Notes under the pieces: model-generated | What the model saw: only the letters and a program-made list of their open reading frames with translations | Database searches by the model: none | What the model was told of the DNA's origin: nothing | Shown: positions 1-64,000 of the stretch, piece by piece | Layout of the letters: the number at the start of each line of letters is the position of its first letter | Position numbering within the stretch: the first letter of the stretch is position 1 | Made by a program: the position numbers and the translations under genes | Origin: Candidatus Kuenenia stuttgartensis | Lineage (GTDB): Bacteria > Planctomycetota > Phycisphaerae > Phycisphaerales > SM1A02 | Length of the DNA: 64,000 nucleotides | NCBI GenBank assembly: GCA_945902075.1 | Contig: CAMDMA010000007.1 | Coordinates: forward strand, 1-64,000 | Direction: 5' to 3'

Positions 1-1573
1 GAAGGAGTGCTTTCACGATTTCGATGTCGTCAACGCCAAGCGGCTTCTTTCGGACACGGCCCGTTTCGTAGAACGGCATATCGAGGAAGTGCAAACGATC
101 TTCAGGAACGCCGCAGTAGATGCCGGCGGCCTTCGCCTCGCCACGACGAATGAGGCCCTTCAAACGCTGCACTTCGAGCGGGTCGACTTCACCTGGGCGC
201 TTCGACTTCAATTTGCGCGTGATGTCGTGTTCCATGCGTTCCGTCTTCGCGCCTTCGAAGCCGAACATGCCATTGAAGTCGCTTGCGAAGTCGAGGAAGC
301 GAAGCGCTTCGGCATCGAAAACCGCAATGTTGCCCGAGGTTTGGTACGCAACATGCACTTCGTGGCCCTGGTCGACCAAGCGAATGAACGTGCCGCCCAT
401 CGAGATGACGTCGTCATCAGGATGTGGCGAGAAGATCAAGACGCGCTTCGGGAAAATCTCGTCCTCGGGACGATTGATGTCGCCATCTTGCTTGTGTGCT
501 GCGGGCTTTCCACCGGGCCATCCCGTGATCGAGCGCTGAAGACCGCGGAAAACCGCGCGATTGAGGTCGTAGGCGTTGCCGCGACCTGCGAGAAGATCTT
601 GCAGATGGTGCTCGTTGTAATCTTCCGCGGTCAGCTTCAGAATCGCCTTCTTTGTCGTGCGCGCGAGCCAGATCACTGCTTTACGCGCCAGTGCGTCATT
701 CCACTCAAGGTCGTGCGCCGCTGAACACCACGGTGCTTTGCAACGCTCAAGCTCGGCGGCAGCTGCGAGATCGAGATAGACCTGCGCGTTGCCGTGTTCC
801 TGCAGGAAGCTGGCTGCAACAGAGTTTGTGACCGCGCCCTCCACAGCGCGCGCGACAACTGGCGCTTTGCCTTCGCCGAACGCAATCATCACTACGCGCT
901 TCGCCTCAAGAATCGAACCAACTCCCATCGTGACCGCACGCGTCGGAACATTCTCTTCGCCGAAGAAGTCGCTCGCTGCGTCTTTGCGCGTCACACGGTC
1001 AAGTGTGATGAGGCGCGTGCGGCTCGTGCGTGACGACCCGGGCTCGTTGAAGCCGATGTGCCCAGTGCGGCCGATCCCGAGCAATTGCAGATCGATGCCA
1101 CCCGCAGCCTTGATCTCACGCTCATAACGCTCGCACATTGCACGCACGTCATCTTCCGCAGCGAGGCCGTCGGGAATGTGCGTGTGTGCCGAATCAATGT
1201 CCACGCGATCAAAGAGGTGTTCCCGCATGAACCGGTGGTAACTCTGCAGATCATGCGGCTGCATCGGCCAGTATTCGTCGAGATTGAAGGTCACAACATT
1301 CGCGAAGGAGAGCCCCTCTTCTTTATGTAGGCGAACGAGTTCGTCGTAGACGCCTGTGGGGGTCGAACCTGTGGCGAGGCCTAGCACACACTTCTCTCCG
1401 GCACGTGCCTTGGCACGGATGAGATCGGCAATCTCGCGCGCGACAGTCGCAGAGACATCTTTCGCGCGCTCAATCACGCGCGTCGAGATCTTCTCGGCAG
1501 GTGACGCAATCTCCCAATACGAGGGCGGTTGGCTTGCAGGCGTCACTTCGGGTTTCATGTGCATAGTGGCCAT
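1..1573 (-). CDS. NagB-like glucosamine-6-phosphate deaminase fused to PIG-L (LmbE) deacetylase domain, 3' end off the window
   Basis: The reading frame is open from the ATG at 1573 to the window edge (about 524 codons). The N-terminal part is a NagB/RpiA-fold sugar-phosphate isomerase: LATGSTPTG near residue 55, FNLDEYW near 99 and GIGRTGHIGFNEPGS near 171. After about residue 380 a PIG-L/LmbE domain starts with the metal-binding SPHPDDD motif. This two-domain layout is known for glucosamine-6-phosphate deaminase-like proteins of Bacteroidetes and planctomycetes. The NagB part would convert GlcN-6-P to Fru-6-P plus ammonia, and the second domain resembles GlcNAc deacetylases. In E. coli NagB the catalytic Asp141 precedes GHIAFNE; here that position is Thr, so deaminase activity is uncertain. 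ATGs at 1564 and 1558 are alternative in-frame starts. It lies 60 bases downstream of aroC on the same strand. Confidence 0.85.
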   Translation of the reverse strand, partial: MATMHMKPEVTPASQPPSYWEIASPAEKISTRVIERAKDVSATVAREIADLIRAKARAGEKCVLGLATGSTPTGVYDELVRLHKEEGLSFANVVTFNLDEYWPMQPHDLQSYHRFMREHLFDRVDIDSAHTHIPDGLAAEDDVRAMCERYEREIKAAGGIDLQLLGIGRTGHIGFNEPGSSRTSRTRLITLDRVTRKDAASDFFGEENVPTRAVTMGVGSILEAKRVVMIAFGEGKAPVVARAVEGAVTNSVAASFLQEHGNAQVYLDLAAAAELERCKAPWCSAAHDLEWNDALARKAVIWLARTTKKAILKLTAEDYNEHHLQDLLAGRGNAYDLNRAVFRGLQRSITGWPGGKPAAHKQDGDINRPEDEIFPKRVLIFSPHPDDDVISMGGTFIRLVDQGHEVHVAYQTSGNIAVFDAEALRFLDFASDFNGMFGFEGAKTERMEHDITRKLKSKRPGEVDPLEVQRLKGLIRRGEAKAAGIYCGVPEDRLHFLDMPFYETGRVRKKPLGVDDIEIVKALL

Positions 1574-1633
1574 GGTGTGTGCGATGCTATCGAAAGACGA
1601 TGCGACGGAGGCGTCATCTACTCAGGGGTTGAA

Positions 1634-2800
1634 TCAGATCAATCGGGCAGCCACGCAGTACGTGTCGTAGGCCGCGCGCACCTCGTGCATCGAATCACCA
1701 GCGAATTTGTCTAAGAATGCTCGCGCGATCTCGAATGCGACAGCATTTTCCATGACGACGCTGGCCGCTGCAACCGCGCTCACGTCGCTACGTTCATAAG
1801 CACTCTGCGCTGGCTCGTGCGTACCGAATTCGACGCTCGGCATTCCGCGCAGCAAGGTGGAAATCGGCTTCATCGTGCCACGAACGACGACCGGCATTCC
1901 ATTTGTCATACCGCCCTCGAGTCCTCCAGCATTGTTCGAAGGGCGAGCGAAACCAAAGTGAGTTTCGCCGCGCGCATTCGCATCAAACACGATGGGATCA
2001 TGCACCGCGCTTCCAAATCGCTCACCGCACTCGCGACCAAGACCAATCTCGACCGCCTTGAATGCTTGGATTCCCATCACCGCAAACGCGAGCCTCGCAT
2101 CGAGTCGGTCGTCCCAATTCATGCAGGAACCAAGCCCCGGCGGGCAGCCGAGCACATGGACTTCGCACCAACCACCGACGGTGTCCTTCTCGGTTTTTGC
2201 GCGATGAATCAACTCCACAAGCTTTGCATCAGTCGTGGCATCAGGACAGTAAACCTCACCAGCGTCACGCGCGGCGATAAGCGCGTCGAGTGTCTCACCG
2301 CGCACATCAACATCACACCATGCGTCACACGCACCGCGCACGAATCCGAAGACGCGAATCCCGAACGCGTCGAGCACGCTGCGCGCAACAGCACCCGCCG
2401 CGACACGCGCCGCAGTTTCACGCGCACTAGCTCGCTCAAGTGTGCCGCGACAATCAGGGACGAGGTACTTCAGACTTCCCGCGAGATCTGCATGTCCAGG
2501 TCGCGGCCGCGTCACAGGCGGCGTCTTTGCAAGATCATCGATGCGACTGTCCTTGTTTGCGATCCGGAGCGCCACCGGCGACCCGATGGTTCGGCCGAGT
2601 CGCAATCCACCGAGAAACTCAACAACATCTGTCTCGAGGCGTTGGCGCGCGCCACGACCGTAGCCACCCTGGCGACGCGCTAGTTCGTGATCGACACGCT
2701 GCACATCGATCAGAACATCTGATGGAAGCCCGTCGACGATGGCGACAAGGGCCGGACCATGTGATTCACCAGCGGTCTGATAGCGAAGTGGACGGGCCAT
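1634..2800 (-). CDS. aroC: Chorismate synthase
   Basis: This 388-residue protein matches the usual length of chorismate synthase, the last step of the shikimate pathway (5-enolpyruvylshikimate-3-phosphate to chorismate, with reduced FMN). Signatures run in order: GESHGPALV near the N-terminus, LGRTIGSPVAL, RPRPGHADLAG, ERASARETAARVAAGA, a central VMGIQAFKAVEIG, RPSNNAGGLEGGMTNG and a C-terminal RSDVSAVAAASVVMENAVA segment. It sits between the sugar dehydrogenase gene (60-base gap upstream) and the NagB-like gene (60-base gap downstream), all on one strand. Functional linkage to those neighbours is not evident. A 288-codon antisense frame over the gene is a codon-bias shadow. Confidence 0.97.
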   Translation of the reverse strand: MARPLRYQTAGESHGPALVAIVDGLPSDVLIDVQRVDHELARRQGGYGRGARQRLETDVVEFLGGLRLGRTIGSPVALRIANKDSRIDDLAKTPPVTRPRPGHADLAGSLKYLVPDCRGTLERASARETAARVAAGAVARSVLDAFGIRVFGFVRGACDAWCDVDVRGETLDALIAARDAGEVYCPDATTDAKLVELIHRAKTEKDTVGGWCEVHVLGCPPGLGSCMNWDDRLDARLAFAVMGIQAFKAVEIGLGRECGERFGSAVHDPIVFDANARGETHFGFARPSNNAGGLEGGMTNGMPVVVRGTMKPISTLLRGMPSVEFGTHEPAQSAYERSDVSAVAAASVVMENAVAFEIARAFLDKFAGDSMHEVRAAYDTYCVAARLI

Positions 2801-2860
2801 CGGCGAATTGTGCCCGAAATTGCGACAAGCCGCAGCGCAGTCTCTGCCAGTACACAGCTC

Positions 2861-4117
2861 TTACTGTGCAGCGACGGCCTTCCACAACGAGCCTGGATTT
2901 CCGCGGTCTTGGCCCTGATTGAAGGTTGAAAAGATCATCGTGCCGTCCTGCATCGCATCGATGCTGGTGATGAGTTCGCCGCGCTTCTGAGCAATCACTG
3001 CGGGCTTCGTCGGCTTGCCATCGACCATACGGATGCCCCACACCGTGCCGAAGGCAAAATCGGAATAGACATACACGCCATCGAGGGCTGGGATCGCCGC
3101 GCCGCGGTACACCACTCCACCGGTCACCGACAGACCCTCGCGATGGCCGTACTCCACCACGGGCTCAATGAATGGCCCCGTGCCCTTGCCGCCGTCAAAG
3201 GGATGGAATCCTTCGCGCGCGTTCCATCCATAATTTCCGCCCTTCACGACGATGTCGATTTCTTCCCAAAGATTCTGTCCCACGTCACCGGCCCACAGTT
3301 GACCGGTCTTCGGATCAAACGACATGCGCCAGATATTGCGCGTTCCAAGTGCCCAGATCTCGGGTTTTGCACCGGAGGTTCCCACGAATGGATTGTCGGA
3401 CGGAACGGCGTACGGCGCACCATTGTCACCCTTGCGCGACACGTCGATACGCAACACCTTCCCGAGAAATGTGCCCATCGCCTGCCCGTTGTGATGCGGA
3501 TCATTCGCGGCACCTCCGTCACCGACCGACAGATAGAGGTACCCGTCAGGGCCAAACAACACCATGCCACCATTGTGGTTTGAGTACGGCTGCGACTGCG
3601 TGAGCAGAATCTCTTCGCTGTTCGGATCGGCGGTCTTTCCGTCCTCACTCACCGTGAAACGCGACAGAACGGAGCGCCGTGGCTTGTTCGCGGTGTAGTA
3701 GGTGTAGAACTCGCGTTTCCGCGGAAAATCGGGGTGAAACGCGATCGAGAGCAGGCCTTCTTCATTTCCGCCGTCATTGACCCGTTCGCGGATATCGAGA
3801 AAAAGCGCTGCTTCCGTCGAACTCGACTTGGAAGGGTCGGCGATCAGCACCCGCCCCGGCTGTTCGAGGATGTAGAGATTGACATCATCGCCTGGTCGCT
3901 GCAGCGTTTGAATCGGGCGCACGAGCGGGAGATTTGGAAGCACGCGATCAAGGCGCAGTTTCGGAATCGCCGCACCCTGCGCCCACGCACCCTTGGGTTC
4001 GGCATTCGCAGTACCCGGGGCCGTAGTCTTCGCTCGCTGTGATTGCTCCGCTAGCAATGCCGCCTGCGGAGGAACTGTGGCGAAAGCGATGGAGAGAGCA
4101 AGAGCAGCGACAAGCAT
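2861..4117 (-). CDS. Secreted PQQ-dependent sugar dehydrogenase-like beta-propeller
   Basis: A 418-residue protein with an N-terminal hydrophobic signal (about residues 1-22). It has the soluble glucose/sorbosone dehydrogenase propeller pattern: NLYILEQPGRVLI, LLSIAFHPDFP, FYTYYT, HNGGMVLFGPDGYLYLSVGDGG, GTRNIWRMSFDP and GDVGQNLWEEI followed by GGNYGWN. The family oxidises aldose sugars in the periplasm with PQQ and Ca2+. Planctomycete genomes carry many paralogues whose substrates are unknown, so this is a family-level call. It is divergent from the DUF1080 gene at 4191, with a shared 73-base upstream region, and precedes aroC on the same strand. Confidence 0.85.
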   Translation of the reverse strand: MLVAALALSIAFATVPPQAALLAEQSQRAKTTAPGTANAEPKGAWAQGAAIPKLRLDRVLPNLPLVRPIQTLQRPGDDVNLYILEQPGRVLIADPSKSSSTEAALFLDIRERVNDGGNEEGLLSIAFHPDFPRKREFYTYYTANKPRRSVLSRFTVSEDGKTADPNSEEILLTQSQPYSNHNGGMVLFGPDGYLYLSVGDGGAANDPHHNGQAMGTFLGKVLRIDVSRKGDNGAPYAVPSDNPFVGTSGAKPEIWALGTRNIWRMSFDPKTGQLWAGDVGQNLWEEIDIVVKGGNYGWNAREGFHPFDGGKGTGPFIEPVVEYGHREGLSVTGGVVYRGAAIPALDGVYVYSDFAFGTVWGIRMVDGKPTKPAVIAQKRGELITSIDAMQDGTMIFSTFNQGQDRGNPGSLWKAVAAQ

Positions 4118-4190
4118 GAAGACCTCGTTTCGGCCGATGGTATCGAAGGTTCGTTCCGAATTGCGCTCCGAATTTCATACACTTTCGCGC

Positions 4191-4889
4191 ATGCACACGA
4201 CGCTCCTTGCGACCATCGCCTTACTTGCTGCATCCGCACCCCGAATGCTGCCGCCGCCAACGGTTGACTCAAAGCCGATCACGATGGACGCGGTAAAGGA
4301 GCGCGCGGAAGGCTTCGTGTCGCTCTTCGATGGAAAGTCGCTCGACGGTTGGATCGGCGATACGAAGGGTTACCAGATCGAGTCGCTTCAGGATGGCGCT
4401 GCGATCGTCTGCCAACCCGGGGGCACAAATCTCTTTTCAAAGGATGAGTTCGCCAACTTCGAGCTGCGCTTCGATTTTTTGCTCACGCCCGGCGCAAACA
4501 ACGGCATCGCGCTGCGATCGCCGGCAAGCGGCGATCCGGCGTATGCAGGATTTGAATCACAGATTCTCGACAACACCGCGGACATGTACAAAGATCTCAA
4601 ACCCTGGCAGTACCACGGCTCGATCTATGGAATTGCGGCGGCCACCGCGACCGCGTTGAGGCCCGTCGGCGAATGGAACAGCGAATCGATCATCATGAAT
4701 GGTCGAGTCATCAAGGTTGAACTGAACGGCATCGTCATCGTCGACATCAATCTTGATGTCGTTGCAAAAGACGGTAAAACCACGAGCGATCAAAAGATTG
4801 ATGGTCTTACCCGTACGCAGGGCCACATTGGCTTCTGCGGCCACGGCGATCGTGTGGCCTACCGAAACCTGCGTATTCGCAAAATCTGA
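4191..4889 (+). CDS. Secreted DUF1080 (3-keto-disaccharide hydrolase family) protein
   Basis: The ATG at 4191 gives a 232-residue protein with a short hydrophobic signal (HTTLLATIALLAASA). A longer frame begins at 3993 but would overlap the divergent sugar dehydrogenase. The body carries DUF1080 hallmarks: GFVSLFDGKSLDGW near residue 45, a NFELRFDFLLTPGANNGIALRSP strand pair, and a C-terminal GHIGFCGHGDRVAYRNLRIR. The fold is a concanavalin-like jelly roll. Some members hydrolyse 3-keto-glycosides and many are planctomycete-expanded secreted proteins of unknown substrate. The divergent sugar dehydrogenase would fit an oxidise-then-cleave sugar route, but that is inference from adjacency only. 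Confidence 0.85.
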   Translation: MHTTLLATIALLAASAPRMLPPPTVDSKPITMDAVKERAEGFVSLFDGKSLDGWIGDTKGYQIESLQDGAAIVCQPGGTNLFSKDEFANFELRFDFLLTPGANNGIALRSPASGDPAYAGFESQILDNTADMYKDLKPWQYHGSIYGIAAATATALRPVGEWNSESIIMNGRVIKVELNGIVIVDINLDVVAKDGKTTSDQKIDGLTRTQGHIGFCGHGDRVAYRNLRIRKI

Positions 4890-4895
4890 TCAACC

Positions 4896-5975
4896 TCAGA
4901 CCGCGTAGTGGCGACCGAAGCGATTCTCAATGAAATCCTCATAACGCACGTCCTCCATGCGGACGAAGCCTCGCTGTGGGATTTTGCCTTCATTGAGTAA
5001 GTCGAGCATCGCGCACACGCCCGCGGCAGTCGTGATCTGGATACCCGTCCAATGCTTGCCGTCAATTTCCTTTGCAGGCACGCGGCGGGCATCGGTCTTC
5101 TCGACGAGCTTGCCGTTTTCGATACCGATGGCGACACAAACGATGACGATGACGTCTTGCTTCGTGGCCGGGACCGAGCGATCAAAGATGGTGCAGAGTT
5201 CTTCGCGGCGATCGATGAATCCGAGGTCGTTCAGCAGAAACTTCATCAGCTTGCAATGACCGGGATAACGAATGGTTTTGTAATTGACATTGCGAGCACG
5301 CCCCGCGAGTGACTCGCCGAGCGAACCTAGCCCACCAGACGTATTGAACGCCTCATACTCAGTGCCGTGGATGGTGAATTCTTCGAGGTTCTCAAGCGGC
5401 GGCAGTAACGTCATCTTTCCATCGACCAACGCTTCACATGGATTGCAGTACTCGTTGACAAGTCCGCTGGTCGACCATGTGAGGTTGTACTTCAGTTGGT
5501 TTGACGGGAACTGTGGAAGAGCGCCGACGCGGCAGCGAAGCTCGTGGATCTCGCTCATCGGTTTTGCCAAGTGATTGGCCGCAATCGTGATGTATCCAGG
5601 CGCGAGCCCGCATTGCGGAACAAATGCTGTGGACGCATCCCGCGCGAGTGACATGACCTGCTTTGTTACAGCCACATCTTCGGTTAGATCGAGGTAGTGC
5701 ACGCCGTGCGCCTTTGCGCGTTCAGCAATCAGCGGATTGCAGAAGAACGGCGCACAAGAAATGAGTGCCCAGCGACCTTGAAGGTTGGCGTCCAGATCGG
5801 ACTGCTTCGCAAAGTCCACAGTCGCACCAGTCGCACCCGCGAGACCAGCGATTGAATCACGCCAAGATTGCTCATGCGCGTCAACGACATGAACTTGATA
5901 CTCGCCGCTCCTTGCGAGGAGGTGGGCTGCCATGCGTCCAATTTTCCCCGCACCAATGATGACGACATTCTTCAT
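4896..5975 (-). CDS. Saccharopine dehydrogenase-like NAD(P)-dependent oxidoreductase
   Basis: A 359-residue protein starting with a Rossmann nucleotide-binding loop (VVIIGAGKIGRMAAHLLA). It also has CGLAPGYITIAAN and a C-terminal catalytic-domain segment containing RYPGHCKLMKFLLNDLGF, both typical of saccharopine dehydrogenase/reductase relatives. The family acts in lysine biosynthesis or degradation, or in related reductive couplings such as carboxynorspermidine formation. The sequence does not show which. The size fits the shorter bacterial group. It converges on the DUF1080 gene with a 6-base gap and lies downstream of the chemosensory operon after a 115-base gap, so it may be transcribed separately. 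Confidence 0.8.
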   Translation of the reverse strand: MKNVVIIGAGKIGRMAAHLLARSGEYQVHVVDAHEQSWRDSIAGLAGATGATVDFAKQSDLDANLQGRWALISCAPFFCNPLIAERAKAHGVHYLDLTEDVAVTKQVMSLARDASTAFVPQCGLAPGYITIAANHLAKPMSEIHELRCRVGALPQFPSNQLKYNLTWSTSGLVNEYCNPCEALVDGKMTLLPPLENLEEFTIHGTEYEAFNTSGGLGSLGESLAGRARNVNYKTIRYPGHCKLMKFLLNDLGFIDRREELCTIFDRSVPATKQDVIVIVCVAIGIENGKLVEKTDARRVPAKEIDGKHWTGIQITTAAGVCAMLDLLNEGKIPQRGFVRMEDVRYEDFIENRFGRHYAV

Positions 5976-6090
5976 GTGATTCTCAATTCAAGTTGACGCA
6001 GTGTCCGGAAGTGCAATGCCGGGAAACGGCAAAATCAATCGGCAAGATAGGACGGAAAGGGTAGAGCGATGATCGGCCGAACGCGAGGGG

Positions 6091-7299
6091 TCAGTTAAAG
6101 CGCAACTCAATGAGCGAGAAATCATCGTCCCACGCAACGGGCGCACCGACGCCAGGGTCCGGAATTCCACGGCCCTTCAGGACCACGCGCCGCGTTTCAG
6201 CCACCACCGCATCAAGAATGCCTTCCGCAGGGTTCGACTCCAGAAAGGCTTCAAGGTTTTCGAGTCCCCATATCCCGCCGCCATCAAGATGCAGTTCGAA
6301 CACACCGTCCGAGAAGAGGTAGAGCCGATCGCCAGGCTCGAGCGTCACCCGCTCCGTTGGCGCGTCGTACTCATCGACGATTCCAACCATGTAGGTTGTT
6401 GACTCAAGACGCTGCAATTTCCCGCCTCGCAAAAGAAACGACGGCGGATGACCACCGCCCGACCATGCAAGTTCGCGGGTTCGGCGGTTGTACACGCCAT
6501 ACCACACCGTGAAGTACATGCCATCGTGCCGCGACATCGGGAAGCCCGCATTCAGCGCCTGTAGCGTGCGGGTGGGATTAAGCACCTGCTCACGCTCGAG
6601 CGAACCACTCTTGATGAGGTTCATCGCCGACACGCCCATCAATGCAGGACCAACACCGTGACCACTCACATCAAGAACATAGGCGGCAAGGTGATCTTCA
6701 TCGATCCAGTGGTAGCCGAACACGTCTCCACCGAGCGCCTCGCAGGGGACAAATCGCCAATCCGCCTCGATTGCGCCCGTCATCGGTGGATCAAGAAGCG
6801 AACGCACGTATGCCGCGGCACGATTGATTTCCGCCTTCATATGCGACTCGCTCACCTGCAGCGCATCGAATGCTGCGTTGCGCTCGAGCTGCATGCGGTA
6901 GCCGCGTGAGTGGTGGCGGATGCGTGCCACGAGTTCGACCGGATGCGGAAGTTTGACGAGATAGTCGCTTGCGCCTCGTGCAAATGCGTCGGCTTTTACT
7001 GCAGGATCTTCCTTTCCCGTCAGCATGATCACCGGTACATCGCGTGTCGCCTCATTTTCGCGATAGCGCGTGACAAGGTCGAGGCCGTTGGCTCCGGGCA
7101 TCTCAATATCCTGCAAGATCACAGTCGGCTTGAACTCCTCTGCGACCGCGATCGCCTGCAGAGGATCCTGCAACGAGCGATACTCACATGCCCCCTGTGT
7201 TGCAATCATGCGCCGAACTGCCTCGCCAACAATGGCTTGGTCGTCGACAAGGAGGACGCGGTCGATGGTGTCGATATTCTGCATAGAAGTGATTCTCAT
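6091..7299 (-). CDS. Response regulator with SpoIIE/PP2C serine phosphatase output (WspR position)
   Basis: This 402-residue protein has an N-terminal receiver domain (VLLVDDQ near residue 16, phosphoacceptor Asp64 in ILQDIEMPG, LTGKEDP, and the KLPHP lysine). A linker helix follows, then a PP2C phosphatase of the RsbU/SpoIIE type: ALGGDVF, DVSGHGVGPALMG, WSGGGHPPSFLL, LFSDGVFE and a C-terminal DDDFSLIELRF. All metal-binding aspartates appear present. The ATG follows the cheB-like TGA directly, so the two genes are coupled. In the Pseudomonas wsp operon this position is held by a diguanylate cyclase. Here the output would be dephosphorylation of a partner such as an anti-anti-sigma factor, but no such partner gene is in the window. 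Confidence 0.92.
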   Translation of the reverse strand: MRITSMQNIDTIDRVLLVDDQAIVGEAVRRMIATQGACEYRSLQDPLQAIAVAEEFKPTVILQDIEMPGANGLDLVTRYRENEATRDVPVIMLTGKEDPAVKADAFARGASDYLVKLPHPVELVARIRHHSRGYRMQLERNAAFDALQVSESHMKAEINRAAAYVRSLLDPPMTGAIEADWRFVPCEALGGDVFGYHWIDEDHLAAYVLDVSGHGVGPALMGVSAMNLIKSGSLEREQVLNPTRTLQALNAGFPMSRHDGMYFTVWYGVYNRRTRELAWSGGGHPPSFLLRGGKLQRLESTTYMVGIVDEYDAPTERVTLEPGDRLYLFSDGVFELHLDGGGIWGLENLEAFLESNPAEGILDAVVAETRRVVLKGRGIPDPGVGAPVAWDDDFSLIELRFN

Positions 7300-8376
7300 T
7301 CATCGCGCGAGTTGTCGCACGCGTGCCGCAATCGCGGGTCCGATTTCATCGATTGGAAGCGTCGCGGTTGCAGCGCCTAACTTATGAGCGACTCCCGGCA
7401 TTCCCCATACCACGCTCGTTGACTCGTCTTGCGCAATCGTGTGCCAACCCGCATCTCGAAGTTTGAGCATCCCCTCCGCTCCATCGCGTCCCATGCCGGT
7501 CAGAAGCACCGCAATACCGGGGCGAGGGAAGGTGGTCAGCGAAGAGAACAGTTCGTCGACAGCTGGCCGGTGCACATGATCAACCGGCTCCGCGCGATAC
7601 TCGATTGTCCCGGCGCGTGTACAGCGAAGGTGGAGATCCTCACCGGCGACCAGTGTGTCACCCTCGCGGAGTAGTGCACCGTGCCGCGCAATCGTGAGAT
7701 TTCGACCAGTCTCGGCCGAAAGCCACTCGACATAACCAGCGACAAAGTCGACTGACACATGCTGCACAACAAGAATCACCGCAGGAAGATCGCGCGGGAG
7801 GGCTGAGAGCACGCTTGCAACTGCGCGCGGACCACCGGTTGATGCACCGATCGCAACGATGATCGGTCCAGACCGCGCAGTCTCGGAAGGCGCAACCATT
7901 GCGGGAACCGGAGCGCGCGCTTGTAGAGCGTTTGGCTGTGACGCGGGAATGGGTGGCGCGTTCAGTCTTGGTGATGACCGCGCCGCAGTTGAACGCGCGA
8001 CGAGATGCAGCCGACGGACGAGATCCGCGCCTCCCGTGACTGCACCACCAGAACCAAGCGTCGGCGTATTCACCGCGTCAAGCGCACCCGCGCCGAGCGC
8101 CTCGTATACAAGCGACGCGTTTCCACTCACGGTCGCAGTCACCACAAGAATCGGGCAGGGCGTTGCTCGCATGATTTGCCGCGTCGCCTCGACACCATTG
8201 AGACGGGGCATGATGAGATCCATGAGAATCACATCCGGGCGATCGCGCGCGGCCCGCTCAATCGCCTCAATGCCATCACGGGCAATCCACGCAACGACAA
8301 GCGCCGGATCGGAAGCGACGACGCGACGCAATGCTTCGCATGCGACTGCGAGATCATTCACAATGCCGACTCTCAC
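7300..8376 (-). CDS. CheB/WspF-type chemoreceptor methylesterase
   Basis: A 358-residue protein with a receiver domain (phosphoacceptor Asp53 in ILMDLIMPR, residues 1-120), a Pro/Ala-rich linker (about 125-170) and a methylesterase domain. The catalytic serine is in GASTGGPRA (Ser179), followed by VVQHVSVDFV and LLTGMGRDGAEGM. The receiver begins GIVNDLAVACEAL, lacking the first acidic residue of the usual DD pair, as is typical of WspF. It would remove methyl groups from the operon's receptor and antagonise the CheR-like protein. It overlaps the CheA gene upstream by 4 bases (ATGA). Confidence 0.93.
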   Translation of the reverse strand: MRVGIVNDLAVACEALRRVVASDPALVVAWIARDGIEAIERAARDRPDVILMDLIMPRLNGVEATRQIMRATPCPILVVTATVSGNASLVYEALGAGALDAVNTPTLGSGGAVTGGADLVRRLHLVARSTAARSSPRLNAPPIPASQPNALQARAPVPAMVAPSETARSGPIIVAIGASTGGPRAVASVLSALPRDLPAVILVVQHVSVDFVAGYVEWLSAETGRNLTIARHGALLREGDTLVAGEDLHLRCTRAGTIEYRAEPVDHVHRPAVDELFSSLTTFPRPGIAVLLTGMGRDGAEGMLKLRDAGWHTIAQDESTSVVWGMPGVAHKLGAATATLPIDEIGPAIAARVRQLAR

Positions 8377-10706
8377 GATGTGCCTCCGGCCGCTGTTGGT
8401 GAGGGTCGAACAATGTCGACGAGATCACGAATCGTGTCCGCGAATGTGCTGTCTTGAAACGATCCCTTTGTGAGATACGCAGTCGCACCCGCGTCAAGCC
8501 CAGCGATCCGATCTTCCTCGCGATCCTTGTAGCTCACGACGATGACCGGAATCGTCGCAAATCTCGGGTCTGCGCGCAGCGTGCGCACAAAATCAATTCC
8601 ATTCATACGCGGCATATCGATATCACTGACAACCAGGTCAAACGCGCCATCACGCAGCGTGTGCCAACCGTCAAGGCCATCCACCGCAGTCTCCACCTCG
8701 AAGCCCATGCGAACGAGAAGCTGCCTTTCCACTTCGCGCACTGTCGCTGAGTCGTCGACGACAAGAGCGCGACTCGCGCGTTGAGTCTGGGCTGTAATTG
8801 CGCGCTGAGCGCCACGGAGGCGACCTTCATTCAACGCAAGACGGACAGACTGGAGCACATCCTCGCTATCAACGACGAGTACCGGCTCGCCGCTCTCGCG
8901 TACTGCTGCCGCCGAAAGAAACGCGACCTTCCCAAGCCGAGGGTCGAGCGCACGCACGACGAGATCTTCCTCACCGACCAGCGCATCAACCGCAAATCCG
9001 TAGCGCTCCTCACCCGATCCGAGGACAACGATGTGCTCGCGTTCACCAACTCGTCGTGCATCACCGAGAAGAAGTACGCGAGCCGCATCCACGACACCGA
9101 TCGACGTACCGTCGAGGACAAATTGACTTCGACCAGCCACCATCGTGATCGCCCCGCTGTCTGGCTGCACCACGCGATCAATACGCGCGAGCGGGAAAGC
9201 GAGTGTTTCGCCGGCAACATCGACAAGCAATGCGCGAATGACAGAGAGTGTGATCGGAAGATCGAGTTCAAACACCGTGCCTCGACCGAGTTCACTTTCA
9301 ATCCGCGCAACTCCACCGATTTCACGTGCAGTTGACTGAACAACATCAAGTCCAACACCACGTCCCGAGATCTCTGTCACCTTCTGCGCGGTCGAAAATC
9401 CAGGAAGGAAGAGAAACTCAAGGAGCTCTTGACGATCCATCGTTGCGGCCATTTCCGACGTCGCGAGCGCGCGGCGAACAATTCGATCGCGGAGCGCGTC
9501 AAGATCGATACCACGGCCATCATCGCTGACGCGGATGCGTAACTGCCCCGCGTGATGGCGAGCCTCGACGCGCAGCACCGACTGCGGATTCTTGCCCTGC
9601 GCGCGCCGTTCGTCTGGCATCTCGACGCCATGGTCAAGTGCATTGCGGAGCATGTGATTCAGCGGCGCGTCAAGTCGAGCGAGAATGTCTCGATCAACCG
9701 GTACTGATTCACCCACAATCTCTATGCGCGCCTCTTTTCCCAATTGTCGCGCGAGATCACGCACGGTGCGCGAGAGCGACGCCGTGGCATCTGAAAATGG
9801 ACGCATTCGGCTCGAAAGCACCTCGTGATATAGCTGCGTCGAAGTCTCTTCACCTCGTCGAATCGCATTCTCAACCGTCAAAAGGTGTGTCACAACGCGG
9901 GCGCTTCCTTGCTCGACGAGGGTACGCGCGGGCCGCACAACCTCGGAGTCGATGCCGAGACGTCGCAACTCGACACGCACGCGATCGAGTTCGTCCTCAA
10001 GGCGGATCAACTGACGCTTGAGCTCGACAGCTTCGCCTCGAATCGCGCCAAGCCGTCGCGATTCGAGCATGGTTTCGCCGGCGAGTTGTAGCAACCGATC
10101 AAGTTTTTCAGCGGTCACACGGACCGTCGTCGCGCGCGCGGCTGCCACAATTGGCACATGCGCTGGCGATTCAGCGCGTGGCTCCTCACTTCGTGGCCGC
10201 TCAACCGCGGCGAGTGACAGGGGCTCGTCTCCTTCCGGCTGGGCTTCGATTTGGGCAACCGGTTGCGGCAACTGCGGTTCAGCGGCCTTCGTTGAGGAAG
10301 ATGCAACGATTGGCACGGGTGACTTCAGTGCTTCCGCCAACGCGGCGACGACTGCGTCGTTGTCCGCGCTCCACGCCGCGACCGCGCCCTCCTCGATCCG
10401 AGCAAGTGATGCGAGCAGGTCGGTGCCCTTGAGCAGTTGATCAATCCGCGCGGCGGTGATCGACTCACGCCCTTTCTGCATCGCAACCAGCACATCCTCC
10501 ATGGCGTGCGAGAGGCGAACCGCGATATCGAGTCCGATCACACGCGCGGCACCCTTGATCGAATGGGCCGCGCGCATCAGCGGCTCAACAGTCGAAGGAT
10601 TACTCGTGCCCTCAAGGAGCACCAGCCCTTCACTGAGTGCCGCCGCATGCATCTCTGCCTCGCCGCGGAAAAGTTCGTAAAGAGAAAATCCGCCGAGGTC
10701 ACTCAT
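8373..10706 (-). CDS. CheA-type hybrid histidine kinase with C-terminal receiver (WspE-like)
   Basis: A 777-residue protein. It has an N-terminal HPt domain with the phosphorylated His48 in AAHSIKGAARV, then a Pro/Ala-rich linker, a dimerisation region, and a CheA-type ATPase (LNHMLRNALDHGVE, RVSDDGRGID, and GRGVGLDVV in the G box). A CheW-like domain and a receiver with phosphoacceptor Asp in VVSDIDMPRMNG near residue 695 follow. The CheA-REC fusion is the hallmark of WspE and other alternative-function chemosensory kinases. It would phosphorylate both the CheB-like protein and the phosphatase response regulator. It overlaps neighbours by 4 bases at both ends, implying translational coupling. 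Confidence 0.94.
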   Translation of the reverse strand: MSDLGGFSLYELFRGEAEMHAAALSEGLVLLEGTSNPSTVEPLMRAAHSIKGAARVIGLDIAVRLSHAMEDVLVAMQKGRESITAARIDQLLKGTDLLASLARIEEGAVAAWSADNDAVVAALAEALKSPVPIVASSSTKAAEPQLPQPVAQIEAQPEGDEPLSLAAVERPRSEEPRAESPAHVPIVAAARATTVRVTAEKLDRLLQLAGETMLESRRLGAIRGEAVELKRQLIRLEDELDRVRVELRRLGIDSEVVRPARTLVEQGSARVVTHLLTVENAIRRGEETSTQLYHEVLSSRMRPFSDATASLSRTVRDLARQLGKEARIEIVGESVPVDRDILARLDAPLNHMLRNALDHGVEMPDERRAQGKNPQSVLRVEARHHAGQLRIRVSDDGRGIDLDALRDRIVRRALATSEMAATMDRQELLEFLFLPGFSTAQKVTEISGRGVGLDVVQSTAREIGGVARIESELGRGTVFELDLPITLSVIRALLVDVAGETLAFPLARIDRVVQPDSGAITMVAGRSQFVLDGTSIGVVDAARVLLLGDARRVGEREHIVVLGSGEERYGFAVDALVGEEDLVVRALDPRLGKVAFLSAAAVRESGEPVLVVDSEDVLQSVRLALNEGRLRGAQRAITAQTQRASRALVVDDSATVREVERQLLVRMGFEVETAVDGLDGWHTLRDGAFDLVVSDIDMPRMNGIDFVRTLRADPRFATIPVIVVSYKDREEDRIAGLDAGATAYLTKGSFQDSTFADTIRDLVDIVRPSPTAAGGTS

Positions 10707-11329
10707 GCGAGGCTCCTCGCGAATCGCGCAGCAAGTTTCGTCGCGTCCAGAACCGTCACCAGTCGCTCGGCGCCTTCATCATCGACAAGATGCACGAGAT
10801 TCGCTGCACAACCATCAGCTGCGTGACGAACAGTGGTCGGCGGCGAGAGCAACGTAGATTCATCGATTCGGCGAACGCCGTCTACCGCATCTACAGCGAA
10901 GGCCCAGCGGTCAGCCACCGGACCGATCACGAGAAAGTGCGTCTGTTGCTGGCCTTCAACAATGCCAAGAGCCGCGCCGATGCGTGCAACGATCGTGAGT
11001 TCGCCGCCAATGTTGGCAATCCCCGCGAAAATATCGTTGGTTCGATGAGGGACGCGGCGAATCGTCGAGACACGAACAACGCGGTGCGCGTCCTCAGCTT
11101 CGATCGCGAGCTGTTCGTCGCCCACGCGGAATACAAGAATACTGCGCGTTCGACCACCACGGCGGTCGTTTCGCATCGCAACGAGTTCTGTGTTTGCTAT
11201 CAACTCTTCTGCTGGAAGTGGTCGATCGAGGAGTGCACGCATACGTGCGACATCCCTCTCAGCGCGCACCGACAACGCTGTATCTGCTGAAGTTTCGACG
11301 TGCGAAGAAAGTTTGCTGGCGTCAGTCAT
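10703..11329 (-). CDS. CheW-like coupling protein (WspD position)
   Basis: A 208-residue CheW-domain protein with an N-terminal extension of about 60 residues (RDVARMRALLDRPLPAEEL) ahead of a core beginning near SILVFRVGDEQLAI. A similar extension is a feature of WspD. The core has the expected IRRVPH, GIANIGGELTIV and HLVDDEG segments. It should bridge the receptor and kinase in a signalling array. The start ATG is 42 bases after the CheR stop and the end overlaps the kinase start (ATGA). Having two CheW proteins in one operon matches wsp gene content. Confidence 0.85.
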   Translation of the reverse strand: MTDASKLSSHVETSADTALSVRAERDVARMRALLDRPLPAEELIANTELVAMRNDRRGGRTRSILVFRVGDEQLAIEAEDAHRVVRVSTIRRVPHRTNDIFAGIANIGGELTIVARIGAALGIVEGQQQTHFLVIGPVADRWAFAVDAVDGVRRIDESTLLSPPTTVRHAADGCAANLVHLVDDEGAERLVTVLDATKLAARFARSLA

Positions 11330-11371
11330 GCGATTTTTCCTGCGTTCGTGCCAGCTATCGTTGAGGGCAGA

Positions 11372-12640
11372 CTAGCACGCATCGGCGCCGTCGCCTTTAC
11401 TCGTGCGATCGCCTCGTTCAAGATGTGCGCGCAGCGCACGCTGCCGCAGTCGTTTCGCATCGGAATGCGCACCCCGGCGTTCGGCAAGCCGCGCGGCGAT
11501 GAGGAGCGCAGCTTCGCATACGCGATCGAGATATATCGCGCGAACTGCCGCTCGTTCCGCGGCCGCGAAGTCGCCAACCGTTTCGAGTTCGAGTGCACGG
11601 GCGACGTGCTTCGCAGGATCGATTGCCGCTTCGGGGATCGGGATCGGGCTCGCGCACGCGAGTGGTACTGGGTGCGGCGTCGAACTCGAAGTCGATCGCG
11701 GTAGCGGGGGCACAGATGGCGAGAGATGTGAGTTTCTCAGCTCCGTAATCGCAGATGGAACCTCCACGCGCTGCGGGGCTGAGGAAGCTGTGGGTGGAAT
11801 CGGATCGCGGGTCAACGCAAAGACGTTCGCTGCTGCCGTTGGAGCCAGTCCCGTCGCTTGGGATGCAGCGTGTGATTCCGCGTGACCAACGAGGAGCACG
11901 CCCTGTTGCGCAAGAATCTTTAGAAGACCTGTGAAGACGCGGACGCGCACATCTTCATCGAGGTATATCGCAACATTTCGAAACACAATGACGTCGAACA
12001 AATCTCCGCGATCCAGAGCCGTGTCGATCGTCGATGCCGCAGTCGTGGGCTCTGCACGGATATGACGGAGAATCGCCGCCGATGCTCGCATGTATCCTTC
12101 CGACTCGGTGAAGTGCGGCGCTGCCCACGTCGGAATCCCGCCTCGAACGTGCATCCCACCGAAACGCGGCTCCGTCGCAAACAGCGCCGCATTACGATCG
12201 GTGGCAAGAATGTCGACGGCGCGTGCGCTTCCTGCTCCATCGATGAGTGCTGCGGCGATAGAGACTGGTTCACACCACCCGCCGCTTCCGACGATCAGAG
12301 CGCGCAGTACGGTTGCGTTCGAGTTTCGGGCAAATTCCCGCAGAAAACTGCAGGATTCCGGGTATCGAAACAACCATGTCTCCGGCGGCGAGAAAAGCGC
12401 CTCAAGCCTCGCGTACTCGCTTGGATCAGCCTCGATACGCCGCGCGCAGGCGAAGAGGTCCCGAAGCCCTAGTTCGGCTGTGCGGGTCGCGAGATACGAC
12501 CACACGCGTTCTGATGAGAGCATCGCAACTGAGAATCCGCTCTGGCGTTGGAGTCGCACGAGCAAACTCGCCGTTTCCGCGCTGTGACTCGTGGCCGCTT
12601 CGCGTTTGCGCCAATCTTCTCCAGCGGGTCGCTCGTTCAC
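11372..12640 (-). CDS. CheR-type receptor methyltransferase with C-terminal TPR-like region (WspC-like)
   Basis: A 422-residue protein. The first 270 residues form a CheR SAM-dependent methyltransferase: PPETWLFRYPESCSFL, a SAM-loop-like ALIVGSGGWCEPVSIAAAL, and DVIVFRNVAIYLDEDVR. A low-complexity Ser/Pro linker (about 275-335) leads to an Ala-rich helical tail (RALELETVGDFAAAERAAV and RLAERRGAHSDAKRL) that looks like a TPR pair. CheR-TPR is the architecture of WspC. It would methylate glutamates on the operon's receptor. It overlaps the upstream CheW gene by 4 bases. Confidence 0.88.
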   Translation of the reverse strand: MNERPAGEDWRKREAATSHSAETASLLVRLQRQSGFSVAMLSSERVWSYLATRTAELGLRDLFACARRIEADPSEYARLEALFSPPETWLFRYPESCSFLREFARNSNATVLRALIVGSGGWCEPVSIAAALIDGAGSARAVDILATDRNAALFATEPRFGGMHVRGGIPTWAAPHFTESEGYMRASAAILRHIRAEPTTAASTIDTALDRGDLFDVIVFRNVAIYLDEDVRVRVFTGLLKILAQQGVLLVGHAESHAASQATGLAPTAAANVFALTRDPIPPTASSAPQRVEVPSAITELRNSHLSPSVPPLPRSTSSSTPHPVPLACASPIPIPEAAIDPAKHVARALELETVGDFAAAERAAVRAIYLDRVCEAALLIAARLAERRGAHSDAKRLRQRALRAHLERGDRTSKGDGADAC

Positions 12641-13107
12641 GGCTCTGCGCGTGCCGGCAGCTGACGCAGCGCGGCATCGCCCTCAAGAAGTCTGCGACAA
12701 CGCAAGAGTTGCACCATCCCATTGGCATCAGCGATCGTTGGCCCAAGATGCGGCGCACCTGCAAACGAAAATCCTTCGTGTGTTCCCGTTTGTGAAAAGT
12801 CGCGATCACCAAGTCCAAGCACCTCGGGCACCAAGAGACCAACTTTGGTCGCGCTCCCTTCAAAGAGCTCTGCCTCGAGAGAGAGCACGACGATCCGCGA
12901 GCCGAGCCGAAGTGATGCTGGCGTGTTATCCACGATGACCGAAAGATCAACGAGCGGCACGAGTGCACCGTGCAAGTTGAAAAGTCCAAGCAGCCACTTC
13001 GGACCAGTGCCCGCTGGTCGATGGTCAACGACCGGAAGAACCTCGCTGATCTCGCGGCAATCAAGGGCAAAACGCCGACCTCCCACCATGAGAAAGAGTA
13101 CCTGCAT
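12637..13107 (-). CDS. CheW-like coupling protein (WspB position)
   Basis: A single CheW domain of 156 residues. The start is placed at the ATG at 13107 because it overlaps the receptor stop codon in a TGATG junction and is followed at once by the domain (VLFLMVGGRRFALDCREISEVLP). A frame extended to 13134 would add nine unrelated residues. Core motifs include WLLGLFNLHGALVPLVDLSV and VVLSLEAELF. It would link the receptor to the CheA-REC kinase. Confidence 0.88.
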   Translation of the reverse strand: MQVLFLMVGGRRFALDCREISEVLPVVDHRPAGTGPKWLLGLFNLHGALVPLVDLSVIVDNTPASLRLGSRIVVLSLEAELFEGSATKVGLLVPEVLGLGDRDFSQTGTHEGFSFAGAPHLGPTIADANGMVQLLRCRRLLEGDAALRQLPARAEP

Positions 13108-15212
13108 CAGCGTCCATCTCCTGAGTTTGGACACGATGCGCTGCCCTCAACGGTCGGAGCTGACACATGAAACCGTGCAACGGCGTCCTGCAACACTGCG
13201 ATTGCGTGCGCGAGTTCCTCGGCGACACGACCAAACTCGGCGACGCTCGCCGCCGTTTGCTGCGCGCCCTCCGCAACCTGCCGCACTGCACCCTCGATTT
13301 GAACGACGCCTAAAGACTGAGCGGCCATCCCCCGTTGCACATCCGAAAAACCATCCACCGCTGCATTCATCTCCCCGATGATGCCGCCGAGATCATTGGC
13401 AACGCGCTGTACATCGGCAGTTCCTCCGCGCATTTCGCTCGTGAAACGCGCCATTTCCTGAACGCCCGACGCGACTGCTTCCTGCATCTGACGCACGATG
13501 CGCTCAATATCAAGCGTGGCTGATGCGGTCTGGTCTGCAAGTCGGCGAATCTCGCGCGCCACCACTAAGAATCCGAGACCGGCGTCGCCCGCCTTCTCCG
13601 CTTCGATCGCAGCGTTGACCGACAGGAGATTGGTCTGCTCAGCGACCTTGGTGATCGTGACAACGACGGTGTTAATCGCCGCCGCTTTTTCCGTGATAAC
13701 TTGAAGTCGATCACCAATCTCGCTGGTCGCGCCATCAAGCCGCGTCATCGTGACCGACATCGTATCGAGACTGTCGCGACCCGCGCTTGCTGATCCGGCC
13801 GTCCGCCGCGCACCCGCATCGACCGATTCAACCGTGCGAAGCAGTTCCGCGCCGGTTGCGGAAATCTCGCGAATAGCAGCCGCGATCTGTGCCGTCGATC
13901 CACCGAACGCGCCCACGGTCGCGCCCTGTTGGCGACTGGTCGCTGCGAGTTCGACGCTTGTCGCCGCGAGCCGAGTTGACGCCGAACGCACGCTGCCAAC
14001 GATCCCAGCGAGATCGTCATTCATCCGACCCATTGCGCGAACGAGTTCTGCACTTTCATCGCTTCCTCGAACGTCAGCGATCACGTGAGACAGATCGCCT
14101 GACGCGATGCGCTCGGCGGCGAGCTGCGCAGCCCGCACGCGACGGCTGATACCTATCGCCCCGACAGAGAGCAGACCGACAACGATCGCGATGCCAGAGA
14201 TCGCGGTGACAGTGTTCACAAAGAAGAGTCCAGAAAGTTCAGCCGCGACGGCGCTCGTTGGCTTCCGGAGCACGAGCCGCCATTCGCCGGTTGGGATCAT
14301 GGCCGACACGAAATAGCACTCTTCGCTCGACTCAGGATCGATGCGCTTTTCGACAAGCACACCTTGCTTCGGGATCGCACGAAAGACATCGCCAAGCGAA
14401 GACTTCGCGATCGGCGTGGTGCGGAGGCGCGTGCCGTCGGTCGCGTCGGTGGTCGCGGCGACAAACAAACCGCGTGTCTCAAGGAACATGTCTGCGCCAA
14501 GTTGCTGAGCGATCTCCGCGAGCCGCTGCTGGACCTCCGTAAGTGCCACGTCGAGCCCAGCAACGCCCGCAAATCGACCGTCGATTACGATCGGAATGAC
14601 TGTCTCGATGATGTCGGTGCCGAGATACTCATACGGCTTGGTCAACACCGGATCTGCAACACCCGATCGCTCGAATCGCGCTTTGGGAAAGCGATACCAA
14701 AGGTCCGCGTCATCTGAGACCTCTTGCAACGGCTCGAGCCGAAACCCGCCTGATGCGTTGGGGTCGCGCTTGTAGTAGGGATAGAAGCGTCCTCCCTCAC
14801 CGAGTGCGTTTGCAGGCACTCCGGGCTGCGCGCCCGCCGCGTCGTTGCCATCGGCGTTTGGCTCGTACCCCACATACGCGGCGTACACATTCGGGCTCGC
14901 GTTCAAAATGCTCTCAAGAAAACGCAAGGTGTCCGCGCGACGGCCAAACTGACCAGACTCTTGTGAAAGCACCATCATCCGCACGAGTCGCACCGTCGCC
15001 TCATTCCGGAGATTGATCTCCTTGGCGGCGAGTTCAGTTGCGTTGCGTAGGTCGCGCTCAAGGCTTGCGCTGAGCCCATCCCAGGCGCGGTAGCTATTTA
15101 GTCCGACGACCGCGAGGACAACGAGTGCCGAAGGCAAAACGCCAAAGAGCATGCTGCGGCCAAGCAGCGATTGATGAAAGGCAACCGTCGAGGTCGGTAC
15201 CGGAGAGGACAT
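13107..15212 (-). CDS. Methyl-accepting chemotaxis protein with large extracytoplasmic sensor (WspA-like)
   Basis: Starting at the ATG at 15212 the protein has 701 residues. It has a first membrane segment near residues 20-40 ([18 protein letters not shown]), then a dCache-like sensor of about 270 residues ([37 protein letters not shown]). A second membrane segment ([20 protein letters not shown]), a HAMP domain and a cytoplasmic signalling domain follow. Its hairpin tip ([20 protein letters not shown], then [14 protein letters not shown]) closely resembles WspA. The sensor should bind a small ligand or sense a surface or envelope cue. An upstream in-frame ATG at 15257 would overlap the preceding gene. 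Confidence 0.92.
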
Positions 15213-15237
15213 CAGAGCACTGTAACAGCGCGCACGA

Positions 15238-15996
15238 TCAATCCGTCTCGGGATCATCGCTCCAACGGATCTCGAGCCGACGCGCGCGCGAGTGCTCAGG
15301 AAGCAGAGCGCGGATCATTTCTGCGACGGTCGCGCGAGCCTTCTCGCGGACCTCAAACATCGCGACATCGCTCGACGCCTCTCGCACCACCGCAGCCCGG
15401 ATTGTGCCAATTGCGAGTTTTTCCGCTGCGTCATCGCCGACAAGATGGTCAACCCAGTCACGATCGACCTCGCGTGCCACGCGCGTCCAATCGCTCTGCA
15501 CCTCCACCAGCGTCTCGTCCACCCGCGGTGGTGGGAGCGTGACGATCCATCCATCCCCGGTGTGTTCCGCTCGAATATCGGATTTGAACGCGTCGAGCGG
15601 TACGATGTACTGCACGACGTTCTGTGGCACAAGGAGTTCGACCTTGGTACGACCCAATTCCACCCGCCATCCCGGACCATAAGGGACAAGCCACGGCCGG
15701 ATGGTTGCCTCCGTTGGAACGCTGGCCTCAACACGTACGGCGATTTCGCGCGTCGCAACCCGAAGCGCAGGTGCTTCACAGAGCTTTCCGAGCGCGCTGA
15801 AAATCACTGGGCGGGGGCCAGGCCTAGAGAATCCATCGAACACCACGAACACCACAACTGCAACGACAATTGCGAGCAGTGCGGCCCCAATCGCAAATGT
15901 TCCACCGCCGAGACAACCAAGTACCGAGAGCCACGGACGACTTGTGGCAAGCGGAGCACCGCGTTCGTCGTTCGACGGGAAGCCAGGGTCGGTCAT
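15238..15996 (-). CDS. Membrane-anchored DUF4230-like protein at the head of the chemosensory operon
   Basis: A 252-residue protein with a single N-terminal membrane anchor (residues about 25-55) and a long extracytoplasmic domain. The domain contains [52 protein letters not shown] and a helical C-terminus with [15 protein letters not shown]. The strand pattern and VPLDAF-like segment suggest DUF4230, a domain of unknown function, but this is not certain. It ends 25 bases before the receptor start on the same strand, so it may be the first gene of the wsp-like transcription unit. Confidence 0.55.
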
Positions 15997-16061
15997 GTGC
16001 GCATCGTACGACGCCTAGAAACAACTCGTACCGACGCTCGATCTCTTCAGACCGATGCCAG

Positions 16062-16083
16062 AAAACCTCCCGATCGCGGGAGG
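16062..16083 (-). terminator. Rho-independent terminator of the fucose kinase gene
   Basis: On the minus strand a perfect 7-base-pair stem (CCTCCCG, 4-base loop, CGGGAGG) is followed directly by TTTT. It lies about 95 bases past the stop of the bifunctional fucokinase gene and before the DUF4230-like gene, so it separates the two transcription units. Confidence 0.7.
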
Positions 16084-16176
16084 CCTCGATGAGGGTGGTT
16101 TTGCTCGCACCTTTGAGTGCGCTCGAGTCGCTCAGAACAGGCCGCTTGTTTCGCTGCGGAAAATATTGTTTTTCGT

Positions 16177-19100
16177 CTAGAGCACCGCGCATCGAAGGCC
16201 GACAGCGTCGACCTCGAAATCAAAAGCGCGCGCACGGGGGTGTGGCGGATCGCGGCGAATTCTCTCGCGAAGTGTTTCCGCATGGGCCGCGGACTTTGCG
16301 ACGAGCACCATAAATCCGCCTCCACCAGCGCCGGCAAAACTCCAGGCAGAGAGTTCGCGCTTCCAACGCGATGCAAGTTCATCAAACGATCGCGGACAAC
16401 TTCCAGGATCGATCTGTCGCTTGCAGCGCGTGTACTCAGTGAGCTCTGTGAGTATCGCCTCAAGACTCCCCTCGGCGAGTGATATGCGCATGCGCTCTGC
16501 ATTGGACTGCAGCCGCTCCACAGCATCCACCGCAGAAGGAACCTGCAGCAGCCAGTTCCACACGACGTTTTCAAGGATGTTTTTTGCCATGCGCCTCTCA
16601 CCCGTAAAGTAAAGGAGCGCTCGTGACGCGAGCTCCGCGGACAGAGCTTGTGGTACGGCGATTCGCTCAACCTCGGGAAGTTGTAGTGCCCCAGGTGTGG
16701 TCCGAGCAATCTTGAATCCACCGAGCACGCCGCCGACCTGATCCTGCCATCCACCGCGAGTCGAAAGCATCTGCTCGAGCGCGCTCGTCGCCGCAAAGAG
16801 CTCTTTCGGTGAGCGTTCGCGTCCGAAGACGCGGTCGAGACAGTGAATAGTCGCGGCACCGAGGATCGAACTTGTTCCGAGTCCGCTTCCCTTTGGAACA
16901 GCGGAAAAAATGGTGAGCGAAACACTTCCGCCAACAGTTTTCAGCCACTTTCGCAATGGCTTTCGAGGATCTGCTGGTGCCACGCCAGTAAGTACCAGCG
17001 CATTTTCAGCAAGCGACGACCATCGTGTCGGATCGCCACGCTCTGCGAGATCGGTAGTTTCCGTGATCACACGCGTCTCGCCGAGATCGGTGCTCGTGAT
17101 CCGAATCACTGGCTGTTCGCCTCGGCGTGGTTCCTCGAGCTTCGCGACAACTTGGATTGGAAGCTGACCGCGCAGCATCAGTGCGACATTGACCACGCTA
17201 CCGCCGACTTCGTTGCAAATCGGAGGTGTATCACTCCAACCCCCAGCGAGGTCAACACGCACTGGCATCGAGGTCCAGACTGCCTGGTCGTGCAAAATCG
17301 CCGCAGGAATTGGGCGAAGCAGGGGCTCATGTTGTGCGAGTACTGCGTCGCCGATTTCACGGAACGCGCGGGCACGCAGCTCGGGCTCAATGACCAATGA
17401 CTTGCTCTGTGCGAGCTTTGCGGCAACGCGGGCGCGCGTAATCGGATTGGGAAACGCGCTCACAGCCATATCGGGTGCTGCACGATGTGCGAAATCAACT
17501 GCACCCTCGCGCCAAGCAAGAGATTCCGAAGCGTCGGCAATCTCAAGAAGTTCGCGCATTGAATATCGCCGCGCCTTTTTCCATGCAGCGGGTGCCGCTT
17601 GACCCTTCCACATCCAAGACACGCGCACGAGTGGGTCGCGCACCGGTGCAACACACCAAAGCGGTTCATCCCAGAGAGTATGAAGGGCGCCTGAATTTCT
17701 CGACATACTGCTGAGTCGCGCACGGCGCGCGAAGTCCGCGAATGATGTGCCAAAGATTGTCCCACCACGATCTAGAGGTGTTTTAAAGTCGTCGTCGATT
17801 CCGCAAGTGACGAACACCACGCCATGAACTTCGCTCGTCTTGACCGGAATTGAGAAAAGACAAACACCGTGCGGCAGCTGAATGCGCGGGCTCGTCCATG
17901 CAGGATGGAGCGATGTGACAATGTTCTCTCCGCCGAGGTCGAATCTGCATCGAGGAACCGCATCAAGAACAGCGCGACCGGTCCGAACGCGCAGAGATTC
18001 AAGCGCGCTATCGAGTACAAGCGCATCACCGCAACCAACTGTCGACTTAGGTGCGATTGGATGAGACTCTGCACGCACACCAAAGCGTGCGATTGCTGCG
18101 CGTGGACCAACAAGCGCATCGAGCATTTCGCGCATCGAGCCGATGTGGAGAAATTCTCCAACGCTTGCGACTTGCGCTCGGAACGCCGTCGTCCGCATGG
18201 CGTCGAAAAAGGGTGCGAGCACCGCAGAAAGTGGAGCGCCCACCATGTCGAGGTACGCTTCACGCGACGCCAAGCGCGGTAGTGCACAGAGAATCTCGCG
18301 ATAGAGGTCGACCGGCGGAATCGCCGCGCGGCTTGCGCGTTCGGCAAGCCCTCCTCGTCGCATCTGCACGGCGCCGCGTTCGAGCGTGACACCGGATGCC
18401 GCGAGAAGCGCGGCGATCGCACGCGCATCGAATGACAACAAACCAGTGTCGACGAGCGCGGTACCGTCCTTCGCAAGCGCACCGGCGGCGACAAGGTCAT
18501 CGTGCGTCGGCTTCTGAAGAAAGGCTTGCACTTCGCTTTCCCCGCGCCGCAGTACGAAAACTCCATGGCGTCGCGCACGGACCTCGTCTGCCCGCTGCGC
18601 AACGCCAACAACACCAGGGCCATCAATTCGGATAGGTGTCTGACGAATCCCGAGGACTGCGTCTCCGGCTGCCACAAGCAGCTCGCCGCCCGCTCGTGGT
18701 GGTAGGGACAGCAAGTCATCGACAAGCAAATCAAACATCGCGCCACAGCGAAATCCTGGCGCGCGCATCGGTAGTGTGGCAAACAATTTTCCCTCGACGG
18801 CATACATCGGAAGCCGCCGCGAATCACCGCCTGAGTGCAGCATGAGAATGCGTGTCTCTGCAAAGAGATTCGCAAGATTTTGCGTTGTAGACCCCGCAAA
18901 AATATCATTCAGTGATTTCAGACTCCGTCCATCGCGTATCGACTTCGTGCGAATCGCTTCACTCTTGATCGTGACGAGTTTGCGCGCGACCTCGACGAGC
19001 GCAAGCACCGTTGCTGCGCCCGAACCAATTCGCGCATCGCACGCATCGGCAACGACGAGCATCCGACAACCAGCAGGAAGCGCCCCTGAAGTAACTCGCT

Positions 19101-19194
19101 CAGTAATGCGCATTTCATAGGCTTCCGCCTGCCTGCGGTTTGCGGCGGTGACGACGAGCCAGTCGAGTGGTGCGCTTGTTCGCGATGACGACAT
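16177..19194 (-). CDS. fkp: Bifunctional L-fucokinase / GDP-L-fucose pyrophosphorylase
   Basis: About 1005 residues from the ATG at 19194; an alternative ATG at 19221 also fits, and the open frame reaches 19266. The N-terminal half has nucleotidyltransferase features: RIGSGAATVLAL near residue 55 and HSGGDSRRLPMYAVEGKLF near 125. A left-handed helix region follows. The C-terminal third is a GHMP kinase with RVDLAGGWSDTPPICNE near residue 650 and the ATP loop PKGSGLGTSSILGAA near 773. This order matches FKP of Bacteroides. Fucose is phosphorylated by the C-terminal domain and then charged to GDP-fucose by the N-terminal domain, giving a salvage route for fucosylating surface glycans. It is divergent from a sugar mutarotase gene. 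Confidence 0.93.
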   Translation of the reverse strand: MSSSRTSAPLDWLVVTAANRRQAEAYEMRITERVTSGALPAGCRMLVVADACDARIGSGAATVLALVEVARKLVTIKSEAIRTKSIRDGRSLKSLNDIFAGSTTQNLANLFAETRILMLHSGGDSRRLPMYAVEGKLFATLPMRAPGFRCGAMFDLLVDDLLSLPPRAGGELLVAAGDAVLGIRQTPIRIDGPGVVGVAQRADEVRARRHGVFVLRRGESEVQAFLQKPTHDDLVAAGALAKDGTALVDTGLLSFDARAIAALLAASGVTLERGAVQMRRGGLAERASRAAIPPVDLYREILCALPRLASREAYLDMVGAPLSAVLAPFFDAMRTTAFRAQVASVGEFLHIGSMREMLDALVGPRAAIARFGVRAESHPIAPKSTVGCGDALVLDSALESLRVRTGRAVLDAVPRCRFDLGGENIVTSLHPAWTSPRIQLPHGVCLFSIPVKTSEVHGVVFVTCGIDDDFKTPLDRGGTIFGTSFADFARRARLSSMSRNSGALHTLWDEPLWCVAPVRDPLVRVSWMWKGQAAPAAWKKARRYSMRELLEIADASESLAWREGAVDFAHRAAPDMAVSAFPNPITRARVAAKLAQSKSLVIEPELRARAFREIGDAVLAQHEPLLRPIPAAILHDQAVWTSMPVRVDLAGGWSDTPPICNEVGGSVVNVALMLRGQLPIQVVAKLEEPRRGEQPVIRITSTDLGETRVITETTDLAERGDPTRWSSLAENALVLTGVAPADPRKPLRKWLKTVGGSVSLTIFSAVPKGSGLGTSSILGAATIHCLDRVFGRERSPKELFAATSALEQMLSTRGGWQDQVGGVLGGFKIARTTPGALQLPEVERIAVPQALSAELASRALLYFTGERRMAKNILENVVWNWLLQVPSAVDAVERLQSNAERMRISLAEGSLEAILTELTEYTRCKRQIDPGSCPRSFDELASRWKRELSAWSFAGAGGGGFMVLVAKSAAHAETLRERIRRDPPHPRARAFDFEVDAVGLRCAVL

Positions 19195-19250
19195 CCGCGC
19201 AAGGTACGCCACGTGCTGCATTTCAGCAGTGATTTCGCTACCCTCTTCGC

Positions 19251-19616
19251 ATGCGCGCCTTCGCACAGGCCATTGACCTCTACGACGACCCCGAGCGGAT
19301 CGATGCCTATCTCCGCCACCATCGCGAGATCTGGCCAGAAGTGGTCGAAGGGTTGCTTCGAATCGGAATCCGCGGCATGCGTATTTGGCGCGGCGGGACG
19401 AGGCTTTTCATGCTCGTTGAGACGGACGACGACTTCGACCCAGCGCGCTATCAAGACTATGCCAAAGACCCGCGCACTGCCGAATGGGACGCGCTCATGC
19501 GCTCGTTCCAAACGCCTGCGCCGTTTGCGAAGTCAGGCGAATGGTGGGCGCGGATGGAGGAGATCTTCGATCTTGCCGGCGCCTGCACGACAGCGAAAGG
19601 TATTTCCTCACTATGA
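19251..19616 (+). CDS. L-rhamnose/L-fucose mutarotase family protein (DUF718)
   Basis: A 121-residue protein of the RhaM fold. It has an N-terminal AIDLYDDPERIDAYLRHHRE, then WPEVVEGLLRIGIRGMRIW, and a C-terminal FAKSGEWWARMEEIFDL. The family interconverts alpha and beta anomers of L-rhamnose or L-fucose. Divergence from a fucokinase gene 56 bases away suggests L-fucose as substrate, which is inference. The stop overlaps the start of the next gene by 4 bases (ATGA at 19613). Confidence 0.85.
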   Translation: MRAFAQAIDLYDDPERIDAYLRHHREIWPEVVEGLLRIGIRGMRIWRGGTRLFMLVETDDDFDPARYQDYAKDPRTAEWDALMRSFQTPAPFAKSGEWWARMEEIFDLAGACTTAKGISSL

Positions 19617-21058
19617 CGATTGGCGCTTCACTTCAGTTCCATGGCGCCGCAGGGGAAGTCACGGGCAGTTGCACACTGCTCACGACACCGAAAGCTCGCA
19701 TTCTCGTGGATTTCGGCATGTTTCAGGGCACTCCCGCCGACGAAGCGCGCAACGCGATTCCACCGCAACTCGACTTTGGATCACTTGACGCGATCATCGT
19801 CACCCATGCACACATCGATCACTGCGGACGCCTCGCGATGGCGACCGACTTGGGATTCAAAGGCAAGATTTACTGCACAACGGCGACACACGAGCTGCTT
19901 GGTCGAGTCATGCGCTCAAGTGCCAGACTGCAGCGCGCGCGTTTCTACGAACGCTCAAGTGGAACTGCACCTTGGTCCCGCGCACTAATGCCCGGCGAGG
20001 CGCCTGGCCCCGCGCCCGAATTCCCGCCAGCGCAACGACTGTTTGACGCACCTGAGGTGCGCGACACGATGGACTGCATTGAGAGCGTGCCACTCGATCG
20101 AGAAGTCAAGATTGCTCCACTTGTCTCGCTCGTGTTTCGAAACGCTGGTCATATTCCGGGCGCTGCGAGTGCCGAGGTTTCGATCGGCGTCGGCGCTGCA
20201 CGGAAAATCGTGCTCTTTTCCGGCGATCTAGGCCCAGAACGCTCCGCACTCCTCGCCCCGCCTCATCGACCGGCGCGGGCTGATGTTGTGGTCGTCGAGT
20301 CGACCAACGGCGAGCGTCGGCGCGATCCCGGGAGTGACCCAGATGAGAAACTTGCAGAGATCGTGGCCGATGCGGCGCGACGCAAGGCAAAGGTCATCGT
20401 TCCCTGCTTCGCCCTCGGTCGCGCGCAACTCCTCGTGCATCGACTCGCGCGGCTGAATAGTCGTGGGCTCTTGCACGGGCTCAACGTGTATGTCGATTCG
20501 CCTATGGCGGTGCACGGCATCGAATCGCTCTACCGGCATCCCGAGTACCTCTCGCCTGAGCTCTGCGAAACCGTCCGCGCGGGTGGAGCACCGCTTTGGT
20601 TTCCTGAACTGCACTACATCCTCTCGAAGCGCGAGTCGATGGCGATCGACCGCATGGTGCATGGCGGAATCATTCTTGCTGGCAGCGGCTTCATGGATGC
20701 CGGTCCAGTGATGCGGCATCTCGAGGAATCGATCGATCGCGAGGATTGCATCGTCGTACTTTCGGGATACCAGCCCGATGGTGGCTTTGCCTGGAAAATG
20801 CAGCGTGGCGCTGATCGCGCGCAGTTCAATGGGAAGACCGTGAAGATCCGCGCGAGCAGCGTGCGAGTCGAGGGACTTTCGGGCCACGCCGACCAGGACG
20901 ATCTGGTGAAGTGGTTTAGCACTTTCGGCGAGAAACCCGGACGCGTTGTGATCAACCACGGCATCGATACCGCGCGCGCCGCGCTTGCCGGACGATTGTT
21001 GAGCGAACTCAGCATTGAGTCCACGATGCCGAAACCGCTCGAGATCATTGAGCTCTGA
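19613..21058 (+). CDS. Beta-CASP family metallo-beta-lactamase-fold hydrolase/RNase
   Basis: The start is set at the ATG at 19613, coupled to the mutarotase stop; a longer frame from 19484 would lie inside that gene. The 481-residue protein has the MBL zinc motif THAHIDHCGR near residue 65, NAGHIPGAASAEV, FSGDLG, a beta-CASP segment (VIVPCFALGRAQ, VYVDSPMA) and a C-terminal LSGHADQDDLVKW. This is the layout of YSH1/CPSF73-like bacterial RNases. Likely an RNA-processing nuclease; the link to fucose metabolism is only positional. Confidence 0.88.
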   Translation: MTIGASLQFHGAAGEVTGSCTLLTTPKARILVDFGMFQGTPADEARNAIPPQLDFGSLDAIIVTHAHIDHCGRLAMATDLGFKGKIYCTTATHELLGRVMRSSARLQRARFYERSSGTAPWSRALMPGEAPGPAPEFPPAQRLFDAPEVRDTMDCIESVPLDREVKIAPLVSLVFRNAGHIPGAASAEVSIGVGAARKIVLFSGDLGPERSALLAPPHRPARADVVVVESTNGERRRDPGSDPDEKLAEIVADAARRKAKVIVPCFALGRAQLLVHRLARLNSRGLLHGLNVYVDSPMAVHGIESLYRHPEYLSPELCETVRAGGAPLWFPELHYILSKRESMAIDRMVHGGIILAGSGFMDAGPVMRHLEESIDREDCIVVLSGYQPDGGFAWKMQRGADRAQFNGKTVKIRASSVRVEGLSGHADQDDLVKWFSTFGEKPGRVVINHGIDTARAALAGRLLSELSIESTMPKPLEIIEL

Positions 21059-21122
21059 GATTTAGCCCCTCAGACGCGCTCGCAACGCTTGAAACATCGA
21101 TCGACGCAGGCAGTACCGTGCT

Positions 21123-21851
21123 ATGCCCGACTGGACACACGAACTCCCACCTCTTCCCGTTCATCCAAATCGGGTACTCCTTTTCATCGCCATGGAAGGC
21201 GAGGCGGCGCCTCTCGCGGGCAGACTCGGCCTCAACGTGCGCGGCACGCCTGGGTCCGCTGCAAACTCGATCGACCTTGTGGTGCCGGGGCTTGATCCCA
21301 CGGTCGGCGCTGACCGAATCGGACCGGCCTACGCCGCATGGGCACTCACGCGCGCGATCATGGCGCGGCGTCCGGACATCGTCGTCAACATCGGAACTGC
21401 TGGCGGCTTCGCTTCGCAAGGGTTGGGTATCGCCGACCTTGTCCTCGCTCGAGACACCATGTTTCATGACGCGCGAGTCGCACTTCCTGGTTTCGCAGCG
21501 ATTGCGCGCGCACACACGCGGCTTTCACCAAGTGACACTGAGCTCGATAGACTCGCTTCCGACCTCGGTGCACGAGTTGGCCTTGCCTCATCCGGCTCGA
21601 GCCTCGACGTGACCACCGATGAACTCGCACATTTCGCTCGAACGCGTACGCTCGCGAAAGACATGGAGCTCGCGGCGTTGGCAGCGGTCTGTAACGCGGA
21701 ACGCATCCCCTTGGTCGCATTGAAAGGTGTGACGGACCTTGTTGACCATCACGAGCCTGCCGCCGAGGCATTTGTCCGTAACCTCAAACGGACCTGCGAG
21801 CGGCTCGCTGAGGCAACAGTTCCGCTCCTTCGTGCGCTCCGCGCGTCTTAG
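21123..21851 (+). CDS. 5'-methylthioadenosine/S-adenosylhomocysteine nucleosidase-like phosphorylase-family protein
   Basis: A 242-residue PNP/UDP-family protein. It has LLFIAMEGEAAPLAGRLG at the N-terminus, IVVNIGTAGGFASQGLGIADLVLA, a KDMELAALAAVCNAERIPL segment carrying the purine-binding Met-Glu pair, and VALKGVTDLVD with the catalytic-type Asp. This matches MTAN enzymes, which cleave MTA or SAH to recycle methionine and methyl-donor by-products. It follows the beta-CASP gene by 64 bases. Other nucleosidases of the same fold cannot be excluded. Confidence 0.78.
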   Translation: MPDWTHELPPLPVHPNRVLLFIAMEGEAAPLAGRLGLNVRGTPGSAANSIDLVVPGLDPTVGADRIGPAYAAWALTRAIMARRPDIVVNIGTAGGFASQGLGIADLVLARDTMFHDARVALPGFAAIARAHTRLSPSDTELDRLASDLGARVGLASSGSSLDVTTDELAHFARTRTLAKDMELAALAAVCNAERIPLVALKGVTDLVDHHEPAAEAFVRNLKRTCERLAEATVPLLRALRAS

Positions 21852-22116
21852 GTCGCGGCACAATCTACGACGAAGCTGGAGACAGACGTCGCGTGAGTCG
21901 TACTGTGGCGATTCTTGTGGAATCGTGTCGTGCTCTGCGTTTGCTTCGAAAGCCGATTACAAGAATCCGTCGCCTACCTTCATTAAGCGAAGATGGCTGA
22001 TGAGATCATTCGAACACGCATTCCGACTGGGGCTTCAACGCATGTGCATCCGCCTGTATGGCACCGCATTGGTTGGACTGCACCGCGTGGCATGATGAAG
22101 TCCACACGAGTACCCA

Positions 22117-22575
22117 TCAATTGTCGAGCTTTGGGCCCTTCTCGACGCGTGTAATCGAAAGGTTGTAGATCGTGCTTCCTCCAAGCGGACCAGCACCGAC
22201 GATCAGGCGTAATGGCTCGACCGAAGATTTGCCGCCATTCACCGCGATTCGGTCCTGCGTGATGATCCAACGCTCCTTGCCGTCGCCAGCCTCGACGAGG
22301 AGATCGATCGATCCCCAGTCGCCGAAGGAAAGCACTGCGATGCCATCTTCATCAGTCGTCGCGAGCGCAGGTTTCCCACCGCGCGTGCGCGTACCCGCAC
22401 CCGATGCAGCGATGTCGATGCCCTCCATTGGCTCTCCAGTCGTCACATCGGCCACGGTCACCATGTAGACACCGTGACCCTGTGGGACGGACGAGCATGC
22501 GACGGTGGCGAGCGTTGCGAGAAGTGTCAAGGTACGCAGCGCGGTGCGCATGGGGTTTGGCTGAGCGTTGTACAT
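22117..22575 (-). CDS. Small lipoprotein with a carboxypeptidase-regulatory-like (beta-sandwich) domain
   Basis: From the ATG at 22575 the protein has 152 residues; ATG 22551 is an alternative. A hydrophobic signal ends in a lipobox-like LATVACSS. The mature part contains VTVADVTTGEPMEGIDI and ATTDEDGIAVLSFGD, the repeat style of CarboxypepD_reg or transthyretin-like domains, and a C-terminal strand region. No enzymatic motif is visible. It lies downstream of the MFS gene on the same strand, 47 bases past its stop. Confidence 0.6.
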   Translation of the reverse strand: MYNAQPNPMRTALRTLTLLATLATVACSSVPQGHGVYMVTVADVTTGEPMEGIDIAASGAGTRTRGGKPALATTDEDGIAVLSFGDWGSIDLLVEAGDGKERWIITQDRIAVNGGKSSVEPLRLIVGAGPLGGSTIYNLSITRVEKGPKLDN

Positions 22576-22622
22576 GGTGGATTCCTGCAGTAAAACAGCG
22601 AGTGTAGCGCACACGCTGGAGA

Positions 22623-23972
22623 TCAATCTTCGTTGAAGTCAAGACTCGTGCCGTAGCTCTCGCGAAGTCCGAGGGTTGCGAGCATGGCGAGCGGCATCAC
22701 GATCACCGCGACGATCGCGGCCGCCCGCCACGGCGAGGCCAATTGATCGCCGAGCGCGAGCCAGAGTCCGCCCGTCCACGCGGCGGACCAACGCACGATA
22801 TTTGGCGCGGTGGTTGCTGCGGTACCGCGCAGGTTTGTTCCAAATTGCTCCGCCGCGACCGTCGCAAAAAGCGCCCAGTATCCGCTTGCAAAGCCGGTGA
22901 AACAGACCACTGCGTAGAACGCCGACTGTGAGCGCGCGCCGACGGTGAAGTACAAGCAAATCCCGACCACCGTCAGCACTTGAAACAGTGCGATTGCCCG
23001 CTTCCGGGAGCGCATCCACTGGCTTGCGACGCCGCTGAGGATGTCGCCCGCAGCGAGACCGATGTAGCACCACATGATCGCCTTCGCAGGCGACGGCTTT
23101 TCCTCGATCGCCAGACCAAGATCAGGCATGATTCGATCGCAATACTTGACGAGCGTGCCGACGACAAACCAGATCGGAACCGCAATCAGCACCGTGCACG
23201 TGTAGCGACGCAATCGTTCCGCTGGCCAGAAAAGACGCCAAAATGCGCCGCGCCCACGGACATGCTTCTGCTCTGTTTGAAGAAAGAGCCCACTCTCGAC
23301 CACGCCGATGCGAAGCGCCAGCAGCGCCAGGCCGAGGCAGCCACCAATCACGAACGCGACGCGCCAAGAGACAAACTGCGTTGTGAAATATCCGGCGACC
23401 GCGCCGAGAATACCGACTGCAGCAACCCCCGTGGTTGCGAGCCCGCGGCGCTCGCGGCTCACGAGCTCGGAGACCAGCGTGATACCGGCACCGAGTTCGC
23501 CCGCGAGCCCGAATCCCGCGACGAAGCGTAAGAGACCGTACTGATTCACCGCACTCCCGAGCCCTACCGCGTGCAGGAATCCGAGCGGACCACTGGGATC
23601 GACGTCGGTCACGGCCGCGTTCAACAGGTTCGCGATGGAATACGCGAGGATCGAACCGAAGAGCACACTGATACGCCCGCGTCGGTCCGCGAGAATTCCC
23701 CAAACAAGACCGCCAACGAGGAGACCTGTGGTCTGCAGAATGTTGTCGAGCCAAACGCCGCTCGCGGCGAGCATGCGATCAACCTCCTCAGGGGGCTTCC
23801 CGGCTATTTGAGCTGCCATCACTTCGGTCAGCGATGCCTTCCGAACCAGTGCAAAAAGAAGCAGATCAAAGATATCGACGAAGTAGCCGAGCGCAGCCAC
23901 CACGATGACAAGGAGGACAGCGCGGCGCGGAGGAGTCTTCGGGATCTTTGGGTCGGATGGCGCGCTCGTCAT
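22623..23972 (-). CDS. MFS transporter (sugar/metabolite:H+ symporter type)
   Basis: From the ATG at 23972 the protein has 449 residues with about 12 hydrophobic segments. The loop between helices 2 and 3 carries the MFS motif GGLVWGILADRRGRISVLFGS. Helices 4-6 include LRFVAGFGLAGELGAGITLVSELVSRERRG, a pattern of the metabolite:H+ symporter group. The substrate is unknown. A frame from 24110 would overlap the leader of the divergent pseudopilin gene, so the shorter start is preferred. Confidence 0.85.
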   Translation of the reverse strand: MTSAPSDPKIPKTPPRRAVLLVIVVAALGYFVDIFDLLLFALVRKASLTEVMAAQIAGKPPEEVDRMLAASGVWLDNILQTTGLLVGGLVWGILADRRGRISVLFGSILAYSIANLLNAAVTDVDPSGPLGFLHAVGLGSAVNQYGLLRFVAGFGLAGELGAGITLVSELVSRERRGLATTGVAAVGILGAVAGYFTTQFVSWRVAFVIGGCLGLALLALRIGVVESGLFLQTEQKHVRGRGAFWRLFWPAERLRRYTCTVLIAVPIWFVVGTLVKYCDRIMPDLGLAIEEKPSPAKAIMWCYIGLAAGDILSGVASQWMRSRKRAIALFQVLTVVGICLYFTVGARSQSAFYAVVCFTGFASGYWALFATVAAEQFGTNLRGTAATTAPNIVRWSAAWTGGLWLALGDQLASPWRAAAIVAVIVMPLAMLATLGLRESYGTSLDFNED

Positions 23973-24127
23973 GGTGGTCGGACACGGTAAGTCCTTACAA
24001 AGCGGTTCTGCAACCGCAATTCCCGAGGGCTTTGCGGAGCCGTGTGATCGTGATGTCCGAAGAAGCCTTGTACACTCAAAACGTTCTACTCCGCGCGGCG
24101 TGCGCGGCACGACTCCCTGGAGGATCC

Positions 24128-25075
24128 ATGCTGGAACTGACCTCGACCGCTGCCCTCACCAATCGTTTCGACATGCGATCGACAACCAGCTCGCCTCGCG
24201 GCATTCGTCGTGCCTTCACGCTCGTCGAACTTCTGCTTGTGATCTCTATCATCGCAATCGTGCTCGCACTTGTCCTCGTGGGGATGAACCAGCTGCAAAC
24301 ACGCTCACGCGCGCTTGCATGCCTGTCGAACCAACGCCAACTCTCGCTTGCAAACCAAACCTACGCGATCGACAACAATGGCCGCTTGGTGAGCCCGCGA
24401 ACGGATAGCAATCCGCCCGATGGCGGCATGCGCAGCGTCACGAATTGTTGGGTCAACACCAACAACGCGAATACCGCGGGCGTGGAGCTTGAAAAGAGCC
24501 TGCAACAAGGCGCCCTTTGGTCGTACGTCGGCGAGACCCCGAAGGCGTATGTGTCGCCGATGGATTCGAGCGGGCGCGTGCGCTCGTATTCGTTCAGCGG
24601 GTTCGTTGGTGTAGGCGAACTTGACTACGGGCATCGCGCAGACGACTGGTTCGACTTCCCCGATCCAGAAAGCCCTGATTCGCCCGAAGGATTCCGCAAC
24701 ACGCAGTTCAAGACGGTCTCCATGTCCTTGATTCCGCAACCGTCGCGAACCATGGCGACGATCACCGAAGATGACCGCCTCATCCGAACCGATGGACAAG
24801 GCTACAACTATTCTGGATGGGTGATTGAAGTGCGTCCGCCGACCGGCGCTGGCGGACTTTGGATCGATACCCCTGCACTTTGGAACACAGGCCGCGTCAA
24901 CATCTCGTTCATGGATGGCTCAGTTGATGCACCCAACATCATGTACGAGCAGCTTTCGCTCGCCATGCAGGCGAATCCGATTGGCCACGATGTCACGGAG
25001 ACGGGCAGTCGGCCCGCATTCCGATTCATGGCGTCGATTTTGCTTCCGGGCATCATTCGGCCGGAAATTCAGTAG
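24128..25075 (+). CDS. Pseudopilin-like protein with prepilin N-methylation motif
   Basis: The ATG at 24128 is preceded by GGAGG at 24119-24123, which fixes the start and gives 315 residues. A leader of about 29 residues ends at RRAFTLVELLLVISIIA, the classical type IV prepilin/type II pseudopilin cleavage site and hydrophobic helix. The C-terminal NISFMDGSVDAPN resembles the end motif of planctomycete H-X9-DG pseudopilins, with the His replaced. These proteins are numerous in Planctomycetota and their role in secretion or surface filaments is not settled. The gene is divergent from the MFS transporter. Confidence 0.85.
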   Translation: MLELTSTAALTNRFDMRSTTSSPRGIRRAFTLVELLLVISIIAIVLALVLVGMNQLQTRSRALACLSNQRQLSLANQTYAIDNNGRLVSPRTDSNPPDGGMRSVTNCWVNTNNANTAGVELEKSLQQGALWSYVGETPKAYVSPMDSSGRVRSYSFSGFVGVGELDYGHRADDWFDFPDPESPDSPEGFRNTQFKTVSMSLIPQPSRTMATITEDDRLIRTDGQGYNYSGWVIEVRPPTGAGGLWIDTPALWNTGRVNISFMDGSVDAPNIMYEQLSLAMQANPIGHDVTETGSRPAFRFMASILLPGIIRPEIQ

Positions 25076-25126
25076 ACGCACGCGGGTGCATTCACGGGCA
25101 CGCGACGAAGATCACTCCCCAAGCGT

Positions 25127-25513
25127 TTATCTGGCGAGCTCGGCAAGCGTCGCGTCATCGAAAGACGTGACCTCGTTCCAGGTTCGCTTCTCCTCATCCG
25201 TGAGCTGTGCAGCCGCGACAGCGTCACCGACGGCCTTCGCCGCCTCGCGCGACTTTCCGAAAAGCTCTTGTGCCCGCTTTGGGTCACCTGAGCCATCGGA
25301 TGCAAGGGCCGCCGCAGCTTTTCGCTGTGCGATGAGTGCCTGAACAAGCGGTTTAAACTTCGGCTCCTTCGCAGCCTCGATAGCACCCATCGGCGCCACG
25401 TACGGCGGCGGCGGCGGCGGGTAGCCGCCAGTGGTGTTATCGCAGGCTGTGAGCGCGGAGAGGAGAAGGATCGATGCGACGTGGCGGGTCGGAACGGTGG
25501 TCTTCAGGGCCAT
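25127..25513 (-). CDS. Small Ala-rich lipoprotein of unknown function
   Basis: From the ATG at 25513 the protein has 128 residues. A signal peptide ends at the lipobox LSALTAC, a Pro-rich stretch (YPPPPPPY) follows, and the rest is helical and Ala/Lys-rich (QALIAQRKAAAALA, REAAKAVGDAVAAAQ, TDEEKRTWNEV). No known domain was recognised. It converges on the pseudopilin gene with a 51-base gap. Confidence 0.6.
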   Translation of the reverse strand: MALKTTVPTRHVASILLLSALTACDNTTGGYPPPPPPYVAPMGAIEAAKEPKFKPLVQALIAQRKAAAALASDGSGDPKRAQELFGKSREAAKAVGDAVAAAQLTDEEKRTWNEVTSFDDATLAELAR

Positions 25514-25678
25514 GGGCGAAGAATAACCGAATGGATCCAAACCATTGGGTAGTTTGAAAGAACGGCGTACTGCATCGTTGGTTATCGTTTCGCCACGCAG
25601 CCAAAACCCGAAGGTCAAGATTCAAAACTTGTTTCTTTTCGCTTGAGTTACGCGTGTCGGGATGGGACGGTCTGTTCC

Positions 25679-26182
25679 ATGCGCAACACTCACATCGCCA
25701 TCTCCACGATTATCGCGGTCTCCATGGTGCAAGGCGCGTTTGCCACCAAGCATGTCGTCCAACAATCTGGATTTGCATTCGTACCTGCATCGATCACGGT
25801 GCAGCCGGGCGACACAGTGCGCTGGGTTCGGAGCAGCGGAACTCACACGGTCACAAGTGGCGCGAACTGCACAGCGAGCGGGTTGTTTCACGCACCACTC
25901 AACATCACCACGCCGAACTTCACGTGGACCGTCCCTGCATCGGTCGCTGGCACAACGGTTGCGTATTTCTGCGTGCCCCACTGCCTTGGCGGAATGGTTG
26001 GATCCATCGTAGTTCAGGCCGCGGCACCATCGCCTGACATCGACGGCAACGGCGCGGTGAACGCTGCGGATCTCGCGTCCATGCTTGGAAATTGGGGTGC
26101 GCCCGGCAGCACAGATCTCGACCTCGACGGATCTACCGGGGCGTCTGATCTTTCCATTCTCCTTTCCGCATGGACCGGTTGA
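25679..26182 (+). CDS. Secreted cupredoxin fused to a dockerin-like EF-hand module
   Basis: The ATG at 25679 gives 167 residues with a signal peptide (about 1-22). The central domain is plastocyanin-like: ITVQPGDTVRWV, first Cu ligand His56 in SSGTHTV, and the CVPHCLGGM loop supplying Cys98, His101 and Met106, a complete type 1 copper site. The C-terminus has two EF-hand-like loops, DIDGNGAVNAADLASMLGNW and DLDLDGSTGASDLSILLSAW, as found in several secreted proteins of this window. Possible role: periplasmic or surface electron transfer, or copper binding. The stop lies 12 bases inside the next gene. Confidence 0.85.
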   Translation: MRNTHIAISTIIAVSMVQGAFATKHVVQQSGFAFVPASITVQPGDTVRWVRSSGTHTVTSGANCTASGLFHAPLNITTPNFTWTVPASVAGTTVAYFCVPHCLGGMVGSIVVQAAAPSPDIDGNGAVNAADLASMLGNWGAPGSTDLDLDGSTGASDLSILLSAWTG

Positions 26183-26835
26183 TACGCCGATCGCCGCGCT
26201 GGCTTTTCTGTCATGCAGGTGGACTTGTTGCGTGGGGCACAGCGGTGGTACTCATGGCAGGTTGTGCGCCGCAGATCAATCGCAAGACCAATGGGTCCTC
26301 AGCCGACACCAAAATCACCATCGTCGCGGGTGGAGCTTGCGGTGCTGAAATCGATCCACTGGTGGGCGCAGAACATTCGCTCGTTGCGCTCGTGTTTATC
26401 TCGCATGAATGCCCGATTGCAAACGCAATGGTGCCTGATTTGCGTGCGATCGCGGCGAAGGCGAAGGCGAGCGGCGTTGCGTTTTTCCTGGTGCACGCGG
26501 CAACATGGACGGATGATGCGCAGTTGCGCTCCCATGCTGAAGATTTCTCGCTCACCACGGATGTGTGCGTACTCGCCGATCGTGGCCAACGGCTCGTCCG
26601 CGCGACAGGTGCGACGATTACGCCCGAAGCAGCGCTTCTTCGACTCGATGGCCGGGGAGGGTTCCATCTGCTCTACCTCGGCCGTGTCAACGATCTTTAC
26701 ACGGGCATTGGACGACGACGGGCGAGCGCGACTTCAAATGACTTCGAGGTTGCGATCGATGCCGCGCGCAACGGGATGCCGATCCACGCCCCAAGCCCAA
26801 AAGCTGTTGGGTGCTTTATCGAAGTGACGCAGTGA
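26170..26835 (+). CDS. Redoxin-like (thioredoxin-fold) lipoprotein
   Basis: A 221-residue protein with a lipobox-like VLMAGCAP near residue 30. A thioredoxin-fold segment follows: LVALVFISHECPIANAMVPDL with a single Cys, then GVAFFLVHAATW and ATGATITPEAALL with the cis-Pro region. Most thioredoxins have CxxC; here the second Cys is replaced (ECPIA), so it is more like peroxiredoxin-type or redoxin domains. The C-terminal VNDLYTGIGRRRASAT matches planctomycete redoxin proteins. It overlaps the cupredoxin gene by 13 bases, implying co-transcription. Confidence 0.65.
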   Translation: MDRLIRRSPRWLFCHAGGLVAWGTAVVLMAGCAPQINRKTNGSSADTKITIVAGGACGAEIDPLVGAEHSLVALVFISHECPIANAMVPDLRAIAAKAKASGVAFFLVHAATWTDDAQLRSHAEDFSLTTDVCVLADRGQRLVRATGATITPEAALLRLDGRGGFHLLYLGRVNDLYTGIGRRRASATSNDFEVAIDAARNGMPIHAPSPKAVGCFIEVTQ

Positions 26836-26844
26836 CCCTCTCAA

Positions 26845-26876
26845 CACGAGGTCCCGTTACAACTGGGAGCCTCGTG
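26845..26876 (+). other. Strong hairpin just after the redoxin gene
   Basis: CACGAGG-TCCC pairs with GGGA-(G)-CCTCGTG around a 9-base loop, ten bases after the redoxin stop. No U-tract follows, so it is not a standard intrinsic terminator. It could be a 3' UTR stabiliser, a Rho-assisted end, or part of a structured RNA. Confidence 0.45.
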
Positions 26877-27429
26877 AGTGGGCGAGCCGCGGAGTGGCTT
26901 CCGCTGCGTCGTCTTGGCTGCCATTCGGCCGACAAATCGACGCCGACCCGGCTTGACTCGCGTAAGGCGATCTTGCGGAACCGATCACTGAGGTCAAAAT
27001 TGATTCAAACGCGCATGGTGTCGCCGCGGCTTCGGAACGCACCACCGGTTGCGCTTCGATACGCCTGCGGACTTCATGAAGCCGCCCGTGCCACGTTCCT
27101 TGAGGCGAGATGCCTCCGTCAAAAGCTGCGACCCGAGCCTTTGCGACGTTCGCGGCGGGCGAGTCCGAGGCGCAACTTCAATCAATGTGCGCTCGCTGCG
27201 GTCGCCGATTCGGTCGATCGCGATCGCACCCGACCTCGGTTGACTCTTGGGGACACGTCAAGTGCCGGACAGCGGGAACCGAAAGAGAGGTGCCCGAAAG
27301 ACGCCGAGCGGCGCAGTTTGGCGAACTGCGGCGATCTTCGAACTATCTGCTGAATTCGCCTTCGAACTTCCGAGAAATGACGTGGTAGCCGAAACAACGA
27401 CCGAGCCGATCAGTCGGGTTCGTGATCAG

Positions 27430-27561
27430 TGCATGCCTGTCCTAGATTGCTGCTTGGTTGCGTCCGTGATCGCGTCCTTGGTTGCGTCCGTGATTGCATC
27501 CTTGATTGCGTCCGTGATTGCCACCGTCCTGGATTGAGACGATGCATGCCTGTCCTAGATT
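27430..27561. repeat. Direct repeat pair (19 bases) flanking a short tandem array
   Basis: TGCATGCCTGTCCTAGATT occurs at 27430-27448 and again at 27543-27561. The copies enclose the 12/24-base array. After the second copy the word CTAGATTTA recurs at 27555, 27566 and 27578. Confidence 0.8.
27458..27529. repeat. 12/24-base tandem repeat array, six 12-base units
   Basis: Units of TTGCGTCCGTGA alternate with variants (TCGCGTCCTTGG, TTGCATCCTTGA, TTGCCACCGTCC), giving three copies of a 24-base higher-order unit. The plus strand would read as a VASVIASL-type peptide and the minus strand as NQGRDHGR-type, neither part of a recognisable gene. Confidence 0.8.
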
Positions 27562-27683
27562 TATTCTAGATTTAGTCCTAGATTTATGTCCGTCCCTCGG
27601 ACCAGTAGCTTTTTCAGTTCCTGGATGACTTCGCCGCTGTCGGCGTACTGGCCACGACAACATTTAAGTCGGATACTGCACTC

Positions 27684-28499
27684 GTGCTCGCTAAGAGCTT
27701 TTATCCCGACAATCTCGTTCTGCTGCGAAGTCGCCTACTTACAGGTGCCGGGTTCTGTCACGGATTCTCGACGCGACACGGCGGCATCAGTGATGCTCCT
27801 TTCGACTCGCTGAATCTGCAATCCACATACGCGAACGCGCGTATCGCGGAAGGCGAACCACGCGACACCGACGCGAACATCCGCGAGAACCACGCACGCT
27901 TCACTTTCGCCGCGGGGCTCGCCCGCGATACGGTCGTCGTCGATGTGAGCCAAGTGCACGGATGCACCGTTGTCACGGCGCGTGATGCAACGAAGACCCG
28001 CATTGCAGCCGACGCGATCACGAGCGTGCGTGGAGGCCATGCGATTCTCATTCGCATCGCCGATTGCGTGCCTGTGCTACTTGCGTGTCCGCGGACGGGT
28101 GCGGTCGCCGCGGTGCATGCCGGTTGGCGCGGCGTTGTCGCAGGAATCGTGCCTGCCGCAGTTGACGCACTGCGTGCGCTGGGCGCAGATCCGCGCGCAC
28201 TGCTCGCCGCGGTCGGGCCGTCGATCTCGGTGCAGCACTTTGAGATCGGACCAGAGGTCGCCGACGAACTCGTGCGCGTCGATCTCGCGTCGTGCGTCGT
28301 TGCGCCAGGCATCTACGGCCCGAAGCATCACGCAGATCTCGTGCGCGGCGTGCGGCTTCAACTGGAGCGCGCGGGCGTCGAGCGCACAAACATCGACGCG
28401 GAGCCACCGTGCACCTACGCGGATCGCGCGCGGTTCCACAGTTTCCGCCGCGACGGCGCACGCAGTGGTCGACTCGCGGCGCTCATTGCTCCGCGCTAG
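27684..28499 (+). CDS. YfiH/PgeF-type multicopper-oxidase-like purine nucleoside phosphorylase (polyphenol oxidase family)
   Basis: A 271-residue protein of the YfiH family starting at a GTG. Motifs: CHGFSTRHGGIS near residue 28, VSQVHGCTVV, the zinc-site ADCVPVLLACP and AAVHAGWRGVVAGIV, and AAVGPSISVQHFEIG. Family members phosphorolyse purine nucleosides and deaminate adenosine. In E. coli YfiH (PgeF) also edits muropeptides. All metal-ligand motifs (His in VHG, Cys in ADC, His in HAGWR) are present. Its end overlaps the convergent gene at 28483 by 17 bases. Confidence 0.88.
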   Translation: MLAKSFYPDNLVLLRSRLLTGAGFCHGFSTRHGGISDAPFDSLNLQSTYANARIAEGEPRDTDANIRENHARFTFAAGLARDTVVVDVSQVHGCTVVTARDATKTRIAADAITSVRGGHAILIRIADCVPVLLACPRTGAVAAVHAGWRGVVAGIVPAAVDALRALGADPRALLAAVGPSISVQHFEIGPEVADELVRVDLASCVVAPGIYGPKHHADLVRGVRLQLERAGVERTNIDAEPPCTYADRARFHSFRRDGARSGRLAALIAPR

Positions 28500-30513
28500 G
28501 TCCCTTCGCCCGCGCAGGAACACTGCGCGTCCAGCCTGCTGCGCCCGAATTCCAAAACACACGAATGTGATCGCCTTCGCTCGACGGCGCGGCGCTCGCA
28601 TCGAGATCAACAAGTGGCTGCGTTGGATCGAGCGGCGAATTCTCCGCAACACTTGACGCGCTGCGCATCGTCTTTGCACCGGCGATACCGATGGAATCAG
28701 CGCGATCCGCCGATGCGCCAGAAAGCGAAACCAAGCGCGAGTTCTCGTCGCGGATCGGAAGGCCGTTCGCGTCAAGTTGCTCGGGTTCGTCGGCAAGCGG
28801 CGTACGTGCGCGATCATCGAAGCCATCAATGCCAACGTCATAGATCATCGGTCGGCCATCGACCAGTGCATACTTCCACGGCAACTCTTCGTGGCTATTC
28901 GCATCGAGCGGCCAACCAACAAACTCCTCAAGTTCTGCGCGATCCGCGGGGAATCGGCTGTTTGCGCGCCGGAAGCGCTCGATGCCGATCGCGGCCATGG
29001 TCGTATCTTGCATCGCGCGGAGCGCCCACATGACCGTGACCGAACGACCAAGCGCGGGCAACATCAAACTCAACATCGGCCCAGCCGCGCCGCGCCGTGC
29101 TTCAAAGTCGCGATCGACAGCCGCCGCAAGCACGATCGATTCTTTGCGCGAGGGCGACTTCGCCGCTTCCATGTTTGCATCAATGAACGCATCGAGATGC
29201 GCCAACACCTCGCGACGACTCGGCAGCGCATTCGCTGCAATCGGCCCGCTGAAGAATGCGCTCGTTTGCATCGCTGCCTGTTCGAGATTCTCGTCGCGTG
29301 CATTCGATGCCATCGGTGCCACTTCGCGCATGAAGTCCGCAAACGAGTGTGCAAGGAGCACTCCGTCGCCGTCGCCATTGTCGCTATAGCAACGCTGAAT
29401 GAGATCAAAGACACCCGTGCGTTCTGCCTCAAATCCACGCGCCAGATCGAGGTCACCAACCCGCGCGAGTTGCTCCAGTCGCGCGAGCTGCGCATCGCTG
29501 AAACTCTCCGCGTGATTTTCAATCGCCGACGTGATCGTCCCGAGCACCAACTGACGAACTCCAGCTTCAACGAGCACATTGATCAGAAAGCCCACTTCAC
29601 CGGAATGTGCCGCCATCATCGACGCGGCCTCGATGTCATCCATGAAGTCATTCGTGCGACCGTCATGGATCGCAAGCGCGGCGTCGGCGCACATGAGTTT
29701 CGCGGTCGAGCGAAGTAGTGCGCACTGTGGAAGCAGCGCACTGAGAAGCGTGCCGGAGAATTGACTTGCTTCAGGTGAATATTCAATCGGATCGACGAAG
29801 AAGAACTTCGCAACGCGCTCGTCTTTCCATGCCCCCGTTGCGACACCAACACCGAGTACAGGATGATCCTTCGCCTTCCGCAGACTCGCAATGTATGGCG
29901 CCATTTGCGCGAGATCCGCACGGATGCGCGTAAGCGCGGTTTCGTCAAAGTTGATCCGTGGAAGATCTTCTTCGACTCGGAGGCGTGCTGCCCCAAACGA
30001 CGATGGAGGTTCCGCTCTTTCGATAAAAATGCATCGATCTTCCTCGTTGGAGAGCGTCGCAAGATACAAGTCGATGGCTGCACCTTCTGCGCCGGGCTTT
30101 GGCATCCGTGCGTTGACGGCTGCAACCGCGTCGAATGAAATCACTGGCTCGCGGAACGCGAGCACTGACGCGTATCCAAGATAGAGCGTGGCAACAGCAG
30201 CGGTCGAGATCGAACCCCACCGCAGGACCGAGCCCACGGAACGATCAAGTGGGCCGCGCTTGGCGATTGCACTTTGACGAAGCGCGCGTGCACTCACGCG
30301 AGCATCCCCGTATGCAGCCATCAAGTCGCGCGCTGACTTTCCCGCGGCGAGACCTTCTGCGAAGTGCGAAAGAAGTTCGTTTGCAACATCAAGTTGTTCG
30401 TCGCGGCGCAAGCGCGTGCGGTGCACGATTTCTGCGATAAATCGACCGATTTCTTCGGGCAAGCTCGCCACTTCAATACGGGCGCGAACAGCGCGCTTCT
30501 TCATTCCGAGCAT
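28483..30513 (-). CDS. Large membrane protein paired with PadR regulator, N-terminal HAAS/DUF1700-like helical domain
   Basis: A 676-residue protein whose product is not recognised overall. The N-terminal 90 residues (EEIGRFIAEIVHRTRLR, VANELLSHFAEGLAAGKSA, MAAYGDARVSARAL) resemble the helical domain commonly encoded next to PadR regulators. One membrane segment follows near residues 95-120 (STAAVATLYLGYASVLAF). The remaining 550 residues are mostly helical with no enzyme motif seen, ending in a Pro/Asp-rich region. It starts 23 bases after the PadR gene on the same strand. It probably senses or executes an envelope-related function, which is inference from the pairing. Confidence 0.6.
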   Translation of the reverse strand: MLGMKKRAVRARIEVASLPEEIGRFIAEIVHRTRLRRDEQLDVANELLSHFAEGLAAGKSARDLMAAYGDARVSARALRQSAIAKRGPLDRSVGSVLRWGSISTAAVATLYLGYASVLAFREPVISFDAVAAVNARMPKPGAEGAAIDLYLATLSNEEDRCIFIERAEPPSSFGAARLRVEEDLPRINFDETALTRIRADLAQMAPYIASLRKAKDHPVLGVGVATGAWKDERVAKFFFVDPIEYSPEASQFSGTLLSALLPQCALLRSTAKLMCADAALAIHDGRTNDFMDDIEAASMMAAHSGEVGFLINVLVEAGVRQLVLGTITSAIENHAESFSDAQLARLEQLARVGDLDLARGFEAERTGVFDLIQRCYSDNGDGDGVLLAHSFADFMREVAPMASNARDENLEQAAMQTSAFFSGPIAANALPSRREVLAHLDAFIDANMEAAKSPSRKESIVLAAAVDRDFEARRGAAGPMLSLMLPALGRSVTVMWALRAMQDTTMAAIGIERFRRANSRFPADRAELEEFVGWPLDANSHEELPWKYALVDGRPMIYDVGIDGFDDRARTPLADEPEQLDANGLPIRDENSRLVSLSGASADRADSIGIAGAKTMRSASSVAENSPLDPTQPLVDLDASAAPSSEGDHIRVFWNSGAAGWTRSVPARAKGPSAEQ

Positions 30514-30536
30514 CGTGTGTTCCTTTCAACGAGGCT

Positions 30537-30905
30537 TTACGCGAGTGCGGACATTGATGGGCTGAAACGCGAAAAACCAAGCTTCGCCAAACCGAGCGAT
30601 GCCATCGCCTTCGTGATGTCGCGCCACTGATCGGTGTCTTCTGCGAGTCGCGTCTTCCCAGCCTTCGTGAGCGAATAGTACTTCCGTGGCCGCGCGCCCG
30701 ACTCATCCCAACGCGCTTTCACAAGTCCCTTCGCCTCGAGGTTGTAGAGCATCGGGTAGACGGTTGACTGGCCAAGATGCAGTGCATTCCCTTTCGTGCG
30801 TGTAAGCGCTTCAACAATTGCGTAGCCATACAACTCACCCGCCTCGAGTACTTTGAGAACGGCAAGCATGCCTGCGCCGCGAATGAACTGATCATCTGCA
30901 CCCAT
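30537..30905 (-). CDS. PadR family transcriptional regulator
   Basis: A 122-residue winged-helix protein. It has AVLKVLEAGELYGYAIVEAL at the N-terminus, GQSTVYPMLYNLEAKGLVKARW as the recognition helix and wing, RPRKYYSLTKAGKTRL, and a C-terminal dimerisation helix. PadR repressors of this size usually autoregulate and control a linked membrane protein gene. Here the linked gene is the 676-residue protein 23 bases downstream. Confidence 0.9.
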   Translation of the reverse strand: MGADDQFIRGAGMLAVLKVLEAGELYGYAIVEALTRTKGNALHLGQSTVYPMLYNLEAKGLVKARWDESGARPRKYYSLTKAGKTRLAEDTDQWRDITKAMASLGLAKLGFSRFSPSMSALA

Positions 30906-31326
30906 GGTGTTCCCCGTTGGTTGGCTCTGTATTGAAATGATAATGTGTGCTGAGGACTATGTACCACATAGCAATGATGCGCCATCAAAAACTTCTTTAT
31001 TTTTACAACAAATTTTGACAGCTCACTGCGGCCATTCCATGTCTGTGTCCTCGAAGCGTCACAATTCCACGCGTTGCGGACTCACCGATTCCACTCGATT
31101 CAGCTGACGGCGCTTTCCGCTCCGCGATTGCGTTACTCTCGTTTGAGTATCTGAACGTTCCGCGGCAAGCGCTGGTCAACGATTGCTGCAAAAAGAACGG
31201 TCGCGAAGACATGGTCGCAACCTCAGGGTTCCGTTTGAGTCATCAAAGACTGCGTATCCTGCTCGGGTGGCGACGCCTGACTGTTCTTTTTCTACAAAGC
31301 CCACTGCACGGGAGCGTGCCGAGGGC
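30906..31326. other. Intergenic region between PadR and the acetyltransferase (about 420 bases)
   Basis: It contains the PadR upstream palindrome at 30957-30971 and an AT-rich patch near 30985-31015, which is likely promoter DNA for one or both divergent genes. No gene was recognised, although the acetyltransferase frame stays open back to 31183 and could start earlier than annotated. Confidence 0.4.
30957..30971. promoter_or_regulatory. Candidate PadR operator palindrome
   Basis: CTATGTACCACATAG is a perfect 6-base inverted repeat with a 3-base centre, 52 bases upstream of the PadR start. Its ATGT/ACAT half-sites match those reported for PadR proteins, though known operators usually have a longer spacer. 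Autoregulation is the simplest reading. Confidence 0.4.
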
Positions 31327-31929
31327 ATGGTTCGTCGTGGGCAGCGAACATTTCTTCGCTTCGCTCGTGCAGAAGATGGCCCCACATTCATCGCGCTGCT
31401 TGATCGCTCGCGTGATCATCTTGCCGCATGGATGCCGCGTGCAGCGCGTGGCAGTGAGCCATCATTCGGCAGACGATTCGCTCGGATGCTGCAGCCAGAT
31501 TGTGACTCGGGTGGGCGGCTTCGACTGCTGGTCTGTGCGAGGGAAGATCAACGAATCGTGGGTGTCTGCTCCCTCGGAAGCATCACGGAATGGCCGAACC
31601 TCGACTGCAATATTGGATATTGGCTCGCAGCCGGCGAGACCGGCAAGGGGCTCATGCGCGATGCCGTAGCAGCACTCATCGACCACGCATTTGAAGAGCG
31701 CAGGCTGCACCGAATCGCCGCAAACATCATCCCACACAATCAGCGTTCCACGGCACTCGTGCGCGCGCTTGGATTCACGCGCGACGGCGTCCTGCGCGGG
31801 CTGATCGAAATCGACGGCGTATGGCGCGATCATGAATGCTGGTCGGTGCTTTCGACCGACTGGCGCACGGGAGCGCTCCGCCAAATCCCCGCTGCCGGAA
31901 TGACACTCCAACCGCCCGACGCAACTTGA
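31327..31929 (+). CDS. GNAT acetyltransferase, RimJ/RimL type
   Basis: From the ATG at 31327 the protein has 200 residues; upstream in-frame GTG codons (near 31266) could give a longer start. The sequence shows TFLRFARAEDGPTF, IVGVCSLGSITEWPNLDCNIGYWL, the acetyl-CoA loop region AGETGKGLMRDAVAALIDHAF, RIAANIIPHNQRSTALVRALGF and a C-terminal WRDHECWSVL. RimJ/RimL enzymes acetylate ribosomal protein N-termini, and related members act on other small substrates. No linked gene hints at the target. Confidence 0.85.
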   Translation: MVRRGQRTFLRFARAEDGPTFIALLDRSRDHLAAWMPRAARGSEPSFGRRFARMLQPDCDSGGRLRLLVCAREDQRIVGVCSLGSITEWPNLDCNIGYWLAAGETGKGLMRDAVAALIDHAFEERRLHRIAANIIPHNQRSTALVRALGFTRDGVLRGLIEIDGVWRDHECWSVLSTDWRTGALRQIPAAGMTLQPPDAT

Positions 31930-32114
31930 GCATCCCATTCACATCACGACCTGCGAACCACGGGGAATAACTTTCGAATTCGACGATGATGAGTGCCCAA
32001 GAGGTCTTTCCGTCGCCTCATCTCGAAGTCTGCTCACGCTCGGCTTGCGGCCGACCGATCTTTCCCCTACTCTTTGTGGCCCGCGAGAGGCTGTTGCCGC
32101 GGACGACAAGCAAT

Positions 32115-32187
32115 GGGCCTGTAGCTCAATTGGGAGAGCGCTTCCATGGCATGGAAGAGGTCGACGGTTCGAGCCCGTTCAGGTCCA
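32115..32187 (+). tRNA. tRNA-Ala (anticodon GGC)
   Basis: A 73-base cloverleaf: acceptor GGGCCTG pairs with CAGGTCC and keeps the G3:U70 wobble that identifies tRNA-Ala. The D arm is GCTC-AATTGGGA-GAGC, the anticodon stem CTTCC/GGAAG has loop ATGGCAT (GGC anticodon), and the T arm contains TTCGAGC. The discriminator is A. The CCA end is not encoded. Confidence 0.96.
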
Positions 32188-32193
32188 CATCAC

Positions 32194-32232
32194 ACAAACG
32201 CCGCAGGTTTCGCCTGCGGCGTTTGTTCTTTT
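32194..32232 (+). terminator. Rho-independent terminator after tRNA-Ala
   Basis: A perfect 14-base-pair stem (32194-32207 with 32213-32226, 5-base loop) is followed by TCTTTT. It begins 7 bases after the tRNA end, so it terminates the tRNA transcript. Confidence 0.9.
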
Positions 32233-32287
32233 GGTGCTGATGGTTCATTCCGCGCCAACACGAGACCTGATCACGATCGACTTTCCT

Positions 32288-34480
32288 TCAACTGCCGCAG
32301 GATCCCCACGCATCAAGGAGGAGCGTCAAGTCAAGCGAGTCCGTGGTCGCATCGTTGTTGATATCTGCAACGCTCGGCATGCCCCAGTATGAAAACAATG
32401 CCGCAAGATCCTGCGCATTGACGGCTCCGTCCAAGGTGATATCGCCGACACATCGCTGAAGTGAGGCCTGCATCGACGTCAACTTGGTCAACAGCCTGTT
32501 GTAGTGGAATTGCTGATCAGGTGTCAGCGCGATCCCAGAGGCGAGTAAGTCGTACTGCGGATTGTCGATGCCGCGACCAAACAATAACTTCGCAGCGAAG
32601 CAGTTACGGAGATCATAAAACTCGTAGTTTGTCGCCCCAGCATCCACAAAGCACTGTGGCTGCTCGTTGTAGATGAGCTTCCATCGTCCATCGGTCAATG
32701 CCTGTTGCGATGCATAAATCACGCTGAAGTTTGCTGGTTCACCCAACTGATTCCACAAATCGCAGCAATCAGTAGCCTGCGGTGATGGGTTTGTTGCGGA
32801 TGGTCCGTACCACACTCCGCCTTGCGATTCACACAAACTCTCGGAAGTGAGAATCGTGTCTGTACACGTGTTGGCGGAGCCTGTGGAAATCAGGCAGGGA
32901 TAGCACACCACATTCAGAAACTCTGTACCGACCTCCGCGAAGTTCCAATCGCGCGCACTCGGAGCATTGGCATTGACGAGGTAACGCAACATTGGGCGGC
33001 AGTCGAGCACACGACCCGCGGGAACTGCCGTGTCAACATTGACCTGCGCAAGCTCAGCGCATAGTTGAAAGAGATCAACGGCGTTCACCATCTTGTCGCA
33101 ACGTCGCCCAGGTGCCACTGTTGGCCCGCCCGCCGCGAGAAGAGGGACGCGAATGCCAGACTCGTACGCGGAGGCTTTTGCCCGGAGCGGATTGAACGGC
33201 GCGTGGACGGTTGTAAGAAACGATCCGTTGTCGCCGATGACCACAATCACGGTGTCAGGAGACGTAATCGACAGCGCGCCCTTCTTGTCCATTTTCGCAA
33301 GCCCTGTTGCGAGCAGAACGCGTTGAATCTGTACATCAAGTGACTCGATCGTGCGGTTTGAGAGGAGTCGCTGTTGGAGCGTGACGTTGTCGAGTCCCGG
33401 CTGTTCGTCGCATGCAAGCGGGAGCTTTGTCGGCCAAACCGTTCCCGGTGGGAGGCTCGATTGCTGCGGCGGTTGCCACGGATCGTGATCACCTGTGAAC
33501 GACAAGGTGCACATCCAGTTTGAGTTCGGTAAAGCGCGCTGCTCGTTGATGAACGCAATTGCTTCATCCGCCTGAGCCACATCCGCATGCTTGCGCATTG
33601 GCTTGATCTGTGTGGCATTGCCTCCACCGTTGATCGTACGTGGCCACGCATATGAGCCGTTATTGAGTGACCAATTGATTCGCGCAATGGCCTCAGGACT
33701 GCACTCAAGTACAGGTGTTCCGTCCGCTGCGACCAAAGGGACGCCGCCAGCAGCGAGACACTCAAGTGCATCGATTCCCTCTTTGCAGGTCCCATCCGGG
33801 AACGCACACGCGCAGATGGACGGCGTACTTCCGTTTACAGGAAAGCCGCAGCTATACACAACGGCCTCTGAATCCACTTGTCCACCGACTGTCGGATCAA
33901 TCGGTGGCGGCCCGCCGAGCAAGGTTCCATCGAAGTCGGAAAATCCGTTCGACGCTGGCGCTTCGATCCCCGCAGGATTGAGGTCCTCCTGCGACAGATG
34001 GAACTTGCCAAAAAATTTGCTCGTATAGCCAGCGCTGCTCAGCACCACCGGCGTCGTTGTCTCAAATGGTGAGCATTGCGATTGAGGAAGAGTTGCGGCC
34101 GTGAGTGCTGTCACAACTCCAGTTCGGCTTGGAAATCTCCCGGTGAAGAAGCAGGTTCGGCTCGGCGAGCACTGTGGAGTCGCCCAACAATTCGTGAAGT
34201 TCACGCCGTGCGCTGCGATGGCCTCGAGCGTCGGCGTGGACGCAAGCCCAACGCCCGACGGATTTGAAAGCTTGATCTGGTCAGCACCCACATCGTCCAG
34301 GATGACGAAGAAAATGTTGTATCGAGAATCCTCTCCCTCCGTCGGGGCTGCGGCCGCTACACCACCCGCTGTCATAGAAGTGACCGCCAACAACATTGCG
34401 GCGCAACGGCAGAAGCGATCAGTCCAGCGTTCGGGCAAGAATGCGAGAAATGAATTCGTTGATTGAGTCGCGGATGACAT
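32288..34480 (-). CDS. Secreted type I sulfatase with C-terminal dockerin-like module
   Basis: From the ATG at 34480 the protein has 730 residues with a signal segment (CAAMLLAVTSMTAGGVAAAA). The sulfatase core begins NIFFVILDDVGADQ (metal-binding Asp pair). The formylglycine site CSPSRTCFFTGR has Cys as the modified residue. FTGDHDPW and VIVVIGDNGSFLTTVHAP follow. A Cys-rich insertion lies in the first half. The C-terminus has two EF-hand-like loops (DITLDGAVNAQDLAALFSYW, DINNDATTDSLDLTLLLDAW). It would hydrolyse sulfate esters, probably of polysaccharides, outside the cytoplasm. It is the only sulfatase seen here and no maturation enzyme gene is adjacent. Confidence 0.88.
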   Translation of the reverse strand: MSSATQSTNSFLAFLPERWTDRFCRCAAMLLAVTSMTAGGVAAAAPTEGEDSRYNIFFVILDDVGADQIKLSNPSGVGLASTPTLEAIAAHGVNFTNCWATPQCSPSRTCFFTGRFPSRTGVVTALTAATLPQSQCSPFETTTPVVLSSAGYTSKFFGKFHLSQEDLNPAGIEAPASNGFSDFDGTLLGGPPPIDPTVGGQVDSEAVVYSCGFPVNGSTPSICACAFPDGTCKEGIDALECLAAGGVPLVAADGTPVLECSPEAIARINWSLNNGSYAWPRTINGGGNATQIKPMRKHADVAQADEAIAFINEQRALPNSNWMCTLSFTGDHDPWQPPQQSSLPPGTVWPTKLPLACDEQPGLDNVTLQQRLLSNRTIESLDVQIQRVLLATGLAKMDKKGALSITSPDTVIVVIGDNGSFLTTVHAPFNPLRAKASAYESGIRVPLLAAGGPTVAPGRRCDKMVNAVDLFQLCAELAQVNVDTAVPAGRVLDCRPMLRYLVNANAPSARDWNFAEVGTEFLNVVCYPCLISTGSANTCTDTILTSESLCESQGGVWYGPSATNPSPQATDCCDLWNQLGEPANFSVIYASQQALTDGRWKLIYNEQPQCFVDAGATNYEFYDLRNCFAAKLLFGRGIDNPQYDLLASGIALTPDQQFHYNRLLTKLTSMQASLQRCVGDITLDGAVNAQDLAALFSYWGMPSVADINNDATTDSLDLTLLLDAWGSCGS

Positions 34481-34939
34481 TGGAAAATTGGGGATTAGTC
34501 TTAAACGGTACTTCGCACATGAGCGTTCCCTGTGCGTACGCCACGCATGAAGAACGTGCGCATGTTCGCATCGGCCACCCGACGACAAGTAGTGAAGCCA
34601 ATGCGCATGTTGGCGTGCATTCAGTGCGAACAACGCATCGCGTCGTGCCGCATGAACGAGGCCCTGCCAGCGCTGTCCAGCGCGCAACACGCCGTTCTAG
34701 GACGCACCGCACTGATCAAATTCGCTCGCGAAACATCGTCACAAGCCAACAGGACCAGCCGCGAAGAAAACGAGATGCAGTAACGACGGGGAACAGTTAC
34801 GCGATCAGTAACGACTGTGCGGCATCTAACGTGCTGCCTCTCAACGGGCGACCGGGAATTCGTTCAATGAGTCAACAAGATGTTCTAAGTGGGCGATGAC
34901 CAATGACGTTCGTTGTTTCACTCACCAAAGGAGCTTTTG
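34481..34939. other. Divergent intergenic region between sulfatase and beta-helix genes
   Basis: About 460 bases with no recognisable gene. It must hold promoters for both divergent genes, but no clear -35/-10 pair was identified. A ribosome-binding AAAGGAG lies at 34927-34933 for the plus-strand gene. Confidence 0.4.
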
Positions 34940-36925
34940 ATGCGTTCTGCAAGCTTTTTCTTTATCTCAGTTCCCATCATTCTGCTTGCAACCGGTGCTT
35001 CGCAACGGATTGCATTCGGCCAATCCACAACTATCACCACTGCGGGCTTCGCGCAGTATTGGGGTTCTGCGAATCCTGCCTATGACCTCAATGGCGACGG
35101 AACTGTCAACAGCGCCGATCTTTCACTTTTCCTCGCGAGCCAAGAAACTGGCTCGACGACTGGCGGGTCCGCCGCTGGTGTAACGAGCACGCTGAGCCTA
35201 GAAACTCCTGGCGCGGGCACCGTCGCTGCCGCCGGGCCAGATGCGATGAATTTCCTTAGAAACTCGGTGGGAAATGATGGTTCGAACATCTCCGTCGGAA
35301 ATGGCTTTGCATCGGCCACGCCCGAACCAGGTCGAGTTGGTTCAGAAACTGCGTCCGGCGGAACTGCGCGCGCGATTGCACGTTGGGACTTTATCCCGTA
35401 CCGAACGATCCATGAAGCAACGAACATCGGAGTCGTCGCGTTTCATATGGCCGGAATTGAGAAAGTCAGTTTCAGCGCAAACGGTGGTCCTTGGGTTGAT
35501 GTGCACGAGATGAAGCGGAATCCTCAGACGGGAGTCTGGGAATACTTCGTCACACTTCGACCTGAGGCCTGCGCAGACGGTCGTGTAGAGGTTCGCGCGA
35601 TTGCTTGGCCGAAAGTTGGCTTTCCTCGCGTGCTCCAAGGCGCAATCGTCGGCAACGAACGTTTGGGCGAGCACTCAATGGTGCTTTGGACAAATAAGAA
35701 CAGTGCACTGCCGGCTCAGGAGCGATTCGTCTCCACAACTGGTTCAGACTTGAACGACGGCCGATCGGCTTCAACGCCGATGAAGACAATCGCGAAAGCT
35801 GCTGCAAGCATCAGTGTGGCACAAGCCGGGAACGCTGGTGGCGGAACAATCAACCTCCTCCCGGGAACTTACGCGTGGAGTGGCTCGGGTCGCGATGAGT
35901 TCGGCGCAACAGTGCCTGCGCCCACGACGACGGAAAGATGGCTCACTATTCGACGCATGCCGGGAAGTTCTGGCGATGTCCTCTTCACATCAAACTCGTC
36001 TGATGGCGCGGCCCGCACAAAGTTGCTTGCCATCGAGGGTATGAAGTATGAATCCGCACACCCGTCGTCGAGTGGATCGATTCCAGGCGCTGTGATTTGG
36101 ATTTCGAACTGTGATCTCAAAGGAAGCGGACGGGCTGATACGCGACAGTGGATCGACTCCACCTTCACGGGCGGCTTCCTCACGCAGACACGGATCTCGA
36201 ATTGCGCGATGGGATGCAACCGCGGTCTATATGCTCGAGACCTTCACATCGAGGAGATCGGGAAGGACGGTTTCACTCAGATTCCGCTGCTTCTAAATAG
36301 TTCGCTGCGCGACCTCGCACGCCCGACCGGACAAACGTGGCATTGCGACGTTGTCCAGTACATGCAGACGAATCTAAGCAAACCAAACCTCAACGTGGTG
36401 ATCTATGGATTCAAGGCATTTGACTGCCGATCTCAGGGTTTCTTTACTGATACCGATCCCGGCGCCGGCACGAATCCGTGGCGAGACTTCGCTATTGTCA
36501 ACTACTTTAGTGAATTCTCACAGGGATCAAATCACACGGCTCAATGGGTCGCCCCCGTGGATCACCTTCTTGTCTGGAACTGCAGCCTGATCGGAGGAAG
36601 GACTCTCTTTAGAGCGGCAGACGGCGAGGGCGTTCCGCTCACCTATAAGAATGTCTCGGTCCAAAGCTCAATCTTTTCCAGTGTTTCGATGTCTGTTCCC
36701 TGCCGTGCTGCGCTTACTGCACGAAAAAATCACTTCGTGAGCGGTGAAATCTTCGGCACCGAAGGGTCGACTGGCGATCCAATGTTCCGTAACCCCCTCG
36801 CCAATGATTACCACCCACTTCCGAATTCCCCGCTTGTTGGGCGAATTGCGATCCCACTGGTACCGGTTGATTCCGAGTTAAATCTCATCGCTACGCCGGC
36901 CAGTGTTGGAAGTTTCGACGATTGA
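34940..36925 (+). CDS. Secreted right-handed beta-helix protein with N-terminal dockerin-like EF-hand
   Basis: The ATG at 34940 follows AAAGGAG at proper spacing and gives 661 residues with a signal peptide (SASFFFISVPIILLATGAS). Just after the signal lies one EF-hand-like loop (YDLNGDGTVNSADLSLFLAS) preceded by the tail of another. A strand-rich domain follows. From about residue 270 a DUF1565-type beta-helix begins (FVSTTGSDLNDGRSASTPMK, GGTINLLPGTYAW). Such folds are common in polysaccharide-binding or lyase proteins, but no catalytic residues were identified. An adhesin or glycan-active role is possible. Confidence 0.75.
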   Translation: MRSASFFFISVPIILLATGASQRIAFGQSTTITTAGFAQYWGSANPAYDLNGDGTVNSADLSLFLASQETGSTTGGSAAGVTSTLSLETPGAGTVAAAGPDAMNFLRNSVGNDGSNISVGNGFASATPEPGRVGSETASGGTARAIARWDFIPYRTIHEATNIGVVAFHMAGIEKVSFSANGGPWVDVHEMKRNPQTGVWEYFVTLRPEACADGRVEVRAIAWPKVGFPRVLQGAIVGNERLGEHSMVLWTNKNSALPAQERFVSTTGSDLNDGRSASTPMKTIAKAAASISVAQAGNAGGGTINLLPGTYAWSGSGRDEFGATVPAPTTTERWLTIRRMPGSSGDVLFTSNSSDGAARTKLLAIEGMKYESAHPSSSGSIPGAVIWISNCDLKGSGRADTRQWIDSTFTGGFLTQTRISNCAMGCNRGLYARDLHIEEIGKDGFTQIPLLLNSSLRDLARPTGQTWHCDVVQYMQTNLSKPNLNVVIYGFKAFDCRSQGFFTDTDPGAGTNPWRDFAIVNYFSEFSQGSNHTAQWVAPVDHLLVWNCSLIGGRTLFRAADGEGVPLTYKNVSVQSSIFSSVSMSVPCRAALTARKNHFVSGEIFGTEGSTGDPMFRNPLANDYHPLPNSPLVGRIAIPLVPVDSELNLIATPASVGSFDD

Positions 36926-36951
36926 AACGAGTGCTTGGTTGAGATCTCCCC

Positions 36952-36982
36952 ACGGCCGACCGGAGCAAAACCGGTCGGCCGT
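36952..36982 (+). terminator. Terminator-like hairpin after the beta-helix gene
   Basis: A perfect 12-base-pair stem (ACGGCCGACCGG with CCGGTCGGCCGT) has a 7-base loop and lies 26 bases after the stop. Only a short AT-rich tail (ATTACTT) follows, so termination efficiency is uncertain. Confidence 0.7.
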
Positions 36983-37164
36983 ATTACTTGGCATCCTCAA
37001 ATGAAGTGCAATGCAGATACGCAACTGTTCGACCCAATCGACGATTGAGTCTATCGTAGGTCCACTCACCGACACTATCGACTACGAGTATGCAGGCCAA
37101 TGTTCCCGGCACAAGCCCTCATCAGAAATCGGCGTAGCGAGCAGAGCTCAGCAGAGTATGAAAC

Positions 37165-38586
37165 ATGATTCAAATTCTTGCTGGCGTAAACGATGTTGCA
37201 GGCTCTAACAATGTTCACCCCATCGGTGCCATTGCTGTCATATTTGCATCCTGCGCGGCACTTGTAGTTCCCTTACGGATGCTCCCGTTGCTGTTCATCG
37301 GGCTCGCCGCGGCAATCCCCGCGACCCAGCGGATCGTGATTGCTGGAGCAGATTTCAACTTTGTCCGGGTTCTTGTCCTGTTTAGCTTGGCGCGCGTCCT
37401 CGCTCGCGGGGAATTGGCCGGGATCCGATGGAATGCCATCGACACCTGCGTGCTGATCGGTGGAGTGACACGGACACTCTGCTTTCCAATTGCACGCGGT
37501 TCGGCGTCAGATTTCATGATGTCGATCGGTTCGAACTACGAACTTCTTGGCGTCTACATCGTGATTCGGTGCGCAATCAGAAGCCTAGACGACGTTCGGA
37601 ACATCGCAATTCAATCAGCATGGGTCACCGTACTCGTTACGCCATTTTTTATTATTGAACGAACGACAGGGCGGAACATGTTTTCGGTGTTCGGTGGAAT
37701 CGCAGAGATGACTCCTGTTCGCGACGGCCGGTTGCGATGCAAGGGCGCTCACCCTCACGCAATCTTGGCGGGTTGCTTTTTTGTCGCATTTCTTCCGCTT
37801 TGGCTCGGGATTGTCATCGGTAGACCTGGTCGCGAACGCCTCATCGCCCTTTTAGGCATCGCTGCGATGTTTATCATCGTCGTCTGTTGCGCATCAAGCA
37901 CCCCTCTGGTGGCACTGCTTCTCGGTTTCGGTGTGTGGGTTGCCTATCCACTTCGCTCCCAACTACGCCTGCTTTGGATTTCTGCGATCGCTTCTGGGTT
38001 CGTGCTTCACTTCATCATGAACAAACCGATCTGGCACCTGATTTCGCGTATTGACCTTGTTGGCGGAAGCACTGGAAACCACCGCTATCGACTGATCGAT
38101 GCCGCCATACGACGGTTTGGAGAGTGGTGGATGCTCGGGACTGCTGGCACTGCCCACTGGGGTTGGGGACTCCATGACGTCACCAACCAATTCATTCTTG
38201 AGGGAGTCCGTGGAGGCATATGGGCCTTCCTCGCCATGTGTGGTGTACTCGTGCTTGGATACGCGACGGTTGGAACCGAACTCAGGCGAATGGCAAACTT
38301 GGCAGCGATCGCTACAAAGCGAGCCGCTTGGAGTTCTCTCAAACGCGTGCAGACAGACGAAGCACTGATTTTCGGTGTCGGCGCAGCACTTTGTGCACAG
38401 ATGGCGATCTTCCTCGCGGTGAGCTATTTCGGACAGACCGTTGTGGTTTGGCAGCTTTTGATGGCCGTCGCTGGAAGTATGCGTCAATGGACGTCGAACC
38501 CGATTCCCGCGCAGAGCAGCGCTGTGAACGGAGGATCGAATCCCATGAATCCCACCCCACGACGCTTTCGCTCGACGAGGGCATGA
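37165..38586 (+). CDS. O-antigen ligase/polymerase-like polytopic membrane protein
   Basis: A 473-residue protein with about ten hydrophobic segments. The long periplasmic-loop region contains GNHRYRLIDAAIRRFGEW, GWGLHDVTNQFILEGVRGGIWAFLAMCG, in the position of the Wzy_C region of O-antigen ligase family members. C-terminal residues are hydrophilic. It would polymerise or ligate surface polysaccharide repeat units at the membrane. It follows the beta-helix gene on the same strand after a terminator-like hairpin and converges on the catalase gene. Confidence 0.7.
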   Translation: MIQILAGVNDVAGSNNVHPIGAIAVIFASCAALVVPLRMLPLLFIGLAAAIPATQRIVIAGADFNFVRVLVLFSLARVLARGELAGIRWNAIDTCVLIGGVTRTLCFPIARGSASDFMMSIGSNYELLGVYIVIRCAIRSLDDVRNIAIQSAWVTVLVTPFFIIERTTGRNMFSVFGGIAEMTPVRDGRLRCKGAHPHAILAGCFFVAFLPLWLGIVIGRPGRERLIALLGIAAMFIIVVCCASSTPLVALLLGFGVWVAYPLRSQLRLLWISAIASGFVLHFIMNKPIWHLISRIDLVGGSTGNHRYRLIDAAIRRFGEWWMLGTAGTAHWGWGLHDVTNQFILEGVRGGIWAFLAMCGVLVLGYATVGTELRRMANLAAIATKRAAWSSLKRVQTDEALIFGVGAALCAQMAIFLAVSYFGQTVVVWQLLMAVAGSMRQWTSNPIPAQSSAVNGGSNPMNPTPRRFRSTRA

Positions 38587-38654
38587 CGGCAGAGTTCCAA
38601 ACGCCGAATTCGGAACTTGATCAAGCACAACAATCGGTGCCGTACAACCAACTG

Positions 38655-40160
38655 TCATCGTGCCGTCAACTCGACCCTGCTCTCCTCAGCGTTCTTCATA
38701 AACTTTGTCACATCGATCCGTAACTGCACCGCAATGCGTCGACCAAAGTCCTCGTCCGCGCGGAAGAAGTGGCAGAGTTGTCGCACTTGGACCTCCATGC
38801 GCGCGTGCCCAAGTGATGCCGCGATGCGGGTCGCAAGGCGCTCGCGATGAGATCCATCAAAGAGCCGATAGAGATCCCCGGCCTGCGAGAAATCGTCGTG
38901 ATCTTGCGTGCTATCGAACCGGTCGACAATTGTTTCACCAAGTTTCCAGGCAGCATCTGCATAAGAGGCATTCGGAAGTGGCGTGCCGGGAACACTATTT
39001 GGAAAGTAGTTCGGAGCCGCGCCATTATGCCCAAGCGTCATAGCTCCATCACGGATGTAGTTGAAAACCGGGCAACGCGGCTTGTTTACTGGGATTTGCT
39101 CGTGATTCACGCCGAGTCGATGGTGCTGTGAATCACTGTAACTCATGAGTCGTGCCTGCAACATCTTGTCCGGACTCGGCCCAATTCCTGGGATAAACGC
39201 ACTCGGCTTGAATGCGGACTGCTCGACTTCCGCAAAGTAGTTCGTTGGATTCCGATTGATTTCGAGCTCTCCAACTTCGATCAGTGGATAGTCCACATGA
39301 GGCCAAGTCTTTGTGAGATCGAAAGGATTCCATCGGAAGGATCGCGCCTGCGCCTCCGTCATGATCTGCACGCAGACGCGCCATTTTGGAAACTCGTTCC
39401 GCGCAATTGCGTCATACAAATCACGCTGCGCACTCTCTCGGTCTCCACCGATGATTCGCGCAGCCTCGTCATCCATCAGGTTACGAATGCCCTGCTTCGA
39501 TTTCAGGTGAAATTTGCACCAAACGCGCTCTCGCTTCGCGTTGATAAACGAAAAAGTATGACTTCCGAATCCATGCATGTGCCGAAAACTGCTGGGAATG
39601 CCGCGGTCGCTGAACAGGATTGTGATTTGATGCAGACTCTCGGGACATTGGCTTAAAAAGTCCCACTGCATGTCAGGATCACGCAGATTCGTGTGGGGAT
39701 TGCGCTTTTGGGAATGAATAAGACTTTGAAACTTGTAGGGATCGCGCACAAAGAAGACTGGCGTGTTGTTGCCAACGAGATCCCAGTTTCCTTCCTCGGT
39801 GTAAAACTTGAGCGCAAAGCCACGCACATCACGCTCCGCGTCCGCAGACCCACGTTCACCCGCGACCGTTGAAAATCTTGCAAAGACTTCGGTTTTGCGG
39901 CCAATCCGATCGAACATCGCTGCGCGTGTCCATCGCGTGATGTCGCCCGTTACGGTGAACACGCCGTACGCTCCACTTCCCTTCGCGTGAACTACTCGCT
40001 CAGGAATCCGCTCGCGATTGAAGTGCTGCATCTGCTCAAGGAGCGGCGTGTCTTGCAAGAGTAGCGGGCCGCGTGGCCCAGCTGTCAGCGCCTGATGCAC
40101 GGCAATTGGAGCGCCACTCTCAGTGGTAAGCGTCGGACACTTCGGCTCTGTAATAAACAT
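38655..40160 (-). CDS. Monofunctional haem catalase (clade 3, small subunit)
   Basis: From the ATG at 40160 the protein has 501 residues. Catalytic His58 is in RVVHAKGSGAYG, Asn131 in GNNTPVFFVRD, and the proximal haem Tyr in RLMSYSDSQHHRLGVN near residue 341. The NADPH-binding type region FSFINAKRERVWCKFH is present. It decomposes hydrogen peroxide in the cytoplasm. It follows the small anchored protein gene of the respiratory operon by 57 bases on the same strand, so it could be read through from that operon. Confidence 0.95.
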   Translation of the reverse strand: MFITEPKCPTLTTESGAPIAVHQALTAGPRGPLLLQDTPLLEQMQHFNRERIPERVVHAKGSGAYGVFTVTGDITRWTRAAMFDRIGRKTEVFARFSTVAGERGSADAERDVRGFALKFYTEEGNWDLVGNNTPVFFVRDPYKFQSLIHSQKRNPHTNLRDPDMQWDFLSQCPESLHQITILFSDRGIPSSFRHMHGFGSHTFSFINAKRERVWCKFHLKSKQGIRNLMDDEAARIIGGDRESAQRDLYDAIARNEFPKWRVCVQIMTEAQARSFRWNPFDLTKTWPHVDYPLIEVGELEINRNPTNYFAEVEQSAFKPSAFIPGIGPSPDKMLQARLMSYSDSQHHRLGVNHEQIPVNKPRCPVFNYIRDGAMTLGHNGAAPNYFPNSVPGTPLPNASYADAAWKLGETIVDRFDSTQDHDDFSQAGDLYRLFDGSHRERLATRIAASLGHARMEVQVRQLCHFFRADEDFGRRIAVQLRIDVTKFMKNAEESRVELTAR

Positions 40161-40217
40161 CGTCTCGTCTCCATTTCTGCGTGGGTGCAAGGCGCGCGAT
40201 GCGCCGGTGCAGCGACG

Positions 40218-40721
40218 TTAGCGGTGACGAGCAGTGTTCTTCATGGGGAAACTTACGCGCAGCGAACGCCGATGGGCTGCGAAGAGCGCGATTGCGACGA
40301 GAGGAATCCATATGAAGAGTTCCAACAGATGTGCACTCCAGGGCGGAAGGCTGGGTGCAACCTCTATTGAGAATCGTGCGGGTTCTGCTTCTGAATCACC
40401 GTCAGGATCAAGTTCGACGCTCCATTGCCCGTGTTTGGAAAGCTCTAGTACAGCACGAACCTCTCCATCAAGTACCTGTCGAAAAAGCGGCGCAATACCC
40501 ACAGATCCATCCTCGTGGGTCGCACGCACGAATGCACCCTCATGGACAAACCCGATCCATGAAATCTCCACCACACCAGCACGCGGTGCTGCTGGTGCCA
40601 CCACGACAGCGGCCCGCTGACCAAGCCGCTCGCCGGTCCAGACAACCGCACCACCATCCGCAACAGCGTCGGGCGTACACAGCGATACCGCGACACATGA
40701 GAGAAGTGAAACAGCCTTCAT
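40218..40721 (-). CDS. Secreted, C-terminally anchored protein in the oxidase cluster (YtkA/FixH-like, tentative)
   Basis: From the ATG at 40721, which overlaps the CtaG-fusion stop in ATGA, the protein has 167 residues. It has an N-terminal signal (AVSLLSCVAVSLCTPDAVA), a beta-rich middle domain (AAVVVAPAAPRAGVVEISWI, VRAVLELSKHGQWSVELD) and a C-terminal membrane helix (LLELFIWIPLVAIALFAAH). The middle recalls the YtkA/FixH group found with copper oxidases, but the match is by pattern only. It may help oxidase assembly or copper handling. Confidence 0.5.
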   Translation of the reverse strand: MKAVSLLSCVAVSLCTPDAVADGGAVVWTGERLGQRAAVVVAPAAPRAGVVEISWIGFVHEGAFVRATHEDGSVGIAPLFRQVLDGEVRAVLELSKHGQWSVELDPDGDSEAEPARFSIEVAPSLPPWSAHLLELFIWIPLVAIALFAAHRRSLRVSFPMKNTARHR

Positions 40722-43099
40722 GGGATGAATCCCGACGTGCCACGCATCTCCATCGGCTGAAACACGATCCACTCCATGATCGCCCACAGCAATACAAACG
40801 CACACGCTGGCACAACCCATCGGCGCGTGACCGACCAGGGGTTTGCCGATCCCGTGACGGCTGAGGTTGAATTTGAGGTGCGCGCGGGCACTGCACAAAT
40901 ACTCCACCACAGCACACCGAGTGACGCGGTCAACCCGAACGAAAGTACGAGAATCTCGGCCGAAAGAAGCCAATTCGGTGCTGCAACACAACAACTCATT
41001 ATTCGATCCGGAGCATGTTCGGCTAATGCCAATTCGTGAAAAACGCGGCGCACCGACGCCTCACCCGTTGGCCATCCAGTCACGAGATGAAACCCAAAAT
41101 GGACAAGCCAAACGGACGCGCCGAGCGGAATGGCCGCGAAAGCGACCCTGCTGAATCGACGCACATAAGGAATCCCTCTCATCGGTACTGCTGCGAGTGC
41201 GAAGAGAAGCGTGCCGACTGCGAGTGCTCCGATTACAAATGTCCCTTGAATCAACCAACTTGCAACGCCGAGCGAAACTTTGATGCGTTCGAGCTCCTCC
41301 ACCACAGGTGCGGTCATTCCGGCTGCATTCGCAATCGCTCCCACCGTGAAGACGCTCGCAAGAACTCCGAGATCAACGCGGGCATCAAGCGTTCCAATTC
41401 CAGATCGCCAACTCGCGCGAGAGAGATCAGCACCTGGAACCGCAGCAAACACACCAATGTTTCCGTGTGGACACGCAGAGACGCAGTCGAGACAAAACGT
41501 GCAGTCGAGATTCCCCTCCTTTTTTGGCATGAACAATCCGAGTCCGCATCCGGGAAGCTCTTGTTCATTTTTTGCACGCCCCCGAAGACAATCGTGCGTC
41601 GTGCAGCGCGTACAGACATCCGCATCGATTGCGCGCACCTCGCGTGTCGCGACCGTTGACACCAGCATTTGGTACTGACCAAGCGGGCAGACATATCGGC
41701 AAAAACTTGCGCCCTCGAAAGTGAGATCAACCGCCGTCGCCACGACAAAGAAACCAATGATGACGCCAGCCGTCGCAAACGGGCTTGCCCACACATCAAG
41801 GGCTTCATAGGCAACAAGCCATCCCGCAACGAGCACGACGGCGAGCCATTTCGAACGAAGTATCACGGGCCATGCGCGGGTTGGTTGCACCCACCGTCGG
41901 AGCACGGTCCTTGGTGCAATCAGAGGGCACGCCATACACGCGATATTCCCAACCATCAGAATGGCGATCACGGTGATGCCACGCCAGTGCGTCCACGGAA
42001 ATGTTCCTGCGAGATTCATCGGTGCATCTTGCGGACCGAGCAGGCCGTCAAGCGTGATGACGCTTGCAAGAGCCAGCATGATGATTCGTATCGTAAGCCT
42101 TGCACGTGGCGACCGAAGCGCGCGACCGATGAGCGGATTGCGCAGCAGATCACTTCCCCCACTGTTCGAAGTGACGACCTTGAGAATTGGAAGTGAAATT
42201 GTGCGCGGCGACGCAGGAATTCCTCCGAGTCGTGTCGGGTGCGAATTCATGTTTGTCGAAGGAACACCGAACGCATGCTTCGGCAGAAACTTGATTGCCG
42301 TGATTACGATGGCCGGTACGAGATACACCACACTTCCAGGAACCCACATGAGTCCGGCTGCCAGCTTCTGATCAGCGAGCGCGTCGAGACCCCGTGCTGC
42401 ACCAAGCTCGGCGTACCAGCGGTACACCACGGTCCCCGAGAACGCGAGATACGCCGCGACGATCGTGTTGGTGAGATCGGCTGCGACGAGATACGGAACA
42501 ATCGTGATCCGCGGATATCGGCGGAGAAACGGAAATGGTTCGACAACCGGACGCCAAAAAAGGAGGCCAGCACTCAACATCGAGAGGTGCTCTACGCGAT
42601 GCCAAAATTCGTTCCGTAGTGCAAACTCGTATGCAGCCGGCACATGCCACGCGAGCGTAACGATCGCCATCGACATCCATCCGACGACAGGATGTGTTGC
42701 GATACGGAAGGCCGCTCGAATAGACGGTGCCGCTAAAACTGGGCCGATGATCTCTGTTCGAACGGCGCGAGGAAGTCCGAATAGCATCGGCATCGCGGGT
42801 GCGCCGAGCCAAAGGAGTGGTGGCGCGATCATCGCGAGCAGGAGGTGCTGCACCATGTGTGCCGTCAGTGTTCGATCTGCGGCGCGGTCAAGAGGAGAAG
42901 CGACGGCAACAAGAATCACGATCCAACCAGCGACAAAGCTGAGGAGCCGCCAAGCACTGAATCTGCTGCGCGTCGTTATGCCCCGCGATCGCAGCTCGTA
43001 CCAGCCACGCGCATAGATTGCGAGCGAGCAGAGCGCAACGACGACGGTCCAACCTTCGCCGACTGTGATCAAACCTGAGATGCGGTCGAGAACGTCCAT
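40718..43099 (-). CDS. Fused CtaG-like oxidase assembly factor and 4Fe-4S polyferredoxin
   Basis: A 793-residue membrane protein (ATG at 43099). Residues about 1-270 are a CtaG/COG3336-type assembly domain: TLTAHMVQHLLLAMIAPPLL, MAIVTLAWHVPAAYEFALRN, FWHRVEHLSMLSAGLLFWRP and ADQKLAAGLMWVPGS. Residues about 330-790 resemble NapH/CcoG-type polyferredoxins: IACMACPLIAP, SFCRYVCPLGQYQML, CTRCTTHDC, and CTFCLDCVSACPHGN as a complete 4Fe-4S site. CtaG proteins help build the copper centre of haem-copper oxidases, and CcoG reduces cupric ions for cbb3 assembly. A single protein joining both would couple copper reduction to delivery, which is inference. It lies between the cytochrome b gene (19-base gap) and the small anchored protein. 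Confidence 0.8.
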   Translation of the reverse strand: MDVLDRISGLITVGEGWTVVVALCSLAIYARGWYELRSRGITTRSRFSAWRLLSFVAGWIVILVAVASPLDRAADRTLTAHMVQHLLLAMIAPPLLWLGAPAMPMLFGLPRAVRTEIIGPVLAAPSIRAAFRIATHPVVGWMSMAIVTLAWHVPAAYEFALRNEFWHRVEHLSMLSAGLLFWRPVVEPFPFLRRYPRITIVPYLVAADLTNTIVAAYLAFSGTVVYRWYAELGAARGLDALADQKLAAGLMWVPGSVVYLVPAIVITAIKFLPKHAFGVPSTNMNSHPTRLGGIPASPRTISLPILKVVTSNSGGSDLLRNPLIGRALRSPRARLTIRIIMLALASVITLDGLLGPQDAPMNLAGTFPWTHWRGITVIAILMVGNIACMACPLIAPRTVLRRWVQPTRAWPVILRSKWLAVVLVAGWLVAYEALDVWASPFATAGVIIGFFVVATAVDLTFEGASFCRYVCPLGQYQMLVSTVATREVRAIDADVCTRCTTHDCLRGRAKNEQELPGCGLGLFMPKKEGNLDCTFCLDCVSACPHGNIGVFAAVPGADLSRASWRSGIGTLDARVDLGVLASVFTVGAIANAAGMTAPVVEELERIKVSLGVASWLIQGTFVIGALAVGTLLFALAAVPMRGIPYVRRFSRVAFAAIPLGASVWLVHFGFHLVTGWPTGEASVRRVFHELALAEHAPDRIMSCCVAAPNWLLSAEILVLSFGLTASLGVLWWSICAVPARTSNSTSAVTGSANPWSVTRRWVVPACAFVLLWAIMEWIVFQPMEMRGTSGFIP

Positions 43100-43118
43100 G
43101 GTGTGAGAGAGCCGTGCA

Positions 43119-44624
43119 TCACGGTCCGCGATCACCCGCTGCAGGCGATGCATCGAGAGCAGCCTGCGACTCGAGTGCGCCTGGAATCTTCGCCTTCAAA
43201 GTCCCACCATCAAGTGTTGAAAGGAAGGCCACGAGTGCCTGTGTTTCCGCACTTGACAGAGTCTTGCCGTACGCAGGCATGTTGCCGCCACCCTGTTGAA
43301 TCTGACGAACAAGTTGATCCCATGACAGTCGTGTCGCGACCGTCGAAAGATCTGGGCCGCGCTTTCCGCCTGTACCACCGATCGAGTGGCAGTTCCGACA
43401 TTGAGCGAATTGAAACTCGAGCAGTCCCTGGGTTTCGAGTGGTGTTCGGTGTTCGACAAAGGCCACATCGGGTGCCGTCGACTTCCATGCCGCCATCTGT
43501 GGGCTCCATGGAGAAGTCGTACCGAGCCACGTTAGTACGCCAAGCCCGGTGACGATCAAGACAAGCAAAAGCACAGACAAAGGTCGTCGCGACGGCGCGC
43601 GTTCACCACGATTCGAAAGGAACGGAAGCGCTGCAAGGAGCGCGATTCCCACGGGAGGTCCGAGGAGCAGAAGTGGCGTCTCTGACGCTGGCGGCAAAAG
43701 TGCAAGCGCTGCGAAGATCCATAAGAACAGGCCGTCGGGTCGGGGCGATGCATGGATATTCGTTGGGTCGGGGAGTTCGTTTGGACCGAAGGGGCCGAAC
43801 CATGCCGCCACGCCAACGACCGCGATGAGCATCGCGCCACAGAAAACCATGTCCCGGCGCGCAGCGTCTGGGTAAAACGGAACCCCGCTCTTATGCACCC
43901 TCGATTCGTAACCCTCGCGATACGTCGCGGGGTCAACAATCTGTCCGGGTTTCGGCATCTCACTGATCCCATTCCGGAGCACGAGATAGAGATGCACACC
44001 AATGAGTGCGATCGTCGCACCCGGGAGAATGAACACATGCAGCGCAAAAAAGCGTGTGAGCGTCGCACCAGAAATCGTCGGACCACCGAGCATAATTGCG
44101 CGCAGCTGATCACCAATCCCCGGAGCGCGATCAACAATCGCCGCTCCGATACCAAGCCCCCAATATGCATCCGCATCCCAACGCATGATTTGGCCAGTGA
44201 ACGCAAGTCCGAGTGTCGCGAGGCAAAGAAACACGCCAAAAACCCAGGTGAGTTCGCGCGGATATTTATACGTTCCGTGCAAAAATACTTGGGCAAGGTG
44301 CAGCAGCATCATCGCGCACATCGCATTGGAACTCCATCCATGGATCGCTCGCAAGAACCAGCCAAGCGGAACTTGTTCGTCGATGTAGACGAGGCTTTGA
44401 TATGCATCCGCCGCACTCGGCGCGTACAAGGTCGCGAGCACGATGCCGCTTGCGAGCTGCACGGTAAAAAACATCATCGTCGCGCTGCCAAAGACGTACC
44501 ACCACTTTGCGTCGCGAGGAACCCGGTGGAAAACCGACTTTCGCAGCATCCAGAAGAGGCCCGTTCGCTCGTCGATCCAACGCAGCGACTCAAGCAATGC
44601 ACGACGCGGGTTTCGTGATTGCAT
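43119..44624 (-). CDS. Cytochrome b of a bc-type complex fused to C-terminal cytochrome c domain
   Basis: From the ATG at 44624 (one base after the Rieske stop) the protein has 501 residues. It has a cytochrome b6-like N-terminal half with His pairs in IHGWSSNAMCAMMLLH and LHVFILPGATIALIGVH (13- and 14-residue spacings, the latter b6f-like). A subunit IV-like part of further helices follows, then a periplasmic cytochrome c domain with CRNCHS near residue 420 and a downstream Met in NMPAYG. The Qo-site motif usually written PEWY reads PDGL here. It is the quinol-oxidising core of complex III. Confidence 0.88.
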   Translation of the reverse strand: MQSRNPRRALLESLRWIDERTGLFWMLRKSVFHRVPRDAKWWYVFGSATMMFFTVQLASGIVLATLYAPSAADAYQSLVYIDEQVPLGWFLRAIHGWSSNAMCAMMLLHLAQVFLHGTYKYPRELTWVFGVFLCLATLGLAFTGQIMRWDADAYWGLGIGAAIVDRAPGIGDQLRAIMLGGPTISGATLTRFFALHVFILPGATIALIGVHLYLVLRNGISEMPKPGQIVDPATYREGYESRVHKSGVPFYPDAARRDMVFCGAMLIAVVGVAAWFGPFGPNELPDPTNIHASPRPDGLFLWIFAALALLPPASETPLLLLGPPVGIALLAALPFLSNRGERAPSRRPLSVLLLVLIVTGLGVLTWLGTTSPWSPQMAAWKSTAPDVAFVEHRTPLETQGLLEFQFAQCRNCHSIGGTGGKRGPDLSTVATRLSWDQLVRQIQQGGGNMPAYGKTLSSAETQALVAFLSTLDGGTLKAKIPGALESQAALDASPAAGDRGP

Positions 44625-44625
44625 G

Positions 44626-45186
44626 TCAGGTCCCTTCCTGCAATCCGGGGAGCCTTCCACCAAGGATCTCAAGATTTCCATCCGTGCTGATACGCCACAT
44701 GTACTCAAACAAACCGCGTGGCGGCGGTCCTGACGCGCGTGACCCATCTTCGTAATACACGCCACCGTGACATGGACACATAAAGAGCCGCGATTGATCA
44801 AACCACTCGACGGGACATCCGAGATGCGCGCAATTCACGGCAAAAACCTGAAACTTGCCTGGCTCAAGACATCGGACGTAGCAAGCCGTACTCGCTGTCA
44901 GACCATCATTTGGCGCACTAACTGGATTCAGAAAAGTTTTCAACACCGTCGTTCCGGGGCGAAAATCAGCGGACTTCGCGAGCGGAATCCAACGGTTTGG
45001 ATCTCGCGCTGCAGCAGGTGCGACTGCTGCACCAATGATCGGCACGGCCACCAATGCGCCGCCGATTGTCATAAGCGTCGTTCCTGCGGCAAAAAGAAAC
45101 CCACGGCGATTCTCATTCACGCCACCAGAATCTTTGCACGGACAATCGCCGCATCCACCAGAGTTGGTCGAGTCGCTCTCGCTCAT
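44626..45186 (-). CDS. Rieske 2Fe-2S protein of the bc-type complex
   Basis: A 186-residue protein. A Cys-containing N-terminal tail (C12, C15, C17 in GGCGDCPCKD) is followed by a Tat-like RRGFLF and one membrane helix (about residues 30-58). The Rieske domain has cluster ligands C119/H121 (CAHLGC) and C137/H140 (CPCHGG), with C124 and C139 as the disulfide pair. Its end segment GPPPRGL is typical. It would transfer electrons from quinol to the c haem. It overlaps the dihaem cytochrome gene by 4 bases. Confidence 0.94.
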   Translation of the reverse strand: MSESDSTNSGGCGDCPCKDSGGVNENRRGFLFAAGTTLMTIGGALVAVPIIGAAVAPAAARDPNRWIPLAKSADFRPGTTVLKTFLNPVSAPNDGLTASTACYVRCLEPGKFQVFAVNCAHLGCPVEWFDQSRLFMCPCHGGVYYEDGSRASGPPPRGLFEYMWRISTDGNLEILGGRLPGLQEGT

Positions 45187-45965
45187 CGTGCACCATCCTT
45201 TGTTTCACTACTCGGCGGCCATTCCCCACGCAGACTCGAGAGATAGGCCACAAGATCATCCACATCTGCAGCGGATAAGGCGCTCGCATCAGATCGTCCA
45301 TCCGCGCCGCGGAAAGGTCCGCGCGCGCCTGGCATCGCTGCTGTGCTTGCGGAAAGATCGCTCCGACCAAAAAGGATGCTGGTTCGGAGATGCTGGTCAC
45401 TGACGAGCTTCAAATAGAAGCGATCCGTCACGCTTCCTGCAGTGGATCGATCATCGATAGTCGTCGCGCGCGGGTGGCAGCCTACGCAACGAGTCTCAAA
45501 CAACTCTGCGCCACGACGTGCATCGCCACTTCCGGCCACATGCTGCCACGCGATTCCGTTTGCCGGGTCAATCGCAAGAACTGCTGCCGCGCCGCTCGGC
45601 GACGTGCCGTCACCACCCCACTGCACGCGCATGGTCTGGACGAATCGCGCAAGAGTGGCTTCATCCGTATCCGAGGAAAATCCAGGCATGCGCGTACCCT
45701 GCACACCATCACGCACGATTGCAATCAAAGAATCCTCTGGTACGGCCGCGAGATACGCCGCATCGCGCATCGGCCGTGCGGGTCCCTTCGTTCCATCCGC
45801 CCCGTGACAACCTGCGCAGGAAAGCGCGTAGTAGGTTGCGAAACCCTCTGGTGTATCCACTGCTGCCGCAGCGGCACGAATCGGCGGCTTTCCCGGAAGT
45901 CTGTCGCAGGCGACTGTCACAAAACAACAGCATGCGGTGGTGATGATCGACGCACGTGAACTCAC
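45183..45965 (-). CDS. Dihaem cytochrome c lipoprotein of the bc-caa3 cluster
   Basis: A 260-residue protein with a lipobox-like TVACD near residue 20. Two cytochrome c domains follow, one with CAGCH near residue 50 and one with CVGCH near residue 160. Met residues in TRMPGFS and AAMPGAR can serve as axial ligands. It could shuttle electrons between the cytochrome b/Rieske pair and the oxidase, like QcrC of actinobacteria, although QcrC is not homologous in detail. It overlaps both neighbours by 4 bases (ATGA). Confidence 0.88.
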   Translation of the reverse strand: MSSRASIITTACCCFVTVACDRLPGKPPIRAAAAAVDTPEGFATYYALSCAGCHGADGTKGPARPMRDAAYLAAVPEDSLIAIVRDGVQGTRMPGFSSDTDEATLARFVQTMRVQWGGDGTSPSGAAAVLAIDPANGIAWQHVAGSGDARRGAELFETRCVGCHPRATTIDDRSTAGSVTDRFYLKLVSDQHLRTSILFGRSDLSASTAAMPGARGPFRGADGRSDASALSAADVDDLVAYLSSLRGEWPPSSETKDGAR

Positions 45966-46819
45966 GATGCGCCTCCATTCGAATCACCGCTTGAATCAAG
46001 ATCCAGTCGCTGCGCGATCGATTGACCGACCTGCAGTCTTACGAGGTTGAAGCGCGCAATGATCGCGCCGCATGAGAAGCCGAAAGCGAACTGACTCGCG
46101 AGGAACCATGGCCAAGAGATATATTGCTCAAGCGTCGGATTCACGACGCGAAGCGTGGCCCAAGCAATTCCAGTCCACAACACTGGCGCGATGAGCCCTC
46201 CAGCAAGTAACGGCCGACGCGGCATCATCGGGAGCGCGACAACGAAAACGAGTCCGACCAATACGCTGAGGACCGCGTGACTTACTGCAGCTGCCGCAAA
46301 CCACGCGCCATTGAATGATTTGAGTTGCTCAATCGACGCGTCGCCAACCGATGGCACGAGAATTCCTGCGAGGAGATTGATCGGCATCCAAATACTTCGT
46401 TCATCGATCAGGCCCCACGCGCACGCGACAATCGCCATGGCGACCGCGCCAACGATTCCACCAAGTACGCCGCTTCGATATGGATGAATCGCCTCCGGAA
46501 CAACTCGTCGCGTTTCGCGCACACCTGCGGTCTGCGCTGCGAATTCAGGCGGCGGCAGCGGTACCTCGCAGCCGACAACGGGTATCTCCTCGACGGCTTC
46601 GTGAGGGAACACGTCGCGAAACCAACCAATGAGGCCGATGATCGCGCAGGCGCCACCGACGACACTCACGAAAATATGCGTCACGATTCCCGCGAAGAGC
46701 AACGTGCATCCAAACGCCGTGACGATGGGCCACGGCGTCGGGCGCGGGATGGCGCGGAGATACGGCACATCGGCGGCAGAGGCCGCTTCATTCGGTTCAC
46801 GGCCTCTTGGATCGATCAC
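45962..46819 (-). CDS. Polytopic membrane protein of the caa3 cluster with oxidase subunit IV-like start
   Basis: A GTG at 46819 overlaps the subunit III stop (GTGA), giving 285 residues. The first 90 residues (WPIVTAFGCTLLFAGIVTHIF, GACAIIGLIGWFRDVFP) recall small oxidase subunit IV. A second membrane part of about five helices follows (GVLGGIVGAVAMAIVACAWG, FAAAAVSHAVLSVLVGLVFV, WFLASQFAFGFSCG). No catalytic motif was seen. Its place between subunit III and the dihaem cytochrome suggests a structural or supercomplex role, which is inference. Confidence 0.6.
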   Translation of the reverse strand: MIDPRGREPNEAASAADVPYLRAIPRPTPWPIVTAFGCTLLFAGIVTHIFVSVVGGACAIIGLIGWFRDVFPHEAVEEIPVVGCEVPLPPPEFAAQTAGVRETRRVVPEAIHPYRSGVLGGIVGAVAMAIVACAWGLIDERSIWMPINLLAGILVPSVGDASIEQLKSFNGAWFAAAAVSHAVLSVLVGLVFVVALPMMPRRPLLAGGLIAPVLWTGIAWATLRVVNPTLEQYISWPWFLASQFAFGFSCGAIIARFNLVRLQVGQSIAQRLDLDSSGDSNGGAS

Positions 46820-47427
46820 AATCCACCTCCCTGCGGAACTCTGCCGACAACATAGACCAGCAGGAATACGAAGATCCACACAACATCGACGAAGTGCCAA
46901 TACCAAGTAGCGACATCAACGCGCGCATGGTCACGGCGTGGATCAATACAGCCGAACATCGAAAGAACCAGAATTCCTACCAGCATCAGCAAGCCAACAA
47001 TGACGTGAAATGCATGGAAGCCTACCAGTGAGTAGTAGGTGGTACCGAACGCATTCGATTGGATCGTGAGACCCTTCGCTGTGACCAAGCCACTCCACTC
47101 GATCGCCGTGCCTGCGAGGAACTCGAACCCGAGCAAAACTGTGACAAGAAGCCAGACTCGGAAGAGGCCAATCGCTCCTCGCGCGAGCGCTCGCACTGCG
47201 AGTACCACCGTGAAACTCGACGCGATGAGGCACGCGGAATTGAACAGCACTGGCCCACGATCAAGGCACTCAATCGGTTGCGGTCCCGAAGTACTTTTTC
47301 CGATGTAGTAGAGATATGTCACCAGAAACGCCGCAAAAAACGCGCTTTCCATGAAGATGAGCGATGCCATGCCGACCTTCGCGCGCGACATCCGTGCTAG
47401 CGCGATGGGTTCACTCGTAGTGCGCAT
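46816..47427 (-). CDS. ctaE: Cytochrome c oxidase subunit III
   Basis: The ATG at 47427 gives 203 residues, the length of short bacterial subunit III. Signatures: KVGMASLIFMESAFFAAFLV with the conserved Glu, NSACLIASSFTVVLA, TTYYSLVGFHAFHVIVGL, and WYWHFVDVVWIFVFLLVYV. It supports proton uptake and stability of subunit I. Its start overlaps the subunit I end by 17 bases. Confidence 0.92.
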   Translation of the reverse strand: MRTTSEPIALARMSRAKVGMASLIFMESAFFAAFLVTYLYYIGKSTSGPQPIECLDRGPVLFNSACLIASSFTVVLAVRALARGAIGLFRVWLLVTVLLGFEFLAGTAIEWSGLVTAKGLTIQSNAFGTTYYSLVGFHAFHVIVGLLMLVGILVLSMFGCIDPRRDHARVDVATWYWHFVDVVWIFVFLLVYVVGRVPQGGGL

Positions 47428-49084
47428 CGGGATCCTCCGGGTGCTTGCGATCCCAGAGTGGTCGCGCGCTGGTGCAGGTTGGGATGCGATCAAAGTTCCA
47501 CTCTGGCGGCGGACTCGTCGTGCTCCACTCAAGTGTCCATGCATCCCACGGATCGTCGCCTGCAACCTCGCCCTTTCGGAGACTGCGCACCACGTTCCAT
47601 AAGAAGATAAGGACGCCTGCCATCTGCACGGGCACGCCGATCGAACTGATCAGGTTCCAAATCTCGAAACCACGATCAGCCTCATAGGTGTAGATACGGC
47701 GCGGCATGCCGAGAACGCCCGAGATATGCATCGGCATAAAGGTCAGCGTGAAACCGATGAATAGCAGCCAGAAACACCACTTTCCAAGCCGCTCGTCGAG
47801 CATGCGACCCGTGGCCTTCGGAAACCAATAGAAGATCGCAGCGAAGATTCCGAACACTGTTCCACCGAAGAGTACGTAGTGGAAGTGCCCGACCACAAAG
47901 TAACTGTCGGACAACTGCCAGTCCATCGGAACAGTTGCGAGCATGATGCCCGTAAGTCCGCCGATGACAAACATCGCGACAAACCCCGTCACGAACAGCA
48001 TCGGTGTCGCGAAACGCAGACGACCACCCCACATCGTGCCGAGCCAGTTGAAGATTTTGATTCCCGTTGGCACAGAGATAAGAAACGTCGACGCGCCAAA
48101 GAATGCATCGAGTTCCGGACCCATGCCAACGACAAACATGTGATGCGCCCATACACCGAGTGCAATGAACCCAATTCCAACCGTCGCAGCGACCATTAGT
48201 GCGTAGCCGAAGATGACTTTCCGGCTGAAAACTGGCAGTATCTCGCTCACAAATCCGAAGGCTGGCAATATGAGGATGTAGACCTCCGGATGTCCGAAGA
48301 ACCAAAAGAGATGCTGCCAAAGGATGGCCGATCCCTCAGTTTCCGGGTCGAAGAAATGCGCTCCGAGCGATCGATCCAAGAGCAGCATGGTTTGCGCGGC
48401 TGTGAGGACTGGTACCGCGACCAAGACGAGTCCTGCGACGACGAGCATCATCCACGCGATCATCGGCATGCGCATGAACTTCATCCCCGGACAACGCATG
48501 CAGAAAATCGTTGCGATGAAGTTGATCGCGGTGGTCATGCTTCCAAAACCGCTGACCATGATCCCGAGGATCCAATAGTCCGTGCTATTACCGCGACTAA
48601 AGGTGCGGCTCGTCAGTGGCGCGTAGGCAAACCAACCCACATCGGGCGCGCCGGGCGCACCGTAAAGACCCTCGGATCCGATGTAGCTGAAGTAAAGCAA
48701 AGCTCCACCAAAGATGAACAGCCAAAATCCGAACGCGTTCAGGCGGGGAAATGCCATATCGCGTGCGCCGATCATCAGCGGGATCAAGAAGTTTCCAAAT
48801 CCGAGCAACACTGGCATTCCGACGAGAAAAACCATCGTCGTTCCATGCATGGTGAAGAGCTGATTGAATGTCTCGGGATCGATGATCGTGTTCTCAGCGC
48901 GCGCGAGCTGCAGGCGCATAAACGCCGCTTCAAGTCCACCAATCAGGAAGAACACAAGACCTGCGCCGATATACATCATGCCGAGCTTTTTGTGATCGAC
49001 GGACAGCGTCCAGCGCGCGACCGCCTCCCAGAAGCCACCTGGTTGAACCGGTGATCCCTGCTTGTGTCCTGTGATCGAAGTCAT
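47411..49084 (-). CDS. ctaD: Cytochrome c oxidase subunit I (caa3-type, A-family haem-copper oxidase)
   Basis: A 557-residue protein. Low-spin haem ligands are His80 (FTMHGTTMVF) and His402. The high-spin haem ligand is His400 (VVGHFHYVLFGG). CuB ligands are His265, His314 and His315. The cross-linked Tyr269 and Glu267 lie in GHPEVY, an A-family signature. The D-channel segment GFGNFLIPLMIGARDMAFPRLN is present. It reduces oxygen and pumps protons at the inner membrane. It follows the subunit II gene with a 16-base gap. Confidence 0.97.
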   Translation of the reverse strand: MTSITGHKQGSPVQPGGFWEAVARWTLSVDHKKLGMMYIGAGLVFFLIGGLEAAFMRLQLARAENTIIDPETFNQLFTMHGTTMVFLVGMPVLLGFGNFLIPLMIGARDMAFPRLNAFGFWLFIFGGALLYFSYIGSEGLYGAPGAPDVGWFAYAPLTSRTFSRGNSTDYWILGIMVSGFGSMTTAINFIATIFCMRCPGMKFMRMPMIAWMMLVVAGLVLVAVPVLTAAQTMLLLDRSLGAHFFDPETEGSAILWQHLFWFFGHPEVYILILPAFGFVSEILPVFSRKVIFGYALMVAATVGIGFIALGVWAHHMFVVGMGPELDAFFGASTFLISVPTGIKIFNWLGTMWGGRLRFATPMLFVTGFVAMFVIGGLTGIMLATVPMDWQLSDSYFVVGHFHYVLFGGTVFGIFAAIFYWFPKATGRMLDERLGKWCFWLLFIGFTLTFMPMHISGVLGMPRRIYTYEADRGFEIWNLISSIGVPVQMAGVLIFLWNVVRSLRKGEVAGDDPWDAWTLEWSTTSPPPEWNFDRIPTCTSARPLWDRKHPEDPDAHYE

Positions 49085-49100
49085 GCGATTCTTGCGGCTT

Positions 49101-50528
49101 TCACTTGAGAGTCATCAGATAGTCGGTCACTGCGTCGAGTTCGGTATCCGAGAGTTGCAAGCTCGGCATATTGCATCCAGGCTTGAGAACCTGCGGGTCG
49201 GCGATCCATTGACGAAGATTCGCTCGCGTGAGCTCGATGTAGCCCGAACCGATCGTGTCGCGGCTCGCGAGATGCGTGAGATTGGGACCAAACATCCCAC
49301 TGCTCGTTCCAGCGATTGCATGGCAGTTCAGACATGCGTACTCGGAAAAAACTTTGCGTCCAACAGTGGTCGTCGGGTCTTCGATCGCAGGCATCGCCTG
49401 GGCGTCAAGCCACGCCGCGAAATCCGCGGGAGCGTCGGCATAGACGCGGAGAAGCATGTGTGCATGTTGTGTGCCGCAATACTCAGCGCACTGACCTAGA
49501 TAGAGACCGACCTGCTCAGCGTTGAACCACATGGTGTTCATATGACCGGGAATGAGGTCTTTTTTGCCGGCGAGACGCGGAACCCAAAAACTATGAATCA
49601 CATCCGCGGATTCAAGCCGAAGCCAAATGGGACGACCTGTCGGCACGTGCATCTCATTTGCGGTCGTCACGACAGTTCCATCTTCGGCGATATAACGAAA
49701 CTCCCACCACCACTGATGTCCGATCACGGAGACCTCGAGCGCGCCCTTCGGGGGAGCTGTCAAATCCAGGTCGCGAATTGTGCGGATGGTGACCATCGAG
49801 AGTACGAAGACGATGATCACAGGGATCACGGTCCACGCGATCTCAATCGGGACACTGCCGTAAACCTGAACTGGCTCGCGACGCGCGGCGGTTGGATTGC
49901 GTGCCGCCTCAAGCTTCGCAGCACGCGCGGCCTTCACGCCGCGCACGATCGCAACCGCGAGGAATCCCTGCACGATCACGAAGATCGCGATGCAGATTGC
50001 AAACACAAGGTAACTCAGGTCACGAATCTCCCGTGCTGGCGGAGAGTTCGGCGAGAAGATATTGGTGACGCCGGCGCCAGACACGGGCGGAACGTCCGAC
50101 GAGCAAATCTCCATCTGGCCGCCAAGTCGGGCATCAAGTTCGCCAATCGCTCGACCCGCCTCCGCAGGCGAGGCAACGGCCTCTTGCTGAGCAACTTCGT
50201 GCTCAACGGGCATGTATGCGGAAACTTCGTGCGCAAAGCTCAACGCATGGCCGGTCGGTGTCGCGACGGAGAGTGTCGCTGCGACGAATACTGCCGTCCA
50301 GATTGGTAGGGTCGATCGATCGCGCACGGAGAAGATCTCAGATGAAAGCCCCGATCCCGAGCGATGCTCGAACAGGGCGCGCAGTGTACCGATCTCCGTT
50401 GTGACTCCCGGCGGAATTCGACTTTGCGCAGTGTCGACGCTGAGTTTCTGGCGAACACCGACCGCGTTGTCCGCTGCCCGGGGCACGCGTGATCGGAGAC
50501 GCTTGTGATTCGGTTTGTCAGCGGACAT
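49101..50528 (-). CDS. ctaC: Cytochrome c oxidase subunit II with C-terminal cytochrome c domain (caa3)
   Basis: About 475 residues from the ATG at 50528; the exact start is uncertain and a GTG at 50327 directly before a signal-like segment is an alternative. A signal-like segment (LPIWTAVFVAATLSVA), two membrane helices and the CuA domain follow. The CuA loop CAEYCGTQHAHM holds both Cys, His and Met ligands, preceded by GHQWWWEFRY. A fused cytochrome c domain has CLNCHA and a Met in CNMPSLQ. The fused haem marks a caa3 oxidase that accepts electrons on its own c domain. It is the first gene of the operon. Confidence 0.93.
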   Translation of the reverse strand: MSADKPNHKRLRSRVPRAADNAVGVRQKLSVDTAQSRIPPGVTTEIGTLRALFEHRSGSGLSSEIFSVRDRSTLPIWTAVFVAATLSVATPTGHALSFAHEVSAYMPVEHEVAQQEAVASPAEAGRAIGELDARLGGQMEICSSDVPPVSGAGVTNIFSPNSPPAREIRDLSYLVFAICIAIFVIVQGFLAVAIVRGVKAARAAKLEAARNPTAARREPVQVYGSVPIEIAWTVIPVIIVFVLSMVTIRTIRDLDLTAPPKGALEVSVIGHQWWWEFRYIAEDGTVVTTANEMHVPTGRPIWLRLESADVIHSFWVPRLAGKKDLIPGHMNTMWFNAEQVGLYLGQCAEYCGTQHAHMLLRVYADAPADFAAWLDAQAMPAIEDPTTTVGRKVFSEYACLNCHAIAGTSSGMFGPNLTHLASRDTIGSGYIELTRANLRQWIADPQVLKPGCNMPSLQLSDTELDAVTDYLMTLK

Positions 50529-50724
50529 ATCTAGGGCGGAGCGAACGATGAATTCGTGCGGAATCCTGCCCTCGTCATCCAAATGCACACGTGCCAACGA
50601 GTTGGACTCGCTCCGCGCTCATCGATCAACCGAATTTCGGGATCGCGCGATTTGCCGTGCGCGGGTGATGCTGCTCGATCGCATGAGCTCTGCGCGCTGC
50701 GCGTTCGCCCCAACGAGATTCCTG

Positions 50725-52269
50725 ATGCATACCGCCTCGGCCACCCACCTCTTCCGACATGTTGCCTCGTATGCGTTCTTCATGAACGCTTTCCTCGTTG
50801 CCATCGTCTTGTCTAGACCGACAATCGCAAGCGCAGGCGGCGATTGTGATCAGGGTCCTGTGCCGGGTACCTATCTCAAACGCGTCGAATCTGCGCCTCA
50901 GACCATTCTCAGCGGGGGGCAGCTTACGACGATCATTTTCGAAGATATGCCAGCGCCCGCGAGTTTCGTTTGGCCCGTGTTCCGGGCCGAGGCATCGGCT
51001 GATCTTGGCCTCGCGAGCGAAAAACTGTACGCGCGTATCAACGGCGGCGATTGGAATGAACTTGCGTTCGAAAATGAGTCTGATTGCGCGCTGCCGCCAA
51101 ACTGTACGAATGACCTCGGAAACATTTTCCTGCCTGGCATGATTACGAATAGCACAGTGATCATCGAGGTCTACGCGACTTCTGCCGTGAGTGCAAAGCA
51201 ATGCCCGGATGGCTTCATCACGTTTACGCTGCAATACAACGCGTTTATGGACGATGATTGCAACAACAACCGTCGTTCCGATTTTTGCGATATCGCAGAT
51301 GGAATTTTGAACGATTGCGACGGGAACGGATGGGCGGACGATTGTCAGATCGCCCGGCTTCCTGAGTCAGACTGCAATAGCAACGGCATTCCCGATTGCT
51401 GCGATGCACGTGATGGTGCGAGTGACTGCAATCGGAATGGCGTTCTCGATGCCTGTGAAATTTCGGCGCATCCGCAGCTCGACTGCAACCGCAATGGAAG
51501 CCTTGATGCGTGCGAAATTGTCTATGGATATGCGACGGATGCAAATCGCAATGGGATCGCTGATGCCTGTGATGTTGCTGGCGGCGAACTCGCAGACTGC
51601 AATGGCAATGGAGTCGCAGATATTGTTGAGCTCGCACAAGCTGACAATGATGTCAATGGAAACTACATCCTTGACGCATGTGAATCCCGTAGCGCGGACA
51701 TTGTTGTCGACGGTGACATCGGTGCACCGGATCTTTCAACGATTCTCAATCGCTGGGCGACGGCGGATAGTGTGGCCGATCTGAATCGCGACGGAATTGT
51801 TGGTGCCGCTGACTTGTCGCTACTCCTCGCGGCGTGGGGTCCGGTTCCGATCTGTGGAGATGGAGTACACACGCCAACCGAAAACTGCTGTAATTGCCCA
51901 CAAGATGTTGGATGTGGCATCGGTTTTGATTGCTACTACGGAGCGTGCGTGGCCTGTCCCGACAACAGCTGTCCACCGAAACTCGACGATTGCACGATGA
52001 TCTACGGAAGCATCCCTGATGTGTGCTACGGCTGCTCGGATCCGAACTACGGAGGTGACAGCGTTCCTTGCTACGGCCCAGCACCGCTTGGGATGGAGTG
52101 CGCTCGGGTGCTCTTCGCGGCGCCACGCGCGCATGGATTTGCGATGCGCATTGTCGAGCCACGAAGCGGCGTCGCGCTTGCATCGCTTGGCCTTGTCATG
52201 CTGCTCGCGATTCCGCGTCGGAATTCTGCGTCGCTCTGCTTGCGAATCCTGCGGCGAGCCCAGCGATAA
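50725..52269 (+). CDS. Secreted DCNxNG-repeat calcium-binding-like protein with dockerin-like module
   Basis: The ATG at 50725 gives 514 residues with a signal peptide ending near ASAGG; an ATG at 50779 is an alternative, and the open frame reaches 50515. A beta-rich domain is followed by about eight repeats of the form DCNxNGxxDxCE (51249-51690), similar to Ca2+-binding thrombospondin type 3 repeats. A two-loop EF-hand-like module comes next (GDIGAPDLSTILNRW, DLNRDGIVGAADLSLLLAAW), then a Cys-rich segment. The C-terminus has EPRSGVALASLGLVMLLAIP followed by arginines, like a degenerate PEP-CTERM-type sorting signal. Function unknown; likely a surface protein. It overlaps the convergent gene by 74 bases. 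Confidence 0.7.
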   Translation: MHTASATHLFRHVASYAFFMNAFLVAIVLSRPTIASAGGDCDQGPVPGTYLKRVESAPQTILSGGQLTTIIFEDMPAPASFVWPVFRAEASADLGLASEKLYARINGGDWNELAFENESDCALPPNCTNDLGNIFLPGMITNSTVIIEVYATSAVSAKQCPDGFITFTLQYNAFMDDDCNNNRRSDFCDIADGILNDCDGNGWADDCQIARLPESDCNSNGIPDCCDARDGASDCNRNGVLDACEISAHPQLDCNRNGSLDACEIVYGYATDANRNGIADACDVAGGELADCNGNGVADIVELAQADNDVNGNYILDACESRSADIVVDGDIGAPDLSTILNRWATADSVADLNRDGIVGAADLSLLLAAWGPVPICGDGVHTPTENCCNCPQDVGCGIGFDCYYGACVACPDNSCPPKLDDCTMIYGSIPDVCYGCSDPNYGGDSVPCYGPAPLGMECARVLFAAPRAHGFAMRIVEPRSGVALASLGLVMLLAIPRRNSASLCLRILRRAQR

Positions 52270-53464
52270 GCCACAGGAGAAGCGCGCACCAGTCCTTCAG
52301 CAGACTGAGGTCAAACATCGACATCGTCGCGAATGCTGCGGCTGCTGATGCGAGTGCGACCGCCTCGGCTCGGTGATATTTCTCGCGAAGTGACTTTTTG
52401 AGATCACGGACAAAAGACAGCGCGACAATCGCCGCGAGGGCGAATCCAAGCATGCCTCGCTCGCAGAGAATCTCGAGTGGAAGGTTGTGCGCCCAAGGCA
52501 TTCCGCCGAGCGGGGTCTCCCATCCGCTCGGACGAGTCGTAGAGCGCGAGGCTTCGTGTATTTCAAAAAACACACATGGCCCGTTCCCAATCATCGGACG
52601 CTGAAGCCACGCTTCGTATGCGATTCTCCAAACGCGAATACGCGAATCCTCGCTGAAATGCAGCGTTTCCGAGACGCGTGCGCGTACGGATCCGAGGTCG
52701 GCAATCCATGCAGTGATTGCGATCATGGCGATGGCCGAGAGCGCAATGCCAATTCCCCACCATCGCCGACGAGTCGCAAGACCACCCGCTAGAGACGCAG
52801 CTGCTGCGAGTCCAAGGAGCATTGCGCGACTTCCGCAGAGTACCGCTGCCGCAATAGTTCCAACACCGACAACTACGCGGAACGCCTTCGCGCGCAAACC
52901 GAATCCCATTGCGATTGGCGCGGCAATCGCGAGAAACGCGACTTCATTTGGATTCGGCAGACTGCCGGAGTAGCGTGAAGCACCGGCCGGCGCGGGGATT
53001 CCGAGCAGAAAACTCCGACCAAACAGCGGTTGCCATGCGAGATCGACGACCGTGCCAAGCACGATCATGAGCGAGACGATGCCGATTACTCGGCATGATT
53101 GCGCGGACTGTGCGATCACCTGTGCTGCGGGAAAAACGAACAAGAGAATCAAGCCTGCTGAAGCGCGATTCCATGAGATCTCAGAGTACGACGACAGCGA
53201 CGTCGAGAGGACACCCGAAGCAGCAAAGAGTGCGACAGGCACCATGCCTCGAAACGCAAATCCGCCAAGACGCGCGAAAAGAACACCGATCACCAATGAT
53301 CCCGCGACGACGGCGCCAAACCATGTTGCGAGCGGTCGTCCAAACGGAAGCGCAAGAATGAGAGTCGCGACGCTCGCTCCGCAGAGAAGTGTTGCAATCC
53401 GAATCCAATACGAGCTGCGTGTCACGCGCGCGTTGACGCGATTGTCGTCGGCACATCTGTTCAC
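52196..53464 (-). CDS. O-antigen ligase/polymerase-like membrane protein
   Basis: A 422-residue protein with about ten membrane segments. The Wzy_C-type periplasmic loop contains RIRVWRIAYEAWLQRPMIGN and WAHNLPLEILCERGMLGFA, a recognisable O-antigen ligase signature. It would polymerise or attach surface polysaccharide. Its ATG overlaps the acyltransferase stop by 4 bases (ATGA), so the two are a glycan-assembly pair. Its 3' end overlaps the convergent repeat-protein gene by 74 bases. Confidence 0.85.
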   Translation of the reverse strand: MNRCADDNRVNARVTRSSYWIRIATLLCGASVATLILALPFGRPLATWFGAVVAGSLVIGVLFARLGGFAFRGMVPVALFAASGVLSTSLSSYSEISWNRASAGLILLFVFPAAQVIAQSAQSCRVIGIVSLMIVLGTVVDLAWQPLFGRSFLLGIPAPAGASRYSGSLPNPNEVAFLAIAAPIAMGFGLRAKAFRVVVGVGTIAAAVLCGSRAMLLGLAAAASLAGGLATRRRWWGIGIALSAIAMIAITAWIADLGSVRARVSETLHFSEDSRIRVWRIAYEAWLQRPMIGNGPCVFFEIHEASRSTTRPSGWETPLGGMPWAHNLPLEILCERGMLGFALAAIVALSFVRDLKKSLREKYHRAEAVALASAAAAFATMSMFDLSLLKDWCALLLWLIAGLAAGFASRATQNSDAESRAA

Positions 53465-54759
53465 TTCGCAACCGCCGCTATGCCTGGCGAGCCACGGTCG
53501 GGCCGCGAGATCGGCGCTGCGCGGAGAAGTTCAGCCAGAATGCGCGGATTTCTTTCACGGAACGCTCGCCACACGACGTGAGGCCAATCGCCAAACATGA
53601 ATGGTCGCTCGAGGATTGGGAAGCATGCGAGGCACATGAATACAACGACAATCGAGAAGGGAAGTGCAATCACCAGCACGTTCCATTCGAACGCGCTCGT
53701 TGTATAAGGCGCGATGAATCGCCCAAAAAGACTGATGAGGAGAAAGTGGAGCAGATAGATCGTGTAACACGCACCGCCGATTGCGGTCAGTAGTGGATTC
53801 GAGAGTAGCGCGCGCACAGCTCGGCCGCGAAATGCTCCGAGCGTGACCACAAACAAACCGCCGATGAGTGCTGTGATTCCGAACGGAGTCAACTCAATGA
53901 GCCGGTAGGACACCACAATTGCGATGATGCCGAGGACCCATGCGAGGTCGTACATGAAACTGCGGACGCGGATTCCTGATCGGCACTCCTGTGTGACCCA
54001 GAGGTCAGCGACAAGCATTCCCACGAGGAAAAACGCGATCTCGGTACCTAGCCACAATCCATGCTGAAGCGGTCCAATCAGTGGAGGTGGCTCGATCCCC
54101 CCGAGTCGCGCGTACACCGTGTAGGCCGACGCGATAGCAATCGCCGTCATGAGTACCGCGCGTCGAACGATTCGATCACGGATGCGAAACACCGACGCGA
54201 TGAACGGAGCGAGCAGATAGAACTGCACTTCAATCTCAAGGCTCCAAGAGATGAAAAACGCCCATGGCTCATTGCCAAAGATCGCAGTTCGAAGGTAGAC
54301 AAGCCCGTATGCAAAGTCGGCAAACCGGAAGTTTTCCGGAGCGACAGCAAGCACTCCAAGTCCAAAAAGTACGAGTGCGATGACGTAGGGTGGCTCAATA
54401 CGAGTCAAGCGCTTGAGATAGAAGGCTCGCATGAAACCGGGCTTGAGCGGTACCCCGTGCCCACTGAGCAGCCAGTGCCGCGCGAACGGCAGCGTGACGA
54501 CAAATCCGGAGATGACGAAGAAGAGCTGGACGCCGAGAAATCCGTGCGAGACAACCCAACCGAGAGGTGCGCGGAAAACATCCCCGCCAAAGGATGAGAC
54601 TTGGTCAGGTGCGCCCTTCAGAAACATCGACAGGGTTGCGTGAAACAGCACAACCGGCAGAATTGCGACTGCGCGCAAGCCATCGAGCTCCGGCATGAAC
54701 TGACCGCTCGAAGTCACACGACGAAAGAGGTAGGTCGGGAAGCGCACGAATGTCCGCAA
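53461..54759 (-). CDS. Acyltransferase-3 family membrane protein (OafA-like)
   Basis: A 432-residue polytopic protein. The N-terminus shows ELDGLRAVAILPVVLFHA, with the active-site His typical of the family, then GFLGVQLFFVISGFVVTLPF, KRLTRIEPPYVIAL and a SWSLEIEVQFYLLAPF core. The family O-acylates sugars of polysaccharides or lipids. It precedes the O-antigen-ligase-like gene in a coupled pair. Confidence 0.92.
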   Translation of the reverse strand: MRTFVRFPTYLFRRVTSSGQFMPELDGLRAVAILPVVLFHATLSMFLKGAPDQVSSFGGDVFRAPLGWVVSHGFLGVQLFFVISGFVVTLPFARHWLLSGHGVPLKPGFMRAFYLKRLTRIEPPYVIALVLFGLGVLAVAPENFRFADFAYGLVYLRTAIFGNEPWAFFISWSLEIEVQFYLLAPFIASVFRIRDRIVRRAVLMTAIAIASAYTVYARLGGIEPPPLIGPLQHGLWLGTEIAFFLVGMLVADLWVTQECRSGIRVRSFMYDLAWVLGIIAIVVSYRLIELTPFGITALIGGLFVVTLGAFRGRAVRALLSNPLLTAIGGACYTIYLLHFLLISLFGRFIAPYTTSAFEWNVLVIALPFSIVVVFMCLACFPILERPFMFGDWPHVVWRAFRERNPRILAELLRAAPISRPDRGSPGIAAVAK

Positions 54760-54835
54760 TCGACGCGGAGCGCGGTGGAGGTTGAATTTCCCGCCCCCTC
54801 CACCCAGCGCTGCCGTCTGGAGAGACGCCCCCTAC

Positions 54836-55165
54836 TCAGAGCGCAGCGTCGATCATCTTCGCAAACTCCGCCTTCGGCTTGATTCCCATCGCCCGAGCGA
54901 CGACCTGACCACCCTTCACGACGACGACACAGGGAATGCTCTGAATGCCAAACTGGACGGCAAGATTGCGGTTTGAGTCCACGTCGACCTTCCCGACTTT
55001 CGCCTTGCCCGCGTACTCACTTGCGATTTGGTCAATCGTCGGACCAATCATGCGGCAGGGCTGACACCATTCGGCCCAAAAGTCGATCAACACGGGCACC
55101 TGGCTCTGGACGACTTCGCTCTGGTAGTTCGCTTCGGTGATCGTGAGGGTTGCTGCGCCGGCCAT
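54836..55165 (-). CDS. trxA: Thioredoxin with WCQPC active site
   Basis: A 109-residue thioredoxin. The active site is WCQPC (Cys34, Cys37) rather than the usual WCGPC. FWAEWCQPCRMIGP, KVGKVDVDSN and the cis-Pro region GIQSIPC follow. The residue after the cis-Pro is Cys where Thr is usual, adding a third Cys. It would act as a cytosolic disulfide reductant. The Gln and extra Cys may shift redox potential or partner choice, which is inference. Confidence 0.92.
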   Translation of the reverse strand: MAGAATLTITEANYQSEVVQSQVPVLIDFWAEWCQPCRMIGPTIDQIASEYAGKAKVGKVDVDSNRNLAVQFGIQSIPCVVVVKGGQVVARAMGIKPKAEFAKMIDAAL

Positions 55166-55269
55166 GGTGTGACTCCTGCTTCCGATGCCTAAAAGTTGAT
55201 GCTCTTTCCAAACGGGCGGTCATGGTAGCGGTCACCCGAGTTGCCGGGATGGCGAAAAAAGCGCGCGAA

Positions 55270-56157
55270 TCAGATACCAGCACCTTTCAGCACCGAATGC
55301 GCGACGAGCAGTCCCTCGCGATGTGCGCCGACATCGTGAGCGCGCACGATCCGCGCGCCACCGCCATACGCAGCCACTGCCGCGACAACCGAACCGATGA
55401 TCCGTTGCTCCGGGTCCGTACGGCCACTCACCGCACCAATGAAACTCTTTCGACTCGCGCCGACCAGAACCGGAAAGCCGAGCGCTGCGAGCTCGCTCGT
55501 ACGCGCGAGGAGTTCGTAGTTTTGCGCAACGCTCTTGCCGAATCCGAGCCCGGGGTCAAGTGCGATAGATTCACGCGCGATCCCCGCGGCCATCGCCATC
55601 TCCGCGCGAGCAAGTAGAAATGCCGCGACGTCTCGAACCACATCGCTGTAGATGGGTGCATGCTCGTAGCGATCGGAATAGTGGTCGTCGAGCGGCGCTG
55701 CAAGTCGATGCATCAGCACAACGCCGCATCCGCGCCGCGCGAGTAGGCGGAACATCTCGGGATCCTCACTCCCTGCGCTGACATCGTTCACAAAGTCGGC
55801 ACCGGCATCGAGTGCTGCAATCGCGACCGCTGCGAGTGTGGTGTCGACTGAAATTGCAACATTCGACCGCGAGCGAAGTCGGGCGATCGCTGGCACGATG
55901 CGCCGAATCTGCTCGTCGGAAGACACGCGCGCTGCACCGGGGCGCGTGCTTTCGCCACCAATATCGATGACGGAGGCTCCCTGCTCCACGAGCCCGAGCG
56001 CGAACTCCGACGCTGATTCAAAGCCGGAGAATTGTCCGCCGTCAGAGAAGCTGTCGGGAGTCAGGTTGAGCACGCCCATCAGCGCAAAGGGGTCGAGCGA
56101 AAGCACGCGATCTGGGCTGATTGGCCAAAAGCGCGAATCGTCGGAACGACCCGTCAT
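55270..56157 (-). CDS. folP: Dihydropteroate synthase
   Basis: A 295-residue TIM barrel. It has MGVLNLTPDSFSDGG near residue 27, ASVIDIGGESTRPGA, DAGADFVNDVSAG, VVLMHRL, IALDPGLGFGKSVAQNYELLA, and GASRKSFIG. It condenses p-aminobenzoate with dihydropterin pyrophosphate in folate biosynthesis. Its ATG overlaps the upstream gene stop by 4 bases. Confidence 0.96.
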   Translation of the reverse strand: MTGRSDDSRFWPISPDRVLSLDPFALMGVLNLTPDSFSDGGQFSGFESASEFALGLVEQGASVIDIGGESTRPGAARVSSDEQIRRIVPAIARLRSRSNVAISVDTTLAAVAIAALDAGADFVNDVSAGSEDPEMFRLLARRGCGVVLMHRLAAPLDDHYSDRYEHAPIYSDVVRDVAAFLLARAEMAMAAGIARESIALDPGLGFGKSVAQNYELLARTSELAALGFPVLVGASRKSFIGAVSGRTDPEQRIIGSVVAAVAAYGGGARIVRAHDVGAHREGLLVAHSVLKGAGI

Positions 56158-57932
56158 GGATTTGCTCCCTCAGGTGCGGGGCGCGGACGCGAAGCGCGAT
56201 CAATGCTCGATTGTGCGGCAATTTTCAACACTGCCGCAGGTAGAACGAGGACCGTGCGCGCGCGTCCACCGTCAAGGTCGATCGCTGCTGCAACGGGTTC
56301 GATGCCAGGCGCGACCTTCGGTACGAATGTGCGGATCTGTTCCTCGCTCACGAAACTCGACGCAATCTGTGAAACAAGATTGGTGAGTGGGCCAACGCCG
56401 ATCATCACTTCGATGTCGCGCGAGGCAGGCAACCACTCCTCGATACTCTGCACCGTCGGGTCCGCCGCGAGCGATTTCGCCGTCGAGGCAGCCTCAACTG
56501 CGCGCGCATACACATCTGGGCGCTGGCTGAAAGTCACAACCACACCGTCAGCCGTCTTTTTCGCCAGACCGTTCACACCCCGCGAACCAAAGATGAACTG
56601 CTTGGCAAGCCGCTCGAAATCGAGCCCTGGGCGTTGTGCCGCGTCGACGACGGTTTCCTTGATTTCAAATGCAGCGACCACATCACCAGACTTCAGCGTC
56701 TTCTCGGCAGTCCATGTGGGCTCTCTGCGAATTCCGACAGATTCGCCCGCGAGTGCCTCAATCCCAGAACGAAGTCGATCTAGGGTTCGCGATGGATCAC
56801 GTGAGCCGACGAACAGCGCGGAATCGTTCAGTGCGCCACCGATGGCGACGCCGAGCTTCGATGGATAAGCAGCTACCTGTAGCGCGTTGATATCCGCGCC
56901 TTCCGTGAAAAACCAATCAGGCAAAACTGTGCGCGAGATTCCTGTGAGGTCGAGCAATTCACCAAACTTCCCAGATCCTCCCAGTCCGTCGATACTCGCG
57001 GAAATCGCGATGTAAAAGTCTTTTTGAGGTAGCCGATCAAAAGCCGCAGACTTTCCCTCGCCTCCTGCCATCACAGCTGCGAGTGCGGTCGAGGGCTCGC
57101 CAACGCCGACAGATGCAATGAAGAGGCCGAGTGGATCGACATCGACAACGATCATCCCATCAGCGAGCATGTCCGCGATCTCGAGTGCCTTTGCTCGAAA
57201 CACTTCCTGTTGCGCGGGATCGCCAGCGAATCCACCGAGCGCCATCGGAGTCGCCTCGCGTGTGGCCGCAGGAATCTCGGCCTTCCGCGCTGTTTCGACT
57301 GCTGCATGGAGTGCGTCTCGGGATGCCCAAGCGATCAGATCAGCACGGTCGAGCCACGCGATTTCATCGCCCTTCAATCGAGCGAGAAAGCGCTCGCCGA
57401 TGCCACGCGCGGGTGCCTCAGCTGGAAGTGTTTCGCGAGTCGGCGCGAGCGCGACTCGACCCTCCAGTTTTCGCGCGAAGACGAATAAACCGTTCGAGGT
57501 CGTGTACGCACTCTCTCCTCGGTCGGGCGCTACGGTCAGATTCGCGGCGATGAACGCATCGGCGTCGGTCACGGGCACCATGACGATTGGGAACGGTTGA
57601 GCTTCTGCGGGCTCAACTGCGGTCGCCGAGAGCGGCGGGAAGTAGGCCACAAGTGGCCCATTTTCATCGAGATTCGCTCCAATACCAAGCTGTGCCTTGA
57701 GGATATCAATCGGTCGACCCATGGCCAGCGCGCCACCCTGACCGGTCGCCTCAATGAGTTGCGCGAGATCGTTACTCATCCGTTTGATGCCGGGAACAAC
57801 GACGAACGAAACCGCGTCCTCGGGGATCCACGAAAGTGCGCGCGAAAGCTCCGGCGGCTCCGCAAGTGCGGTGGCGGAAAACAGCGCGAAGGCGGCGAGT
57901 GCAAACGATTTTGGCTGCGGGCGACGGCGCAT
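56154..57932 (-). CDS. DUF3352-like secreted protein of unknown function
   Basis: From the ATG at 57932 the protein has 592 residues with an N-terminal signal (SFALAAFALFSATALA). The mature part contains LSWIPEDAVSFVVVPGI, RFLARLKGDEIAWLDR, IAISASIDGLGGSGKFGEL and a C-terminal EPVAAAIDLDGGRARTVLVL. This alternation resembles DUF3352-type proteins with unknown role, seen often in planctomycetes. No active-site motif was seen. It overlaps folP by 4 bases but a functional link is not evident. Confidence 0.55.
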   Translation of the reverse strand: MRRRPQPKSFALAAFALFSATALAEPPELSRALSWIPEDAVSFVVVPGIKRMSNDLAQLIEATGQGGALAMGRPIDILKAQLGIGANLDENGPLVAYFPPLSATAVEPAEAQPFPIVMVPVTDADAFIAANLTVAPDRGESAYTTSNGLFVFARKLEGRVALAPTRETLPAEAPARGIGERFLARLKGDEIAWLDRADLIAWASRDALHAAVETARKAEIPAATREATPMALGGFAGDPAQQEVFRAKALEIADMLADGMIVVDVDPLGLFIASVGVGEPSTALAAVMAGGEGKSAAFDRLPQKDFYIAISASIDGLGGSGKFGELLDLTGISRTVLPDWFFTEGADINALQVAAYPSKLGVAIGGALNDSALFVGSRDPSRTLDRLRSGIEALAGESVGIRREPTWTAEKTLKSGDVVAAFEIKETVVDAAQRPGLDFERLAKQFIFGSRGVNGLAKKTADGVVVTFSQRPDVYARAVEAASTAKSLAADPTVQSIEEWLPASRDIEVMIGVGPLTNLVSQIASSFVSEEQIRTFVPKVAPGIEPVAAAIDLDGGRARTVLVLPAAVLKIAAQSSIDRASRPRPAPEGANP

Positions 57933-58121
57933 AGCGACTACTCTACGGGTTCGCGGCAGATTTAGCATTCGCGCGAATCGTGCGTACCACACGAATCGAA
58001 AGGTGCGTGCACCATCGGAAAGTGCGATATCGAAGCCTTCCGAAATGCTCTAACTCCTTATTCCACGTCGCTCCTTTGATGGCCTTCAGGTCACCTTCAC
58101 AACGAACCTTCAGGACCCCCC

Positions 58122-58769
58122 ATGTTTGATCGCATCGTCGCAACCTTGGCCGGAACCGTCGCCCTTGCCACCGGACTCGCCTGCTCCCAAGCCGCGCCGC
58201 AAAGCTCGGAGTTGAGCGCCAAGTGGAAGGATGCAACGCTTTACGACATGAAGGTCCGAACGCTCGAAGGTGCGGATGCGGATCTCAAAGAATACGCGGG
58301 ACGTGTGACAGTAGTTGTCAACGTTGCGAGCCAGTGCGGATTGACCGGGCAGTATGCGGCGCTTCAAAAACTCTACGAAACCTACAAGGATCAGGGGCTT
58401 GTCGTGATCGGGGTGCCCTCTGGCGACTTCGGGGGGCAAGAGTTTGCTGATGCCAAGGAGATTCGCGCGTTCTGCGATTCGCGCTACAAGGTCACTTTTC
58501 CGATCTTGGAGAAGTCCTCAGTGAAAGCCGGAACCGGACAGTCTCCAATCTTCCAGTGCCTCGGAACCAAGACCGGCGAGCTACCTGGCTGGAACTTCGG
58601 CAAATATGTGGTTTCGCGCGATGGTCGGACCGCTGTGTTTTTCGCATCGACCGTCGCGCCTGACAATGCAAAGCTTGTTGCGGCAATCGAGAAAATGCTC
58701 AAGGAAAAAGCGTCAGCCGCTCCGTCAGGATCGGCAACGGTGCCAAGTTCGCCCGCGCCAAAGAGCTGA
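58122..58769 (+). CDS. Lipoprotein glutathione peroxidase-family protein (Cys-type)
   Basis: A 215-residue protein. A lipobox-like ATGLACSQ gives a short exported form. The peroxidase site NVASQCGLTGQY has Cys72. The Gln is in FGGQEF, and WNFGKYVVSRDGRTAVFF carries the Trp. The C-terminal tail is Ala/Ser/Pro-rich. Such bacterial Cys peroxidases usually use thioredoxin rather than glutathione, and reduce peroxides in the envelope here. It is followed by a 15-base tandem repeat. Confidence 0.88.
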   Translation: MFDRIVATLAGTVALATGLACSQAAPQSSELSAKWKDATLYDMKVRTLEGADADLKEYAGRVTVVVNVASQCGLTGQYAALQKLYETYKDQGLVVIGVPSGDFGGQEFADAKEIRAFCDSRYKVTFPILEKSSVKAGTGQSPIFQCLGTKTGELPGWNFGKYVVSRDGRTAVFFASTVAPDNAKLVAAIEKMLKEKASAAPSGSATVPSSPAPKS

Positions 58770-58784
58770 GCGATTGACGCGCGC

Positions 58785-58874
58785 TTGACCTCGAGAGATT
58801 TGACCTCGAGAGATTTGACCTCGAGAGATTTGACCTCGAGAGACTTGACCTTCAAAGACTTGATTGTCGAGTGA
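58785..58874. repeat. 15-base tandem repeat array, four good units plus two decayed
   Basis: TTGACCTCGAGAGAT repeats at 58785, 58800, 58815 and (last base C) 58830; degenerate units follow at 58845 and 58860. The array starts 15 bases after the peroxidase stop and ends 49 bases before the next gene. On the minus strand each unit would read as a 5-residue SLEVK-type repeat. Confidence 0.9.
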
Positions 58875-58923
58875 GAAAACATCCTCCTCGACCTGCTCTT
58901 CCACAGTGAGGTAGCGTGAACTC

Positions 58924-59541
58924 ATGGAGTATTCGCATCCAAGGCCCGGCCTTCGCGACGGGATTGTCCTTGCACTCACGATCGTGCTTTTCTTAAGCGG
59001 TGTTTCCCCGCGAGATCACGTGACATGGATGGCGGAAGTTTTTTGGGTACTCGGTGCCATCGGGATGTGGGTCGTTTGGCTCCGGCGACTGCCGTGCACC
59101 AACATTTCCTTCAGCGTTCTCGTCGTCCACTCACTCGTCTTGATTCTCGGCGGAATCTATACCTATGCGCATGTCCCGCTCGGCGCATGGGTGCAGGAAT
59201 TCATGGGCCGATCTCGCAACGACTACGACCGCTTCGGCCATTTCATGCAAGGTTTCGCTCCAGCATTACTCTGGCGCGAAGTCTTCATCCGAAATGCAAT
59301 CGTTGTGGTGCGCGGGTGGCTCGCCGTGATTGTGGTCGGCATGAGCCTCGCGTTTTCAGCGTTCTTTGAGCTTCTCGAGTTCGCCGTTGCGATGATTTTC
59401 GGAGATGCGTCAACGGACTTTCTCGGCGCGCAAGGCGACGCGTGGGATGCGCAGTGGGACATGCTGTTCTGCCTCGTGGGCGCGACGCTTGCGATGATGC
59501 TTTTTTGGAAGCTTCAGGACCGGCAGCTCGCGCAGCGGTAG
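58924..59541 (+). CDS. DUF2238/YjdF-like polytopic membrane protein
   Basis: A 205-residue protein with about six membrane segments. It has RDGIVLALTIVLFLSGVSP, GGIYTYAHVPLGAWV, NDYDRFGHFMQGFAPALLWRE, AFSAFFELLEFAVAMIFGD and the C-terminal DAWDAQWDMLFCLVGATLA. These are the conserved patches of the YjdF/DUF2238 family, whose role is unknown. It follows the tandem repeat and converges on glmS with a 53-base gap. Confidence 0.85.
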   Translation: MEYSHPRPGLRDGIVLALTIVLFLSGVSPRDHVTWMAEVFWVLGAIGMWVVWLRRLPCTNISFSVLVVHSLVLILGGIYTYAHVPLGAWVQEFMGRSRNDYDRFGHFMQGFAPALLWREVFIRNAIVVVRGWLAVIVVGMSLAFSAFFELLEFAVAMIFGDASTDFLGAQGDAWDAQWDMLFCLVGATLAMMLFWKLQDRQLAQR

Positions 59542-59594
59542 GAAAGAATCTGAAGGATCATCCGCACCAGTAAGATCGGCCAGAAACGCGTCCG

Positions 59595-61430
59595 TTACTC
59601 AACCGTGACGCTCTTCGCAAGATTTCGTGGCTTGTCGACATCCTTGCCGCGCATCACCGCGGCGTGGTAGGCCAAGAGTTGCAGCGGAATCACTGTGAGC
59701 AGCGGCTGGAACATCTCGATGCAATCGGGCACATAGAAGACTTCCTGCGCAAGACGCTTGATGTCTTCGTCGCCCTCGGTTGCTACTGCAATCACGTGAC
59801 CACCGCGCGATCGGACTTCCTCGATGTTTGACAGCACTTTCTCGTACTGCGAGTTGCGCGTCGCCACAAACACAACAGGCATTCCCTCGTCAATCAGCGC
59901 GATAGGGCCGTGCTTCATCTCTGCAGCAGGCATGCCTTCTGCGTGGATGTACGAGATCTCCTTGAGTTTCAGCGCCCCTTCAAGTGCCACCGGGTAGTTC
60001 ACGCCTCGGCCGAGGAAAAGCCAGTTTTCGCGATGGATGTATTTCGCCGTCGCCGTGCGAATGCGGCCGCTCCACTCGAGCGCTCGCTCAATCTTGTCTG
60101 GGATAAGTTCAAGTTGGCGCAGAAGATGTGATACGTACTCTTGCGAGAGGAAACGCCGTCGACCGATGAAAGTTGCGAGCATCGAGTTCACCAACACTTG
60201 CCCGGTAAACGCCTTGGTACTTGCGACGCCGATTTCAGGGCCGACGCGAAGATAGACACCTGCGTCCGTCTCGCGTGAAATCGAACTACCAACGACGTTC
60301 ACCACACCAAGCGCCAATGCGCCGCGCTGCTTTGCTTCCTGAAGAGCAGCGAGCGTATCTGCTGTTTCACCGGACTGGCTGACCGCAACAACAACCGTGC
60401 CGTCTTCAACGATTGGGTTTCGATAGCGGAACTCACTTGCAAAGTCGTACTCCGCATGAACCTTGGCGAGATCCTCAAAGAGATACTTACCAATCATGCA
60501 TGCGTGAAGCGCTGTGCCTTGTCCAATGAAGACAACGCGCTTTGCGTTCGCAAGCCGTCGCGCATGCTCCCCGACGCCGCCGAGCCGAATTTCGCCCTTT
60601 GCAACGTCGACGCGTCCCTGGAGAGAAAGCCGCAGCGCGCGGGGCTGCTCAAAGATCTCCTTGAGCATGAAGTGCTCGTAATGACCGAGCTCAATCTGCT
60701 CGAGATCAAACTCGAGCTCGCGAATTTCCGCAGTCAACTCAATGTTATCGATGGTGGTCGTGCGAAAACCGTCGCGGGTAATGCGGGCGACAGAGTAATC
60801 CTTGAGAGCGATCGCTTGCGTCGTATGCGACACAATCGCGCTGGCGTCAGATGCAACGACGTACTCGCCGTTTCCGACGCCCACCATCAGCGGTGAACCC
60901 TTGCGCGCAACGACGAGAACGTCAGGCTCTTTTTCGCACACCACAGCGATGGCGTACGCCCCAGTCACCTCGCGTAGCGCTGCCTGCACCGCCTTCTCAA
61001 GATCGCCGGAATAGAGCTCGCCAATAAGATGTGCGAGAACTTCGGTGTCCGTCTCGCTCGTGAAGACGTGGCCCTTTTCTTCGAGATACTTCTTGAGAGC
61101 GGAGTAATTCTCGATGATGCCATTGTGGATCATCGCAATGCCATGACCGAGCTTCGCGTCGTCGCAGTGTGGGTGCGCGTTCTTCTCTGTCACCCCGCCG
61201 TGCGTAGCCCAACGGGTGTGCGCAATACCGAGAGTTCCGGTGAAACCTCCTCGTTCTTGAATCGTCTTCTCAACATTCGCAACGCGGCCGACGGCCCTCG
61301 CCAAATGCAGGCCACCGTTCATCACGGCGACGCCCGCAGAGTCGTACCCGCGATACTCGAGGCGCTTGAGCCCCTCGAGAAGAATGTCTGTTGCCTGCCG
61401 ACGACCGATGTAAGCGACGATTCCGCACAT
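59595..61430 (-). CDS. glmS: Glutamine--fructose-6-phosphate aminotransferase (isomerizing)
   Basis: A 611-residue protein, standard length. The N-terminal Cys2 nucleophile is in MCGIVAYIG, followed by GLKRLEYRGYDSAGVAV and HTRWATHGGVTEKNAHPH. Two SIS domains follow (VVAVSQSGETADTLAALQEA; LGRGVNYPVALEGALKLKEI, HAEGMPAAEMKHGPIALI). The C-terminus is KPRNLAKSVTVE. It makes glucosamine-6-phosphate for peptidoglycan and surface sugars. No leader ribozyme signature was looked for in detail in the short upstream region. Confidence 0.98.
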   Translation of the reverse strand: MCGIVAYIGRRQATDILLEGLKRLEYRGYDSAGVAVMNGGLHLARAVGRVANVEKTIQERGGFTGTLGIAHTRWATHGGVTEKNAHPHCDDAKLGHGIAMIHNGIIENYSALKKYLEEKGHVFTSETDTEVLAHLIGELYSGDLEKAVQAALREVTGAYAIAVVCEKEPDVLVVARKGSPLMVGVGNGEYVVASDASAIVSHTTQAIALKDYSVARITRDGFRTTTIDNIELTAEIRELEFDLEQIELGHYEHFMLKEIFEQPRALRLSLQGRVDVAKGEIRLGGVGEHARRLANAKRVVFIGQGTALHACMIGKYLFEDLAKVHAEYDFASEFRYRNPIVEDGTVVVAVSQSGETADTLAALQEAKQRGALALGVVNVVGSSISRETDAGVYLRVGPEIGVASTKAFTGQVLVNSMLATFIGRRRFLSQEYVSHLLRQLELIPDKIERALEWSGRIRTATAKYIHRENWLFLGRGVNYPVALEGALKLKEISYIHAEGMPAAEMKHGPIALIDEGMPVVFVATRNSQYEKVLSNIEEVRSRGGHVIAVATEGDEDIKRLAQEVFYVPDCIEMFQPLLTVIPLQLLAYHAAVMRGKDVDKPRNLAKSVTVE

Positions 61431-61574
61431 AGATATTGCATTCCTTCTGAGGACGTTGTCCAGCCGACATGAACTTCAAACTCAGGCCGCGCGCGTGGAT
61501 ATCGGCTGAATAGCCGTCGATCTCTTGCGAAGGACTCGACGAATGAAAGACAGCGACGCGTGACTGATAACGGC

Positions 61575-64000
61575 TTATCCGTCGAGCCGTTTGAGCCTCA
61601 TGCTACGGACAAAGACTTCGGAAGGTTCGCCACCGTGAATCTGCACGCCGATCATTCCGCCCTTTGCTCGTTCGTCGGAGTCGTCGACCACGGTCGCAGT
61701 TGGCATGCCGTCAAGGAAGTGTTCGGTCCGATTCCCCCGCGCGACGACGCGATACGTGTGCCACTGGGCGACATCGGCGACGTTTGCCGCTTTCCCATCG
61801 AGGGATTTTGTGCTCCGGGTGCCGTCCGCCGCGATCGTGAGCGATGTGCCATGCTCGGCAAGAATTCCGCGTCCCCCTTCCTCGTAGCACATTGCGAGAT
61901 ACTTGCTCTCAGGATGCGCATCGATCTGAGGCCCACGCATGCGGACATTGTCGAAAGCCGTGCTTCGATATTGGATGCCTGAGTTGTTTCCCACGACCTT
62001 GAGTTCGACCTCAAGTTCGAAATCGCGTACTTCCCCGTTCCAGACGAAAAACGTGTTGTGCGGAACGGGTTTTGCCAATGTTGAACGTCCAATCAACACG
62101 CCATTCTCGATCGACCAAAACTGCGGATCAAACGTGAACGCATCAGTCGATGTTCCGTTGAAGAGTTCGAGGTATCCATCGTCGTCAGACTTTGCGAATG
62201 CGCGGTCGCCAGCGTCGCCCCCCGCGCGGAGAAACGCGAGCAGATCAAGCATCTCGCCCTCCGAAAGTGTGTCGACAAGATTCGCGGGCATGGGCGAAAG
62301 CGCGCTCGGTGAACTCTGAGCGATATCCGACTTCGCGATGCGTTCACGCGCATCTGAGAGCAAACTGGTTCGCACCTCAATCGCGTCAGCGGTGTCGCCA
62401 ACGACTCGACCTGTGATGAGGCGACCGTCTTTGAGCCGCACATCCATGTTTTGATATTGATCACTGATCGTTCGACTCGGCTCAACAAGCGATGCCGCAA
62501 GATCCTCGAGCGAAAATCGTCGGGAAACCGCAGTGAGTTCTGGACCGCCGCTCGCCCCGATTCCACCAGCGCGATGGCACTGAGCGCATTGCGTCGCGCG
62601 AAACGCGCGCATGCCCTCGGCATAGTCGCGTCCGGCCGAGAGTTTGGGCGCAAGTGCGACGATTGATGCAACAGTCCACGCACGACCTGGCCCACGCGGC
62701 GTTGGAAGAGACACATCAAAGGCGCTGCCTGCTGCAATTCCGGCAAGCATTTCCCGCTCAGAGTCGGGGCAATTCGAGAGAAACTCCTCGTTCATGCGGG
62801 AGAGAAAACCGAGGAATGAATTCCCGCCAGTACCTCGCCGCAGCGCTGCGATCGCGCGAGCGAAGCGTTGGCGGAAGTCCGGCGTCCAACCAATCTTTGC
62901 CGTGCGAACGGCGTAGGCAACGCCGATTTTCTGTGTTGCTGGCGCATTGGCGATGATGTCGTTCACGGCCTTCCCGTATGGACCACCGCGGGCAAGAAGT
63001 GCGGAATCGATCTTCGGCGGCGAGCCCATTTCGGGGCGCTCAAGCAACGTAAGTGCCACGGTGACTGCTTCGGGGGCGCCGAGTTTCGCAAGGAGATTGA
63101 TGCGATGCAAGTCAAGGTCCAGTGCGTCTGCATCCGTCGTTGCCGCAGGAAAGTGTGCGAGGAGCGCCGTACGAAGCGCGTCATACTCCCCATCGGACGA
63201 TGATTGTGTCGTGAATCGAAGCAGCCAGAGTTCGCATGCGCGCAGCCATTCTTTTTCAAGCGGCGTTCCTCGCACGCCGCGTTCGAGCTCGACGAGTCGC
63301 GCTGATACCGCATTTCCATCCCGAGCCGCATCACCGCTTCGACAGAGTGCAACGAGTGCAAGAATCGCAGCCTGCGGATCAATCTCCGCGAGCGTTCGGT
63401 CGCGCCATTGCATGACATCCTGGTGTTCAAGCACGATGCGCGCTGCGCTTCGAATGCCTGCATCTGGTGACGAGAGCTTTGAAAAGGCCATCGCGATTGC
63501 TGCGGGCGCCTCAGATGCATCCAAATGCTGATGAAACTCCTCGAGCTCGCGTCGCTCGACGAGCGCGGCTGGTACGGGCTTCGGCGCACGCTTGATCGCG
63601 ATTGGATTCTCAGCTCGAACTCGATAAATCGCGCTCGGCAACCCGCGACCTCCGACCGAGAAATACATTGCGCCATCAAGGACGACTGCGTCCGTCAGTG
63701 GAAGCGGGCGACCGGCAACAAAGGGTTCGATGCGCAATTTCGGAGTCGATGCGCTTTGAGATTCTTCCGTTTCCCAGCCCGCCCACATCGTGCCGAAAGT
63801 CCAGTCAAGAAAAAACATGCAATCGTTCCACGGTGGTGGAAACTGAAGTCCTGCGGAACTCAGCACGCCCGTCGGTGATGCCGGCCCGACATCGACCGCC
63901 GCAGGAAGTGAATCCGGGCTCCACATGGGCCATTTTCCGCTCCCGGAGCGCCAACCGAAATCGACGCCACTCGCCAGTTCACAGACGCGAGTCGGGCGAT
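61575..64000 (-). CDS. PVC-type propeller/HEAT/cytochrome c protein with C-terminal DUF1080 domain, 5' end off the window
   Basis: The frame is open through the right window edge, so at least 808 residues remain. The visible part begins inside a beta-propeller (LASGVDFGWRSGSGKWPMW, GPASPTGVLSSAGLQFP). An Ala-rich helical HEAT-like region follows. A single cytochrome c-type CAQCH lies near 62585 (with SGGPELTAVSRRF), and a C-terminal DUF1080 domain (DDGYLELFNGTSTDAF, NNSGIQYRS) ends in VFVRSMRLKRL. This modular haem-binding dehydrogenase-like class is abundant in Planctomycetota, and its substrates are largely unknown. An ATG at 63926 is internal. Confidence 0.88.
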   Translation of the reverse strand, partial: RPTRVCELASGVDFGWRSGSGKWPMWSPDSLPAAVDVGPASPTGVLSSAGLQFPPPWNDCMFFLDWTFGTMWAGWETEESQSASTPKLRIEPFVAGRPLPLTDAVVLDGAMYFSVGGRGLPSAIYRVRAENPIAIKRAPKPVPAALVERRELEEFHQHLDASEAPAAIAMAFSKLSSPDAGIRSAARIVLEHQDVMQWRDRTLAEIDPQAAILALVALCRSGDAARDGNAVSARLVELERGVRGTPLEKEWLRACELWLLRFTTQSSSDGEYDALRTALLAHFPAATTDADALDLDLHRINLLAKLGAPEAVTVALTLLERPEMGSPPKIDSALLARGGPYGKAVNDIIANAPATQKIGVAYAVRTAKIGWTPDFRQRFARAIAALRRGTGGNSFLGFLSRMNEEFLSNCPDSEREMLAGIAAGSAFDVSLPTPRGPGRAWTVASIVALAPKLSAGRDYAEGMRAFRATQCAQCHRAGGIGASGGPELTAVSRRFSLEDLAASLVEPSRTISDQYQNMDVRLKDGRLITGRVVGDTADAIEVRTSLLSDARERIAKSDIAQSSPSALSPMPANLVDTLSEGEMLDLLAFLRAGGDAGDRAFAKSDDDGYLELFNGTSTDAFTFDPQFWSIENGVLIGRSTLAKPVPHNTFFVWNGEVRDFELEVELKVVGNNSGIQYRSTAFDNVRMRGPQIDAHPESKYLAMCYEEGGRGILAEHGTSLTIAADGTRSTKSLDGKAANVADVAQWHTYRVVARGNRTEHFLDGMPTATVVDDSDERAKGGMIGVQIHGGEPSEVFVRSMRLKRLDG

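Follow-up and report, generated by a model that had tools for sequence, protein, structure and literature searches.

The Wsp system serves as a model of how bacteria sense surfaces and control cyclic di-GMP (c-di-GMP), and in Pseudomonas and other proteobacteria its output regulator, WspR, carries a GGDEF domain. A second point of reference is provided by the RsbU, SpoIIE and SiaA phosphatases, which share the PP2C family and its motifs with the regulator described here; to our knowledge none of them is fed by a chemosensory array. A study published in 2021 and covering beta- and gammaproteobacteria concluded that every Wsp system ends in WspR or WspH, one per organism (PMC8552884). As described there, Burkholderia has a WspH system in which a Wsp operon is paired with a WspR-type receiver that carries a different output. 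This output, WspH, is a hybrid histidine kinase whose gene lies upstream, whereas the operon in the window (the whole 64-kb stretch of DNA analyzed) has no such output and ends in a phosphatase.

Phosphatase regulators in che clusters are not new in themselves. For ACF clusters with CheR-TPR, the relevant part of a 2012 survey gives regulator outputs that include Ser/Thr phosphatase family 2C, metal-dependent phosphatase and mononucleotidyl cyclase (PMC3447774). The operon in the window has the multidomain response regulator in a che cluster by which that survey defines the ACF class, and is a variant of what was listed then. The portions of the survey drawn on here do not give the Wsp kinship of the phosphatase regulators, the pattern across phyla or the STAS/RsbW partners, which are reported here for operons of the window's type, and the string “Planctomyc” is absent from its main text. 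HsbR–HsbA of Pseudomonas aeruginosa, as far as the cited account goes, likewise pairs a phosphatase-domain regulator with an anti-anti-sigma factor (PMC5085249). HsbR receives its input from HptB and is also a kinase, whereas the regulator in the window would take its input from a chemosensory kinase and has no kinase domain by Pfam.

The operon and its parts are as follows.

6091–15257, minus strand: Wsp-type seven-gene operon in the order MCP, CheW, CheR, CheW, CheA-REC, CheB, regulator
13107–15257, minus strand: chemoreceptor (WspA position) with a weak PDC/dCache-like periplasmic domain, a weak HAMP and a signaling domain with an NAAIEAEKA tip; start at 15257 or alternatively 15212
12637–13134, minus strand: CheW (WspB position), 165 aa; alternative start at 13107, with AGGAG upstream of it
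11372–12640, minus strand: CheR methyltransferase (WspC position), Pfam CheR
10703–11329, minus strand: CheW with an N-terminal extension of ∼60 residues (WspD position), 208 aa, Pfam CheW
8373–10706, minus strand: CheA-REC hybrid kinase (WspE position), Hpt His and REC Asp present
7300–8376, minus strand: CheB methylesterase (WspF position), NCBIfam PRK12555 (389 bits, cut-off 342)
6091–7299, minus strand: response regulator, with WspR-type receiver and stalk start (residues ∼10–155) and SpoIIE/PP2C (∼200–402)
6835–7299, minus strand: WspR-type receiver of the regulator, D64 at the phospho-acceptor position
6091–6834, minus strand: end of the stalk and PP2C domain, with GGD192, D210VSGHG, SD331G and D392D393

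The original prediction of seven genes on one strand in wsp order was borne out by Pfam, which returned MCPsignal, CheW, CheR, CheW, Hpt/HATPase/CheW/REC, REC/CheB_methylest and REC/SpoIIE. Every operon domain over its cut-off had E ≤4e-15 save Hpt (5e-12); H-kinase_dim (5e-4), the receptor PDC/Cache matches (7e-6 and 7e-5) and HAMP (2e-4) fell under theirs. Junctions had been described as mostly 4-base overlaps, which holds for three of six; the remaining three consist of a gap of 42 bases, a 0-base join and a 28-base overlap that shrinks to 1 base if the first CheW begins at 13107. The CheR part of a predicted CheR-TPR protein was confirmed, and no TPR was detected on it by Pfam at E 0.001, the short C-terminal tail being helical-looking by eye. 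CheR is also the least conserved operon protein within the genus (40–49% identity, one fragment 55%). By tblastn alone, all seven genes were found in order at 17 of 26 relatives' loci. The other nine comprise four cut by contig ends, three with one gene missing or not shown, one with CheA and regulator only and one with only a phosphatase match lacking REC. Annotated operons of Azoarcus and Mesorhizobium have the same order, with a diguanylate cyclase or PleD-family regulator as the last gene.

Gene order, the CheA-REC class, the CheW with extension, the receptor tip and the receiver with the start of its stalk are common to this operon and Wsp/WspR. The differences are PP2C in place of GGDEF, the weakly matched Cache-type receptor domain and the phylum. 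In a kinase tree of 88 rows, a branch with support 100 separates the Wsp-class kinases, PP2C- and GGDEF-linked together, from seven other CheA proteins; in a 65-row tree they are separated from five, again with support 100. Note that these outgroup rows are few and long-branched, and that the 65 rows were drawn partly at random from 160, after removal of seven rows singled out as long or fragmentary and of drawn rows below ∼400 residues. In the phylogeny that had been proposed as a check, the kinase in the window accordingly sits with WspE and away from the other sampled CheA proteins. The predicted WspA-like tip was also upheld: NAAIEAEKA is present in 44 of 45 tips from 58 gammaproteobacterial wsp loci (two PP2C loci excluded) and in 46 of 49 from the window and 106 PP2C-query loci, where only pattern-matched tips are counted and receptors are those of the whole locus stretch, not solely the operon's own. 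The best matches of the operon's receiver are solved WspR structures (3bre, 3e-47; 3i5a, 9e-47), followed by PleD (1e-16). Kinase tree, receiver, tip and gene order therefore all agree on Wsp kinship. Since a WspR receiver and a WspE-class kinase occur together with a phosphatase output, the operon is, judged from its sequence, a Wsp system with an exchanged output domain.

That the output is a SpoIIE/PP2C phosphatase domain with no GGDEF, as predicted, is confirmed at the level of Pfam and alignment. The SpoIIE domain exceeds its Pfam cut-off and looks intact, making it a candidate enzyme, and no GGDEF match lies on the regulator or anywhere on contig C7. Loss of signature Asp residues on alignment had been named as grounds for doubt, and none was lost: D192, D210, D331, D392 and D393, the PP2C signature for which we assume the metal-binding role of particular SpoIIE Asp residues, are invariant in 24 sequences and again in 36 sequences with titles from several phyla (window included in both). 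In an AlphaFold2 model of the regulator (pLDDT 92.9, pTM 0.73), one helix, 120–167, links receiver to phosphatase. The fold matches of the model were, best first, RssB (REC-PP2C), WspR, SiaA-PP2C and SpoIIE.

The operon probably encodes a Wsp-class array in which a WspR receiver-stalk fused to a SpoIIE/RsbU-type PP2C acts via an STAS/RsbW-type partner switch. A periplasmic cue at the receptor would alter CheA-REC kinase activity, with CheR and CheB methylation adjusting the response. The kinase would phosphorylate the WspR-type receiver, and the long stalk helix would relay the change to the phosphatase. Phosphorylation would thereby activate the regulator, in line with what is reported for HsbR, and the active phosphatase would dephosphorylate an STAS-domain anti-anti-sigma-like protein, which would then free or capture an RsbW-type kinase/anti-sigma factor. 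We infer phosphotransfer, activation and the STAS substrate, as well as the signal and the phenotype. HsbR–HsbA sets a precedent, since there a REC-PP2C that is activated by phosphorylation acts on an STAS protein (PMC5085249).

No STAS or RsbW gene was found within the 64-kb window, as the original prediction had stated, or beside the operon at 25 family loci (L046–L070). Elsewhere, STAS and/or RsbW genes lie near 8 of 58 che-linked PP2C loci (L138, L141, L144, L148, L173, L191, L177 and L196), counting neighbors no more than ∼1.5 kb from the PP2C gene or from the other end of the che operon. Pfam upheld all ten neighbor proteins checked, a set that covered the eight loci except L177 and the STAS protein of L196. 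An RsbW at L134 was left uncounted (inside an 864-residue frame, 3.2 kb off). The remaining 50 loci had no STAS/RsbW within ∼1.5 kb, using HMMs from a planctomycete pair and with some flanks short. Among kinase-census loci, such a neighbor was seen at one of the 14 additional loci from planctomycetes (L269) and 1 of 22 in the Desulfovibrio phylum (L364). The same HMMs gave 0 of 60 beside gammaproteobacterial wsp loci, a control from another phylum and with another stretch length than the PP2C test set. The contrast between 8 of 58 and 0 of 60 supports a partner switch. The predicted Ser/Thr phospho-switch is thus favored by PP2C operons elsewhere, with no such partner beside the family operons.

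A search of the genome for STAS/anti-sigma partners, as had been suggested, gave several stand-alone STAS proteins and an RsbW-STAS pair on contig C21, whose RsbW is the sole RsbW-sized HATPase_c_2 protein found in the genome. This pair is the leading candidate target. Its STAS protein has a match in 95 of the 101 genomes compared, its own among them, operon present or absent, so its tie to the operon is not specific, and co-occurrence of the two was set aside as uninformative. Two operon-bearing congeners (G006 and G015) have no STAS match, and three other PP2C proteins in the genome are also possible users of the pair. With no flanking STAS/RsbW and a near-universal pair elsewhere, we infer the operon's target.

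An 80-locus set, fetched via the phosphatase regulator (best 80 of the 571 relatives listed), is biased to PP2C output, so output types were instead counted in three censuses by kinase. Two best candidates per genome were scored, and counts are lower bounds among the kinase matches listed. PP2C was found at no fewer than 18 of 20 in Planctomycetota (0 GGDEF) and at least 14 of 23 in the Desulfovibrio phylum (at least 6 GGDEF). The class of Methylumidiphilus (Gammaproteobacteria), scored with a GGDEF HMM built from six rows, had at least 56 GGDEF, 2 PP2C and 1 with both among 62; a GGEEF motif is present in 52 of the 56, the other four matching a loose pattern only. Within the family, kinase and phosphatase regulator go together: a WspE-type CheA was found in 28 genomes, of which 27 have the regulator, and in the exception, G011, the contig stops after the kinase. 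Cultured non-pathogens that carry the operon include Zavarzinella formosa (L177) and Gemmata (L163). Some loci have dual outputs in or beside one operon: PP2C with a class III cyclase (L145, L202, L346, L348, L357), PP2C with HD-GYP (L131), or GGDEF with a divergent PP2C (L132, L138). The swap is seen in several phyla, which suggests that one Wsp sensor machine can drive a different kind of switch.

PP2C/GGDEF labels switch once in a 148-row kinase tree and twice in 167 rows, once Desulfovibrio-phylum rows were added; PP2C rows L159, L197 and L269 sit on the GGDEF side of the latter. Changes over all six output labels number 8 and 12, respectively. L205 and L234 (very long branches) were dropped from the 65-, 148- and 167-row trees and the AU test. 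An order of PP2C before GGDEF was considered and not adopted: in the 65-row tree the GGDEF clade is nested in PP2C-linked rows, yet a single PP2C clade is not rejected (AU p 0.51), and the outgroup branches are long. The receiver tree (145 columns, 122 rows, thinned to 60 PP2C and 30 GGDEF rows) was mostly unresolved.

The phosphatase had been predicted to act “instead of c-di-GMP”, wording that proved too strong because one of the genome's orphan WspR-type receivers sits on an HD-GYP protein, of a type that co-occurs with the operon. It is possible, if somewhat doubtful, that the output is branched, the kinase acting in cis on the PP2C regulator and in trans on a REC-GAF-HD-GYP protein (perhaps also on a REC-NAD(P)/FAD oxidoreductase), with c-di-GMP breakdown and a Ser/Thr phospho-switch co-controlled. 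The genome has two orphan WspR-type receivers, one on a GAF-HD-GYP protein (Pfam) that is a candidate c-di-GMP phosphodiesterase, and with the operon's receiver HMM they score 160.5 and 173.8 bits, within the range of GGDEF-type WspR (158–220 bits). The genome's own REC-GGDEF regulator, considered as a rival output for the kinase, scores 55.8 bits and is not WspR-type. Outside the own genus, an orphan occurs in 7 of 14 operon-bearing family genomes and 1 of 31 without (Fisher 5e-4, kinship ignored, G011 taken as operon-bearing). All eight end HD-GYP-like as read from translations, Pfam having been applied to the own-genome one, and the dual-output loci named above also fit branching. However, family orphans (122.7–213.8 bits) are more distant than the operon's own receivers (250–257 at three genus loci) and could have kinases of their own, and 10 of 30 operon-bearing family genomes have no orphan at E 1e-20, where at most the best 18 candidates per genome were scored and misses are possible both ways.

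In the reports drawn on here, STAS-type proteins steer diguanylate cyclases (HsbA–HsbD, SiaC–SiaD), so a phosphatase output leaves c-di-GMP possible downstream. That the phosphatase serves c-di-GMP indirectly, through an STAS protein binding a diguanylate cyclase as in HsbR–HsbA–HsbD or SiaABC–SiaD, is unlikely here: those accounts report or propose the two pathways for P. aeruginosa, and the genome analyzed here has three GGDEF matches besides its stand-alone STAS proteins, but the two kinds of match share a contig only on C14, ∼57 kb apart. P. aeruginosa RssB, the closest full-length fold and of the same architecture, is presumably a degenerate phosphatase, so that REC-PP2C architecture alone is no proof of activity; even so, a catalytically idle domain serving as a binding module, as we take RssB-type regulators to have, is very improbable given signature Asp residues invariant in both sequence sets, the larger from several phyla by title.

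Beside WspR and WspH, these operons add a third Wsp output, a protein phosphatase, which is the commonest in the sampled Planctomycetota and Desulfovibrio phylum; some operons have two outputs. Two genome papers name wspR or WspE–WspRF for planctomycetes and interpret these genes as controlling adhesion or biofilms; where the regulator is of PP2C type, a c-di-GMP reading from the name wspR is unsafe. More broadly and tentatively, the WspR receiver may be an exchangeable plug on one conserved array, its outputs including phosphatase, diguanylate cyclase, class III cyclase, HD-GYP, hybrid kinase and oxidoreductase, sometimes two together; the textbook c-di-GMP output would then be just one branch, possibly nested in an older phosphatase-linked system. 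For the question of how a single receiver-stalk unit can drive unrelated enzymes, these operons offer a domain-swap series made by nature.

The seven genes of the operon lie on one strand, in the wsp gene order claimed for them by the original prediction:

15257 (or 15212) to 6091, minus strand: seven-gene operon, gene order wspA-B-C-D-E-F-R

The source genome is a 3.3 Mb draft (70 contigs, 97% complete) of which the window is contig C7. Among the best 80 of 571 relatives, the regulator is 79-80% identical in the nearest named ones, the MAGs Phycisphaera sp. RI_241, Candidatus Kuenenia and Planctomycetota plancto74. Within the genus, no operon gene is less conserved in identity than the window CheR (11372-12640); the SAM-site region of this CheR reads GSGGWCEP, versus GCASGAEP in family locus L061.

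A domain has been swapped in the operon regulator. Its residues 10-152 align with the P. aeruginosa WspR structure 3bre (E 3e-47) and residues 14-153 with the P. syringae WspR structure 3i5a (E 9e-47), a part that spans the receiver plus the first portion of the stalk; PleD is the next structure for the receiver (E 1e-16). The remainder, predicted to provide a phosphatase output, is a SpoIIE domain (Pfam, 126 bits versus a cut-off of 25); among solved structures, its sequence is closest to P. aeruginosa RssB (3es2, 3eq2) and SpoIIE. Loss of the PP2C metal ligands had been named as a refuting result; alignment instead shows the signature Asp residues to be invariant across the aligned relatives. 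In an AlphaFold2 model built from 36 sequences (pLDDT 92.9, pTM 0.73), a single predicted helix (120-167) joins the receiver to the phosphatase domain, and Foldseek searches with this model ranked RssB entries at the top, then WspR, SiaA-PP2C, SpoIIE and one RsbU-RsbW entry.

Phosphatase family 2C is already among the regulator outputs known in CheR-TPR clusters (PMC3447774), and PMC8552884 describes no Wsp output other than WspR and WspH. Wsp genes have been named in planctomycetes (PMC6461901, PMC9119077), with the output domain not mentioned in the relevant passages. PMC5907407 describes another Wsp-like set, which differs in gene order. Among the literature matches listed (mostly titles and abstract starts, with subscription papers mostly outside the scope), no description of a Wsp operon with a phosphatase output was found.

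Judged by sequence, the operon kinase belongs to the WspE class. In a tree of 88 CheA cores, which was the proposed check of the CheA-REC protein, window, PP2C-linked and GGDEF-linked kinases split from seven other CheA proteins with a branch support of 100; the same split was recovered in a 65-row tree with five other CheA proteins. There, the 20 GGDEF-linked rows drawn, two dual-output loci and the WspH-like locus L263 formed one clade (support 97). Three PP2C rows fell on the side of the GGDEF clade in a 182-row tree. A second che cluster of the genome, on contig C28, has a CheA of another type.

Censuses were drawn by kinase (E 1e-110) and not by output type, with two candidates scored per genome, so that counts are lower bounds. 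Outside the source genome, GGDEF and PP2C were assigned with HMMs made in this analysis, and cyclase, HD-GYP and PAS by reading translations, not by Pfam. In Planctomycetota the kinase was found in at least 20 of 392 genomes, and the 20 loci carried 18 PP2C outputs, one WspR-receiver hybrid kinase (L276) and, at one locus, none in view (L277). The class to which the genome carrying L132 (Candidatus Methylumidiphilus) belongs, taken as Gammaproteobacteria, had at least 62 kinase places in 61 of 369 genomes: 56 with GGDEF, two with PP2C, one with GGDEF and a divergent PP2C (L132), two with none in view and one cut (L366). In the phylum to which the genome carrying L146 (Desulfovibrio) belongs, with the kinase in at least 23 of 395 genomes, outputs were PP2C (11), PP2C plus class III cyclase (3), GGDEF (6) and not in view (3).

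Several variant arrangements were observed. Two adjacent WspR-type regulators per wsp operon, a PP2C and an apparent class III nucleotidyl cyclase (read from sequence), occur at L145, L202, L346, L348 and L357. At L137, L153, L157, L163, L165, L177, L186 and L190, the gene for the PP2C regulator precedes that for the receptor and does not close the operon; several such loci carry Gemmata-like titles. By the score limits used, a WspE- or CheB-type gene was not in view at 22 of 80 WspR-receiver-PP2C loci (e.g. L140, L143, L179; the best 80 of 571 relatives), and at L139, L149 and L169 such genes adjoin a CheA of different type.

The genome matched 4 SpoIIE, 8 STAS, 2 HATPase_c_2 and 3 GGDEF domains. 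A GGDEF-type regulator elsewhere, acting as the true output, had been named as a refuter; the receiver of the genome's REC-GGDEF protein is not of the WspR type. Two further WspR-type receivers are encoded outside the operon:

L083:8456-10195, contig C13 of the source genome: WspR-type receiver joined to GAF and HD domains (HD-GYP-like)
L082:9194-11095, contig C25 of the source genome: WspR-type receiver with an FAD/NAD(P)-binding oxidoreductase-like protein (NAD_binding_9/Pyr_redox_2; NAD_binding_9 by Pfam)

Orphan receivers of this type occur in 20 of 30 family genomes with the operon versus 1 of 31 without it; outside the genus, they occur in 7 of 14 with it versus 1 of 31 without it. The GAF-HD-GYP protein and this co-occurrence limit the claim that output runs through a Ser/Thr phospho-switch instead of c-di-GMP. 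The oxidoreductase fusion, an unusual receiver output, is present in four genomes of the genus (L082, L237, L239, L241).

Partners were sought elsewhere in the genome, as had been proposed. Only one HATPase_c_2 match is an RsbW-sized protein, and it adjoins a STAS protein on contig C21; the other sits in a long histidine-kinase-like frame. HMMs made from relatives of the C21 pair (RsbW in the same short locus for 29 of 30 STAS loci) gave no match in the window, in keeping with the statement of the original prediction that no target gene lies nearby, and none in 25 family loci. With the same HMMs, STAS and/or RsbW turned up close to 8 of the 58 PP2C loci that are linked to che genes (at L141, RsbW and STAS directly follow the regulator gene) versus 0 of 60 gammaproteobacterial wsp loci, which supports, at the level of sequence, the reading that the phosphatase output of PP2C-type operons in general works through a partner switch. 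The partner of the window's own operon would be of the STAS/RsbW type.
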